Of a DNA stretch of 64,000 nucleotides, positions 1-64,000 are shown one piece after another. The position numbers and the translations under genes were made by a program. The notes under the pieces are model-generated. The model had not been told where the DNA came from. It searched no databases and saw nothing but the letters and a program-made list of their open reading frames with translations. The number at the start of each line of letters is the position of its first letter. Position 1 is the stretch's first letter. The DNA is from Mytilus galloprovincialis (Eukaryota; Mollusca; Bivalvia; Mytilida; Mytilidae), in the NCBI RefSeq assembly GCF_965363235.1, contig NC_134842.1:3933112-3997111 (forward strand), written 5' to 3'.

Positions 1-59
1 AGTTTGATACAATGTTAACATGGTTAGGTTTGTTTCTCAGTTTATACTTCCTAATAAAA

Positions 60-145
60 TTGACACTGGAAATGGGGAATGTGCCAAAAAAGACAACAAC
101 CCAACTTCAGAGCAGACAATAGCTGAAGGTCATCAATGTTTCTCA
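60..145 (+). repeat. Fragment of a dispersed mussel SINE-like repeat
   Basis: The stretch 'aatggggaatgtgcc' followed by 'gacaacaaccc' and 'gctgaaggtcatcaatg' resembles a dispersed repeat I recall from mussel genomes. It is short and lacks defined ends, so only a relic can be claimed. Confidence 0.4.
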
Positions 146-1324
146 TAAGCTATAAGCTACATTGTACATGTATAGGATCACTACTTTTGGCATAATTATG
201 GAATAAATGTAAGTTGTACATGTTTGACATCTTTGAATGGCTTATTTCATCTGACAATGACACCATTTTCATGGTTTTTATGTTTAGTCTTTTTCTGTTT
301 CTATGGTTACTATAACCGTTTAACCATAAATTTGGGGTATGGAAGAACTGTGAAATTCAAAAATTCATGAAATTCATGAAATTATCTGTCATATATCTGT
401 CTGGCATGGTTATTTTGACTGGACTTCATTTTAATGGATTATTGATAATGTAAAGTTTATGTGATACTTATAGACTAGTAAAATCTTCTTATTACAGAAT
501 TTCAATAAAAAGATCATGAATAAGGCCACATTTAAAAGAATGTCTGTTTCCCATCCCAGGGGGCATATTTTTTACCTGGGTGTGGGGAGGGGAAACAAAC
601 AATTTTTATTTTGGCCTAAGGAGATATGGTGAGACGACTATCAACCATTTAAACCATGTAGACCAAGTGATTTACTTGTTAGTTACTATATAATAGGTCA
701 CTGCACACCCTTCAACAATGACCAAAAACTAAAACTTTATAATGAGCACCCTATAAAAGGTTCAGCCTGTAATGAGGCATCTGACACAGTTAATGTAAAA
801 TATTCAGACGAGAAACCCAACAGTGATGACAATTTGATTTATTATACCATACCCTCCCCCCCTCCCTTGGAGTTAAATGTCTAATCCCTTAGTGTACTGA
901 TATGAATAGTATTTTACTGGAAATGTTTCGGAAAATAGATATTGATGCTAACGTAAATATTTTATCCAATAAAAAGACAGGAAATAAGTCGGTGAACCAA
1001 AAAGTTCAAATCTAATTGAAAATTAAAGTGCCCATGAACTCACTGATCATGCACGAGTGATTCTATTCATAAAAAGTGTCCGTGTAACAATTAAGAAGAG
1101 TCTGTGTATCATCGAAAAAGAGTCTATGTAACACCCCTTAATGTACTGTTTTTCTATAGCTCTGCAAGGGGGGGGGGGGTCAAAGTCGTTCAAAGGTCAC
1201 TGTACGGCCTTTAACAATGAGCAAAATCCATACAGCATTCTAGTACGGCATACGTTTTACCTCAGCGAACTCACTGTCTTGGTGATGTATCAATCATTTG
1301 CTTCAGGTCGATCCATTTCGCATC

Positions 1325-1385
1325 TCGTCATGAATATGCGTGATATATTTGCCACTGGACATTAAGGGAGCAATCAATTTATCAG
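1325..1385 (+). repeat. Short dispersed repeat, 'tttgccactggac' family, copy 1
   Basis: It contains 'gatatatttgccactggac' followed by 'ttaa' and 'caatcaat'. The same block recurs near 4.78 and 13.06 kb in this window. It resembles a conserved SINE domain common in molluscs; the family name is uncertain. Confidence 0.55.
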
Positions 1386-2972
1386 TTTCATTTAGTGATG
1401 CATGCTAATTATATATAGTTCTCAAATGATAATTGTCTAAAACTGTTTCCATTTTTGTGTATTTTATTTTTTAGCGTAAATTTTAGAATTTCTTTCCGAA
1501 TCTTTCTCTTTGCAATTATTTGTTTGTAAACATTTAATAAAGTAGTCCATGTCAGGGGTTAGATTGTATACAGCCAATCTAGGACCAGGGCAGTAGAACA
1601 GAAAACAGTCTCCATTGTATACATACATATGCATTTATGTTGAAGCATAAAACAACGACATGTAGTTGAGCTCGTTTTGGTGAAACAATTACTGTCAAAT
1701 CTTTATATATATATATCTGGTAAAGTTGTCATAAAAGCAAAAACGGACGAAAAAGTTGGCAACAATTTATAATAAGCAGTGTATGTAAAGTGCGGATCCT
1801 AAAAGATCATTTTTACTGTATATGCCATAAATGTCTAATGTAGAATGATAAATAAACAGACGAACTTTTTTTAATTTTTGAAGAAAATGAAGAAAAATAG
1901 TTAAAATGTATATGTTCAGAAATACATAATACTAATAAAACAAAGTAAGAGATGCGAGCGGCATTTATCACGCCTAAAGCCATCCAACTGTGAAATATAT
2001 ACCAAAATAGGTGAATTTTTAGGACATTTCACGAACAGATCGTGCAGGTGCTTTATAACTAACAGGTGAGATGTTGTTGCAGTAAAAAATATTCATTTTA
2101 ATACAATTATTAAAGTTGTATAACGTAGAATATGTTTTGTCATTCAGTTTCTTCATATTTAACTAAATTCCACTATGATGATTTCGTAATGCTAGTCATG
2201 TTTACTGTCGAATAATGATACTATTCTTTCATTTTAACTGTGGAGCGAATCATTAGTATTGTATATATGCGGTGCATTTTCACTGTATAATTATTATTTT
2301 TTTTATCTATTACAGCTCATTTCTTTAAGCATGTAGAGCAAGACTTTAGTTGATTTGCTTGCTTTTTTTATTGGATAATCATTATGATAACACCCAATTT
2401 AATTCAAATATTAAAAATACAGGTTAAACTATGCCTATTCATATTGTTTAAAAATGTCAATCTTATTTACAAAGTTTGTATAAACAATTATACAAACAAA
2501 GCAAGCAAGCCAACCAAAGTTTTGCTTTACATGCATTAGGAAATTAGCTGTAAAGCCTTAATTTAGCCGACTTGCTCAAATAATAGATAAAGTAAGAGAA
2601 AGATTTGATAAAATTTAACTTACGGATAAAAGTTTGGTTTTAAAACACTCTACTAAATTCAATAGAAATAACATTCATTTCAAATGTATTCCATTTAGTT
2701 TCTTATAAAGCGTATAGAGATCTTTATCCTTATTTTTTTTATCCATTTCCATGACACTTCACCACTAATTACGTACATCTTGATACAGATTGCACCTTTG
2801 TTTTCCCGTTTAAAAGGTTTTACACTGGAGCCCTTTATAACTTGCTGTTCGGTATGAGCCAAGACTCCATGTTGAAGACCGAAGTTCCAAAGGGTCTAAA
2901 ATCAACAAAAATGAATTGTAGCATGCATTTCGTGTACAATAACCCAAATGTGCATGGTTTTACCTCTGTGGT

Positions 2973-3050
2973 AGTATCCATTCGCGGATCTAGAATTTTT
3001 CATAAGTAGGGGCCGCTGCTGTCACGCTCCAGTGATTCACTATATAAGTT
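2973..3050 (-). repeat. Partial copy of the 'cggatc' MITE found at 55.75 kb
   Basis: On the minus strand the segment with 'cactggagcg', 'ttatgaaaaattct' and 'agatccgcg' parallels the right half of the short TIR element at 55748-55891. The opposite end is missing, so this is a truncated copy. Confidence 0.45.
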
Positions 3051-4764
3051 AAAATCAAGGAGAAACGTAATCTGAAGAAGACAATATGACATTTTGAGAA
3101 TCGCTTTTGTTACAAGTTTGAAAAGCTATATATTTGATGAAGAATGAATGAGGAGTTTGTATTTCAATTGGAAAATACATGTATCATAAATCCTAAAGTC
3201 ATCAACTAAGTTTTTTTTTCATTAGTTGCAAGTGCATTTATCACATAATTCTACAATAAAAATTCCTCGCATCTTTGAAAATTCTACATTAATAATGACT
3301 GCACTAACAGTGATAATTCATCGCATCTATAGTTAAAATGGATCGCTTTCAATAATCGATATGCTATATTATGATGCTTTTATAACACTTATTTGAAGTT
3401 TAATGCTATGTTTGTATATTATAAAGACATATCACAATGAAAATATGTTAAAACTTAACTTAAAATCCTTTAACTTGATATTTTCAAAACGTAAACAAAT
3501 ACAGTTTTCCCATGATCCTTTATTCTACAATAGACCTACCCGCATATAACAGTAAAAATGTACTAGCTGGATTCGCACTTTATATACACTGATAAGACTA
3601 AACTTATTTTGGCCGTTTCGTTTCTTCTAAAGTGTTAAATTCAACCATGCGACTGGCTTACTTGGAGATTCAGGTGACCTTTTTCGTTTTTTAGAAATTT
3701 CAATCAAAGTTCGTATATCCCTTCAACGATTTATTCAATTTTTTTAACGTATAGATAGCGCGAAACTCTCACTACACCATGCATAGACTATTTTTTTTCG
3801 ACCAAATGCGGCTGCTTATTTATACAACCGAACAACCAAACGTCCGCACCCAATTTTAGCAAAGATATACTGTCGAACGGGAGATGTGAATATTTCTATA
3901 CCCAATCAATCATTTGGTTTTGAAAACAATTTTAAAGGTATACATTAATACGACTTCAACCCAACGACACATATCAATCAAAACATTAAGAGTCAACACA
4001 CAGATTTTTGTTATAGAAAGAAACCTATACAGAATAAAAAGCCTAAACCGCAACAAGACTAAATAATACGGGAGCAGTGATTTTTTTTAGACAAAAATGC
4101 AAGTGTTCCGTAGAAATATTTCACGTACCATTTTTTTTTATTTCGATCGTTGAAAATTATAGCAGGTGTGATATAAATCAGTAGATTTAGGACAAAACTA
4201 TAATATGGAAATATAATATGAAAATTAAGCCTGCTTTGTACTAGACTGACACACTGAGATGGATTTTTAACGTGTAAGTTCACAAGCTAACAGTTCGAAA
4301 GAAAGAAAAAAACTCTTTGTTAGACCCGTTTGGGATTCGGACTAAAGTCCTCTCGCTGTCGAGGTGAACTTATTCTCACGAGACCAACCAGGAGAGAGGT
4401 CGCATAGTCATACCAAAAACTCGAGCATAATAAACAATACAGTTTAACAGAATTATCACCGTTACTAATGCGATTTTAAATTCATGATCTTATCTAAATT
4501 AGATACCGTTATGTGATGTTGGTATCTACACGTATGAATAGAGATGGCCGACATCAGAGTAGATTGAGAGGACCATCGCTCTCTGCAAATTGAAAACTCT
4601 TCCTCAATGATGTTAGTGGTCCCACTGTAGCGAGCTGTTGCAAGGCTAAATTTCTATCCTTATTTAATCTTCTCTCATTATTCAGTGGTATTTCAAGTTT
4701 ACTTTTAATCTTATTGTCGAACGACTATTTGAAGTGCTTCCTATTATATTTAAAACTTGTGTTC

Positions 4765-4830
4765 TCGTTATGAACACGAATGAAATATTTGCCACTGGAG
4801 GTGACTGAGGCCAACAACAATGAATCACCA
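4765..4830 (+). repeat. Short dispersed repeat, 'tttgccactggac' family, copy 2
   Basis: 'gaaatatttgccactgga' followed by 'caacaacaatgaatcacc' matches the copies at 1.33 and 13.05 kb. Confidence 0.5.
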
Positions 4831-5099
4831 TCACTAAAATATAAGTATTTGTTCTCACAAAATACTTTGTAATTAATTAGAAGAATGATGACAATTTCTC
4901 ATCTATTCACGTTTTGATCGAGCCGCTTCAACCTCAAATCTTGCTGCAATTGTTTTTCATTTAGGCTATACTAGTATCAAATACTATTGTATTCATTGAA
5001 GTTTACATGCGTAGTTTTTTTTATTCAAAAGAATAAATTAATATTTATAAATAAATTGGACTGAACAAACAACACTAATTATTTCGCATTTGCATGTAA

Positions 5100-5365
5100 C
5101 GCAGTTTAGAAAAATAAAAGATTGGATTTTTTTTTAGATAAGCACACATGCAACGCATCCCCACTTAGGAGTCCTCCAAAAGTGTAAAATTTACCTGTAA
5201 GGGAACATGTATGTCTGGTGTATGTATATCACTCGTTCCATCTACAATATACGGAAATGACACGACCGGGTATTGTAAAGCTTTGAGGGACTTTTAATGT
5301 CAAATTCATATCCCTGGGCGAAGAAATTACCAAGTTTGGAAAACACCGTGTGTACACTGACTTAT
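5100..5365. repeat. Arm 1 of an inverted duplication (uninterrupted copy)
   Basis: About 265 bp whose reverse complement recurs at 7530-8565. Shared blocks include 'aagaaattacc', 'ccctgggcg', 'catctacaatatacgg', 'gtcctccaaaa' and 'ccaatcttttattt' in matching order. This arm has no insert and shows the pre-insertion state of the TIR element in arm 2. Confidence 0.75.
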
Positions 5366-7529
5366 AAAAGTGTTTATGTCTTTCATGCTGTCTAGTCTGA
5401 GAATAAAAGTTTGAGCAGTTTTTGAAGGTAAAAAATAAAGGTTTAATATTATTGCAAAAGTCGGTGAATAATTGAAAATAGGGCGTTCCGGAAAACACAA
5501 GTCGCTATATTAAATGCTTGTAAATCTCTGTTACATGTGGTGCGCTTCTATTTAAATACCTTTCTGTTAATTAAGAAAGTGTAAAAACAGTTATTGAAAT
5601 CCGGCTGAAAAAAGGGAAAACAAATAGTGACTATCTAACTTATTTTTCAAATATCGAATACACAAATAAATCTCTAACCATCCACGCTTACAATTTGTTT
5701 TTACTGACAGGTGTCTGCTGGCATTCGATTGGATATCAGTTTTATGTAGGCGTAACAATTCATCCCATTTATCCAATCAGCTGTCTTGTGTGCGATCTCA
5801 TACGGTATACGTAGTCTAGTTTTTTATAATGATAGCGATAAAAATTATTCGTGCAGAATATACATACACTATAAAACAAAAATATCTTGTCCAAAAATGA
5901 CTTACAAGACACCATATTAACCAAATAACTATTTAAAAACTAAGACAGCATACATATAAAATATTATCATTCATAACAATTACTATTTAAAAGGGAAATA
6001 TTATACCAGAGACATATAATACTATTAGTATCATGGTCCCAGCATTTTAACAAATTTATCAAAACAGGACGTTGTTGCAATGGTGTGACTGGGACTTTAC
6101 GGTGCGTCTTAAAATAACCTAGGCCGCCTCGGTGCACTATAAGCTCTCGAAACTGCACTAAGACCACGATGGAACACTATAGCGAACTTTCTATACTAAT
6201 GAAATGTCCATGTGTGAAAAAAAGATCTTACTATACACTGTACGGACATTTAGACTTATTCACTAGCTGTGATATACAGTAGAAGATTTAGCAAGGATAG
6301 CAAGGATACAAAAATTACGATATTAATAACGCTAAAAATTAAAAGGAAAGTGTACGCTATGTCGCCCGGAATCCGACACTGTCAGACCTAGCAAATTACG
6401 ACATAATTAAACCATTAGCAACTTTGTAAAAAAATATATAGAAAAAATGTCTTTTCTTTTCCTTAACCTGGGAATATTATGATAATCAGATAAAGGTCAT
6501 GTCTGTCAAAAAACGTATTTTACGAAATAATTGAAATCGGATTTAGATTAGATTTGTGATCGTTGGAATTTAAATAATCTATCTCTTTATAATTAACGGA
6601 ACACATACTATAGGAGATGTGGGATATGTTTCAATTTGACAGCAACCAAACGACAAAAAATCATAAATGAATCAAGAGCGCATGTTTAGTCTTCAACAAG
6701 AAACAGGTGTCTACACAAAAGGTCTGACAGCGTGAAAGACCAAAACCACACTATTATAAGTCATGGTATTCGAAAGCAGGAGATTAGTACTCTATAAGAC
6801 AAAACTGCAATCACGTTTACCAAATACTTAACCAACGCACCACAAACTAATGCCTGCACCAAGTTAACGTATAATTGTGATATGAAGAGATGGCAGATAC
6901 CCACAACCAACTTGGAACCACCACCAGACAGAAGGACAAATAAGCATTTAGAGGGCTGGCACCCCATATGGAATTTACTGACCCCATATATACCGTATTA
7001 GGTCACTAACACACTGTGTAACTAATAATATTCAGTATGGTGATGCAGCATCTTACATCCTCTAACTTGGAAACTAAATGAACATTGAACATTCATATGT
7101 GTATATCAGTGCCTTGTACTTGTATGATATTTGTCTTTATTTATTCATTAAAATATAAATCTCTAATAAGACTTTATTTACAAAATATAACACATGAGTA
7201 AAAAAAAAACACTTTCAGAAAAAAAAGAGTAACTATAAAAAGTGCGACCCCAAAAATTAAAAAAAATATCTTTCCTTTAAAAAGTATTTCATGGTAGAAT
7301 TTGACATCAAAATGGGTTAAAATAACAAATATCAACTTATTGCAATACTAACAAAACTTAACTTAATTACATTGTTTACAGAAGCTCCCATTTCACCTTA
7401 GTTAATTCTTGTGTACCTAAAAATTTGTACTAAGGCAATATAATAAATATTTATTATTTTTTTTACTAAGGCAAACTGGGATTAATTATATATATATATA
7501 TTTTGACAGCTAAGGCGAAATGAGAATAA
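5366..7529. other. Spacer between the inverted arms; no gene recognised
   Basis: Only short frames are present, none with recognisable domains. At about 6613-6660 a minus-strand SINE-tail-like segment is faintly visible. The rest is unique-looking AT-rich DNA. Confidence 0.55.
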
Positions 7530-8565
7530 GCCGTTCACACAGTGTTTTCACAAACCGGTAATTTCTTCGCCCAGGGATATGAATTTGACATTAAAAGTCC
7601 CTCAATAGCTTTACAATACCTGGCCGTGTCATTGCCGTATATTGTAGATGGAACGTGTAATATATGTTCCAGACCGTATGAGTATTTGGGCCGTACGCGT
7701 ACGGTCTGGACCGTATGCGTACTTTTTCAAAATACTCATACGGTCGGACAGTACGCGTACGGTCTGACTAATATTAAGAAGTTGTCAAAGTTAATTAGAT
7801 CCATATAACTTAACTCTCAAATAGATATAAAAAAGTTTAATTTGATAATTGAAAAAAACAACTATATATTTTAATGATTTAAAAAATTCACGCTAATTGA
7901 ATCTGTTAATCTCTTGTATTTTAAAACATGTCGATCACTCAGTAAAATAATTGAATTATGATCACTAAAATTGAAAATATCGGAAGTAAATATAATGTGG
8001 GAGGACAATTGTTTTAGAATATTTAGCAACTTTACCAAAAAATATTTTTGCTAAGGAACATACAGAACTGCAAAAATGTAAATGTAAAAAAATTTAGTAC
8101 GTTACTTGTGGTAGCAAGTGTAACATTGGTTGAGAGTACCAAAATTAGGATTAAGATATACAATTAAACAAATATTTTATTTCAATTGTTCATTTGTTCA
8201 TTTTATCCGTGTAATTGTAATAATATTAAATTAGTAAATCTGAAAATAAAGATTGTGATTAATGTTAATTTTTTGAAATTTAACCCATATGATCTAATAA
8301 CATGTATGGTCAGCTCGTACTGGACCATACGCGTATACTCATACGGTCCGACCGTACGCGTATGGTCGGACCGTACGAGTATACGTATACTGTCCGGACC
8401 GTGCGCGTACGGTCCAAATACTCATATGGTCTGGAACATATACACAATGAATTTCATACACCAGATATACAAATACATGTGAATTTTACCTTTTTGGAGG
8501 ACTCCGAAGAGGTGGTGCATTGCATGTGCGCTAAGTTTGAAAAAAAATCCAATCTTTTATTTGGG
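7530..8565. repeat. Arm 2 of the inverted duplication, split by a TIR element
   Basis: 7530-7660 and about 8443-8565 together match the reverse complement of arm 1 at 5100-5365. The middle (7665-8438) is a transposon insertion. A small extra segment (about 12 bp) follows the insertion. Sequence identity looks moderate to high, which suggests a fairly old inverted segmental duplication or two copies of a dispersed repeat. Confidence 0.7.
7665..8438. mobile_element. 774-bp non-autonomous DNA transposon with TIRs and a TATA target duplication
   Basis: The left end TGTTCCAGACCGTATGAGTA and the right end (reverse complement TGTTCCAGACCATATGAGTA) are inverted repeats, and related subterminal sequence extends roughly 100 bp inward. 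Both ends carry several near-palindromic blocks such as 'ccgtacgcgtacggtc'. TATA flanks both ends (7661-7664 and 8439-8442), while the paralogous empty site near 5230 has one TATA, consistent with a 4-bp target duplication. The interior encodes no recognisable transposase. Superfamily unassigned. Confidence 0.8.
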
Positions 8566-10590
8566 GTACGTCTGAATACCGCTAATGACCTCCTGAGTGC
8601 ACTTAGGACATACAATGTGCACTCAGGATCCTTCATATTCATCGTATTTGCAGGATGGATGCATATATTCGTTACACGCTGCTTATCTAAGAGTTAAATT
8701 TTGGTAGAATTTGAAATCGAACTAAGATAGATTTGTTAATTCTTTTGAAAAAATGACACCAATTACTGAGTGAATTATCCAACCAAGCAGGAAAGTCCCT
8801 GAATCAACAAAATTGATCGGATTATCTTATTTTTGTTTATGAATTGTGTTGTTAGTACTGGTCCGGGAACACAATGATCCCCCTTCAATTTTCGTTGTCA
8901 ATTTTTGTCACAAATATAGTTCCCTTTAATTTCAGTATATTTTTTCTAAAAAATTTTTTTGCCTTTCCTTTGAATTTTTCCCCATTTTTTGCTATAATGT
9001 GAATGTAAGGTCATCTAAGAGAATTTCTGTAAAATTTCTTTTTGATATTTTGAGCAGAAATGAGTGATTTGGTTAGGTAAACATAGGTGGGATTTCCCCT
9101 TTTCGGAAGCTCTCTGGCTTAACCCATACTGGTGTCCTTGTGTTTAGAATTAGAATTTAAAATATTTATAAGACAGATCAGTATCTAAAAAAGAACACTT
9201 TAATGAACGAATGAACTTTATTACCTTAAAACTACATTTCATAGTAACAGAGAAAATATATATTTACAATTATTAATACCATGCACATTGGTTGAAAAAA
9301 AACCTTGATTTAACTTGCATGTAGCTTGCAGGACCGATTTACCTGTAACATTTGTAGAAATTTAGATTATTTTTATGTAAGATGACCGATAGTGCTGTCT
9401 CAATTCAGAGTTTGAACTTTAAAAAACATGATTAAGTGTGTATTAATATAGTACATAATAGTATAGAATGTGAAAGCGATTCCTTTGATATAAAATTTGC
9501 AGCAATATTCCAGTATAAAATGTCTGTCTATCTGTAGCTACATCCAACACTTAACATGTCATGATATAATGATATTCGTCACAGATATCTCTTGAGCCGC
9601 AGAAATGACAAAGTCTGTCTTGAAAGGGGTTAGTTATTATAACTTTATGAAGTTAATCTCTTTTCATGCTTTTGGAGAGTTGTCTCATTGGCAATCTATA
9701 CCACATCTCGATCTTTTTTTTATTTTTTTTATATATATAAAGTTAGACTTCAATGCCCCCCCCCCCCCCCCCATTTTTCTTGAAACTCCTCGTAGATTTA
9801 TAATAGATAGCTTACATATAACATATGTTTTGATAACTAATAATAAAGATCTTATTTTAGTTTAAAAACTTTACGAATGCCCAGCAAAGATTAAGCGTGT
9901 TGCATTCGAAGTGATCAGACTACCGCTAGGCCATTTCAACTCAAAATATATAAAATATCGTTGCATCGGTAAAACTTTGAATCATTTTTGACAAAACTAT
10001 TAGAATTTAAGACTGCTCTGCTTTTACAATAACTGTTTACTTGTTATCATTTCAATGAATATCGAGTAATATTTGTCGATGGACGGTTGTTGAGTTAATG
10101 CACGGTATTGTGATTTTTTTCACAATTGAATTTATAGAACCTTTTGTTAAGATTCATTGTCATATGTATCAAATCAAAATAGCTTTCTATTACAAGTTCC
10201 TTGGCTTTGCAACACCACTGCATGGTCATCCAATCAAAAAAGGAAAGTTATAATATTTATTTTATTAATAATATAATCTATTATTCGTAAGCAATACAAC
10301 TTACAGAAAATAATTATTACAAATATTCAATTACATCAGTGAAACATATTTACATTTAAACAATTAGTCAAATAATCATATAAGTAGGTATACCATTATA
10401 ACAGTACAGCAGAATAGGATCAAATGGATTTTTAGCATTAATGAATGAATTTAATTTCGTACCTTCTCAGTCAGAAATAAAAACTTCCCTTTAATTGGTT
10501 AGTTCCTTTACATTATGAACAGATACTGGTGAGAACCCAACCACTTTAAATGGGGGTCCCAACCGAGCATAAAAAAAGGGGCGAGTTCCA
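8566..10590. other. AT-rich intergenic DNA; no gene recognised
   Basis: No coding signal is supported. It contains a 17-C run (9756-9772), a SINE-like tail (listed separately) and many A/T runs. Confidence 0.5.
9640..9715 (+). repeat. SINE-like tail fragment
   Basis: 'gttgtctcattggcaatc' followed by 'taccacatct' and a T-rich tail is the 3' part of the repeat seen more fully at 11.7 and 43.7 kb. Confidence 0.55.
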
Positions 10591-10599
10591 ACTGTATAT

Positions 10600-10875
10600 A
10601 TATGCCCCCTTTCAAATGCATTGATCGTCTAAATGTTTAAGATTCGACGGTTTTCTCCAACAATGTGGTTTGATAAATTTCTTTCGAAGTTCATTATACT
10701 TTTCACATACTAAAATAAAATGTTATTCATCTTCAATTACTTGTTTATCACACCATATTACAAAATCTCGGATATCTCTCAATATTATAAAATCGACAAG
10801 TTTCTATATTCAAACAGTGAACAGACTGATTTATGCGGTATTTACAAATAAATGGTTTTATAAATATAATTTACA
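10600..10875 (-). mobile_element. Decayed LINE fragment, C-terminal end of ORF2
   Basis: Minus-strand translation gives YRINQSVHCLNIETCRFYNI, then ERYPRFCNMV, then (after decay) VIEDE and HFILVCEKYNELRKKFIKPH. This is the C-terminal pattern of many LINE ORF2 proteins downstream of the RT: an 'N-IE-GR' block, a cysteine pair, EDE-HF and a final Cys before a basic helix. Stops and frame changes show it is dead. The 5' parts are absent. The clade (CR1/jockey-like) is a guess. Confidence 0.65.
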
Positions 10876-10965
10876 GCATGATCTAAATAAAATTGTTGGT
10901 GTCAAATACATCTATGCAACATACATTTAAGCGAGTCTTCAAAAAAATAGTTCATTTCACCATTA

Positions 10966-10991
10966 AGGCAGCAACCATTTGATTTTCTTTG

Positions 10992-11023
<32 letters not shown>

Positions 11024-11250
11024 GCTATGGATTTTTTTCCAAACATTTTTTTTGGCGACAAATTTTTTTTCTTTCAATATTAGCATTACATATAGTGTCA
11101 GCTGAGGGTAAAACAAACATTTTTTTTTCTCAGGGTCAAAAACAAATGATTTTTTTTCCAAAACTCGAAACAAACTTTTTTTTCCAAAAAAAAAACATAG
11201 CCCCCCCCCCACCCCCTTTCCACCCCCAGAAAATCAAATGGTTGCTGCCT
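10966..11250. mobile_element. MITE with 22-bp TIRs and long G and C tracts
   Basis: AGGCAGCAACCATTTGATTT at the left end is inverted at the right end as AAATCAAATGGTTGCTGCCT. Flanks read TTA on the left and AAA on the right, so a TTAA-type target is possible but not exact. The interior has a 30-G run (10995-11024), long T runs and a C tract on the right side. There is no coding capacity. Confidence 0.8.
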
Positions 11251-11675
11251 AAAGCTACCGTTTAATCTATCTTTGAATTCAATTAAAAACAAGTTCACAT
11301 TTTTTTGTAACCCTAATGTAACCGTATGTTAAAGCGTTGTCATCCGTATCAATAAATTGTTTATCAAAATTGAAGTGCATGAGTATTATTAACGTCTGGG
11401 ATGAGTGTGAGATTTCTCTGTTGATGGGAATAAACAAAATTTAGCTGAATTTGTATTATTCAAATTAATGAAAAGGCAAGCTAGTGTGTGTTTAAAATGC
11501 ATGATATTGTTGGAATGGATTTATAACATTAAAAATGTGTGTAACCGATTTTAGGTTGACTTGGACTGCGAATTTGAAAATGATTTATTTGTGAAATCAC
11601 ATTCTTTAAGATGACATATTTTGTAAGTACGTTAACCTTTTATTCTAATTATAGTATCTTTGAAATGCATTTTAT

Positions 11676-11812
11676 AGCTGACTATGCGGTATGTGCTTTG
11701 CTCATTGTTGACGGCCGTACGGTGACATATAGTTGTTAATGTCTGTGTAATTTTGGTCTCTTGTGGACAGTTGTCTCATTCGCAATCATACCACATCTTC
11801 TCTTGTATATTT
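11676..11812 (+). repeat. SINE-like repeat
   Basis: It contains in order 'agctgactatgcggtatg', 'ctttgctcattgttga', 'ggccgtacggtgac', 'gttgttaatgtctgtg', 'gttgtctcatt' and 'caatcataccacatcttc'. The same ordered blocks occur at 43.7-43.9 kb, which shows a dispersed family. I recognise it as common in mussel DNA. Confidence 0.7.
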
Positions 11813-13044
11813 ATATAGCTGTTACTTACAACTGTCATGTGTACATGTTCCAGGCTCGTGCCGCTGAAAGAGGTCCCTTTTCAAGTTTGAAAATAGGGGA
11901 ATAGGTCGGGAAAACTATCAGAAATATATATGATAAAAAAAACAGTAAAGTTCCCACTACTTTTTTGGTAAACTTTCTTGCTATTCCCGAATGTGTTTTT
12001 GTGATTTATGCAATTTTATTCATGGACTAGGTAGCATAAAGAATTACATGTACTTTAAATGTATAAAATAAATTTTTTCTACAATGATATATAATTAGGA
12101 ATGGAAATTAAAAGCCTAATTCAAAAACATAAAAAGGATTTTTTTATTTGTATCTTTAAATATCCTCGAAAATGACTGCGTTTGAAAGCTTCTTTTAATA
12201 TAATTTACAAGTATATCGAAATGTGTTCATACCAATTGTCCCGCTTAATACCGAACCCGCGTAACCTTAAAAATTAAGACATTACACAATCAAAACATTA
12301 CAATTTTGTTTATTACAGATATTTTATCATATCCACGGTTGAATGCACAATATCCCCACCAAGAGAACCGTCTACTGTTAGAGGTGGGACGACAGCCTAA
12401 AACAATGTATTTGTTACATGTTATTGGTATTAAATTGTATATTTTGAAGATCATATTCCGTAATGTTATGCCCTGAATTCTATTCGATGTCTATAAAGCA
12501 AATAAAATCTATTTGTACTCGTAACAAAAAGGAGAAAAGATTGGGCTGCCTCTCTTCAATTTTGTCCAGTTACCAAAGTAAAATCAAAATTAAATTCTCC
12601 GACAATGCACATGTTGATATATTGTATATGTCATTCCAACACTTACACTTGTTCTTTTATTTGTGTGGCAAATTTAATGAGCATTTTAATTCAAAGCTTG
12701 GATTTGCATCCTTCATTCTCCAGTACGTTTGAATTTCTACATACATCACATGCAGTCAGTAATTAAAGTTGTGTGTTAAACGTCAATACGAAAGCAAACA
12801 ATCCATAGTAAAAAAAGATATTTAGAGAATACACCACAGTTATCGTAAATTATATAAACATATAAAAAAAATCATTTTTTTTTTTTTTTAAGACAAAAAA
12901 GAGAAAAGAACTGATAAGTGCGGGTAATCCATGCGCCTTGCCTCCTTTATGTTTCGATATCTTAAAAATTAATTATTCTTTTATCTATTATAACACGTGA
13001 AAACTACACCGGTGAGTTCCATACATGTCATAAACTTACAGCTG

Positions 13045-13100
13045 GTCCTGAACATGCATGAAGTATTTGCCACTGGACTTTAAACAACAATCAATCACAC
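13045..13100 (+). repeat. Short dispersed repeat, 'tttgccactggac' family, copy 3
   Basis: 'ggtcctgaacatgcatgaag' then 'tatttgccactggac' and 'ttaaacaacaatcaatca'. This is the best conserved of the three copies in the window. Confidence 0.6.
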
Positions 13101-14024
13101 TACAACTTATAGTATATATAGTTGTGAAATACAAAATGTATATTATAATGATACATTTAGATGAATAAATAGAATACAAATACACACTACTTTATATAAC
13201 TGACACAATTTAAAGGAATACTCTCTAAACTATATAGAGAAGCGAAACGTTTCTTTTGAATACTAAACAAACTTCCTAACAGTACATGTTTTTTTAATGG
13301 TTTTACATGCGGCGCTCAAATATTTTGCATGGTCTTTTGGTATAGTGTTTAGAAATATATGATATTGTAAGAACCTTTAAGATTCACATTCGTTACTTTG
13401 CTCAATATAAAAAAAACATAAGCATTAATTTATATTAAAAACTGAAGGTCAGACATCACTAATACGTGTTCATTCATTCTTTATTAAAGTTTAGACCTTT
13501 TTATCAAGAATGATGATGAGAGTAATTGTAAAATATAATAGGCATGTACTTTCTTACGTTATGGATCATTGATTTTGTTACCTGTTGACCCGGTTGATTA
13601 CTAGCACGTGCCATTGAACTCGACCGTTTTAACTAAAACAGATTTTATTTTAAATCAACGCAATATATACAAAGTATATACAAAGTACTATATACATATT
13701 ATATGGATAAGAAAATAAATATTATAAGGATATATTGTTTGAATGAAAATTTTTATACGGTGATACTTTAACACCGTCCCGACAGAGACTGAATGCAGTA
13801 TATGATCAGGTTTCTGGATCCGGAAAGTCTTTTTTCGAATTTCCGAATGTCGGGAATATTTTTTTCCAACTTTAATAGAGTAACTCGCACGAAAAAAAAA
13901 ATAAACATACCAAAAAAAGCAACAGCTTCAACGGTAAACTAGAACATATATCAACAGAAAACGAATTAAAGAAACTGTCATGCATAAAACAAAAATATGC
14001 ATGACTGTGTTAATTTGCCTCCGC

Positions 14025-14068
14025 TGCATTTCTGTGGATTTTCTCATTGGCAATCATACCACATCTCC
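14025..14068 (+). repeat. SINE-like tail fragment
   Basis: 'ctcattggcaatcatacc' followed by 'acatctcc' matches the 3' end of the SINE-like family. Only the tail is present. Confidence 0.5.
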
Positions 14069-14941
14069 TTAACTTTTTTAGGTTACGTTTAGGATTTTCC
14101 GTTACTAATCTTCAAATACAAAAAACATTTTTACCGGTGTTCACAACATTTCAAGGTTAAATGTATGGCATACATTCTGGTGTGTATACAATTAACGTAT
14201 GTCCTTGCATTTAATTATCAATATATATTTATATCAACTAACATTTATTAAAAAATAAACAACATATATATATATAGACGAATAATTTATTAGTTCCTCA
14301 ACAAAACAAAAAAAGAAATAAAGAATTAACACAAGATTTAATCTTTTTTTTTTAATTAATCAAAATATACTTCAAATTCTAATAATAAAATACATATATA
14401 CATGTATTAATCTAAAATGCATTATCGAGTAGAAGGGGCGCAACTCGTGGTATCAAACCGGTATACTGAACGGATCAAAACAGGGTCTGAAAATTTTGAA
14501 CGTTCTTTTGTATCCATGGTCTGTTTTGGTCTGACACGGTCTTAACGGGTCTAAACAACCCGCTAGACGATTCAGTCTTTTCCGTCTTGACACGCCTTAA
14601 CGAACTGATTTACCCGATGAGGCTATCGATCTGAACGGCGACTTAACTATCTTAAATATCTTGACGATTTTTTCTAGCGGTAAATCCAGTCAATCAAGAT
14701 GTGATCAGACCAAAATGACCGTTTCAGACTGAAATCGTGCTACTAGTGCATATATCTGTATAAACAGGTATATATTATTATATAAGTATGCCTGAGCCTG
14801 TGACAACTCTACAACAGATTTATTCATTGGATCACCAGCAGTGATGCTGATACATGGCTATGTACATTATGTATATACAACTCGTCTAAACATCAACCCA
14901 ACAATGTAAGATCTGTAAATTTGCAAATGTATATATATATA

Positions 14942-15803
14942 CTGACCGACTTTAGAAACGCAACACTAAATTATTTTTGTGTTATTTTTGAATGAATGTG
15001 TCACGGTCAAAAGCAATGACTGCATGTTGCAAACGCCAAAATAATTGTTAGAAAGGTCAACAAATTCTGTCCGACATGTTTTGGGTTCTGTTTTACACCT
15101 TCTGGTTTTGCATTTGTTCAACCCATTAATTGGTTTTGGCAATTATGCGGTTGGAACTTGAGGGCATTTAAGGTTTTCCTTCAGTTGATTCTTTGGCAAT
15201 TCAGTTGATGGGAAACATTTATGGCATGAATCTGTACTCAATGGCACTCGGTAATTTGATTAGCAGTTGACGTTGCGGCCGTTAACATGTTTGGCAAATG
15301 ACGTTGCGTAATCAAATTCTGTTGACGTTTCATTGTCTCTAAACGTTTATCTGTTCATTGATGGCCAGCAACAAATCTTGTCTACTTGTATCGTTGTCGG
15401 AAGGACAGTAAGACAAGTTTCTGTAGCCATTCAGTGTGGTTGCAGCACGTTTATGTTTTAATGTTTGCAGTATTCTTAAGGGGCTATTCAGTTTTTTGTT
15501 TCTCAGTCTTGGCAAAATAGAGATGCAACATTTTTAAACTGGTTTAAGTGAGGCAAAGGATTGAAAGAACTGTTTCACAAAGCAAAACAACTGAAACAAT
15601 CTTTCATGGGTCCAAAATTTCGCTTTAAGAAATTCGTGCGACTTCAAAAACTCGGTATGCTCAATAACCACAGGTAAGTTAGATTTTGATTTTTAACACG
15701 GAGAAAGAAGTATGATAAGCATGCAAAGTAGTTGTAAGAAAATCAAACAAGATTTGGTAAGAAAAATTAACAAAATGAGTGTTGCGTTTCTAATGCCGTT
15801 CAG
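14942..15803. mobile_element. Tc1/mariner-like element relic, 862 bp, TA-flanked
   Basis: The terminal inverted repeats share TTAGAAACGCAACACT preceded by CTGACCGACT (left) or, inverted, CTGAACGGCA (right). TA dinucleotides flank both ends (14940-14941 and 15804-15805), the target duplication expected of this superfamily. Inside, around 15399-15460, a short plus-strand frame reads GRTVRQVSVAIQCGCSTF, which resembles the N-terminal helix-turn-helix of Tc1-type transposases. No intact transposase frame remains and the length is about half of an autonomous element. Confidence 0.7.
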
Positions 15804-15805
15804 TA

Positions 15806-17959
15806 TATATGGATAATTGACCTTTCCATGCATAGAAACAAGAGACTAAAGTCTGTAAGCATACCACATGTCTGTTACCTTTTTAAAGGTTATGTTTTGA
15901 ATAGTTTTATAATCATGCGTAAAAATGCAGTGTAAATTTTAAAATGTGACCCGGCTTTGTTGTTAAGCCCCATTTGTGGGCATTATGTCTTCTGGTGTAT
16001 GCGTCTGTTCGTATGTGCGTATTTCAGTCTGTTCGTCCGATTGTCCCTGTGTCTCGCTTCAGGTTTAAGTGTTTGGTCAAGGTAGTTGAATCTGACATCA
16101 GACTCAAACTTTTTTTGAAGTAAATTTTACTGTGTGTATTGTGTGTTTGATTTTTTTTCTACTTTGCCTAGAGGTAAAAGGGGAGGGGGTTTGAGATCGC
16201 AAAAATAACATGCTTAAATCTGCTGATTTTTTGGGCCTGTCCTAACCTAGGATTTCCTGGCCATTGTTAGGCTTGCGATTTAGGCATCCATGTACTAAAG
16301 ACACATTCTTGTTTTCAATAATTTTGACGAATATATAATGAATATTGTCATGATGATCAAAGACCAAGTCATACGACGCTAAGATTAGTGAAGGCGAAAC
16401 TGAGTAAACTAGTCACATTGACAAAAACTACAATAAAACAAATAATATATTTATATATATATATAATGAATATAGAAAAAATCTAAGAATACAGATTTAT
16501 TTGATATAGTAGCATGTTCCAGTTTTGTAATTCTATAGAATGATACGGTTATAAGTCTTGACGACTGAAATAGATAATAAAAATAAGATAAATTTGGAAA
16601 AGTCAACCTTAACGATCCTTTATATAAGTCTAAAGGGGGTGGGGTTTGGAGGGGTGCACTTCAATACTTAATTGATAGGGGGTGCCGTTGTTTTGTCACC
16701 TTACCCAGTTTTACATTTTAAAAATATATACCTTTTCATAAATTGCGTAGGAAAAAAGTTATATCATATATATCTGATAGTTTTCTCAACTTTTCACTTA
16801 TTCAAGCTTAAAAAGGTGTAAATAGAAGTGCCCCCCTTCAACCCCAACCCCTTCCGGAAACATAACTACTGTCATGGAAATACACTGACTTTTGAAAACA
16901 CCCTTTAATGCATGTGTCTGTATCTATTTATTTAAGATAATCAATATTAAGATTTCTAAGCGCTAAATGTGTCGTGTCTTTATATTATTCTTCTTGTCGC
17001 TGATAAGTGAGACCCCACCCAGCATCAGATGCACAATCTGTATATATCAGCAATACCCGGTGTTTTGTTTTGTTTGTTGGTGTTTCAATATTGCTTTCCC
17101 CCGTAATATTTACCTTGGAGTGTTCTTCTTAAAATTTACATTTTAAATTGCCTTTCTGTTTCAATATATTTAAAATTAAATCTTGTAAATAGAAAAAAAA
17201 TTGCGGTTGCCATGGGCACAGCTATGTTGCTAGGGAGAAACAACAGTGAATTGGCAAAAATGTGCAATTAATTATGTAATATTTAAATAGTGTACAAGTG
17301 TAAAGTTCACTACATGCTAAACAGGTTCAATTTCAAATATAGATATATTTAAGCTGTATAATAATCATATTTGATGAGTTTAATTCCGCCATTTTAGTGG
17401 TTGCTAGGCAACAGAATAAACGAGCTAGACCCAAAATTCGATTATTTTCAGAAGGTCTATGGTATAGACTTACAACATGACAAATTAAATGGAATTTGGG
17501 GGTGGGGCCAAAAATGGCCCTTATAGCCCCTAGTCCTTTAGCTATCAAATATGAAAATGCTCTAACGAGTGTGGCATCCTTCCACACGAAAATCCCAAGC
17601 AGAAATAAAATTACAACGTGTCCAAAGAACTCATCTGACCACTGTTTAAAAATAGCCAAACCTGTCCTTACATATACGAAGAACTCGATTGACCACTATT
17701 TAAAAATAGTCAACAGGTGTGTAAATAGGCTAAGCCTAATCAGTGTGCGTTTAAACACAGGTAAACCAAACTTAGGCCAAACGTACATATATACATAAAA
17801 GCGTATGTTAAAACTATGTATAAAATAAACTTGTGAAAAAAAGCGTCCTGCGCAAAGACTGCAAGTGCAATTCTCTGATCATTACGACAATTTCGAAATC
17901 ATTATCTATATACAAGTTTGACTGAATAAATATGTGAATTACTCTATAAAATTCATCTG
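15806..17959. other. Intergenic DNA with repeat traces; no gene recognised
   Basis: 15960-16200 resembles a common mollusc dispersed repeat ('gttcgtccg', 'cgcttcagg', 'ttggtcaaggtag'). 17628-17715 has a block of about 33 bp duplicated nearby ('ccactgtttaaaaatag' and 'ccactatttaaaaatag'). A 108-codon minus-strand frame at 17333-17659 has no recognisable domain and overlaps this repetitive DNA, so I do not call it. Confidence 0.5.
17400..17412. promoter_or_regulatory. X-box-like palindrome (RFX-type site), tentative
   Basis: GTTGCTAGGCAAC is a perfect inverted repeat of GTTGC around TAG, close to the RFX X-box consensus. A related 'ggttgccatgggcac' lies at 17205-17219. No promoter or gene is visible next to it, so this may be part of an old repeat. 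Confidence 0.25.
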
Positions 17960-20900
17960 GATCGTGACATCACCTCCCCAATTTAAGAAAGTATTCTTAC
18001 TTTCATTTATCTCCACGATCCTACATACGACTAAAAAAATCTGCTCCAACGTTGTCCTTTCCTTTGATGGCAACAATCCCGAACCTATACGGCTGTAACA
18101 AGAGTGACCATCTCATCAATCGATCATTTGCAATTTTAGACTTTTGCAAATATATCAAAGGTTGATGGTCTGTCTCCAATATAAACTGTTTACCATATAA
18201 ATACCTTTGAAATTTGTTGATTGCCCATACAATGGCTAGGCATTCTTTCTCGATAGTGGAGTAATTTCGTTCACTAGCTTTCAGTTTTTTACTAGCGTAC
18301 GATACAGGCAAGGCAATCTAGTATTACCTTCATCCTGTAGCAGTATAGCGCCTACTCCGTTATCAGAAGCATCAGTTTGAAGGATAAATACCTGAGAAAA
18401 GTTCGGCAACTTTAAAACAGGAGCTTTTACTAATGCATTCTTCAAACTCGAAAATGCTCTTTCATGATTAGCTTCCCAACGTACCTGATTTGGTTGTCCC
18501 TTTTTCGTCAGATCAGTAAGCGGGCTAGCTATATCTGAGAAATTGGGAACAAACTTTCTGTAAAATTCAGCCATGCCAATGAAACTTCTGACTTGTTTCT
18601 TTGTTGTAGGTCTATGAACATTTTTGATTACCTCAATTTTATCTGGATTTGGTGAAAGACGATCTGTTCCAACAATGTGACCTAAAACTTCAAGACTGCT
18701 ATACGCTATATAACACTTTGAGGGTCTTGGTGACAAATTAGCAGATGCCAACCTCTCAAATACACTCTCCAAAACCTCCATATGGTGATTGAAAGAACGT
18801 GTGTACACTATAATATCGTCAACAAAGTTATCAACGTTTTCCAACCCCTCTAAAACTTTTCTCATACAACGTACAAAAGTAGCACCACTATTGACCAGGC
18901 CAAATGGCAGAACCTTGAATTGGAACAATCCTCTAGGTGTTTGGAATGCTGTTTTGGGTTTTGCAGCATCTACAAGACTTATTTGCCAATATCCCTTGGT
19001 TAAATCAATTTTAGATATAAACTGATAACCAGACAACTTTGAAAACATCTCTTCTATATTACCCATCGTTTCTGCATCGAAAATTGTAATACTATTTAAA
19101 CCTCTGAAATCTATACAAAACCGATTACTCTGATCTTTCTTCTTCACAATCACAAATGGACTTGAATAAGGACTATCTGATCGCTCGATGATATCCATTT
19201 CTATCATCTTATCGACTTCCTTATTTACCGTGTCTAGCATAGCATATGGTATGGGATAAGGTTTAAATCGAACAGGATCATCAGAAGTCAACTTGATATC
19301 GTGCTGTAGTACATTTGTCCTACCTGGAATATCTGTCAACACGTGTGAGAACTTATATAGTAAACACTGTACCTTAACTGTTTCATTTGCTTTTAAAGCT
19401 TCGTTGATATGAACATCTCGTAATGTCTCCTTAGCAACTGCAACAGGCGTTTCGATTAACTCACTTTCGTAATTGTCCACATCGTCTGTATCTTCATTTT
19501 CAAGATCTATAACTGATACTGTAGCAACAAAACTTACCTTGTGATCTGGTGCACTAACGCACACGTTAGTTTGCTCACGTTCAACATACAATTTCAACAT
19601 GTTGACATGAAACATTTTAAGTTTACCTCTCATATCAATTCTGTAATCAAGATCACTTATCTTTTCTACTATAGAGAATGGTCCTTTCCAATGCATCAGC
19701 AACTTATTTGCTTTAGTAGGTAGTAGCACCAATACCTTTTGACCTACCTTCATCTTTCTTGACGAGACTTTCTGTTATATATACGTGACTGTTTACGTGA
19801 AGCTTTCTCCAAGTTTTGTTTAACCAATTCACAAGTCGATTCCAATCTTTCTCGTAAATTGATAACATACTCGTATGTGGACCTCACTTCAGGATCAGTA
19901 ATTTCTCTAGTCCACAATTCTTTAAGAATTGTCATTGGACCTCTGACTGGCCAACCATATACCAATTCGAACGGGGAAAATAAAATACTCTCCTGAGGTA
20001 CTTCTCTGTAGGCAAATAATGCTGGTCCTAAATACTTATCCCAATCTCGCGGACGCTCTGCACATAGTCGCTTCAACATCATCTTCATCGTACCATTAAA
20101 CCTTTCAACGAGTCCGTTACACATAGGCTGATACGGTGTAGTAGTAAGCTGCCGAAGAGAAATCAGTCTACTCACCTCAGACATTAAATTGGAAGTAAAT
20201 TGTGCGCCCATATCTGTCAACATCTCTCTTGGAAAACCTACCCTACAAAATATATCAATCAATGCTTCCGCTACCCTTTCTGTCTCGATAGATGGTAACG
20301 CTACTCCTTCTGGATACCTTGTAGCGTAATCAACAAGAGTTAGTATATAACGATTTCCTTTATCAGTTACTGGTACTAAAGGTCCAACTATATCTACAGC
20401 TACTCTGCGAAAAGGTACATCTATGATAGGGGTTTTACCCAAAGGTGCTCTCACTTGCTTACCTTTTGGTACAGTGCGTTGGCAAATATCACAGGACTGG
20501 CAATACCGCTTGACATCGGATTCAACTCCTGGCCAGTAAAACTCTGATAATACACGATATACTGTACGTCGTGTAGCCATATGTCCAGCCATCAATGACT
20601 CGTGTGCTAATTTCATGACATCGCTTCTATAAACTTCACTAACGACCAACTGACGGAATAACTTACCATTTTCTACTTTTGGTGACATAAATTCTCTATA
20701 CACAAGTTTCTTCTTCACTATGTAATTTACTTTTGTACCATTGGTCTTCTCAAAGTTTCTGCCTTCAGCAACATACTGTCTAAGCTTCGACAAACTTGCA
20801 TCAGATTGCTGTTCATTCTCAATGTCCTCTAGACTAACATCCTTAATACTTCCTGGAACTTTTAATTTCGGATATGGATTATCTCTCTTCTTCGCTTGCT

Positions 20901-23900
20901 GTCGAGTTACTACACTTACCGACGGAGATATATCGGGATCATAAGGCTCCCTAGCACCATCTATGTTTCCTATAATAACATCATACAATGGTTGTTCCAT
21001 ACACCATGCTTTTACTTCACCTTGATAATAAGGACTGTCTATAGTAATTATAGCTATGGGTACTTTAACACTCGATCCATCAGCTAATACGCATGTCTGA
21101 TAATCATCTAGGAAACAATCTATACTTACAAGACTTTTCTTTATAACGACTCCATTACATCCTGTATCGCGAAGTACTGTCACAACACGGTTACCTAACT
21201 TACCTTTAGCTACAGGCATTTTGATTGATTTCTTTTCACACGGTTCAGGTATTGTAAGACTACTAACCTGTGTAGTAATAATGCTATCAGTTAGAGTAAT
21301 AACATTACCGCAAATAGGAGTTTCCTTTACTCGTGAACCACTATTCTGTATATTACCAACTTTGTTTTTTAATAATGGACAGTTCGATATCAAGTGATCT
21401 GATTTGTTGCACTTAAAGCACTTTCTATCAAATCTGTTTCCACCACCATAACCTCCTGTATGTCTATTTCTATCTCTGTCACTTTGCTTTGGCGGTTCTT
21501 GGTTCCGTGCATTGTTGGGTTTTTGAGACGGCTGTGGCTTACCTTTTTGAGTCTGATTTGTAAGTGATACTATATTTACTCGCCTTGCCTCCTTAAATTG
21601 ATCAGCATACCGAGTCATATCATCTATGGACTTCGGTACTCTCTCTTTCAGAAATAACATTACCTCGTTATTACATATGTGTAAAAACTGATCTCTTAAC
21701 ATAAGATCATAAAGTCCATCAAACGTCTTCAAAACATTAGACATATCAATCCACCTACTAAAATAACTACCCAAACGAACAGAAAACTGTTGAAACGTTT
21801 CACCAAACTCTGGACGACAAGATCTAAACTTCTGCTTAAAACCATCTTCAGTCATGTTATACCTCTTCAACAAACATGTCTTAAGAGCATCATAATCTAA
21901 TGCTTGATCTGATGGCAGCAAAGCGTACACATTTAATGCATTACCTTTAAGAAGTGCACTCAAATGAGTGGCCCATATTGATTTGTCCCATTTTTGTCGA
22001 GCCTGCAACTTTTGTTGCAGAAAGCTCGACATAGGGATAGAGATCCGGCGGCGGCGGCGGCGGCGGCGGCTACGGCGGCGGCTACGGCGGCGGCGTTAGC
22101 TAACTTCTTAAAAGGTTTATATTTTAGAAGGTGAAAGACCTGGATGCTTCATACTTTGTATATAGATGCCTCATGTTACGAAGTTTCGATCAGTCACATG
22201 TCCAATGTCCTTGACCTCATTTTCATGGTTCAGTGACCACTTGAAAAAAAAGTTCAGAATTTTTGTAATGTTGAATTCTCTCTTATTATAAGTAATAGGA
22301 TAACTATATTTGGTATGTGCATACCTTGCAAGGTCCTCATGCCCGTCAGACAGTTTTCACTTGACCTCGACCTCATTTCATGGATCAGTGAACAAGGTTA
22401 AGTTTTGGTGGTCAAGTCCATATCTCAGATACTATAAGCAATAGGGCTAGTATATTTGGTGTATGGAAGGACTGGAAGGTGTACATGTCCAACTGGCAGG
22501 TGTCATCTGACCTTGACCTCATTTTCATGGTTCAGTGGTTATAGTTAAGTTTTTGTGTTTTGGTCTGTTTTTCTCATACTTTATGCAATAGGTCTACTAT
22601 ATTTGTTGTATGGAATGATTGTAAGGTGTACATGTCTAGCGGGCAGATGTTATCTGACCTTGACCTCATTTTCATGGTTCAGTGGTCAAAGTTAAGTTTT
22701 TAAGTTTTGGTCTTTTTATGTAATTTTATATGCCAAAGTTCAGCTATATTTGGTGTATGGAAATATATTATGATCTATATGTCAGTCCCGCAGATTTATT
22801 TGACCATGACCTCAATTGCACGGTTCATTGCACAGTGTTAAGTTTTTGTGTTTTGGTCTATTTTTCTTAAACTATAATAAGTAATAGGTCAACTATATTT
22901 GTTGTATGGAAGCTTTGTTAGCTGTACATGTCTGCCTGGCATGGTTCATCTGACCTTGACCTCATTTTCATGGTTCATTGGTCTTTGTTTAGCTACTTGG
23001 TTAATGTTAAGTTTATGTGACAGTTGTAATAAAGCTTTATACTTAGGACTATCAACATAATATCAATGATTAGTAAAGAAGGCGAGACATTTCAGTGTGT
23101 GCACTCTTGTTGCGATATAGCATACCTTTCATAACGACGCAAATATGCATCCATATCATCAGTACCTTCCTCAAAAGGAGGTAGTTTAGGTACCTTTGAG
23201 GGGTTAACATTACCTTTTTCTTCCCTGTGTTTTTCAGTTTCAAATAAACGAGTATTATCTAGCCTTTTCAATTCCAATTCATGTTCTAATCTTACCTTTT
23301 CAACTTCCCATTCTTCCTTCTCTCTTTCTCTTTCAAAACGTCTATCATCGCGTTGTTTCGCCTGTTGTGACTCAATGAACCTAATTAAATCTTCATTGGC
23401 TAACCCCAATGACTCACCATACTGTCGTAACTCTTTTAGACTCTCCATGATTGATTCCTGCTAATATGACTTGCTATGTAACAATAAACTAGACCAAGGA
23501 CAATGCTAAATATATCACATATCTATATCTCGTAACACTACGCTTTAGTATCACAGTTGACCATAGCCTGGTCCACAAGTGTCAATCGCAACACAAAATA
23601 AACAATAGCCTTAGTCTACATTTACTCTAAATAACAATACCTACATTAAATCTACTGTTTGTACTTGCAGCGTGCAACAACACCGAGGCAATGTAGTGTA
23701 GAAATTTTACAAATTCTGAGGTTCCAAACTATCAGGATTCTGTCGACATTACAGTTTCTGAAAAATACAATAGTAAGCTTTACTACACGTTATAAATGTA
23801 TATTCAATGTATAAAACAAATAATAATTCTTCTATAGAAAATATAAATTTAACTTCAAAATGTATAAGAAAAAAACAACACTTCAGACTTATCCCACTTC

Positions 23901-23920
23901 TGAAACCAATTGTCACGGAC
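17960..23920 (-). mobile_element. Gmr1-like Ty3/gypsy LTR-retrotransposon fossil
   Basis: Read on the minus strand, the parts run: gag N-terminal region with a charged coiled coil (about 23.45-23.1 kb), the rest of gag with a CCHC zinc knuckle (CFKCNKSDHLISNC), an aspartic protease (near DTGCNG), integrase with HHCC and DDE-type blocks (about 20.6-19.9 kb), a chromodomain-like linker, reverse transcriptase with VDDIIVY (about 19.3-18.5 kb) and RNase H ending near 18.02 kb. Integrase before RT is the hallmark of the Gmr1-like lineage of Ty3/gypsy. A tRNA-primer-like stretch near 23.9 kb and a purine tract near 17.97 kb mark plausible internal edges, but I could not match a pair of LTRs. Most of the coding parts remain open, which suggests a fairly young copy. 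It is broken by one nested insertion plus about one or two other breaks. Confidence 0.85.
21997..23110 (-). mobile_element. Tandem-core non-autonomous element (family 1, copy 1) nested in the gypsy fossil
   Basis: It splits the gag region of the surrounding retroelement. On the minus strand it begins 'acaagagtgcacac', has a core of about 150-bp tandem repeats each carrying 'tgaggtcaaggtca'-like blocks, then a GCC-type microsatellite (22052-22095) and a terminal hairpin (CTGCAAC-AAAA-GTTGCAG, flanked by TCGAGC and GCTCGA). The same beginning, core and end recur at 59774-62985 on the plus strand. This layout (unique end, tandem core, microsatellite, hairpin end) resembles the pearl/Helitron-related elements of bivalves, but canonical Helitron ends are not evident. 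Confidence 0.75.
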
Positions 23921-25429
23921 GGACGGATGGATAAGTCTTTCAGTGCTATTTTACAATATTGACTAAAGAATCAACGATTAGAATAAATAAATTATTTAAT
24001 AAACAAACCAAAAAAAACCAATGAAGAAGAAAATATACATCAAATTATTCTAAACATTAAAGTTCAAATAAATAGTTCAACAGCTTCTGTAGTTTGTATA
24101 TCCAGATTACTTCCCTTTGTATCGTTATGACGGTTATGGTATCGTTATGACGGTTATGGTATCGTGCACGACAGTTCCACTATAATATGTAGATATGTTG
24201 TTTGATGAATTATGTATGAATGCGTTCAATCCATATGACCACTCCTTAACACCGGGTATCGGGTCTGAGAGTAAAGAAATGAATTCAAGAATCGCTTTGC
24301 AATGAATGAACCACGTGAGACGATTGCATTTATTTAAATTATTAACCATATTGAGCCTCTTGTTTGTTTATAATACATAAAGCAGGTAACAGAATTCACC
24401 AAGAATATTGGACCGTACTACAGCTCGATTTAATGACTCACAGCCGACCTCTTAGGAAAAGATGCACAAACGGTGACAAAACATAAAGAACAATGCTTGA
24501 TCAGGATAGTCTGAATTGGTACACACATAAATGTTATAGATTTAAAACTGCTAATATTTTAATAACTTCGGTCCCTATCCAGACAATTTGTTTTGAATTA
24601 AAATCTGCACCGTCTAAATACCAATTTGATTATTTCGTCAACTGGGGAATACAAGTCTAAACATAGTTTGATAGTAAGTTTAGAGTGTGCACTTTAAAAA
24701 CAGAAGCTTGTTGTAGCTACCTTAAATTGCAAGGCAAGAAACCTGAAAATTAGAAATATCACGACCGGTCCCATTTGCCATAAAGAAAGTTTAGAAACCG
24801 AGAAAGTGTGTTCTACTCGGAATGCCATTCGAAAGTCTGATTATCTCTTTGGGAAATCCGTCTTCCTTAAGGGGGTACCCAACACTAAACACCAAAAAAA
24901 ACCTGTCGTTTAATTTTTCTTGTTTTTATCCCATTGATAAACTAGGTTAAGCTAAACATTTTGTAAAAATTTCGAAGGATTTGAACCATACGTTAAAAAG
25001 TTTTGGCAACTCGAATATGACATATTTTGCATGCTAATATTAGCATAATTTTGAGGTTTCAGAAATATGGGTATAGGGGTATATATGTTAAAAAAAAAAA
25101 AAAATGATCCTAAATTGACAAAAGCATAGTTAATAGTGAAAACTTAGGCAAATATTAGTTCACCAGTTCCATTTGCGTGTATTTTTTTTATTCTGGATTT
25201 AAATTTTTGTCCGAATTAAAAAACGGGGGTCTTAAATTCAGCCCGCAAAAATGACTTTTTTGGGTCCAGTATTTGAAGACGAAATTAAAAAAAAAATGTG
25301 TTGTTTATTTTTTTTTAAAAACTAACCATTTGTACTGCTATATTAGTTTGTTAAATTTGTAAAATATTATAAACTTTTAACCACCAGATTTTTTTCAATT
25401 TTATTTTTTTTATAATACCACCACCCTCA
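23921..25429. other. Flank of the gypsy fossil and intergenic DNA; no gene recognised
   Basis: A long terminal repeat might lie at 23.9-24.2 kb, but I found no matching copy near 17.7-17.97 kb. A 20-bp direct repeat ('tatcgttatgacggttatgg' x 2) sits at 24121-24162. The rest is AT-rich with no codable frame. Confidence 0.45.
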
Positions 25430-25469
25430 ATAAATAAGAGCAATTTCCATTCTGATAGTATATTTGGGG

Positions 25470-26040
25470 CATAATTTTCTTGTCTTTTGACCTAGGGCTT
25501 AGATATTTTGTATGTTGACGTAATATCATGAGGTAGAGTGTCACATTTCATGATGACTTCATGTGACCTTGTAATTTGACCTCAAGGTCAAATAAATGTA
25601 TTTTTTGATAGAATAAAAAAACAAGGCCATATGCATTTTTTTGTCTTTTGACATAGGTCTTGCATCTTTCGTATGAGGATGTATAAAAAGAGATGGAGTG
25701 TCCTGTGTTGTGATGACCTTCATGTGACCTTATATTTGACCTCAAGGTCAATTTTACTTTTTACTATAAACACTCTACCATGCCATGTTGTCTTTTGACC
25801 TTGGCCTTAGATCTTTGGTATGTAGATGAATCATCATCAGATAATGTGTGTTGCACCATGATGACCTTCATGTGTTCTCAATTTGACCATAAAGTCAACT
25901 TAATGTAGTTTTTTTTTGCATGAAAATTACCAAGCCATAACTTTTGACCTTGTTCTTACATCTTTGGTCTATTAGATGGGTTAACATGAAGTGGTGTGTT
26001 CCTTGCAATTTTGACCATCATGAGACTTTAAATGGTTCTT
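25470..26040 (+). repeat. Degenerate tandem repeat of about 150 bp with 'gacctcaaggtca' blocks
   Basis: 'gtcttttgacct/a' recurs near 25482, 25643, 25790 and (partly) 25938, each followed by 'gatgac', 'catgtgacctt' and 'tttgacctcaaggtca'-like sequence. This is about four decayed units of a dispersed mollusc repeat. Confidence 0.6.
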
Positions 26041-26440
26041 ATTTTTTTTAGTAGCTTCAGAGAAATAGTTTTTGGCATATCTATATGATAGGGTACAATA
26101 TCCAACCACTAGTAGACGAAAAATGGCAAATTCTTTATTATTCAGTGTCAATTGAACTGGGACAATAACTCAAAATATAAAATTATAATGCAGGGAATTA
26201 ATTTTTCATATAACTTTGTTTTATGTACACACTAATTGCATTCTTACCACCTTCTAAGTTTCATTAAATTATGTTGTGCCGTTTGAACTAACAAGAAAAG
26301 GACAGACAAACTGACAGACTAAAACATCTTATCCCTGGCAAATACATTGTGTTGGGAGAATAATAAAACAAGTATTCGGGTTGACACAGTCAGGTTATAA
26401 GAAAACGCAGACAGATATTTATTTTTTGGCCATACAAAAT

Positions 26441-27443
26441 TCATTCCTCAGTCTGAAAGTAGTCCTGAATGCATTTCACACTCTTTGGTGGTATCTTATG
26501 GTCCTGTAAAACAAATTTCAATCCATTTACATCTCGTACAGATGCCAGTTTGAGGTGTTTCAACGATATACCATCTTTTGCTAGTTGCATGCAAACTGGC
26601 CTTGAAACAATTTTACTACTTAGTAAGCCAGAGTAGGAGTCCATGCAATTGTGGTATGACATGGCAAATACATCATCAGATTTCACTAGTAAAGCAAGTT
26701 TACTGTCATATAATGTTTTTAATGAATCCACATCCTCTATTGCATTGTGGGCGAGGTAATTTTCTCCTACAAACTGTTTGACAAGAGTCTGCTGCTTAAA
26801 ATTTTCTACATCATGTTTGGGAATATACTTTCTAGCCACTTTCATTGTGTCAATAAAACCTTTCACTGTTTCACAAAATGTCGAAAACAAATTATATTCT
26901 TTCAATTTGTTAACAATTACAGGAATGTCAAAGTTACAAATGTTATGACCTAATATTATTGGCTGATTCTGTTCCTTTAAAAAATGTATGAAATCAAGTA
27001 GAGCTTTATGAAGTGATACCGGTTCAACTATTTGTCCTCGAACATACATTTTATTCGTTCCATGGCTGTAAGTTATACCAGTTATCTTACTGGCCTCAAT
27101 CTGAATGTCCACTCTTGGAATGACATACCTATTAAAACTATTTGAATATGACTTAGCTGCTATTTGAATGATGTCGCTATTCCTTCCCAAGCCTGTTGTT
27201 TCTAAATTAAAAAAAACTTTGCATTCAGTGCCATCAATATTAAAAGGAAGTGGAATTTCTGTGGTAAGCTCAGGGTCCTGTTGTTGATCAAACTCCATTT
27301 GAGATCCATAGGTTTTACCTTCTCTTACAAGATGTTTACGCTCATTTGTATTGCGGTTCCTTTTCTTTTGTATACGGTCGACTTTTACAGCCGAAATTGC
27401 CATCGTAAATTCTCCAGGAGAGAGGTTTGCTGCTTCATTGATC
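26441..27443 (-). CDS. Terminal exon: end of Mutator-like transposase-domain protein plus DEDDh exonuclease domain
   Basis: The exon runs from an acceptor (TTTGTTTAG before ATCAATGAAG) at 27443 to a stop at 26441-26443. It opens INEAANLSPGEFTMAISAVK, a block I know from a mollusc and cnidarian family with a Mutator-like transposase domain. Counting from the internal Met (27403), the exonuclease fold spans about residues 60-245. Exo I reads FFNLETTGLG, where the usual first Asp is Asn66; Exo II has D159 (GHNICNFD); Exo III has H219 and D224 (HNAIED). The residue change predicts weak or lost metal binding and exonuclease activity. Three upstream exons join in frame. The transposase catalytic region is not seen in the window, so this is a partial, transposon-derived or domesticated gene. 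Confidence 0.75.
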
Positions 27444-27574
27444 TAAACAAAAATTGCAACATAATTAAAATGTTATACACATATGCATTAAAATATTAAA
27501 AATCATGAAAAAAACAGTAATCTCCATCTTGAACACAAATTTTGACCTATAATTGTAACTCTTTTTTTATTGTG

Positions 27575-27625
27575 ACTTGGATGGATAGTTGATTCATTAA
27601 CACACATACCACATCTTCTTATTTA
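27575..27625 (+). repeat. SINE-like tail fragment in an intron
   Basis: 'tgtgacttggatggatag' then 'taccacatcttctta' matches the 3' end of the SINE-like family. Confidence 0.5.
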
Positions 27626-28434
27626 TAAAGATAATAATTTGAGAAGAAAGTCAAAGATAATTGAGTTACATACTAGATAAACATAATTTGTGACTGTAAA
27701 TTGTACAATTTATATCTGCAGGGCTAAAAAAGCAATACTGTTACAGTAATCTCCTTGTATATAAACATTGGATGCAACATGTAACATGGTTTCAAAAGAT
27801 AAAATTTATTAAGGGAGAATGTGTAAGATATCATAAATGCCTCCGCTGTAGCTTTGCAATTTTCCAAGTTAAAAAGGGACAGAACTATAGATTGACAAAT
27901 GAGTCACAACACAAATTTGAACTCTGTCTGAGTGTTGTGATTCTTATATGTATCAGTTATATAAAGTCAAACTAATGTTAGAGTAAGGAAACAACACAAT
28001 TTGCAATTTTCCAAGTTATAAAGGGGCATGACTCTAGAACATTAAGTGTGACTCACTTTCCCTGATTAGGCAAACTTCAGTTAAAACTTCAGTTAGAGTG
28101 AGGTAAGGAAAGAGGATAAGAGTATGGTCAGACGGACGAAAAGTCATGGAGTGGACATACACAGAGTACTAGAAATTTAATTTTCATGAACTTTAGGTCA
28201 AGGTCTTATTTACCAATCCTGGAACTTGAGACAAGTAATATACCCACATACTTCAAATTCATTATATGCTACATCAAAAGATTAATAAAGTTATGGTCTG
28301 AACAGGCTTTTCTGAGAAGATGAAGAAGAAGAAAGAAATAGAAAGGGAAAGAAAATGAAGAAAATGAAGAAATCGTATTCAAACACTATGTCATCCTTCA
28401 TTCAAAAATAAGATGTAAAAATTTTCATAGTTAC

Positions 28435-28519
28435 CTTGGATAAGTAGCCATATCCTTCATTTTTCTGAAGCACAGCTGCAGATAGCCTATTCTGAAGTGA
28501 GCATGATCCACCATAATGT
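28435..28519 (-). CDS. Internal exon of the Mutator-like/exonuclease gene
   Basis: 85 bp with consensus borders: acceptor TTTTTTAG before ACATTATGG, donor AAG then GTAACT. Its translation, completed by the preceding exon, is RHYGGSCSLQNRLSAAVLQK followed by NEGYGYLSK. HYGG and AAVxQKNEG are conserved landmarks of the family, and the phase joins the neighbouring exons on both sides. Confidence 0.75.
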
Positions 28520-28774
28520 CTAAAAAAGAGTATGAAGAACTATTTAAGTACATTAAAATATATTCCCCTCTTCATTTATTTGAACTTGATGTCAAAGGTG
28601 CAGGTAACAGTAACATACCAACTCACAAAATATGAAGACTCTTTGCAAAAGATTAATATTTTTAGATAAAGTTTTACTATGATAGTAATAACTACCTCCA
28701 TTGAAAACTAATAAACTGCAACCTGCCTGACAAGAAAATTAAGTTTTACATGTATTTTTTTTTATTGTTATTGG

Positions 28775-29135
28775 CTTTCAACTAGCTGTCAGTAATTGCA
28801 ATGTTACATATTTGTTTATCATTTATTTTCTTTTTTACATTAATTTTGCCGTTAGTTTTCTTGTTCAAATTGTGTTGACTGTTGTACTTTGACATATGTA
28901 TAATTGGTTTCTCTTTATAAATTGTGACTTGGATAGAAGAGGTGTCTCATTGACACTATTACCACATCTTCGTATATAAATTTGTGATTTGGGGCCTTTT
29001 ATAGCTAACTTTTTTCATATGAGAATTGCTCATTGTTAAAGGCCTTACTGTAACCATAGCTGTTAATTTCTGAGTCATTTGGTCTATTGTATAGAGGTGT
29101 TTTATTGGTACAGTAATCATACGACATATTTTTTT
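28775..29135 (+). repeat. Two SINE-like copies head to tail in an intron
   Basis: 28775-28975 runs from 'ggctttcaactagctgtcag' to 'taccacatcttc', and 28985-29130 repeats 'ggggccttttatagct', 'gctcattgttaaaggcc' and a decayed tail. Both resemble the 43.7-kb copy. Confidence 0.6.
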
Positions 29136-29210
29136 TATACTTATATTCATTGTTGCTTAAGAATGGGAACTGAAATGCATTTAATTTAATACCAAATAAT
29201 TATAAATTAC

Positions 29211-29381
29211 CTTGATTTAGGTGCCTTTACAGATACAATCTGGTTAAAGCTTTCATTTGACTGTGTAGATCCAAGATCATTTAAAGAATTACTCCTACCA
29301 ATCATTTTTGTCACTAAATTATTCAATTCAACCTTTAATCCTTCAGACTTGAGTGGTTTCCCATTTGGTAAACTTTTATAC
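29211..29381 (-). CDS. Internal exon of the Mutator-like/exonuclease gene
   Basis: 171 bp with acceptor CATTTCAG and donor AAG/GTAATT. It encodes YKSLPNGKPLKSEGLKVELN, a variable stretch, then LGSTQSNESFNQIVSVKAPK. The KSLPxGKxL and SQxNESxN...KAPK blocks match the family in order. The first base completes an ATG codon begun in the upstream exon, so the phase is consistent. Confidence 0.75.
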
Positions 29382-29519
29382 CTGAAATGGAGATGAATGA
29401 AAATAAAGTTTACATTTCAAATTTGAATTTGCACAAAATACTTAACCTGAAACTTTAGTGTTAGCATATATGCTCTATATTTCTGTAAATGGGCAGATCA
29501 AGAAATTTTAAAATAGTGG

Positions 29520-29850
29520 CAGGAGGTGTTAAGAAAAAAGGGGAGGTCTTAGAAAAAAGAGGGCGCAGCTTAATACAACTGCAGAGGTCTGACTTTAAAT
29601 CAAAAATCTAAATACATGGTTAGATTCAGCATATAAAAGAACCTGATATATTCCTCTTTTTTTAAAAATCAAATAAATTTCAATTTGGACCCTTTGGACC
29701 TCAATGTGGGCCAATTTAAATGGGGCTCAAAATTATAAAAACTTAATACACGGTTAGATTCAGCATATCAAAGAACCCCATATAAATGATATATATTAAA
29801 TTTTTGCCATAAATCCAAAAACTTAATACACGGTTAGGTTCAGCATATTA
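29520..29850. repeat. Traces of the 'cacggttagattcagcatat' repeat in an intron
   Basis: 'ttagattcagcatat' with 'aaagaacc' recurs three or more times (about 29620, 29752 and 29832), like the tandem core of the family-2 elements at 50.5 and 60.0 kb. This is a decayed or partial copy. Confidence 0.5.
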
Positions 29851-29865
29851 AAGAATAAATTTTTA

Positions 29866-29955
29866 TGATTGACATATGTATAATTGGTTTCTTTTTACAA
29901 ATTGTGACTTGGATGGAAGAGGTGTCATTGGCACTCATACCACATCTTCTTATAT
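29866..29955 (+). repeat. SINE-like tail fragment in an intron
   Basis: 'gacatatgtataattggttt' then 'attgtgacttggatgg' and 'cataccacatcttctta'. The same blocks occur at 28890-28970. Confidence 0.55.
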
Positions 29956-30026
29956 CTATTATTTTTTTGAGAAATAAGACAATACAGAAAATGATATGTT
30001 GTCAATACCAGTATAGAAGATCTTAC

Positions 30027-30218
30027 ATAAATTTTTCTGGATTTTGATGATAGCTACACCAGTCAGCATCTTTACAATTTTCATGTGATCCAAAAATATG
30101 TGGTACAATTCTTTGCAGCCCAATCTTAATGTCATCTTCATTGTCACCTCCCTTAATGGCATACATAAAGCACCTCAAAATATATTGTTTTGTTTCATCC
30201 TTTAGCAATTCTTTGTAA
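30027..30218 (-). CDS. Most upstream recognised exon of the Mutator-like/exonuclease gene
   Basis: 192 bp between acceptor TTATTTTGCAG and donor AT/GTAAG. The translation reads YKELLKDETKQYILRCFMYA, then IKGGDNEDDIKIGLQRIVPH, then IFGSHENCKDADWCSYHQNP. The 'IVPHIFGSHENC...WC' block is typical of the family just before the KSLPxGK exon. The exon needs two bases from an earlier exon, but no convincing preceding exon was found between here and the Penelope fragment at 31.3 kb. The gene may be truncated at its 5' end. Confidence 0.7.
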
Positions 30219-31063
30219 CTGCAAAATAAGAAACAAATAATGAATGTAAAAAAGCTCTTGAATACCGAATACGTTCGAAAATGTATATCACATATACAGG
30301 TGAAATTGGTATATTGCTTTTAAGGTAAACGCTTTTCATGATTTACTTCGTAAGTCAATAGTATTTTTACTTTATAACGATTTCAGCATTCCAACTGCTA
30401 CTTACAATATCCAGAAACTCAGCATCTGCTCCAAATCCTATGGCGTTTACATATCTTAATGTCTACATTACGCCCGTTCAGTGTCCCGTTACATATTGTC
30501 GCCAACAACTGTAATGTGTCCTGTCACATAATCTGCATCAACATGGTTATCAAGCAGGACGATTGAAATCGGCACTACTAGTATATAGGTTTAATGGTGA
30601 TCAACACGATTAAATTGAAGGACACAACATCGTTGTGTGTCAACAGACCGTCGACATTATTTTGTGGAATTTGATCCTTATGGATACCAAAACAATATGT
30701 AGTTCTCTGATTTATAGATGAACCAATTGTGTCCAATCCTCTTTTGGGATATTTTGACTGAAGAGGTATTCAAATGGCAGGCGATATGTATAAAGAAGGT
30801 GACCCTGTATTATGAGATGTTGAGGTTCACTTATTTTCTTATTCTAATGAGTCCTCTTGTTCAAAGTTGTCTCATTGGAAATAATGCAACTTCTGCTAAT
30901 TTTTAACAGAACAAGGTTTGAACATCGGTAAATAACTGTTGGTTATAATAACCGATTAAGAAACATTTAAACGTTTTGGCTTTCAAATATTTGAAGGTAA
31001 ATCCGGAAAAGTGCAGCAGACTCATGAACAGTTGTTATCCATTCGTTTGATGTTTATGAGCTT

Positions 31064-31293
31064 TTGATTTTGCCATTTGATTGGAACCTTTATTTTGAGT
31101 TTTCCTTGGAGTTCAGTATGTTTGAGATTTTACTTTTTATCAATCTGATGTTTTCATTTTATAAGTTGTGTTTTACAATGTCATGTGTACTATTGTTTTT
31201 CTGTTTGTCTTTTTCATTTTTAGCCATGGCGTTGTCAGTTTGTTTTAGATTTATGAGTTTGACTGTCCCTTTGGTATCTTTCGTCCCTCTTCT
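31064..31293 (+). repeat. Dispersed repeat abutting the Penelope fragment
   Basis: 'ttttagccatggcgttgtca' followed by 'ttatgagtttgactgtcc' and 'ggtatctttcgtccctctt' recurs inverted at 46615-46858. It ends exactly where the Penelope-like coding sequence begins. Confidence 0.65.
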
Positions 31294-32001
31294 GTGGGAA
31301 CAAACTGTGCGCCTCTTCTTGCCGACTTCTTCTTATTTTCATATGAATCGGAGTTCCTTCAGACACTTGTCAAAAACAAGAGGATCAAAGAAGCCAGATT
31401 ATTTAATTTCACTTTCAGATATATTGATGATGTTCTTTCCATACACAATTCAAACTTTTCTGATTGGGTTCAATTAATATATCCCTCAGAAGTAGAAATT
31501 AAAGAAACAACAGATACCGCCTCATTTTTAGACTTATATCTCGAATTTGACTTAGACAGTCATCTCAGTACCAGAATCTATGACAAACGACACGATTTTA
31601 ATTTTGAAATTATAAATAACCCCCACCTTAGTAGCAATATACCAACTTCACCTGCATATGGGATATATATTTCCCAACTTATTCGATACTCAAGAGCTTG
31701 CGGTTCCCACTCAGACTTTGTAAAACGTCATCAGTGTCTGAGTAGAAAGTTGATGCACCACTGGTATGTCAAAGAACGTCTCGTCCTTTTTCAAAAAAAA
31801 ATTATCGGAAGGTACCAAGACCTGCTAGATAAATTTCCCGTATCAATTTCACAAATAATACATGATGGTCTTGGTGTATATATTCTGCGTACTGATGTTG
31901 TTTATTATCTTAACAACGTGTTATATTGTTCTTTCATTTGTCTTTGTTCTGTTATAAACATAACTTTTACTGTTGGATTGTTTTATGTGATATCCATTTA
32001 A
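31294..32001 (+). mobile_element. Penelope-like element, truncated reverse transcriptase fragment
   Basis: The open frame begins MGTNCAPLLADFFLFSYESE, then has FRYIDDVLSI (catalytic YIDD at residues 43-46), FLDLYLEFD, YDKRHDFNFEIINNPHLSSN and SPAYGIYISQLIRYSRACGS. These are signature blocks of Penelope-like RT from the active site through the thumb. Everything N-terminal of the GTNCAP block is absent and no GIY-YIG endonuclease is seen, so this is a 5'-truncated, inactive copy. The tail of the frame runs into non-coding 3' sequence. Confidence 0.85.
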
Positions 32002-32559
32002 CGTGGCTCGGTACTTAAACATCTCGTCAATGTGTTTGTATTATCTTTCATTTTTCGCTAGTGTTGTTTGTACATCCGACTGTTTTGTGTTTCTTTGGTT
32101 CTTATAACGTGACTCTGTACTTTAAAAGATCCCGTCAATATGATATTGTTCGTTCTATTATATGTCATTATGATATATTTCTATTATGAATTACAAAAAA
32201 CGTTGAACCACAAACGTCAAAATCATTCAATCGCGTAGTGGAATGAACTATTTGTGGGTTCTTATAAATTCTATATAACTTTAGGACTATTTTAAATATC
32301 GGTCTATTTCTGAAATTAATTCTTACATACTTTGATTTTTTAACCCTGTATGCTAACATTGCCCACGTGTAATTTTTAAATTGTTTGTATATACTTTGAA
32401 CGAAAAATTTATGTGACGTATAAAATTTTCTGACGTCAGACACGCAAATCAATGAATGTGTTTGTAGATTTTGTGAAATTGTTCCTTTTAAAATTGTTAC
32501 ACGATGATGACTGTTGTACCCATATTTTTGACTATTTTATTTATTATGTCTGTTTAGTT

Positions 32560-32810
32560 CACATATCATTGTAAATATAACGTAATTTGACAAGACTGTC
32601 ATCAAAGTGAGAGGTTTAGCGCTTTAAAGCCAGGTTTAATTCACCATTTTCTACATTTGACAAATGCCTGTACTATGTCAGGAATATGACAGTTCTTGTC
32701 CATTCGTTTTTCATGTTTTTTGTCATTTGATTTTGCCATGTGATAATGGACTTTCCGATTGGATTTTCTTCTGAGGTCAGTATTTTTGTGATTTTAATTG
32801 TTGGTACTGA
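32560..32810 (+). repeat. Penelope-associated 3' segment
   Basis: 'agtgagaggtttagc', 'ccaggtttaattcacc' and 'gtcaggaatatgacagtt' recur at 49.1-49.3 kb (plus), 36.48-36.64 kb (minus) and 44.03-44.20 kb (minus). Its position downstream of the RT fragment suggests it belongs to the Penelope-like family. Confidence 0.6.
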
Positions 32811-32886
32811 CGTTGTTTATCATCTAAATAACTCACACAACTCTGTCAATATAATTGAACTTTGTGTGACTGCCATACAAGTCAGG

Positions 32887-32992
32887 AGTCGATTTCACAA
32901 AAACAAACTTACGACAAAGATTGATCGTAAGTCAGGAACAATTCAGTGTACTTACGATTCATCTGTCGTAAGTTGTTTTGTGAAGTCGACTC
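32887..32992. repeat. Short foldback element
   Basis: 'agtcgatttcacaaaaa' with 'aacttacgac' is inverted as 'gtcgtaagttgttttgtgaa' and 'gtcgact' about 50 bp later. It would form a hairpin of about 25-28 bp per arm. It is probably a tiny MITE. Confidence 0.6.
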
Positions 32993-33360
32993 AATTAAGA
33001 GTTTTAGCCATCTATACAACTAGGTCTAATACGCAATTTCTATGTATGAAGAAAAACCAACAGTCCTAGACATAAAAAACGAAGAATAAAATATGGAAAC
33101 AATACTTCATAAATTTTACTTGTCCCAATCTATTTTCTGAACTTTCCTACATCATGAACTATCAAAGTCAAACACTAAAAAGCCAAGGATGTATAAGAAA
33201 CTAAATAATTGATCAGCTTTATGACGAAAATGGCATAATGATGATAGTTTAATACATCTAATGTCAAATCTGCTTGAGGGGGATGAAACTTTAGTTTCTA
33301 ATAATCTATAAATGTTTGAACGTACATTTTAAGAATTTTTTTTATATTCCATGTCAGTAG

Positions 33361-33468
33361 TACTCAGTACTAAAGTACTGACTACAGTACCAAAGTACTG
33401 ACTACAGTACCAAAGTACTGACTACAGTACCAAAGTACTGACTACAGTACCAAATTACTGACTACTAA
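33361..33468 (+). repeat. 20-bp tandem repeat, about 5 copies
   Basis: The unit 'agtaccaaagtactgactac' is repeated nearly perfectly; the last copy carries 'aaatta'. It contains the palindromic core 'agtact'. Confidence 0.9.
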
Positions 33469-33639
33469 TTTGACAATACACTCGGGGACTGGTAGTTCAC
33501 CAGCAGCTGTATCCACCCAGTGCTGTAAACAAAATTAAATCAACACTTTTTAAATTCTATTCGTACGACACTCTTTTCTAGATTTACCTTCACAGGAAAG
33601 TTTACATCTAATTAATCGATCACAGGGACGTATGTTAAA

Positions 33640-33830
33640 CTGGTCAAAGATATCAGGATAACAAGTTCGTACGCGTTTCGTCTACGAAAGTGAAGCTCTG
33701 ATAAAAAGTAGTTATAAAGATCAAATAAGGTACGAAGTAGAAGAGCGTTGAAGACCCAAAAGGTCTAAAAGGTTTTTTTTTCAAATACAGCTAAGATAAG
33801 CTATTCATGGAGTAGGGAATCCTTAGTATT
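33640..33830 (-). repeat. Degenerate copy of the Penelope/hammerhead-end repeat
   Basis: The minus strand contains 'gtagacgaaacgcgtacgaa', which matches the stem II to stem III part of the hammerhead copies at 36.3 and 42.9 kb. The flank ('acgaag', 'agagcgttgaagac', 'aaaaggt') matches the flank at 42.7 kb. The CTGATGA core is lost, so no ribozyme is predicted. Confidence 0.5.
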
Positions 33831-34058
33831 TCGAAAGGTTTTGTTAACAGTTGATTAACAATTATGCCTTTATCAATGATTGTTCATGTCAAAACATCTA
33901 AGTATTACTGGGCTTGTTATACTTTCGGCCAAGTGCCCATAACTAAACATCTTATAAAAACAATAATTAAAATTTTGTTCTGCAGTCCATCGTATGATAG
34001 AAGAATGAAGAGCATTCATATAACTCTATTCAGTGTCCATTACAAACATGATTTGTTG

Positions 34059-35489
34059 GATCATCCAACAGTACTGTAAACTGTTATGGTGAAGATCAGA
34101 TACATACGGTTGATCATCCAACAGTACTGTAAACTGTTATGGTGAAGATCAGATGCATACGGTTGATCATCCAACAGTACTGTAAACTGTTATGGTGAAG
34201 ATCAGATGCATACGGTTGATCATCCAACAGTACTGTAAACTGTTATGGTGAAGATCAGATACATACGGTTGATCATCCAACAGTACTGTAAACTGTTATG
34301 GTGAAGATCAGATACATACGGTTGATCATCCAACAGTACTGTAAACTGTTATGGTGAAGATCAGATACATACGGTTGATCATCCAACAGTACTGTAAACT
34401 GTTATGGTGAAGATCAGATACATACGGTTGATCATCCAACAGTACTGTAAACTGTTATGGTGAAGATCAGATACATACGGTTGGTCATCCAACAGTACTG
34501 TAAACTGTTATGGTGAAGATCAGATACATACGGTTGATCATCCAACAGTACTGTAAACTGTTATGGTGAAGATCAGATACATACGGTTGATCATCCAACA
34601 GTACTGTAAACTGTTATGGTGAAGATCAGATACATACGGTTGATCATCCAACAGTACTGTAAACTGTTATGGTGAAGATCAGATGCATACGGTTGATCAT
34701 CCAACAGTACTGTAAACTGTTATGGTGAAGATCAGATACATACGGTTGATCATCCAACAGTACTGTAAACTGTTATGGTGAAGATCAGATACATACGGTT
34801 GATCATCCAACAGTACTGTAAACTGTTATGGTGAAGATCAGATACATACGGTTGATCATCCAACAGTACTGTAAACTGTTATGGTGAAGATCAGATACAT
34901 ACGGTTGATCATCCAACAGTACTGTAAACTGTTATGGTGAAGATCAGATACATACGGTTGATCATCCAACAGTACTGTAAACTGTTATGGTGAAGATCAG
35001 ATACATACGGTTGATCATCCAACAGTACTGTAAACTGTTATGGTGAAGATCAGATACATACGGTTGATCATTCAACAGTACTGTAAACTGTTATGGTGAA
35101 GATCAGATACATACGGTTGATCATCCAACAGTACTGTAAACTGTTATGGTGAAGATCAGATACATACGGTTGATCATCCAACAGTACTGTAAACTGTTAT
35201 GGTGAAGATCAGATACATACGGTTGATCATCCAACAGTACTGTAAACTGTTATGGTGAAGATCAGATACATACGGTTGATCATCCAACAGTACTGTAAAC
35301 TGTTATGGTGAAGATCAGATACATACGGTTGATCATCCAACAGTACTGTAAACTGTTATGGTGAAGATCAGATACATACGGTTGATCATCCAGCAGTACT
35401 GTAAACTGTTATGGTGAAGATCAGATACATACGGTTGATCATCCAACAGTACTGTAAACTGTTATGGTGAAGATCAGATACATACGGTT
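34059..35489 (+). repeat. 53-bp satellite/minisatellite array, exactly 27 units
   Basis: The unit begins 'gatcatccaacagtactgta' and ends 'cagatacatacggtt'. 1,431 bp equals 27 x 53 with no length variation. Units differ only by rare substitutions (for example 'gatgcatac' for 'gatacatac' in a few units, one 'ggtcatcc', one 'ccagcag'). Each unit holds the palindrome CAGTACTG and an AACAGT...ACTGTT inverted repeat. The left edge forms TGTTGGATCATCCAACA, a perfect palindrome around one base. The right edge coincides with the start of a MITE. Confidence 0.95.
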
Positions 35490-35743
35490 GCTGGATGAGG
35501 CCATTTCACCTTTTCGCGTTTTCGTGTTTTTCTCCTTTCACTTTGCAAACGCGAAATCGATAAATCGGGAAAACAGGAATTAAGTAAATCGAGAAATCGA
35601 GTATTCGAGAAAGCGAAAACACGACTTCCAGAAATCAAACGTTTTCGCGTCTTTGCTCTCCTGATTTCTAGATTTCGATTTCTCGTAAGTGAAAGGAGAA
35701 AACGATAAAACGATAAAAGACGAAATGGCCATATCCGGCAACC
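35486..35743. mobile_element. 258-bp MITE with imperfect 22-bp TIRs
   Basis: The left end ggttgctggatgaggccatt and the inverted right end ggttgccggatatggccatt match at most positions. The interior is rich in 'cgaaa', 'gagaaa' and 'ttttcgcg' words. A 60-codon frame inside is not a gene. Confidence 0.65.
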
Positions 35744-36300
35744 ATAGATACAGTCTATTCAATCAATCCACCATTTGCTAAAAAATCAAGTGTTCAAAGG
35801 GTGGTAACTCTTTTTCTAAAAATAACAAATTTAATTCCTATTCGTTTTTATTAAAAAGATAAATTTGTAACGAATCATTGAAGAGAATGAAATATTTCTG
35901 AATGTTTACCTGTTTGACATATTTATGTGTTATTTTTGAAAAAAGCATCTTCAAGTTTTATGTTGACTTATCGAGGAAGTTTTTAATTTAATCTTGGTAT
36001 ATATGATTAGTTTATTCAACCACAATTGTATCTTTCCCATATCATTATTTTTGTCTGATATATTTAGTATAAAAACAGTATTTCACTAAATATACACGAG
36101 AAAAAATACCCATATTATTTTATAATAAATAACTTATCTATCAGTCTGTATAGGGCATTTAGGAATTTAAATGTTTGTTTCGTATGTACCATTTTTTTAA
36201 TGTTCGTTATTTTTTTTTGTATTCAGATTAAAACAGAAAGGATCATGTTTACTGTTTTACACAAGTCGAATCAAATAGTTATCAAAGGTACCAGGATTTT

Positions 36301-36354
36301 AATTTAGTACGTCAGACGCGCGTTTCGTCTACATAAGACTCATCAGTGACGCTC
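36301..36354 (-). ncRNA. Hammerhead ribozyme (Penelope/retrozyme type)
   Basis: On the minus strand the conserved core is present: CTGATGA (36346-36340), stem II GTCT-tatgt-AGAC, GAAA (36326-36323), then a short stem III pairing ACG with CGT around 'cgcgtctg', and the cleavage dinucleotide TA (cut after 36308). Stem III has a C-A mismatch next to its loop. Stem I pairing is not well defined. A degraded second copy lies in the same orientation at 36415-36471. Confidence 0.7.
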
Positions 36355-36370
36355 ATACAATTTGTATTTG

Positions 36371-37445
36371 TAGTCTTTACGTTAATATATCGTTTATACT
36401 CAAAAGATCTCATACAGATATCAGGTTCCTACTTTGATGCGCGTTTTGTCAACAGGAGACTCATCAGTGACGTCCCAAATCAAATGATAAAACACATCAA
36501 ACGAATGGACAACATCTGTCATAGTCCTGACTTAGTACAGGAATTTTCAAATGTAGAAAATGGTGGATTGAACCTGGTTTAATAGCGCTAAACTTCTGAC
36601 TTGTAGGACAGTCGCATCAAATTCCATTATATTTTAATTATGTGTGAACAAAACAGACTTAATACGCCACTGTCTGTGGTGACGTTTGTTATTCTGAGGT
36701 TTACATGTTTAAATGTACTATTATATAATACAATGGTGCGTTTGTCTGTGCTGTTTGTTCTTGTGTGTGTTTGTACTGTATTCCTATAACGTAGTGTTGT
36801 CATTTTAGTGATATTTATTTTAACATTGTCATATAAACAGTAGGTTTTTGCTGGCCATAGAACCAGGGTCATTCAACCCACTATTTTTTCTGAAAACGTC
36901 CTGAACCAAGTCCAGGATATGGCAGTTGTAATCAAAGAGTCCGTTTCGATGTATGCGTGCGTTTGTTTTTCAGTGATTTTGTTGTTCTGTTGTTTACCTC
37001 TTATAGTTGATGTGTGTTCCTAGGATTTAGTTGCAACCTGGATTTGTTTTCTCTTAATCTATTGATGACGATTAAACAGCGGTATACTACTCTTTCCTTT
37101 ATTTTTGAATCAGCGTGCCTATTACCAGCCCAGTGATCAGTACTGATATGTTAACATGAACATAAGTTTACCGTTTGCAAAACTTCAAATTGTTCGGCAT
37201 AATGCAGGTTTTCACCCAATGAATAGTTTACCTTCATTTGAATTCAGCATAACCTTTCGAAATAGTTGGTCCTCGATGCTATTTAGATTTGTAATCCATT
37301 CGGCATTTCAAATAAATTGTTTGATTCGAGTGTCACTAATGAGTCTCTTGTTGACAAAACGCGCATCAAAGTAGAAACCTGATATCTGTGTGAGTTCTTT
37401 TGAGTATGAACGATAACTGGTATATCATTATAAAGACTACAAATA
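36371..37445. mobile_element. Element bounded by inverted repeats of about 100 bp, Penelope-related
   Basis: 36371-36471 ('actcaaaagatctcatacag', 'atatcaggttcctactttga', 'tgcgcgttttgtcaacagga') is inverted at 37328-37445 with high similarity. Between them are a minus-strand Penelope-associated segment (36480-36640) and no coding sequence. The arms include degraded hammerhead cores. Confidence 0.6.
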
Positions 37446-37684
37446 CAAATTGCAAAAAATGTCTTTAATTGTCCTTCGTTGTTTGTTTAAGCAAACGATT
37501 TTCATTTACATACATTAGGAGAACATATGCACATTTCTTCAATATAGAATAGTTTACTATAATAATAGTACCATCCAATGGATGTTTGTCAATTCTTTTT
37601 GGAGATATATGTATGAGCAAAACTAAAATATTAATTGTTGCGTTGATAAAAATAAATCAGCAATTTTTAACTATCAGAACAATT

Positions 37685-37752
37685 TGCAGAAGTAAAGTTC
37701 CATTTTGTAGAAGTAAAGGTCCATTTTGCAGAAGTAAAGGTCCATTTTGCGA
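37685..37752 (+). repeat. 21-bp tandem repeat, about 3 copies
   Basis: The unit 'gcagaagtaaaggtccatttt' is repeated with one or two substitutions. Confidence 0.85.
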
Positions 37753-38032
37753 TGACCATCAATGAGACCTACATATCTAAACATAGACAAGTAAACAGGG
37801 GTATTAAAATATGTATTATACATTACGATAAAATTCGAAACAACAATGTGTTCATTTAGGATTTAGTACAATTTCATCATTAAATAGGTATATCCGTAAT
37901 CTCAGTTTTGAGCGGTGGTAAGCGATAAGGACCAGCTTTTCAAATCTCCAAATTAATCAAAATGTTACATCACAATAATAAAAAAAATAAGTTGATATTT
38001 TGAAAACGCAGCTTCTTGTTATTTTACCATGA

Positions 38033-38851
38033 CTACTCTGTCTTTATTTTAGGTTTTTGATAAACTAGTTTAGCTCTAATTTGTAGGATCTTATTACTGT
38101 CTAAAAATATGCCAGAAATAAAACCTCCGTATAAACAGCGTGTATCTAGTCCAGTAGCATAGGGATATTGTTGCAAGCTACGTGCTGCGTCATGCCCAAA
38201 ATACACGTGTCGTGGTCCGGACCAAAATGAGGCCCAAGGTTCGCCTTTAAATATTCTGGGAGATGCGATTAGTTCTTCACCAATTGTTTGTAAACTCCTC
38301 ATTGAAATAAAATGAGTTAAATTCTGGTTTTCTAAAGACACTCCTGGAACTATTCCTCCGTGAACAATCAATGCATTTTTAGAAGGAATATCTATAGTGT
38401 ACGGTAACTCTTCCAAAAAATCTACTTCGTCATCATTTAGTTCTGTTGTCCAACTACACTTCCTAGGTGTAACAACTTCCCCATTCCGCCAGGTCATATA
38501 TTGCACGAGAGCAATTTCTTCATGATTGCCTCTTACGGCATACGCATTAAGTTCACGAACTTTTCTTATTATTTGCACACTATGTGGTCCTTTGTTAACA
38601 AGATCACCAACGAATATTAGAAGAATTTTGTCTGACTCATAGTTTGCCAGGACTAAGAGATCTTCGAGTTCCTCTAGACATCCATGGACATCCCCAATTA
38701 TAAATATTTGGCGGTTTTTTATGTCATTTTCATACAAAGTCAGGTGAGGGTTTTTGGGAAGTTTTAGTTTATATTTACTTGATCTTGGTTTTGATGATTT
38801 TTCGAATCTTTTCGTGAAAATTGAATATAAGTAAAACAATATAACTATCAT
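38033..38851 (-). CDS. ApaH-like (ALPH) metallophosphatase, paralogue 1
   Basis: 272 residues in one coding exon. It shows the PPP-family metal and phosphate motifs in order: GDVHG (53-57), GDLVNKGP (82-89), RGNHEE (107-112), VHGG (163-166) and FGHD (218-221), ending with the ApaH-type GLDTxCLYGG. To my knowledge NKGP in place of the DRG of Ser/Thr phosphatases is typical of eukaryotic ApaH-like proteins, relatives of bacterial diadenosine tetraphosphatase; some family members act on mRNA caps. The substrate here is unknown. Residues 1-13 are hydrophobic and followed by Lys/Arg, so a membrane anchor or targeting sequence is possible. An acceptor (poly-T, TAG) lies 9 nt before the ATG, and a 5' UTR exon may end near 39748 (donor GTAAGT). 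Oddity: the otherwise invariant GLDTGC reads GLDTRC here. It is closest to the 41-kb copy. Confidence 0.9.
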   Translation of the reverse strand: MIVILFYLYSIFTKRFEKSSKPRSSKYKLKLPKNPHLTLYENDIKNRQIFIIGDVHGCLEELEDLLVLANYESDKILLIFVGDLVNKGPHSVQIIRKVRELNAYAVRGNHEEIALVQYMTWRNGEVVTPRKCSWTTELNDDEVDFLEELPYTIDIPSKNALIVHGGIVPGVSLENQNLTHFISMRSLQTIGEELIASPRIFKGEPWASFWSGPRHVYFGHDAARSLQQYPYATGLDTRCLYGGFISGIFLDSNKILQIRAKLVYQKPKIKTE

Positions 38852-38999
38852 ACTGGCAACCTAAAAAAAAAATTTGCAATGTATACTTTATGACATAGTT
38901 AGATTTAAATACGAAAAACAGATGTAACAAATTGAGAAAAAAATAATATTTATGTAAAGCAAATGTATGTCGTAAGATATGTACTTATAGACAAAGAAG

Positions 39000-41130
39000 T
39001 ATTCATAACGTCCCTGTAGTTAAGAACATGTTACAGTATTTCAACATAGAAATATACTATGTTGTTGCAATATAGATATGGATGATTCAACCGTTTCTTA
39101 AATTGTTTCATTTCTTACACCAGCAAACAATTATATATTTCAAATATTATGTTCAAACCGTATGTTGTTGCATTTGTATTTATCATGCCTATTGAAAGAA
39201 ACTTCTGTATTGTAAAAAGTCATTTATCAACATGTTGTTTCGAATTTTATTGTTATGTTAGTATATAGTTCTTATTTTTATTACCCCTTTTAATTTTTTT
39301 TCATATTTAAATATGTATCATTGATGTTCATCTCACGTCCCTTGAAATGCATCGTCTCTTACAACTGCAGATAGCATGACATGTGAAACTATAGTTGTAA
39401 TATTACTATATTCTTAAATATTTACAACTTCCATATAATCTATAACAGTACCATTAAGTCAAATGACCCTTAAAAAGTGTATATGTGTATATCTAACAAG
39501 TTCGATGTGTAGCTGTAATGCAAAAAAGAAATAAATATAATATGACTCCAATTTGTCAGATATTTGTGTACTTTTCCTTTTGAGATATTAACTTACGAAT
39601 TTTCAAAATGGAAACTTTATTCAGTAAACATTTTCATGTATGTATTGTCTTTTCTGTGTAACTGGATACACAATTACCTAGTTACTACACAATGTACACA
39701 AACATGAACGATTTAAGATTTTAAATTTGTCAAATCGATAAACTTACATGGTGTGTTCTTATTATAGTATCTAACTGCAACATCCAACATAAAGACGCGT
39801 TGGTAAGATACTTGATACTTTCATTTTCCCATCTACTTTCACTTTCATCCAAGGTAAACTGGAACCCGCTTGTATAAAACTCTACGCTATGATCAACGTG
39901 TAGGTGTCAGCCGAAAACCAGCTTATTTTCACGGTGATGGGTAAATATTTACAAATGAGGACTTTAATCCGGAATTACTACGATTAGTTTTAAGAAAAAA
40001 TTAAGACACTGTTTATTTTTCAAACCTTTATTATCTTTTCCTTAGGTGTTGTAAAATACACTACTGTAATTATTAGGTGACTTTGTCTTGAATAATAGTA
40101 CAATATTCCACTGTGGAAATGTCAGTTTCATATTAAATGTCTCTCATTGGAATGTTATTGCTGTGATATCATTGACATTTCGTATCTATATTGATCATCA
40201 AACTGAATATGAAATCGTAACAAGGAATTCGCGTGTAGAAGAACCACGCATCTTGCATACAACATTATAATTAAGCTTGTTTTCTTAAAATGTTTGACAC
40301 AAATTTGAGATACACACGTAATATAGCTCTATGTACGGTGTAACGAATTTTAAATTCTAGTGCGACTTTTTTCGTTAGCAGTTAGTCCATTACTGATGCT
40401 TTATAATTTTATTCAAATGTTCGCTGCGTTGCACATATTGCATTTAACAGTAAATCATATATAATGGCACTACAGACTGCTGAGTAGATTGAACAGTATC
40501 AACAAAGTCGTTGCAAACAAATGCATTATTATACTGATTTGCATGCGCTCAACACTTGTTACAGGAATTTAAAATGGACACAAACGGACAACTTATTCTC
40601 TCTAGGAACATGCACATAACCTCAACTTTATTTTTTATAAAACATATATGTTCTAAGTCTGATTAAAGAATTCATTGGACTTAGCATTTCGTTATGGTGA
40701 TATACTTAGTATTTTGATAACAGATATCTCGAACAAACTATCTCTACTCTCGAACAGTGAGCCAGGTTCACAGACTAAACGTTTGAATGCAAAATACAAA
40801 GAACAATTGTGAAGTGAACCGAAATTACCGTCATATAACTCAGTTCCAGTAATGTTGTTCTCACTTTACATGAAGGCAACAGCATTTTACCCATATTTAA
40901 AAGTCACAAATCGATTGAGAAGAAACAAATTCGGGTTACAAATCAAAACACATCAAGTAGAAGAGGAAAGTAAATGAACAGCAGGAACATCAAAGTGCAG
41001 CAAAAGCAAAGATAAAAAATGCAGCTTATGTTGCGTTAACAAAATAATTCAATTAATTTTAAAACTATGAAAAAGAGACTGGCGAACAGAAGCTGATAGG
41101 TAATTCCTGGGTATGTTTACGTCTACACAC
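39000..41130. other. Intergenic/5' UTR intron DNA between ALPH paralogues 1 and 2
   Basis: Nothing codable was recognised. The minus-strand donor-like GTAAGT at about 39747 may end a 5' non-coding exon of paralogue 1. Otherwise the DNA is AT-rich with no clear repeats. Confidence 0.45.
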
Positions 41131-41934
41131 TTAAGGTGTTCGGTATACACGCTTTGCTTTAATTTGTAAAATCTTTTTACTGTCAACAAATATACCAGTT
41201 AGAAAACCGCCATATAAACATCCAGTATCTAGTCCCGTGGCAAACGAATATTGCTGTAGTCCACGCGCAGCGTCATGTCCGAAGTACACGTGACCAGGTC
41301 CAAACCATAGTGAGGCCCAGGCTTCATTTAACGATATACTGGATGAAGCGATTAATTTATCACCGTTCCTTTGTAAACTCCTCATTGTAATAAAATCTGT
41401 TAAATTCTGGTTTTCCAAAGACACCCCTGGTACTATTCCTCCGTGTACAATTATAGCATCTTTTGCTGGAATTTCTATAGTATATGGCAATTCTTGTAAG
41501 AAATGTATTTCATCTTCATCCAAGTCTTTTATCCAATTGTACTTTTCCGGAATGACAACATTCCTTTTCCGCCAGTTGAAATAATGCATGAGAGCCTTTT
41601 CCTCATGATTGCCCCTTACGGCATACGCATTAAGTTCACGAACTTTTCTTATTGTTTTTACACTATGTGGCCCTTTGTTAACAATATCACCAACGAATAC
41701 TGGTAGAATTCGGTCTGCCTCGCAGTTTGCTAGAATCAAGAGATCTTTGAGTTCATCATAGCATCCATGGACATCACCAATTATAAGTATTTGTCGATTT
41801 TGTATGTTCTTATCATTCAAGATTAGATGTTGTGTTTTCGGGAGTACAAGTTTACACATGCTTGATCTATGCTCCGTAGATTTTTCGAATTGTTTAGTGA
41901 AAACATTGTATAAATGAAACAGAACGGCTATCAT
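41131..41934 (-). CDS. ApaH-like (ALPH) metallophosphatase, paralogue 2
   Basis: 267 residues. Motif spacing is identical to paralogue 1: GDVHG 53-57, GDIVNKGP 82-89, RGNHEE 107-112, VHGG 163-166, YFGHD near 217-221, then a canonical GLDTGCLYGG. All predicted metal ligands are present, so it should be catalytically competent. The N-terminus (MIAVLFHLYNVFTKQFEK) is a short hydrophobic stretch followed by basic residues. The acceptor TTTCCTTTCAG sits 9 nt before the ATG, as in paralogues 1 and 3, which points to a conserved 5' UTR intron. The extensive identity to paralogue 1 (for example RKVRELNAYAVRGNHEE) marks a recent tandem duplication. The substrate is not determinable from sequence. Confidence 0.92.
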   Translation of the reverse strand: MIAVLFHLYNVFTKQFEKSTEHRSSMCKLVLPKTQHLILNDKNIQNRQILIIGDVHGCYDELKDLLILANCEADRILPVFVGDIVNKGPHSVKTIRKVRELNAYAVRGNHEEKALMHYFNWRKRNVVIPEKYNWIKDLDEDEIHFLQELPYTIEIPAKDAIIVHGGIVPGVSLENQNLTDFITMRSLQRNGDKLIASSSISLNEAWASLWFGPGHVYFGHDAARGLQQYSFATGLDTGCLYGGFLTGIFVDSKKILQIKAKRVYRTP

Positions 41935-42594
41935 ATTTTATCCCTGAAAGGAAAAATTAAGATTAAATTCAAATTAAATGATGTCTGTTTTAAATAATTC
42001 GCACAATTCAAAAACTTGTTTGTCAACATCTTAATCAAATTTATAATCGACTTCAACTACCTTTTTATATGCATCTTTGTTACATTTTTTATATATTTGT
42101 TTGAATTTGATATTCAGTTGACTGTGTTGTTTGTCTTTGATGTATTTTTACACAGTTTTTCTATCATGCTGGATCTTAGTTATCATCATACTAACCTGCG
42201 AAATCTTTTTGTGTTGCACACAAAATTTTTCAATAAAACGGAACTATAAAGTGAGAAGTTTAGCTACCTTTAAAACAGATTTGTCTCTTCAAAATGTAGC
42301 AAGTCGGGATATGAGGGTAATTTTCCATTCGTTCCTTTTGGTGATTAAGTCTAACCTCAGTTTTATGGACATTTCCTTTTTGACTTTACCTTGGAGTTTT
42401 TTTGTTGTTGTTATAAACATTTTTAACTTGTTTTACCACAATATTTCAATTTTCCCGTATAAAGTTAAAATTGAATACGGCATACACCAGCAGCGAGTTT
42501 GGTATTTAGGCATTCAGAATTGAAAATGTCATCATTAAGTACCTCAAATTAGATTTGCTGTACCTACCTTAAAAAAAAGTACAATTATGTACAA

Positions 42595-42680
42595 TAAACT
42601 CATCATAGATACCAGGATTCAAATTTCACATATTTGCACTGGATGCGCGTTTCGTCTTCAAAAGACTCATCAGTGACACT
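42595..42680 (-). repeat. Degenerate hammerhead-containing repeat end
   Basis: On the minus strand CTGATGA, stem II GTCTT-ttg-AAGAC and GAAA are present, but stem III and the cleavage site are eroded. It faces the intact copy at 42861-42926, so the two form an inverted pair bounding about 340 bp. Confidence 0.6.
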
Positions 42681-42860
42681 CGAATAAAAAAAAAAGGCCA
42701 AATACAGTACGAAGTTTAAGAGCATTGAGTACTAAAAATTCTTAAAAGGTTTTCCAAATACAGTTAAAGTAATATATTCATGAAAAACTAAGATTAAATA
42801 ATTCATTTATTGCGAAATTGTTATTGCTGATAAATTCAATGAAAGTTATAACATTATTTT

Positions 42861-42926
42861 AATTTGAGCGTCACTGATGAGTCTTATATAGACGAAACGC
42901 GCGTCTAGCGTACTAAATTATAATCC
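42861..42926 (+). ncRNA. Hammerhead ribozyme (Penelope/retrozyme type), best copy
   Basis: All core elements are present: CTGATGA at 42874-42880, stem II GTCT-tatat-AGAC at 42881-42893, GAAA at 42894-42897, stem III ACGC-gcgtcta-GCGT (42897-42911, with the A15.1-U16.1 pair) and cleavage after A42912. A possible outer stem I pairs TAATTT (42860-42865) with AAATTA (42915-42920) across an internal loop. Hammerheads of this form with a short stem III are known in Penelope-like elements and in animal retrozymes, including those of bivalves. Confidence 0.8.
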
Positions 42927-43694
42927 TGGTTCCTTTGATTACTATTATAACATTACCATTATCAGAACAATGTTGTTTGACATTCCAATTGTGTAATTGT
43001 AGAGAATTCCATTTAAGATATAATACAAAATTGTTGCGTGACTGTCAGAAAGTGCAATCCTGATCAATTAAATAAATATACATACATAAGCAAACAAAAG
43101 AAACCTGGTGTGATTTTCAGAAGATCTTGATAACTTTAAGCATCTTTCCCATTCAGTCAGCTGTACTAATAATGAAGACGATCTCGCACAGAAAAATGGA
43201 CGCCCCACCTTGGCAAGCGTTTTACTGTCGATCGGAAGAAGACCAAGGATTTATCGTAATTCTATTTCTCAGTCAACATAAAGGGTTTTTTCCACAATGT
43301 GTATTCCTAGAAAATTGAAAAAAATGATAAAGTAACAAAACATTGCGTAACTGTTAGAAGATGTGAACCCGATAATTTTAATGTACACACATCATTTTCA
43401 AACAATTAACATTCAGAAGGTGTTTATAAACAGATAGAATTCATTGTCATGTAATGTTACACCATTACGTTGTGATTTAAAGAAGGGGCATTTACACAGT
43501 TATCTATGTCCTACAGATTGTTTTAATCTGTGCATTTTTGTACAAAGAATTTCCCTAGTTATCTTTCCTATCTATCCAGCTAAAAAAAGAATAAGCCATG
43601 TTTTTTTCCTTTGGTTTTCGATCCTTTCCCAAATATATGACGTATCCTAAGCGCAAGGTATGACTGGTCACGAGCCTGTAAATCAGTGGTTGTC

Positions 43695-43937
43695 GTTTGT
43701 TTATGTGTTACATATTTGTTTTTCGTTCATTTTTTTACATAAATAAGGCCGTTAGTTTTCTCGTTTGAATTGTTTTACATTGTCTTATCGGGGCCTTTTA
43801 TAGCTGACTATGCGGTATAGGCTTTGCTCATTGTTGAAGGCCGTACGGTGACCTATAGTTGTTAATGTCTGTGTCAATTTGGTCTCTGTGGATAGTTGTC
43901 TCATAATTGGCAATCATACCACATCTTCTTTTTTATA
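43695..43937 (+). repeat. SINE-like repeat, longest copy in the window
   Basis: In order: 'gttgtcgtttgtttatgtgt', 'aaggccgttagttttctcg', 'ggggccttttatagctgact', 'tgctcattgttgaaggccgt', 'cggtgacctatagttgttaa', 'ggtctctgtggatagttgtc' and 'caatcataccacatcttc', ending T-rich. It is the most complete member of the family seen at 11.7 and 28.8 kb and elsewhere. I could not find A and B boxes with confidence. Confidence 0.7.
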
Positions 43938-44029
43938 TGATTGGTGTGAGAAAAAAATCACCAAAATACCGAACGCCGAGGAAAATTCAAAACGGATAGC
44001 CCCTTATCACAAGGCAAAATCAAAACCTC

Positions 44030-44200
44030 AAATACATCAAACGAATGCAAACAACTGTCATATTCCTGACTTGGTACTGGCATTCTCTCATGTAGAAAAT
44101 AGTGGATTAAACCTGGTCTTATAGCTAGCTAACCTCTTACGTGTATGACAGTCGCAAAAAAAAAAATTCCATTATATTGACAACGATGTGTGAACAAAAC
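44030..44200 (-). repeat. Penelope-associated 3' segment, minus-strand copy
   Basis: 'catcaaacgaatg', 'ctgtcatattcctgac', 'gtagaaaatagtgg' and 'gtgtgaacaaaacaaacgg' match the reverse complement of 32.56-32.70 and 49.1-49.25 kb. Confidence 0.6.
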
Positions 44201-44324
44201 AAACGGACATAACAATTAAAAATGTCGAAAATTTACTAAAATGGATAACAATGTAATATAGTTTTAATTCTCATTTCAGATTTCATTCTTAAGTAAATAA
44301 TGAATCCCAGAGAAAAATAGTTTT

Positions 44325-44911
44325 ACAAAGGAGTAGGTCCGGTAAGGGCCGATTTCGGCCTCAATTTTCAAGTTCATCTAACGAAAGATTTTAGACACTT
44401 TCTAAACACTTAAGTGTCTATTTCAATTGATTCAATTAGTTAATGGGGAAGATTTTAACTTAATAAGTCATTTAAAACGCCCCGATTCAAGCTTAAATAT
44501 GAAAAATCTATCAAATATGCCAAAAATCGTCACTTTTCAGATGGTTTTGTCAAAAATGAAAGTGGCCGCATCCGTGTTCATCCTCAACCTTTATATATAT
44601 TATGTATTATCATCAAGTACAACTTACATTTCAATATTATGAATGAACACGAATGCGGCCACTTTCATTTCAGACGGAAACCGTCTAAAATATAACTAAA
44701 ATGCTACAATTGTGAAGATTTCAGTAATTTAGCATGACTTAATGATGCTAGTACCCGATATATGTGCATTGTTTTGTCAAAAACAGCCCATATTTATGTA
44801 GCAGAAGCATTCTACTTTGCAATAAATATCTAAACGATAACATTTTCACAATTTTCTAAAACTGCTATATTTTGAGGCCAAAAAGGGGTCTTACTGAACC
44901 TACTCCTTTGT
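44325..44911. mobile_element. 587-bp MITE with nested inverted repeats
   Basis: The ends ACAAAGGAGTAGGTCCGGTA and, inverted, ACAAAGGAGTAGGTTCAGTA are TIRs. Inside, 'gaaagtggccgcatccgtgt' is itself inverted as 'acacgaatgcggccactttc' around a loop of about 80 bp. There is no coding capacity; a 71-codon frame across it is fortuitous. Confidence 0.75.
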
Positions 44912-45019
44912 ATTGACAAAAACGTCATAATCACTTGCATGTTCCTCGATTGCAATCAAAATTGTCAGAAAAGACCAATCAATTATACCAGGGCATCATA
45001 CATATATATATATATATAT

Positions 45020-45255
45020 ATATGCATTTCACAGAAACGACAATAGACGAAAAATTAAAATAGAAATAAAATACGAACACGGACTCGAGCTCAAACTCGA
45101 AGTCAGGAAAAAAGGACGCAAGGAAAGAAGTTCCTTTTACCCCTTCGAAATGCAATTCTCAAACATGTTTTTCAAATTTCCAAAATAATTTTAATCAATG
45201 TCGTTTCCGTCCTTTGCCAATTGTGGACTTGTTCTAGACCGGACAAACTTGGCAT
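45020..45255 (+). repeat. 235-bp dispersed repeat, copy 1
   Basis: 'gacaatagacgaaaaatt', 'aaaatacgaacacggactcg', 'aaggaaag', 'cccttcgaaatgcaattctc' and 'aacttgttctaga' recur in the same order and strand at 47305-47535. The type is unknown. Confidence 0.75.
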
Positions 45256-45621
45256 CTGCCTATAAGAGCAAAGATGATTTATAGGCGTTATAATCAGTTG
45301 TCATTGTGTTTTCCTCACAAATTATTAACTTGTGACTAAACGGTTTGAAACATAAACCTTCAAAAATAAACACATAGCCCGTAATCTAATTTAAACATAT
45401 TTGTTTGCAAAAGTAGCAAAAGGGATTGGACACAAGTTGTTACAACATTAGTGATGTCCTATCCCAATATAAATATAAATACAAAGTACATAAGATAACG
45501 ATGTAAAACATTGTAGGAATACTTTAATACAAACTACAAACAAAAACAAAAAAATACAGTATAATATGGAATAATAAATAAAACGCACAGACAAAGCTCT
45601 TTTCGCTGTATCTTTATTAGC

Positions 45622-46190
45622 AATGAACATGTACGCCAAAAACACTTCGTATAAACGGATCAATAACGCAATGAACATGTACGCCAAAAACACTTCGTAT
45701 AAACGGATCAATAACGCAATGAACATGTACGCCAAAAACACTTCGTATAAACGGATCAATAACGCAATGAACATGTACGCCAAAAACACTTCGTATAAAC
45801 GGATCAATAACGCAATGAACATGTACGCCAAAAACACTTCGTATAAACGGATCAATAACGCAATGAACATGTACGCCAAAAACACTTCGTATAAACGGAT
45901 CAATAACGCAATGAACATGTACGCCAAAAACACTTCGTATAAACGGATCAATAACGCAATGAACATGTACGCCAAAAACACTTCGTATAAACGGATCAAT
46001 AACGCAATGAACATGTACGCCAAAAACACTTCGTATAAACGGATCAATAACGCAATGAACATGTACGCCAAAAACACTTCGTATAAACGGATCAATAACG
46101 CAATGAACATGTACGCCAAAAACACTTCGTATAAACGGATCAATAACGCAATGAACATGTACGCCAAAAACACTTCGTATAAACGGATCA
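45622..46190 (+). repeat. 48-bp minisatellite, about 11.9 identical units
   Basis: The unit 'aatgaacatgtacgccaaaa' followed by 'acacttcgtataaacggatc' and 'aataacgc' repeats without visible change. Because 48 is a multiple of three, the array is open in several frames on both strands (191, 203 and 247 codons). These frames arise from the repeat and are not genes. Perfect identity suggests very recent expansion or homogenisation. Confidence 0.95.
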
Positions 46191-46614
46191 CTTACTAAAG
46201 TGTCGATAACGCAAAGGTGAATTGGCATTTACAAGTTTTAAAAAACAATTAATATGTTGATGCAGAAACATTTCAGCTTTTTGCCTCCATGAAACCTATG
46301 TCAATGGAAGTGCATTATACTACCCACTCCTTAATTAGGGGTGTAATAAACTACCTCCGCAATGATAAGGGGTGTAATAAACTACTTCATCTGTGATAAG
46401 AGGAGAAATAGACCACCCAATCCGTGATCATGGGTGTACTAAATATTCATGTCTGTGATAAGGGGTGTACTAAATATTCATGTCTGTGATAAGGGATGTA
46501 ATTAATATTCATGTCTGTGATAAGGTGTGTAATTGATATTAATGTCTGTGAAAAGGGATGTAATAAACAACCTACTCAGTGATAAGGGTTTAATAAACAA
46601 ACCTGTCAGTGATA

Positions 46615-46858
46615 AGGGTGTTGTAAAAGAAGAGGGACGAAAGATACCAAAGGGACAGTCAAACTCATAAATCTAAAACAAACTGACAACGCCATGGCTA
46701 AAAATAAAAAAGACAAACAGAAAAACAATAGTACACACGACACAACATAGAAAACTAAAGAATAAACAACACGAATCCCACCAAAAACTAGGGGTGATCT
46801 CAGGTGCTCTGGAAGGGTAAGCAGATCCTGCTCCACATGTGGCACCTGTAAACTAGCT
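46615..46858 (-). repeat. Dispersed repeat inserted in the 31-bp minisatellite
   Basis: It is the reverse complement of the repeat at 31140-31293 ('gggacgaaagatacc', 'gggacagtcaaactcata', 'acaacgccatggctaaaa') and then extends to 'gatctcaggtgctctgg' and 'ctccacatgtggcacctg'. It is flanked on both sides by minisatellite units. Confidence 0.75.
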
Positions 46859-47304
46859 GGTCAATGATAAGGGTGTTGTAAACTAACCGGTCAATGATAA
46901 GGGTGTTGTAAACTAACCGGTCAATGCAAAGAGTGTTATAAACAAGTAGTGAAATAACCCACTACGTGATAAGGGTTGTAACAAACTACCGTCTCCGTTA
47001 TAAGGAGTAACAAACTAACCTTTCCGTGATAAGGGGTGTCTTCAACTGCCCGGTTCATGATAAAGGGTGTTATAAACAACCACCTCCTAGATAAGGAATG
47101 AAATTTAAAAAAAAATATTCTGGGATAAAGGGTGTTATAACTACCTTATCCGTTTTAAGGGGTGAAAAAAACTACCAACTCCGTGATAAGGAGTACTAAA
47201 CTAACCTCTTTGTGGTCAGGGGTGTAATAAACTACAAAGTCCGTGATAATAGGTGAAATAAATTACCCTCTCCGTGTGATAAGGGCTGAAATAAACTTAT
47301 AACA

Positions 47305-47535
47305 GTCCATCATGCACTTCACAGAAAAGACAATAGACGAAAAATTCACATTAAAATAAAATACGAACACGGACTCGAGCTCGAACTCGAAGTCGGGTAA
47401 AAAGACTCAAGGAAAGCAGTTCCTTTTATCCCTTCGAAATGCAATTCTCAAATATGTTTTCAAAGTTCCGAAATTATTTAAATCAATGTCCTTTGCCAAT
47501 TGTGAACTTGTTCTAGATTGGACAAACTTTGCAAG
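47305..47535 (+). repeat. 235-bp dispersed repeat, copy 2, inserted in the minisatellite
   Basis: It matches 45020-45255 in order and orientation with scattered differences and is flanked by 31-bp minisatellite units. Confidence 0.75.
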
Positions 47536-48040
47536 GGTATACGTAATATTCATGTCTGAACTTTGCAATCCGTGATAAGGAGTGTAATGACCTATCCAAT
47601 GCGTGACGAGGAGTGAAATTAACTACATATTCTGCGATAAGGAGTGTAATAAATTACCAACTCCGTGATAGGGAGTGTAGTGTACTACCAATTTTTGATA
47701 AGGGCTGTAATGAACTACTCACTCCGTGATAATGGGTGTAATAAACTATTGACTGTGTTGTAAGGGGTGTAATAAACTGTTCACTCTATAATAACTATAG
47801 TCTGTGATAAGGAGTGTAATGAACTACCCAGCTCCGTGATAAAAAGTGTATAAAACTACCAACTCCGTGAAAAGGACGCAATGAACTTATCACTTTGTGA
47901 TAAGGAGTGTAGTAAACTACCCACGTCGTGGTAAGGGAAGTAATAAACTACCCACTCCGTGATAACAGTGTAATACACTACCCAACCCGTGATAAGGGTT
48001 ATAATAAACTATCCACTGCGTGATAAGAGAGTAATAAACA

Positions 48041-48799
48041 GCTTACCTCAATCAGGACATTTTCATAAACTACATTTTCCCCAGAATTTGCGTTGTTTAT
48101 TTCGTCTCCTACTTCAATAGGAGTGTTTATCATCCTTTACTTCAAAAACTGTTTCATAACAAGTGTAGAAACTAGAATGTGTTTGATCAACACCCGATAA
48201 GTCTGAAATTTATTCATTCTTCATTAAATTGTATGTGCATTTTAAATTACATTAAAGAGTAGACTTGAAAGTATATATAACAATATTAAATCGTGTTGAT
48301 ATTTTATTTTTAGTTATGTATGCACATGTGTCACCTTGGTCTTCGATATAAATATTTCAGATTTTTCTGACTTTGGGAAGAAGGCATTACATGAAGTTGG
48401 ATTTCGAAAGCAGTTTATGCCAGTCGCCACTCGGTCCTTGAGACCTTGACGTTTTTATTCATATCTTTCGCCAACCCGTGACAAGGTCAAATGCAATGCC
48501 AAGTATATAAGAATCAACAGAAACTAGGATCATGAATACTCATAGTGTGCCTGTTTATCTATAGAAATGCATAGTTAGTTGTATGTAAATAAAGACAACA
48601 GTAGTATACTGCTGTTCGAAATTCATAAATCGATTGAGAAAAAAACAAATCCGGGTTTCAAACTAAAACTGAGGGAAACACATCAATTATAAGAGAAGAA
48701 CTACGACACAAGAGAAACACAACATCAAAATGTAACAAACACAGTCTAAACGAACTATAATATAACAATGGCCATTTTCCTGACTTGTTCTTTGATAAT
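48041..48799. other. Intergenic DNA; no gene recognised
   Basis: AT-rich sequence with short frames only. 48600-48740 resembles mussel repeat DNA ('cgattgagaa', 'caaatccgggtt'; compare 40900-40950). Confidence 0.45.
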
Positions 48800-49360
48800 T
48801 TTTGCATTCTTGTCTTTTATTTTTGCTAACGTACTTTGTCTATTTATCTTTTTGTGTTTCTTTAATAGATATGACGTGGCTCTGTACTTATACATCCCAT
48901 CATTGTGTTATTGTTCTATGATATTTTTTTGTATTCCTGTCTTTCATTTTTGCTGATGTGTCTTGTCTTGATGCCTGATTGTGCTTCTTAGTTACATATT
49001 TGTATGTTTTTATAATGAATAAGATAATATTCCACAATAATGTTTGCTGCTGTGCCTTTATTTTTGACATTTTTACCCATTATGTCTGTTTTGTTTTGTT
49101 CACACATCGTTGCCAATTTAATGGAATATGATGAGAATGTCATACAAGTGAGAGGTTAAGCTAGCTATAAAACCAGGTTTAAATACCATTTTCTACATAC
49201 TAAAATGCCTGTACCAAGTCAGGAATATGGCAGTTGTTACTCATTCGTGTGATGTGTTATGGCTTCCGATTTTGCCATTTAATTATGGAGTTTCTTTTTT
49301 TTTTTTTAATTTTCCTCGGATTTCAGTATGATTGTGATTTTACCTTTTACTTTATAAAAA
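48800..49360 (+). repeat. Penelope-associated 3' region, plus-strand copy
   Basis: 'tgacgtggctctgtactta' and 'gtctttcatttttgctg' parallel 31990-32110, and 'aagtgagaggttaagc' and 'gtcaggaatatggcagtt' parallel 32605-32700. It appears to be the 3' part of another Penelope-like copy without RT. Confidence 0.6.
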
Positions 49361-49497
49361 CGAAATGTTAGTACCAATAACAATATTTTAAGATTTTACT
49401 ATGGTGCAAAAGTGATAACCTGTAACAACCATTGAATCAATGATAAGCACATTTCTATAAGTAATAGACATCTAATTGACAAAGTTTTCTCTGATTT

Positions 49498-50319
49498 CTA
49501 TTCAGGAGTAACATAAACCTTTTTAGCCTTGACATGTATCATCATCTGACTATCCAGAAATATGCCTGTCAACCAGTTTCCGTACAAACATCCGGAGTCA
49601 AGTCCAGTGGCGTAGGAATATTGCTGCAGTTTTCGTGCAGCGTCGTGTCCGAAATATACATGTTCTGGGCCTTCCCACAGCGATGCCCACGGTTTACCTA
49701 TAAGCCGATTAGCTGATGCTGTTAATGTGTCTCCGTCCTTAAATAAGCTTCTCATAGTAATAAAATTTGTATAATCCTGTTCTTCTAGTGGTGTTCCTGG
49801 GACTAAACCGCCGTGAACGATAACTGAATTCTTAGAAGGTATATGTATAGTATATGGCAGTTCCTGTATGAACCGGATGTCGTCTGCGACAAGCTCTGTA
49901 GTCCATTTGTATTTATCTGGAACAATATAATCCACACGTTCCTGTCGACTCAAACATTGCTTTAACACAGCTTCGTCATGGTTACCTCTGACAGCATAAC
50001 CGTTCAGTTCGACGCGAATTCGTCTGATGGTTGAAACGTTATGTGGTCCTTTGTTTGCTAAATCACCAACAAATATTGGCAAAAGTTGTTTACCTTTTAA
50101 CTTACTTTTTGCTAGGTGTAAAAGTTCATTAAGTTCGTCGAGACATCCATGAACATCACCAATAATAAATATTTCACGATCTTTAATATCTTCAGCTGTT
50201 AGTACAAGATGAGGTGTCTTAGGTAGATTGATATTGTTTTTACTTGACCGTTTATTAGATGTCGTTTCTGTAATTTTGTTAAATAGTGATGAGTATATGC
50301 AGTATAATAAGGCCGCCAT
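49498..50319 (-). CDS. ApaH-like (ALPH) metallophosphatase, paralogue 3
   Basis: 273 residues: GDVHG (54-58), GDLANKGP (85-92), RGNHDE (111-116), VHGG (168-171), YFGHD, then GLDSGCLYGN. All metal-binding positions are kept. Compared with paralogues 1 and 2, the spacing between the first two motifs is two residues longer (the KLKGKQ stretch) and the second motif reads LANKGP; both features are shared with paralogue 4, which defines a second subfamily. The N-terminus MAALLYCIYSSLF is hydrophobic and could be a membrane anchor or targeting signal. The acceptor CTTTTAG lies 9 nt before the ATG, as in paralogues 1 and 2. Start choice: the first Met gives the conserved hydrophobic N-terminus. Confidence 0.92.
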   Translation of the reverse strand: MAALLYCIYSSLFNKITETTSNKRSSKNNINLPKTPHLVLTAEDIKDREIFIIGDVHGCLDELNELLHLAKSKLKGKQLLPIFVGDLANKGPHNVSTIRRIRVELNGYAVRGNHDEAVLKQCLSRQERVDYIVPDKYKWTTELVADDIRFIQELPYTIHIPSKNSVIVHGGLVPGTPLEEQDYTNFITMRSLFKDGDTLTASANRLIGKPWASLWEGPEHVYFGHDAARKLQQYSYATGLDSGCLYGNWLTGIFLDSQMMIHVKAKKVYVTPE

Positions 50320-50488
50320 TATTGATATCTAAAAGAAAAAATATAGAGTGAAAAGGACAATTATTACTGTTTTCTCTTTGAAGCCACCTTTGGAAATGAT
50401 ATAGACAGTAATTATTTTCCATTAACATGGTTAACCGATTTTGCCATTTTGATGGCCACGGTAGGGTATAAAAATTACCAAAAAAAAT

Positions 50489-52310
50489 GCAACCAGATGC
50501 TCCGCAGGGCGTAGCTTTATACGACCGCAGAGGTTGAACCCTGAACGGTTGGGGCAAGTATGGACACAACATTCAAGCTGGATTCAGCTCTAAATTTGGA
50601 TTGTGATTAAATAGTTGACACAGCATATGTTTCTGACACAGAATGAATGTGTTCTAATGAACTTAAAATTTTTGTTTTCTCTTAGAGCAATTCACTATGC
50701 TGTTGAATATTAATCCTCTCAAAAAAATGTTTGAAGAAATTTTCTTTTTTATTTATGAAATTTCAAATGAGAAAAATTGAACCCAATTTTTTAAATCACA
50801 TCCCCCTTTCCCTTATTCCAAAACTAATCTCAATTAAAATTTCTAATGGAGTTTGCAACAATAACTACTCATTGAAATACATCATAAAATATTAAGATGT
50901 AAAAAAACTGCTAATTATCACTGAATGGTAAAGATTATTTTAATTTATCAGTTGGTAGTAAAAAGTGAATATACATTGTATATTGTATATAACAAAGATT
51001 TAAGTTGATTCTGGACAAAGAAAGATAACTCCAATTAAAAAAAAATCTTGCTATTGCACAATATTTTGCAATTATATATTTCTTGCTTACTATTCTGGAC
51101 AAAGAAAGATAACTCTAATTAAAAAAAAATTTGCTATTTCACAATATTGTGCAATTAGATATTTCATGCCATTGCGCAATACTGTGCAATTGAAAAGACT
51201 TGCTATTGCACAATACTTAATATAATAATTTTATATCCTGATTTGGACCAACTTGAAAACTGGGCCCATAATAAAAAATCTAAGTACATTTTTGGATTCA
51301 GCATATCAAAGAACCCCAAGATTTCAATTTTTGTTAAAATCAGACTAAGTTTAATTTTGGACCCTTTGGACTTTAGTGTAGACCAATTTGAAAACAGGAC
51401 CAAAAATGAAGAATCTACATACACAGTTAGATTTGGTATATCAAAGAACCCCATTTATTCAATTTTTGATGAAATCAAACAAAGTTTAATTTTGGACCCC
51501 GATTTGGACCAACTTGAAAACTGGGCCAATAATCAAGAATCTAAGTACATTTTTAGATTCAGCATATCAAAGAACCTAACTGATTCATTTTTTGTCAAAA
51601 TCAAACTAAGTTTAATTTTGGACCCTTTGGACCTTAATGTAGACCAATTTGAAAACGGGACCAAAAGTTAAGAATCTACATACACAGTCATGACAGTTAG
51701 ATTCGGCATATCAAAGAACCCCAATTATTCAATTTTGATGAAATCAAACAAAGTTTAATTTTGGACCCTTTGGGCCCCTTATTCTGTTGGGACCAAAACT
51801 CCCAAAATCAATACCAACCTTCCTTTTATGGTCATAAACCTTGTGTTTAAATTTCATAGATTTCTATTTACTTATACTAACGTTATGGTGCGAAAACCAA
51901 GAAAAATGCTTATTTGGGTCCCTTTTTGGCCCCTAATTCCTAAACTGTTGGGACCTAAACTCCCAAAATCAATACCAACCTTCCTTTTGTAGTTATTAAC
52001 ATTGTATTTAAATTTCATAGATTTCTATTGACTTAAACTAAAGTTATAGTGCGAAAACCAAGAAAATGCTTATTTGGGCCCTTTTTGGCCCTTAATTCCT
52101 AAAATGTTGGGACCAAAACTCCCAAAATCAATACCAACCTTCCTTTTGTGGTCATAAACCTTGTGTTAAAATTTCATAGATTTCCATTCACTTTTACTAA
52201 AGTTAGAGTGCGAAAACTAAAAGTATTCGGACGACGACGACGACGCAGACGACGACGCCAACGTGATAGCAATATACGACGAAAATTTTGTCAAATTTTG
52301 CGGTCGTATA
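50489..52310 (+). mobile_element. Tandem-core non-autonomous element, family 2, copy A
   Basis: It begins 'gcaaccagatgctccgcagg' and ends 'ttttgcggtcgtat'. A perfect 14-bp inverted repeat (TTTATACGACCGCA / TGCGGTCGTATAAA) lies just inside and at the ends. The core has about four units of 'gatttggaccaacttgaaaa'-type repeats (period about 120-130 bp), then about three units of 'gggaccaaaactcccaaaat'-type repeats (period about 130 bp), then a GAC microsatellite (52229-52262). It has no coding capacity. Copy B at 60039-62154 has the same structure. Confidence 0.85.
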
Positions 52311-52627
52311 AAAACCATACTTTACTGAAGTGGGAACGAAATCGATATCAAATGAAACTAGAGGCTCTCAAGAGCCTGTATCGCTCACCTGATTCTACTT
52401 GGGTTTTTGAAATCATATAAAAAAATATAAAATTTGGCTAAAAGTGACAACACAACCTCATTTATAAGGAAAGGAACATGTTTAATTTCATTCAAAAGTC
52501 ACCCACTGGCGGCCATCTTGGATAATGGATCGGCTACAAAGTAACAACACTTGGTCAGCACCACATTAGGAACATTCATGCCATGTTTGATTTCATTCCA
52601 TTCAGTGGTTCTCTAAAAGAAGTCATT

Positions 52628-53508
52628 CAACCTTACATCTTTCTGGTAATTGTTATCAAACTCTTCAGTCAAAGGTACAAGAAGATTTACATGGTGTAGA
52701 GGCATGGTGCAATGATAACAATATGTTCATCAATAAAAATAAAACAAAATATATGATTATTGCAACGAAGCAAAGAGCAATGCCACATTACAATGAGAGT
52801 TGTTTAACTATTAACAATCAAGTGATACAATCTTCCACATGCGAAAGTCTTTTAGGCATTAAAATTGACCCTTCCCTCACATGGACAACCCAAATTGACT
52901 TGATCTGCTCAAAAATATCATCTAGACTATATCTACTATTAAAGATTAAAAAATTTCTAAATCTAGACTGCAGAAAATTATTCTATAATGGTTATATCTT
53001 GCCACTTATTGATTATTGTTGTATAGTGTGGAGTAGTTGTAGCAGTCAGGGTTTAAAAAGGATATTAAAATTACAAATCCGTACCCCTTGAGAAATGCTG
53101 TTCAAGGAAACCTCATACTCCCTAAACCAAAAACAGAATTATTCAAAAAATCTTTTATGTATTCTGGACCATTCTTGTGAAATAATTTGCCAATACCGTT
53201 AACAAATATTACAAATATTAATTCTTTCAAATACAAAATAACAGATCATTTATTAAAATCAACCTAGCTGTATAAATAATATAAAAAACTGATCATGTCA
53301 TCATGTTTATTTTTTCATCACATTTTATCAAGTTGTATTGAACATTATTATCACACTTGACTTTTTATGCTAATGTATGTATGCAATGTACTAGTATATG
53401 TTTGTGTTTTGTTTCATTTTTCATTACGAGGGCCTCAGGAAAGATTAGTTATATAGCTAACTGTGTAACCCTCTTAAAATAAAGTATTGTTGTTGTTGTT
53501 GTTGTTGT
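52628..53508 (+). mobile_element. 5'-truncated LINE inserted in the family 3 element
   Basis: The frame at 52628-53091 reads STLHLSGNCYQTLQSKVQED, then NNMFINKNKTKYMIIATK, LLGIKIDPSLTW and LIDYCCIVWSSCSSQGLKRI: the thumb region of a jockey/CR1-type RT. After a break with an internal deletion (roughly 60-70 codons compared with the usual family length) comes LILPKPKTELFKKSFMYSGP. It ends AATAAAG and a TTG-type simple repeat tail (53485-53508). The junctions fall in a 166-bp unit between 'agaagtcatt' and 'tcccatagg'; about 10 bp of target is missing and no duplication is seen. Confidence 0.8.
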
Positions 53509-53519
53509 TTCCCATAGGT

Positions 53520-54840
53520 TCCTATGTTAAACTAAGTCCCACGCTGGCGGCCATCTTGGATGATGGATCGGCTACAAAGTAACAACACTTGGTCAGCACC
53601 ACATAAGGAACATTCATGCCATGTTTGGTTTCGTTCCATTCAGTGGTTCACTAGAAGAAGTCATTTGTATGCATTTCCCATAGGGTCCTATGTTAAACTA
53701 AGTCCCCCGCTGGCGGCCATCTTGGATGATGGATCAGCTACAAAGTAACAACACTTGGTCAGCACCCCATAAGGAACATTCATGCTATGTTTGGTTTTAT
53801 TCCATTCAGTGGTTCTCTAAAAGAAGTCATTTGTATGCATTTCCCATAGGGTCCTATGATAAACTAAGTCCCCGGCTGGTGGCCATCTTGGATGATGGAT
53901 CAGCAACAAAGTAACAACACTTGGTCAGCACCTTATAAGGAACATTCATGCCATGTTTGGTTTCATTCCATTCAGTGGTTCTCTAAAAGAAGTCATTTGT
54001 ATGCATTTCCCATAGGGTCCTATGTTAAACTAAGTCCCTCGCTGACGGCCATCTTGGATGATGGATCGGCTACAAAGTAACAACACTTGGTCAGCACCCC
54101 ATTAGGTACATTCATGCTATGTTTGGTTTTATTTCATTCAGTGGTTCTCTAAAAGAAGTCATTTGTATGCATTTCCCATAGGGTCCTATGTTAAACTAAG
54201 TACCCTGCTGGGGGCCATCTTTGATGATGGATCGGCTACAAAGTAACAACAATTGGTCAGCACCACATAAGGAACATTCATGTCATGTTTGGTTTCATTC
54301 CATTCAGTGGTTCACTAGAAGAAGTCATTTGTATGCATTTCCGATAGGGTCCTATGTTAAACTAAGTCCCCGCTGGCGGCCATCTTGGATAATGGATCGG
54401 CTACAAAGTAACAACAATTGGTCAGCACTCCATAAGGAACATTCATGCAATGTTTGGTTTCATTCCATTTAGTGGTTCTCTAGAAGAAGTCATTTGTATG
54501 CATTTCCCATAGGGTCCTATGTTAAACTAAGTCCCCCGCTGGCGGCCATCTTGGATGATGGATCGGCTACAAAGTAACAACACTTGGTCAGCACCTCATA
54601 AGGAACATTCATGCCATGTTTGTTTTCATTCCATTCAGTGGTTCTCTAAAAGAAGTCATTTGTATGCATTTCCCATAGCGTCCTATGTTAAACTAAGTCC
54701 CCCGCTGGCGGCCATCTTGGATGATGGATCGGCTACAAAGTAACAACACTTGGTCAGCCCCTCATAAGGAACATTCATGCCATGTTTGGTTCCATTCCAT
54801 TCAGTGGTTCTCTAGAAGAAGTTCAAAATGTAAATTGTTA
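53520..54840 (+). repeat. 166-bp tandem repeat core of the family 3 element, about 8 units
   Basis: Units start near 53560, 53726, 53892, 54058, 54223, 54389, 54555 and 54721 ('gatggatcggctacaaagta'). Each could encode about 62 codons beginning MMD, but frames are lost because 166 is not a multiple of three, so these are not genes. Each unit includes a GCCATCTTGG block. Confidence 0.9.
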
Positions 54841-54944
54841 ACGACGACGACGACGGACGACGCCGGACGACGGACGACGACGACGGACGACGGACGCCAA
54901 GTGGTGAGAAAAGCTCACTTGGCCCTTCGGGCCTGGTGAGCTAA

Positions 54945-55740
54945 AAACGACATGCATATGATTGCGTTATGCGATTGCCGAATTTCTAACGAGAGAGTTC
55001 AAGGCGAAGTAACAGCTGTTACGTAAAATCTGTCGGGGAATTGGAGTACGGGAAGACAATTTAATAACTATACATTTGTGTCAGTGTCTTAGACCCCGTT
55101 CACACACATATATATATATATGTAACCCACTCATTGTTGCCATTCTCTATTCTATCAACTATTTTGTTAAAACTAGTTGATTCGTGACTTAACATGACAA
55201 AGTCGATGAAATGGCCATTTGGGATGGGATTTTGATCCATCTTATATTTTATTAAATTCCGTTTGTGATGCTAAACATGTTCAAAAAACTATTCAATCGA
55301 CTCTGACATGCATTTATCATTTAAAAGTCTTAAATCTTATACATAAATTCACACTTTTATAACACGGTCATGTATTTAATCGCGACCAACGACCCGGTAA
55401 CTCGCCATGCACTTACTGACAAATTTATGTAGTTTACTAGTAGCGTATATTCCAAATGAAACTAACAAATAAACGTTGTTAAAATACCGGCATACTAAAT
55501 ACGATTAGTTTTGTTGTATATATCCAGAAATGTTTATTTGACTTTTAGTTTTCTACTTACAAATGTTAACTTTCGTACATGTGTTAAAAATGTTGTCGAT
55601 TTACTGAAATATTCTGAAACAGAAACAAGATAGAGTGTCAGCATAACAGAAAGGTATTGTAGAGAATAACTTAGAAATAATTCTTCCGATGTTTGGCATT
55701 TTCCTTACCTCACTATAAGTAAAACATGAGGAGGAATAAG
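54945..55740. other. Intergenic DNA; no gene recognised
   Basis: AT-rich, apparently single-copy sequence upstream of ALPH paralogue 4. No coding frame or repeat is recognised beyond a short TA microsatellite near 55107-55121. Confidence 0.45.
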
Positions 55741-55747
55741 TCAATTT

Positions 55748-55891
55748 CAGAGGCGGATTTAGGGGGGGGGGGCCTTTTTGGAAAAAAATTTGGTTGCTTA
55801 TATAGGGAATCATTGACGCGTGACTGGAGCGGGCCCCCTCTTAGGTCAGTCAGTGGGCCCCCAGTTATGAAAATTTCTGGATCCGCCACTG
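55748..55891. mobile_element. 144-bp MITE, hAT-like ends, AATTT flanks
   Basis: The ends CAGAGGCGGATTTAG and, inverted, CAGTGGCGGATCCAG match at 12 of 15 positions. AATTT flanks both sides (55743-55747 and 55892-55896). CAG-type ends suggest a hAT relative, but the flanking duplication is shorter than the usual 8 bp. There is no coding sequence. Confidence 0.7.
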
Positions 55892-56164
55892 AATTTGTTT
55901 GTTGAAGTCGTTTGATAGTTGTTCAGGGTCAGATATATTGCTTGGAAAAATTGTCGTAGAAAAAATATTTGGTTTGCGTGACCACAGCCCTTACCATTTT
56001 ATCATTTTTTGCATTGTTCGTACTTTACCAAAACGCATTGAAATTTATGAATTCATTTCATTCGTAGGCGCTGATAAAGCAATAGAGCTGCACCGTTCCT
56101 CAGTTGTCTGCAAAGAGAGACCGAACGAAGAAAGAATCTGATTACTACATTGGTATCAGTCTAA

Positions 56165-57016
56165 ATGTACAGTGCTTCAATGACATCCTTGTTAATTATT
56201 ATAACATCGCTACTGAGAACCAGAAAGCCGATATCTACCGTGAGAAGGTTCACTAAATATAAACTTCCGCTTCCAAAATCTCTCCATCTTACTTTAGAAA
56301 ATAGCTTTATACAAGGTAGAGACATTTTCATTATTGGTGATGTCCATGGGTGTTTGGACGAACTAGAAGAGCTCCTCGAATTAGCTAAGCTAGAAATAAA
56401 AGAAAAGAAAATGTTACCTATATTTGTGGGTGATTTGGCGAACAAAGGACCGCGTAATTTAATGACCATCAGGAAAGTCCGACAGATGGATGCTTTAGCT
56501 GTACGGGGAAATCACGAAGAAGCAATAATTCAACATTATTTAAATTTGCAAAATGATTTAAACTATGTTATACCAGAGGTATTCAAATGGATCACGGAGC
56601 TTAACACGGACGATATCACTTATCTCTTAGAATTGCCGTACACCATATCTATTCCGTGGAGGAATATACTAATTGTACATGCTGGGTTAGTGCCCGGGAT
56701 TCCAATTCATCAACAAAATCTTGATAACTTTATTCATATTAGAAACTTATATCAAGATAACGATGGTAACTTATTAGCTTCAGAACTGCCATTTCAGGGT
56801 GAGGCTTGGGCCTCTTTGTGGTCAGGACCTGAACATGTATATTTTGGTCATGATGCTTCAAGAAAATTGCAACAGCATCCATATGCGACCGGACTTGACA
56901 CGGGTTGTTTATATGGTAATATGCTTTCGGGAATATTTATTAACAGTAAGAAAATGTTACAAGTAAAAGCCAAGAAGGTATATTCGGAACCAAAAGGTTT
57001 TAAAACACCTAAATGA
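56165..57016 (+). CDS. ApaH-like (ALPH) metallophosphatase, paralogue 4
   Basis: 283 residues, on the opposite strand to the other three. Motifs: GDVHG (58-62), GDLANKGP (89-96), RGNHEE (114-119), then VHAG in place of VHGG, YFGHD and GLDTGCLYGN. The His of VHAG, the metal ligand, is kept. The LANKGP motif and the two-residue-longer spacing group it with paralogue 3. The N-terminus MYSASMTSLLIIITSLLRTR is hydrophobic then basic: a possible signal anchor or mitochondrial signal. A possible acceptor (TTGGTATCAG) lies 5 nt before the ATG, a different distance from the other copies. A poly(A) signal AATAAA follows at about 57077. It is presumed active; substrate unknown. Confidence 0.92.
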   Translation: MYSASMTSLLIIITSLLRTRKPISTVRRFTKYKLPLPKSLHLTLENSFIQGRDIFIIGDVHGCLDELEELLELAKLEIKEKKMLPIFVGDLANKGPRNLMTIRKVRQMDALAVRGNHEEAIIQHYLNLQNDLNYVIPEVFKWITELNTDDITYLLELPYTISIPWRNILIVHAGLVPGIPIHQQNLDNFIHIRNLYQDNDGNLLASELPFQGEAWASLWSGPEHVYFGHDASRKLQQHPYATGLDTGCLYGNMLSGIFINSKKMLQVKAKKVYSEPKGFKTPK

Positions 57017-57259
57017 ATAATTTATAACATGTATAGTGAAGTTATGTATATATACAACAAAAATGAATATTTTTATAATAAAAATCTTCATTACTTGTGG
57101 TTCTTGTTTAAGGATTTGTTCATATATTTTTTACTCTTTATACATGACAATTTTATAACATATTACACATATTATATATTTGAACACTTCATCATGATCA
57201 TTGGGCATTACAACTATAAGCATGATATAGTCTTCAGTCTTCTCATGATATATTAGAAG

Positions 57260-58190
57260 TTAGTAATGTATATGTTATTTTACAAAGATAACATAGGCTC
57301 GTAACTTTCGTTATTTTTCTTTTGTTTAGTTATTGTCCCATAGACATGGACGAAAATCTCAACAGCTCATTATATTCATGGGTATTTATTATAAACAAAA
57401 AGGATTTCAGAAAAGAACATTTGAACCTGCTTTGTTTTACAGAAGTTCAGTTTTTCTATACTTCAATCCAATATGTATGAAACAGTAGCCGCTTAGGCAA
57501 ACAAAACCAAAAAACTTCTGAATGGTACCAAGCTTGTAACTTAGTACTTGTTCAAAATGATCAATATGAGCGAATCAATACTACGATCGAACACAAGACC
57601 CACGATGATATGGGATTAAACCAGTTTTACGTGTTTGACAAAAGCCTCCACTTTTGGCTATGTAGACCATACATACATATTCTGTAATACTTAAACATGC
57701 AATATAAACCTGCGCAGTGCAGATACCAATAGGACAAATAACTTAAGTTATATCAACTGTAGTATATTTTTGCTTATCTAAAAGACTATGTACCATTATT
57801 ACAACATCTTGATGCATTCAATAAACTTAAACACATTCTAAACCCCATCCCTAAACTTGTTTGTCATATTGGAGTCTTCATAAAACAGTCTTTAGAACTG
57901 AGGGAGTCAGACCCATGTCAGGCAAGGTTATGATGGTGTTTTTTTTTACATACATTTATAATTGAACTCTAATGTTCTATTATTCTATATATTGTATTGT
58001 ATTATTTTGTATTTCATTGTATTACATTGTATTTCACTGTATTGCATTGTATAGTATAAAATTATTGTTTGATTGTATTGCTTGACCCTCATGGGTGTAA
58101 TTTTGCAATAAAGATTATAATCTTTAAAAATAAATGATTTGCTATTTTAATACATGTATATACTTTTGATTAGATCGTATGGAAGTGTAA
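57260..58190. other. Intergenic DNA; no gene recognised
   Basis: No coding frame. A degenerate TTGTA-type simple repeat occupies about 57985-58065, followed by 'gaccctcatgggtgtaattt' and 'gcaataaag', which looks like the 3' tail of a retroelement. Confidence 0.45.
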
Positions 58191-58194
58191 AGAG

Positions 58195-58900
58195 TCGAAA
58201 CAGGAATGCACAGGCCGAAATGTCTCGTCTGATTTACTTGTCACGATTGAATTTGTGTTGAGAGCTGGTAATATTAAGGTTTTACTACAAGTAACACATT
58301 AACTGAACATTTACAATGATCAAATAAAACATGAGGCCATGGTCAGATGCATACTGCCAGTTGACTTGCACACATAGCTTACACTCATTCAATGCACCAA
58401 ATATAGTAAGCCTATCGCCAATAGCCCTGAGAGACACTCAAATTGATTATTGACCAATAAGTTACCATAAAAATGAGGTCAAGGCTAGATGAACCTGCAA
58501 GCCAATATTTACACTATGCAACCAACCAGTCACCAAAATATAAAGTTGACATGTAGCTTATTGAAACAAAAATTGTTTGATTTATCTAAATAAACAGATC
58601 TAGATAAACACATGAATATATTATCTTGGCCTATGAAACAATGAGGTGAAGGTCAAATAAAATCGCCCAGAGACATGTAGACCTTACAATCTTTTCATAC
58701 ACAAAATACGGTGGCCCTTTTGTTTATAGTACCTGACAAAAAGACCAAATCAAAAGTTGGACATGTACACTGCATGCAAATGAGGTCAAGGACAATGGGC
58801 ATATGACAGACGGAAAGTTTGTATTATAAGGCATCTGCATATATAAAAGACATAATGCATCCAGGTCTTCTACCTTTTGAAATATAAGGCTTTATTAAAA
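58195..58900 (+). mobile_element. Tandem-core element, family 1, diverged copy 3
   Basis: It starts with sequence like copy 2 ('gccgaaatgtctcgtct'), carries several decayed 'aaaatgaggtcaagg' units and ends 'gcatccaggtcttctacctt' with 'aaatataaggcttt'. The GCC microsatellite and terminal hairpin are missing. It is clearly older than copies 1 and 2. Confidence 0.65.
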
Positions 58901-59099
58901 TCCACTACTGGATAGTGAGCTCTGTCTCGTATTCTCCGACTTTCGTCCCAAGCTTGAAAGAAACTATGAAATTAGTCGATGAAACAGAAACCCAAAGCCA
59001 TAAATAAGCAAAAGAGTATATAGAAGGCGACCAAATAGTGTTTCCTTAAACAACTTGCTTCTATAATATTACAAATAACAAGAATGTGTTCCCAGTACA

Positions 59100-59310
59100 C
59101 GGATGCCCCATCTGCACTATAATTTTTTATGTTTAGTGGACCGTGAAAATGGGAGAAAATCTCTAATTTAGCATTGAAATTAGAAAGATCATATCATAGG
59201 GAACATGTGTACTAAGTTTCAACTTGATTGGACTTCAACTTCTCCAAAAACTACCTCGACCAAAAACTTTAACCTGAAGCGGGACGAACGGACGGACGCA
59301 CACACCAGAA
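59100..59310 (-). repeat. Dispersed mollusc repeat
   Basis: 'gtttcaacttgattggactt', 'ctacctcgaccaaaaacttt' and 'cctgaagcgggacgaacgga' form a repeat I recognise as widespread in bivalves. Related words occur inverted at 16.0-16.1 kb. Confidence 0.55.
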
Positions 59311-59773
59311 AACAAAGTAATATATCAACATGCTACTCTACTAGATGACTTCTAGACAAGCAGTCTTTATATTAAGTCTCAGTTTCTGTAATGCAGTTCT
59401 GGTGTAAATAGTTAAAGCAGATGACATTGTTGTCTAGTAGTGAATACTTGTGGATGTGTACGTACAAGAGAGGTAATTTAACGTTCATATTTCGACTTGA
59501 TGTCAGAATAATGTGTCTGGGTATATGATGACATGCCATGATGTGTTTCTGTGGAATGTTACCTTATGAAAAAACACACTAAGTTTAAAATTCAGCTCAG
59601 TATATTGGTCGAGTACAAATCATTTAAAACGATTTAGAGCCTGATACATGGCATAGACAACTGTCCACTGTTGAAAAACCTGCAAATCTTGGATACATGA
59701 CATTTTGTTTGGCTTTTTTTCATTAGTTATTATTGGCTTTGAACAAGCTGTCAGTTACTATGAGTACTCTCAC

Positions 59774-62700
59774 AAGAGTGCACACGCTGAAATGTTTCGC
59801 CTTCTAAACTAATCATTGATATTATGTTGATAGTCCTAAGTATAAAGCTAAGCTTTATTACAACTGTTACATAAACTTAACATTAACCAAGATAACTAAA
59901 CAAAGACCAATGAACCTTGAAAATGAGGTCAAGGTCAGATGAACCATGCCAGGCAGACATGTACAGCTAACAATGCTTCTATACAACATATTATATAGTT
60001 GACCCATTACTTATAGTTTAAGAAAAATAGACCAAAACGCAACCAGGTGCTCCGCAGGGCCCAGCTTTATACGACCGCAGAGGTCGATCCCTGAACAGTT
60101 GGGGCAGGTATGGACAAAACATTTAAGCGTGATACAACTCTGAATTTGGATTGTGATCAAATTTTTGACATTATATGGGTTTTTTACACAAAACAAATGT
60201 CAAGATTTTACAAATCAATTAAAGATTTCTTCTTCAAATTTATTTAAATCTAAAATTAAATAGTTGACACAGCATAGGTTTCTGACACAGAATGAATGTG
60301 GTCTAATGAACTTAAATTTTTTTTTGCCTTTGAGCAATTCACTATGCTGTTGAATATTAATCCTGTCAAAAAAATGTTTGAAGAAATTTTCTTTTTATTT
60401 ATGAAATCTGAAATGAGAACAAGTATGGACACAACTTTTAAGCTAAAAATATTTTAGATAAGATAAGGAAAAAAAAACTTCATCAGCAACATTTTATATT
60501 GGCAAATTTCCAATGAAGTTATTTACATAAAGTTATTGGCAAATAAAAATAGAAAATGACATCAAAGTCATGTCTGGCAAATTTCAAATTTTCTATCAAC
60601 TACTATTATATACAAAGAAAGATAACTCCAATTGAAAATTAATTGCTATTGCACAATATTGTGCAATTAGATATTTCTTGCTATTGTGCAATACTGTGCA
60701 ATTGAAAATTTCTTGCTATTGCACAATACTTGATATGGAATCCTGATTTGGACCAACTTGAAAACTGGGCCCATAATCAAAAATCAAAGTACATGTTTAG
60801 ATAAAGCATATCAAATAAGCCCAATAATTTGATTTTTGTTAAAATCAAACTTAGTTTAATTTTGGACCCTTCGGACCTTAAAGTAGACCAATTTGAAAAC
60901 TGGACCAAAAATTAAGAATCTACATACACAGTTAGATTTGGCATATCAAAGAACCCATTTATTCAATTTTTGATGAAATCAAACAAAGTTTAATTTTGGA
61001 CCCCCATTTGGACCAACTTGAAAACTAGGCCAATAATTAAAAATCTAAGTACATTTTTAAATTCAGCATATCAAAGAACCCCAAGGATTCAATTTTTGTC
61101 AAAATCAAACTAAGTTTAATTTTGGACCCTTTGGACCTTAATGTAGACCAATTTGAAAACGGGACCAAAAATTAAGAATCTACATACATAGTTAGATTCG
61201 GCATATCAAAGAACCCCAATTATTCAATTTTTGATGAAATCACACAAAGTTCAATTTTGGACCCTTTGGGCCCCTTATTCCTAAACTGTAGGGACCAAAA
61301 CTCCCAAAATCAAACCCAACCTTCCTTTTATGGTCATAAACCTTGTGTTTAAATTTCATAGATTTCTATTTACTTATACTAAAGTTATGGTGCGAAAACC
61401 AAGAATAATGCTTATTTGGGCCCTTTTTTGGCCCTTAATTCCTAAACTGTTGGAACCAAAACTCCCAAAATCAATCCCAACCGTCCTTTTGTGGTCATAA
61501 ACCTTGTGTCAAAATTTCATAGATTTCTATTTACTTATACTAAAGTTATGGTGCGAAAACCAAAAATAATGCTTATTGGGGCCCCTTTTTGGCCCCTAAT
61601 TCATAAACTGTTGTGACCTCAACTCCAAAAGTCAATCCCAACCTTCCTTTTGTGGTCATAAACCTTGTGTTTAAATTTGATTGATTTCTATTTACTTATA
61701 CTAAAGTTATTGTGCGAAAACCAAGAATAATGCTTATTTGGGCCCTTTTTTGGCCCTTAATTCCTAAACTGTTGGAACCAAAACTCCCAAAATCAATCCC
61801 AACCGTCCTTTTGTGGTCATAAACCTTGTGTCAAAATTTCATAGATTTCTATTCACTTAAACTAAAGTTATAGTGTGAAAACCAAGAAAATGCTTATTTG
61901 GGCCCTTTTTGGCCCCCTAATTCCTAAAATGTTGGGACCAAAACTCCCAAAATCAATCCCAACCTTCCTTTTGTGGTCATAAACCTTGTGTTAAAATTTC
62001 ATTGATTTCTATTCACTTTTACCAAAGTTAGAGTGCGAAAACTAAAAGTATTCGGACGACGACGACGACGACGCAAGACGCAAGACGACGCAGGACGACG
62101 ACGCCAACGTGATAGCAATATACGACCAAAAAATTTTAATTTTTGCGGTCGTATAAAAACTTAACACTGTGCAATGAACCGTGAAAATGAGGTCACGGTC
62201 AAATAAAACCTGAGCGACTGACATGAAGATCATAAAATATTTCCATACACCGAATATAGTTGACCTATGGGCATAAAGTATTAGATAAAAAGACCAAAAC
62301 TCAAAAACTTAACTTTGACCACTGAACCATGAAAATGAGGTCAAGGTCACATGACATCTGCCCGCTAGACATGTACACCTTACAATCATTCCATACAACA
62401 AATATAGTAGACCTATTGCATATAGTATGAGAAAAACAGACCAAAACACAAAAATTTAACTTTAACCACTGAACCATGAAAATGAGGTCAAGGTCAGATG
62501 ACACCTGCCAGTTGGACATGCACACCTTACAGTCGATCCATACAGCGAATATACTAGCCCTATTGCTTATAGTATCTGAGATATGGACTTGACCACCAAA
62601 ACTTAACCTTGTTCACTGATCCATGAAATGAGGTCGAGGTCAAGTGAAAACTGTCTGACAGACATGAGGACCTTGCAAGGTACGCACATATCAAATATAG

Positions 62701-62985
62701 TTATCCGATTACTTATAATAAGAGAAAATTCAACATTACAAACAATTTGAACTTTTTTTTTCAAGTGGTCACTGAACCATGAAAATGAGGTCAAGGACAT
62801 TGGACATGTGACTGACTGAAACTTCGTAACATGAAGCATCTATATACAAAGTATGAAGCATCCAGGTCTTCCACCTTCTAAAATATAAAGCTTTTAAGAA
62901 GTGAGCTAACGCCGCCGCCGCCGGATCACTTTCCCTATGTTGAGCTTTCTGCAACAAAAGTTGCAGGCTCGACAAAAATGGTACT
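59774..62985 (+). mobile_element. Tandem-core element, family 1, copy 2 (interrupted)
   Basis: It starts 'acaagagtgcacacgctgaa' and ends with the GCC microsatellite (62911-62923), the hairpin CTGCAAC-AAAA-GTTGCAG (62951-62968) and 'gacaaaaatgg'. The core units ('gaaccatgaaaatgaggtca', near 62171, 62323, 62468, 62618 and 62773) have a period of about 150 bp. It is split by the family 2 element at 60039-62154. Copy 1 at 21997-23110 is the uninterrupted counterpart in opposite orientation. Confidence 0.8.
60039..62154 (+). mobile_element. Tandem-core non-autonomous element, family 2, copy B (nested)
   Basis: It begins 'gcaaccaggtgctccgcagg' and ends 'tttttgcggtcgtat', with the same 14-bp inverted repeats as copy A, about four units of the first repeat type, about five of the second and a GAC-rich microsatellite (62054-62105). 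The host sequence resumes as 'aaaaacttaacactgtg'. In copy 1 of family 1 the uninterrupted site reads 'gaccaaaacacaaaaactta', so the insertion point is defined to within a few bases and no clear target duplication is visible. Confidence 0.85.
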
Positions 62986-63043
62986 TATATAGTGCCTTTT
63001 TGTTTTTGGGATGTATAAGTAGATGTCTATTTTGTGTTTTTCT

Positions 63044-64000
63044 CTTTATATTTACAGGTAAAGCCTTTCTCAACTGATTTTTATAGTGTGATCCTAGGTT
63101 GTTACATCACTGTCTAAGTTAAACATGTATCCTTTTATATTTACAGGTAAAGCCTTTCTCAACTGATTTTTATAGTGTGATCCTAGGTTGTTACATCACT
63201 GTCTAAGTTAAACATGTATCCTTTTATATTTACAGGTAAAGCCTTTCTCAACTGATTTTTATAGTGTGATCCTAGGTTGTTACATCACTGTCCAAGTTAA
63301 ACATGTATCCTTTTATATTTACAGGTAAAGCCTTTCTCAACTGATTTTTATAGTGTGATCCTAGGTTGTTACATCACTGTCCAAGTTAAACATGTATCCT
63401 TTTATATTTACAGGTAAAGCCTTTCTCAACTGATTTTTATAGTGTGATCCTAGGTTGTTACATCACTGTCCAAGTTAAACATGTATCCTTTTATATTTAC
63501 AGGTAAAGCCTTTCTCAACTGATTTTTATAGTGTGATCCTAGGTTGTTACATCACTGTCCAAGTTAAACATGTATCCTTTTATATTTACAGGTAAAGCCT
63601 TTCTCAACTGATTTTTATAGTGTGATCCTAGGTTGTTACATCACTGTCCAAGTTAAACATGTATCCTTTTATATTTACAGGTAAAGCCTTTCTCAACTGA
63701 TTTTTATAGTGTGATCTTAGGTTGTTACATCACTGTCCAAGTTAAACATGTATCCTTTTATATTTACAGGTAAAGCCTTTCTCAACTGATTTTTATAGTG
63801 TGATCCTAGGTTGTTACATCACTGTCCAAGTTAAACATGTATCCTTTTATATTTACAGGTAAAGCCTTTCTCAACTGATTTTTATAGTGTGATCCTAGGT
63901 TGTTACATCACTGTCCAAGTTAAACATGTATCCTTTTATATTTACAGGTAAAGCCTTTCTCAACTGATTTTTATAGTGTGATCCTAGGTTGTTACATCAC
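63044..64000 (+). repeat. 89-bp satellite, about 10.7 units, continuing past the window
   Basis: The unit contains 'ttttatatttacaggtaaag', 'cctttctcaactgatttt', 'tatagtgtgatcctaggttg' and 'ttacatcactgtccaagtta'. Successive 'tttacaggta' blocks fall at 63051, 63140 and 63229, exactly 89 bp apart. Units differ by single substitutions ('gtctaag' in early units, 'gtccaag' later, one 'gatctta'). Each holds a splice-acceptor-like TTTACAG directly joined to a donor-like GTAAAG. Confidence 0.95.

Follow-up and report, generated by a model that had tools for sequence, protein, structure and literature searches.

A type I hammerhead in a 5'-truncated retrozyme copy of Mytilus galloprovincialis, and the common 3' end of its relatives

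What kind of repeat carries the hammerhead motif found in the stretch of Mytilus galloprovincialis DNA analyzed here (64 kb in all, called the window below), and how did it come to lie there? The initial annotation had assigned the motif to a Penelope-type repeat and had noted an eroded copy facing it about 200 bp away, with the suggestion that the two might bound a small non-autonomous unit.

Inspection of the sequence confirmed each part of the core as first described, from CTGATGA through a 4-bp stem II with a 5-nt loop and GAAA to a stem III closed by an A-U pair (Table 1). The window hammerhead is real: its catalytic core is complete and stems II and III are formed as described. The recommended search with a covariance model gave a divided answer, in that the motif matches Rfam Hammerhead_1 over the whole model (positions 1-45) but at 30.0 bits, under the gathering threshold of 34; a search of the whole 64-kb window returned no Rfam match at gathering. 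This empty search carries little weight, since well-kept relatives score no more than 31.8-34 bits on the same model. Thirteen copies of subfamilies A and B (defined below) in five loci reached 32.6-34 bits and two poorer ones 30.1 and 28.2 (33 kb searched, E up to 0.01); copies of family D score 31.8. Minimal hammerheads lacking a helix III loop are known from Penelope-like elements. Helix III is a loopless palindrome, ACGCGCGU, in the window hammerhead and likewise in the sampled retrozyme copies. Minimum-energy folding gives no support for the hammerhead fold, which was returned neither for the window copy (folding z +0.53) nor for its left neighbour (-0.52) nor for an intact copy (+0.90). 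Such a miss is not unusual with a small three-way junction.

Table 1. Features of the two retrozyme copies in the window. Unit phase 1 is the C of CTGATGA.
Feature	Position	Strand	Basis or detail
5'-truncated retrozyme copy, subfamily A (right copy), unit phase -17 to +73	42857-42946	+	93% identical to the L001 monomer (356 bp) across 90 bp
Type I hammerhead ribozyme	42868-42911	+	Rfam RF00163 Hammerhead_1, 30.0 bits, E 2.5e-5 (701 bp searched)
CTGATGA	42874-42880	+	read on the sequence
Stem II, GTCT/AGAC	42881-42884 with 42890-42893	+	5-nt loop TATAT
GAAA	42894-42897	+	read on the sequence
Stem III, ACGC/GCGU closed by A42897-U42904	42897-42904	+	palindromic, no loop
Predicted cleavage triplet GUC	42903-42905	+	cut between 42905 and 42906, from the type I layout on the sequence
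Spacer, 73 bp	42784-42856		without A or B match (BLAST, L001 and L021 monomers)
5'-truncated retrozyme copy, subfamily B (left copy), phase 250 to 83	42588-42783	-	84% identical to the L021 monomer (364 bp) across 201 aligned columns
Degraded hammerhead of left copy	42644-42682	-	Rfam RF00008, 24.9 bits (gathering 48.5)

Cleavage had been expected after position 42912; the type I layout moves it upstream and gives U42906 as the predicted new 5' end. Stem I contains a mismatch, C42872-A42907, at a pair that is C-G in 47 of 52 sampled copies. Judging from the sequence, sense RNA that crosses the right copy could cut itself after C42905, probably slowly, because of this mismatch and of the loopless palindromic stem III. 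A cloned mussel repeat self-cleaves at about 0.1 per minute according to the main text of PMC7229834, and the mismatch leads us to predict slower cutting than that.

The core pattern CTGATGA-N13-GAAA has 33,906 matches (16,733 + 17,173) in the 1.385-Gb genome and its reversed control 686 (356 + 330), so that the pattern is present beyond chance. Many of the cores stand in tandem. Monomers of 356 bp (subfamily A) and 364 bp (subfamily B) both match copies in the window, while family D (loci L004/L040, L023 and L066) is built of 350-bp units; a 32-place pattern for it that leaves the 5-base loop free is matched exactly 4,246 times. Metazoan non-LTR retrozymes are characterized by a low G+C content and by the lack of LTR, PBS, PPT and ORF; by inspection, the present units are rich in A and T and leave no room for a large ORF. 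The right copy is closer to A than to B (82% identity to the latter) and the left copy closer to B than to A (78% to the latter). A tandem array of 44 listed D units at an exact 350-bp spacing, with hammerheads identical over the pattern, was observed in L040 and G000:C1:433306-448387. A candidate minus-strand hammerhead in the unit body (CTGATGATACCC...) was discarded, hand reading having found no stem II beside its core.

Non-LTR retrozymes have been described in this very species (Cervera and de la Pena 2020). As set out in the main text of that paper (PMC7229834), they are tandem repeats of ~350-390 bp with a type I hammerhead, exist in thousands of copies with more than one ribozyme family, and are expressed as small circular RNAs. 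As far as a comparison with that text goes, the present repeats agree in the size of their units, in copy number, in hammerhead type and in having more than one ribozyme family. The same text gives ~5000 motifs in a draft genome, in contrast to the number of exact core patterns counted here, and describes tandems, whereas the window copy is a fragment. The type I hammerhead of metazoan non-LTR retrozymes was recovered by Rfam matches, by covariation and in D copies; short tandems (~150-450 bp) are formed by the family at 356, 364 and 350 bp, the window copies being single truncated inserts. The window hammerhead is part of a truncated copy of an already described, very abundant kind of retrozyme, and the earlier mention of animal retrozymes thus proved apt. 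The Penelope-type label did not: the repeat is the 356-bp unit, the nearest remnant resembling a reverse transcriptase (P0002) lies at 31294-32001, and a tblastn search with P0001, one GIY-YIG Penelope-like protein of this genome, gave no match in the window at E 1e-3. By that search the window copy lacks the reverse transcriptase plus GIY-YIG ORF in one unit by which Penelope-like elements are recognized.

Support for the fold was sought in paired base changes. Alignment A1 took 52 rows from subfamilies A and B, including the L077 copy (see below), and left out 37 of the 89 hammerhead copies. It keeps 95.9% of pair cells and has two-sided changes at none of its 13 pairs, as dead copies would lead one to expect. 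Stem changes lacking compensation had been put forward as evidence against the ribozyme, a test that is misleading for dead retrocopies: it finds no compensation within A and B, and finds some once D is included. Relative to A and B, family D differs on both sides at one stem I pair, two stem II pairs and one stem III pair, and L008 has a further stem III pair changed on both sides. In 18 distinct rows, two-sided changes fall at 5 of 13 pairs, spread over stems I, II and III (a number that 7 of 500 shuffles reached, their mean being 2.4), and occupy 13 cells (3.2 in shuffles, 0 of 500); the covariation score is 0.274 as compared to 0.160 in shuffles (0 of 500). Further pair types are no more numerous than in shuffles (220 of 500, same rows). 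The set consisted of 19 rows chosen to include D, whose three rows are one lineage and the source of four of the five covarying pairs; the result therefore shows that D fits the hammerhead, not that many independent events occurred. Family D, altered on both sides of pairs in each of the three stems, supports the hammerhead fold. Searched alone, the D stretch gave three Hammerhead_1 matches at 31.8 bits, and so the absence of any D hammerhead from the 33-kb Rfam search (E up to 0.01), which listed none in L067 or L077 either, is weak evidence.

Where retrozyme copies begin and end was mapped in 28 C1 regions (20 + 8, within the first 4.6 Mb), in the 29 loci best matching the left copy, and in the window. 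BLAST delivered 95 unique copies, of which the 80 with at least 80% identity were used for end counts and the 15 below were dropped. Of 30 A copies, 20 had their 3' end at phase 72-78; of 50 B copies, 38 had it at phase 77-85. In the alignment the two ranges fall on identical columns, directly before ACCACTGGG, so that 58 of the 80 copies share a common 3' end; their 5' ends are scattered. In the C1 regions alone, the common end was found in 16 of 24 A and 9 of 15 B copies. The densest 9-nt window contained 20 (A) and 38 (B) 3' ends versus 5 and 4 5' ends, and uniform placement gave maxima of 6 and 8 in 500 trials. Among the 58 copies, 36 do not reach 350 bp; the longest measures 1,501 bp. The three D loci with at least 94% identity all end at this common site too, at phase 65-66; a D-like match in L017 (85%) is an exception, ending at phase 9. 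The remaining 22 A and B copies (10 A, 12 B) have other 3' ends, and four of these copies belong to a single local repeat (L047). The loci are not a random draw: they favor copies with a hammerhead or resembling the left copy, which could hide copies that stopped earlier, yet this choice does not force copies to end at the common site.

Counts of 28-mers in the whole genome, allowing up to 3 mismatches, amount to 31,888 for the A tail (phase 44-71), 20,866 for the A body (243-270) and 19,233 for the stem-loop sequence (phase 78-105, A plus B together), with 0 for each reversed control. Their order is the one predicted by 5' truncation from a common 3' end, although differences in conservation could contribute. 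A target-site duplication sought at the 58 copies scored about as shuffled flanks did (4.93 vs 4.63 and 4.67 vs 4.24 in two comparisons), and no target motif was seen at the copies. The window copy is flanked by a perfect 11-bp repeat (0.13 expected at that length among 58 copies); its left half may be element sequence, so it is not relied on as a duplication.

Directly 3' of the common end lies a conserved stem-loop (ACCACTGGG...CCCAGT). Its folding z is -2.5 in A and -2.8 in B, a stability reached by 3 and by 0 of 200 shuffles, respectively. The consensus of 42 sequences has 20 pairs, three with two-sided changes (two of these in the second hairpin), and a small covariation term, -0.13. The stem-loop is a likely binding site for the reverse transcriptase. 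A common 3' end beside it, combined with scattered 5' ends, agrees with reverse transcription that starts inside a circular or multimeric RNA. We think it very probable that the window hammerhead makes up the 3'-terminal part of a non-LTR retrozyme insert that lacks its 5' part and is probably dead, and that such copies stem from reverse transcription begun internally. In working elements, as published for mussel, transcription would yield multimers that the hammerhead cuts and that are then circularized; on this RNA, whether circular or multimeric, reverse transcription would begin at one fixed position in the interior, which lies 33-53 nt 3' of the cleavage site and immediately 5' of the stem-loop, and would stop at variable points. 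Presumably this leaves copies of less than 100 bp to more than 1 kb with one 3' end, as the structure of the copies suggests. The right copy in the window would be such an insert, of ~90-102 bp: its 5' limit is uncertain (42845-42857), and alignment with other units extends it to 102 bp and into the spacer, the right edge of which may belong to the copy. Function of this insert is most likely none.

A degraded minus-strand copy does exist at the distance first reported, its core (42673-42650, minus strand) being 200 bp from that of the right copy, core to core; however, its 3' end is at its left side and the two copies point away from each other. Hand reading of alignment A3 showed the left-copy core to be kept but pairing to be lost at one position of stem III and at two positions of stem I next to the cleavage site. 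The copies have different truncation phases, each with the common 3' end, and stand in divergent orientation ~73 bp apart. When the pair (401 bp) was sought in the genome, the whole length was found only in the window itself among the best 40 of 7791 candidates scored, a rarer second copy being possible. The left neighbor is most likely a separate insert of the other subfamily, independently placed in the opposite orientation, since the copies belong to different subfamilies, have their own 5' truncations, both carry the common 3' end and are oriented outward.

Alternatively, the inverted pair might record one double-ended insertion in the Penelope style, with two RNAs primed on both DNA strands and their 3' ends outward. 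A Penelope-like protein with the ability to extend both strands has been published, that of the Anolis element PAc, for which reverse transcription has an internal start, at a stem-loop (Frangieh et al. 2024; PMC11167929). The window pair has the minus-then-plus orientation, as do 19 of the 22 neighboring pairs within 6 kb among 147 listed matches of the GIY-YIG family in this genome (2 others being same-strand and 1 plus-then-minus); an enzyme that primes on both strands could leave such pairs. Retrozymes are arranged differently. Among 95 retrozyme-like cores listed on C1 (5 of the 100 listed core places, unlike the family, were left out), 13 neighbors within 1 kb are same-strand and none is inverted; at 1-6 kb, 7 are same-strand, 5 minus-plus and 2 plus-minus. 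This count, the different subfamilies of the two copies and the want of a second pair among the candidates scored all argue against a single event, which we regard as improbable. Independent insertion of two retrozyme copies remains the preferred reading.

An even less likely alternative assigns the hammerhead to a Penelope-like element, as part of its pseudo-LTR, and not to a retrozyme. So truncated a copy cannot reveal what sequence formerly lay upstream, and two Penelope-like loci do associate with hammerheads. One, L067, has its own hammerhead-like motif in two inverted copies (2893 plus and 653 minus) with a long stem II, GGTGCC/GGCACC; this motif differs from that in the window in stem II and loop. 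The other, L077, has a 795-aa open frame scoring 27.7 bits for GIY-YIG, above the cut-off, and 24.9 bits for RVT_1, below the cut-off of 29.6. The 3' module of retrozyme B adjoins its 3' UTR at both inverted ends, ending at or near the retrozyme tail, in a copy whose core reads CTAATGA and which is probably inactive, to judge by that change. Among the best 40 of 2347 candidates scored for this type of junction, only L077's own two ends reach into the retrozyme part. L077 is one event, and an inverted duplication, at the DNA level, of a Penelope-retrozyme junction would look alike. Given in addition the close identity of the window copy to the 356-bp retrozyme unit, we consider a pseudo-LTR origin very unlikely and keep to the truncated retrozyme insert. 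That the two hammerheads delimit a small non-autonomous element mobilized whole, as first proposed, is hardly credible, for its inverted arms (55 nt, 84% complementary, and 25 nt, 80%, separated by 160 and 288 nt) are the 3' module common to retrozyme copies, which here come from different subfamilies and have truncations of their own, and the pair was not met again among the candidates scored.

The truncated insert in the window is itself ordinary; of interest are the 3' end that the copies share and the help it may give in finding the retrozyme reverse transcriptase. Truncated single copies, a common 3' end and the stem-loop are not described in the main text of PMC7229834, where the strings "truncat" and "target site" are absent, and a common 3' end of animal retrozymes is not described in the main texts or passages, supplements apart, of PMC7229834, PMC11167929 or PMC7761336. 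The family pattern bears on a question left by the main text of PMC7229834, namely which enzyme, starting where, returns retrozyme circles to DNA. PAc is alike in its internal start at a stem-loop 3' of the hammerhead, in its tandem copies and in genomic copies with shared ends; it differs from the retrozymes in that their units are ~350 bp, and close divergent pairs, frequent among GIY-YIG matches here, are missing within 1 kb among the listed retrozyme cores. The GIY-YIG family numbers at least 147 matches (150 of 1001 candidates scored), and 9 of 10 loci fetched are also similar to the L077 Penelope-like protein. As to the enzyme, the L077 chimera points to Penelope-like elements, whereas the orientation statistics point away from them. 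It could go either way, in our judgment, that a single fixed internal start with the stem-loop foot as landing site for the reverse transcriptase is a rule common to A, B and D, and that a Penelope-like enzyme can use this start, as in the L077 chimera. Such a start, fixed and next to a conserved stem-loop, offers a concrete RNA element for testing, and the genome holds tens of thousands of insertion records.

The remnant P0002 (plus strand, motif RYIDD) is weakly similar to the L077 protein (E 0.001) and had no Pfam match at 0.01. A first look at the genome listed 44,840 candidate relatives, and all 150 that were scored matched. Relatives lie near some retrozyme copies; as a retrozyme partner P0002 was set aside, L017 and L028 looking like retrozymes inserted in, or recombined with, a reverse transcriptase fragment. 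In these two loci the P0002-like fragments are interrupted by, or joined to, the retrozyme at nearly the same point, perhaps as one old insertion since copied.

Elsewhere in the window, the best-scoring hammerhead seen (36352-36309, minus strand, 33.8 bits) is carried by a truncated A copy (36273-36355, minus strand, 96%) with the same 3' end. Adjacent to it, positions 36356-37455 form an inverted repeat whose arms, 84 nt (93%) and 40 nt (83%) long, enclose an old retrozyme in which CAAAA replaces GAAA, a variant with 23 exact matches. This inverted pair was rejected as a mobile unit: of its 7 genome matches, two are the arms themselves, alone in matching over most of the length, and the other five span 38-45 nt. 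The ORF nearest to the window hammerhead, at 41131-41934 on the minus strand, encodes a calcineurin-like phosphoesterase (Pfam; 4 of 11 window ORFs scanned). ORFs similar to the eye at 38033-38851, 49498-50319 and 56165-57016 hint at a gene cluster in this part of the window. Also by eye, two stretches within 43021-43440 resemble diverged copies of each other (TTGCGT-AACTGT-AGAA).
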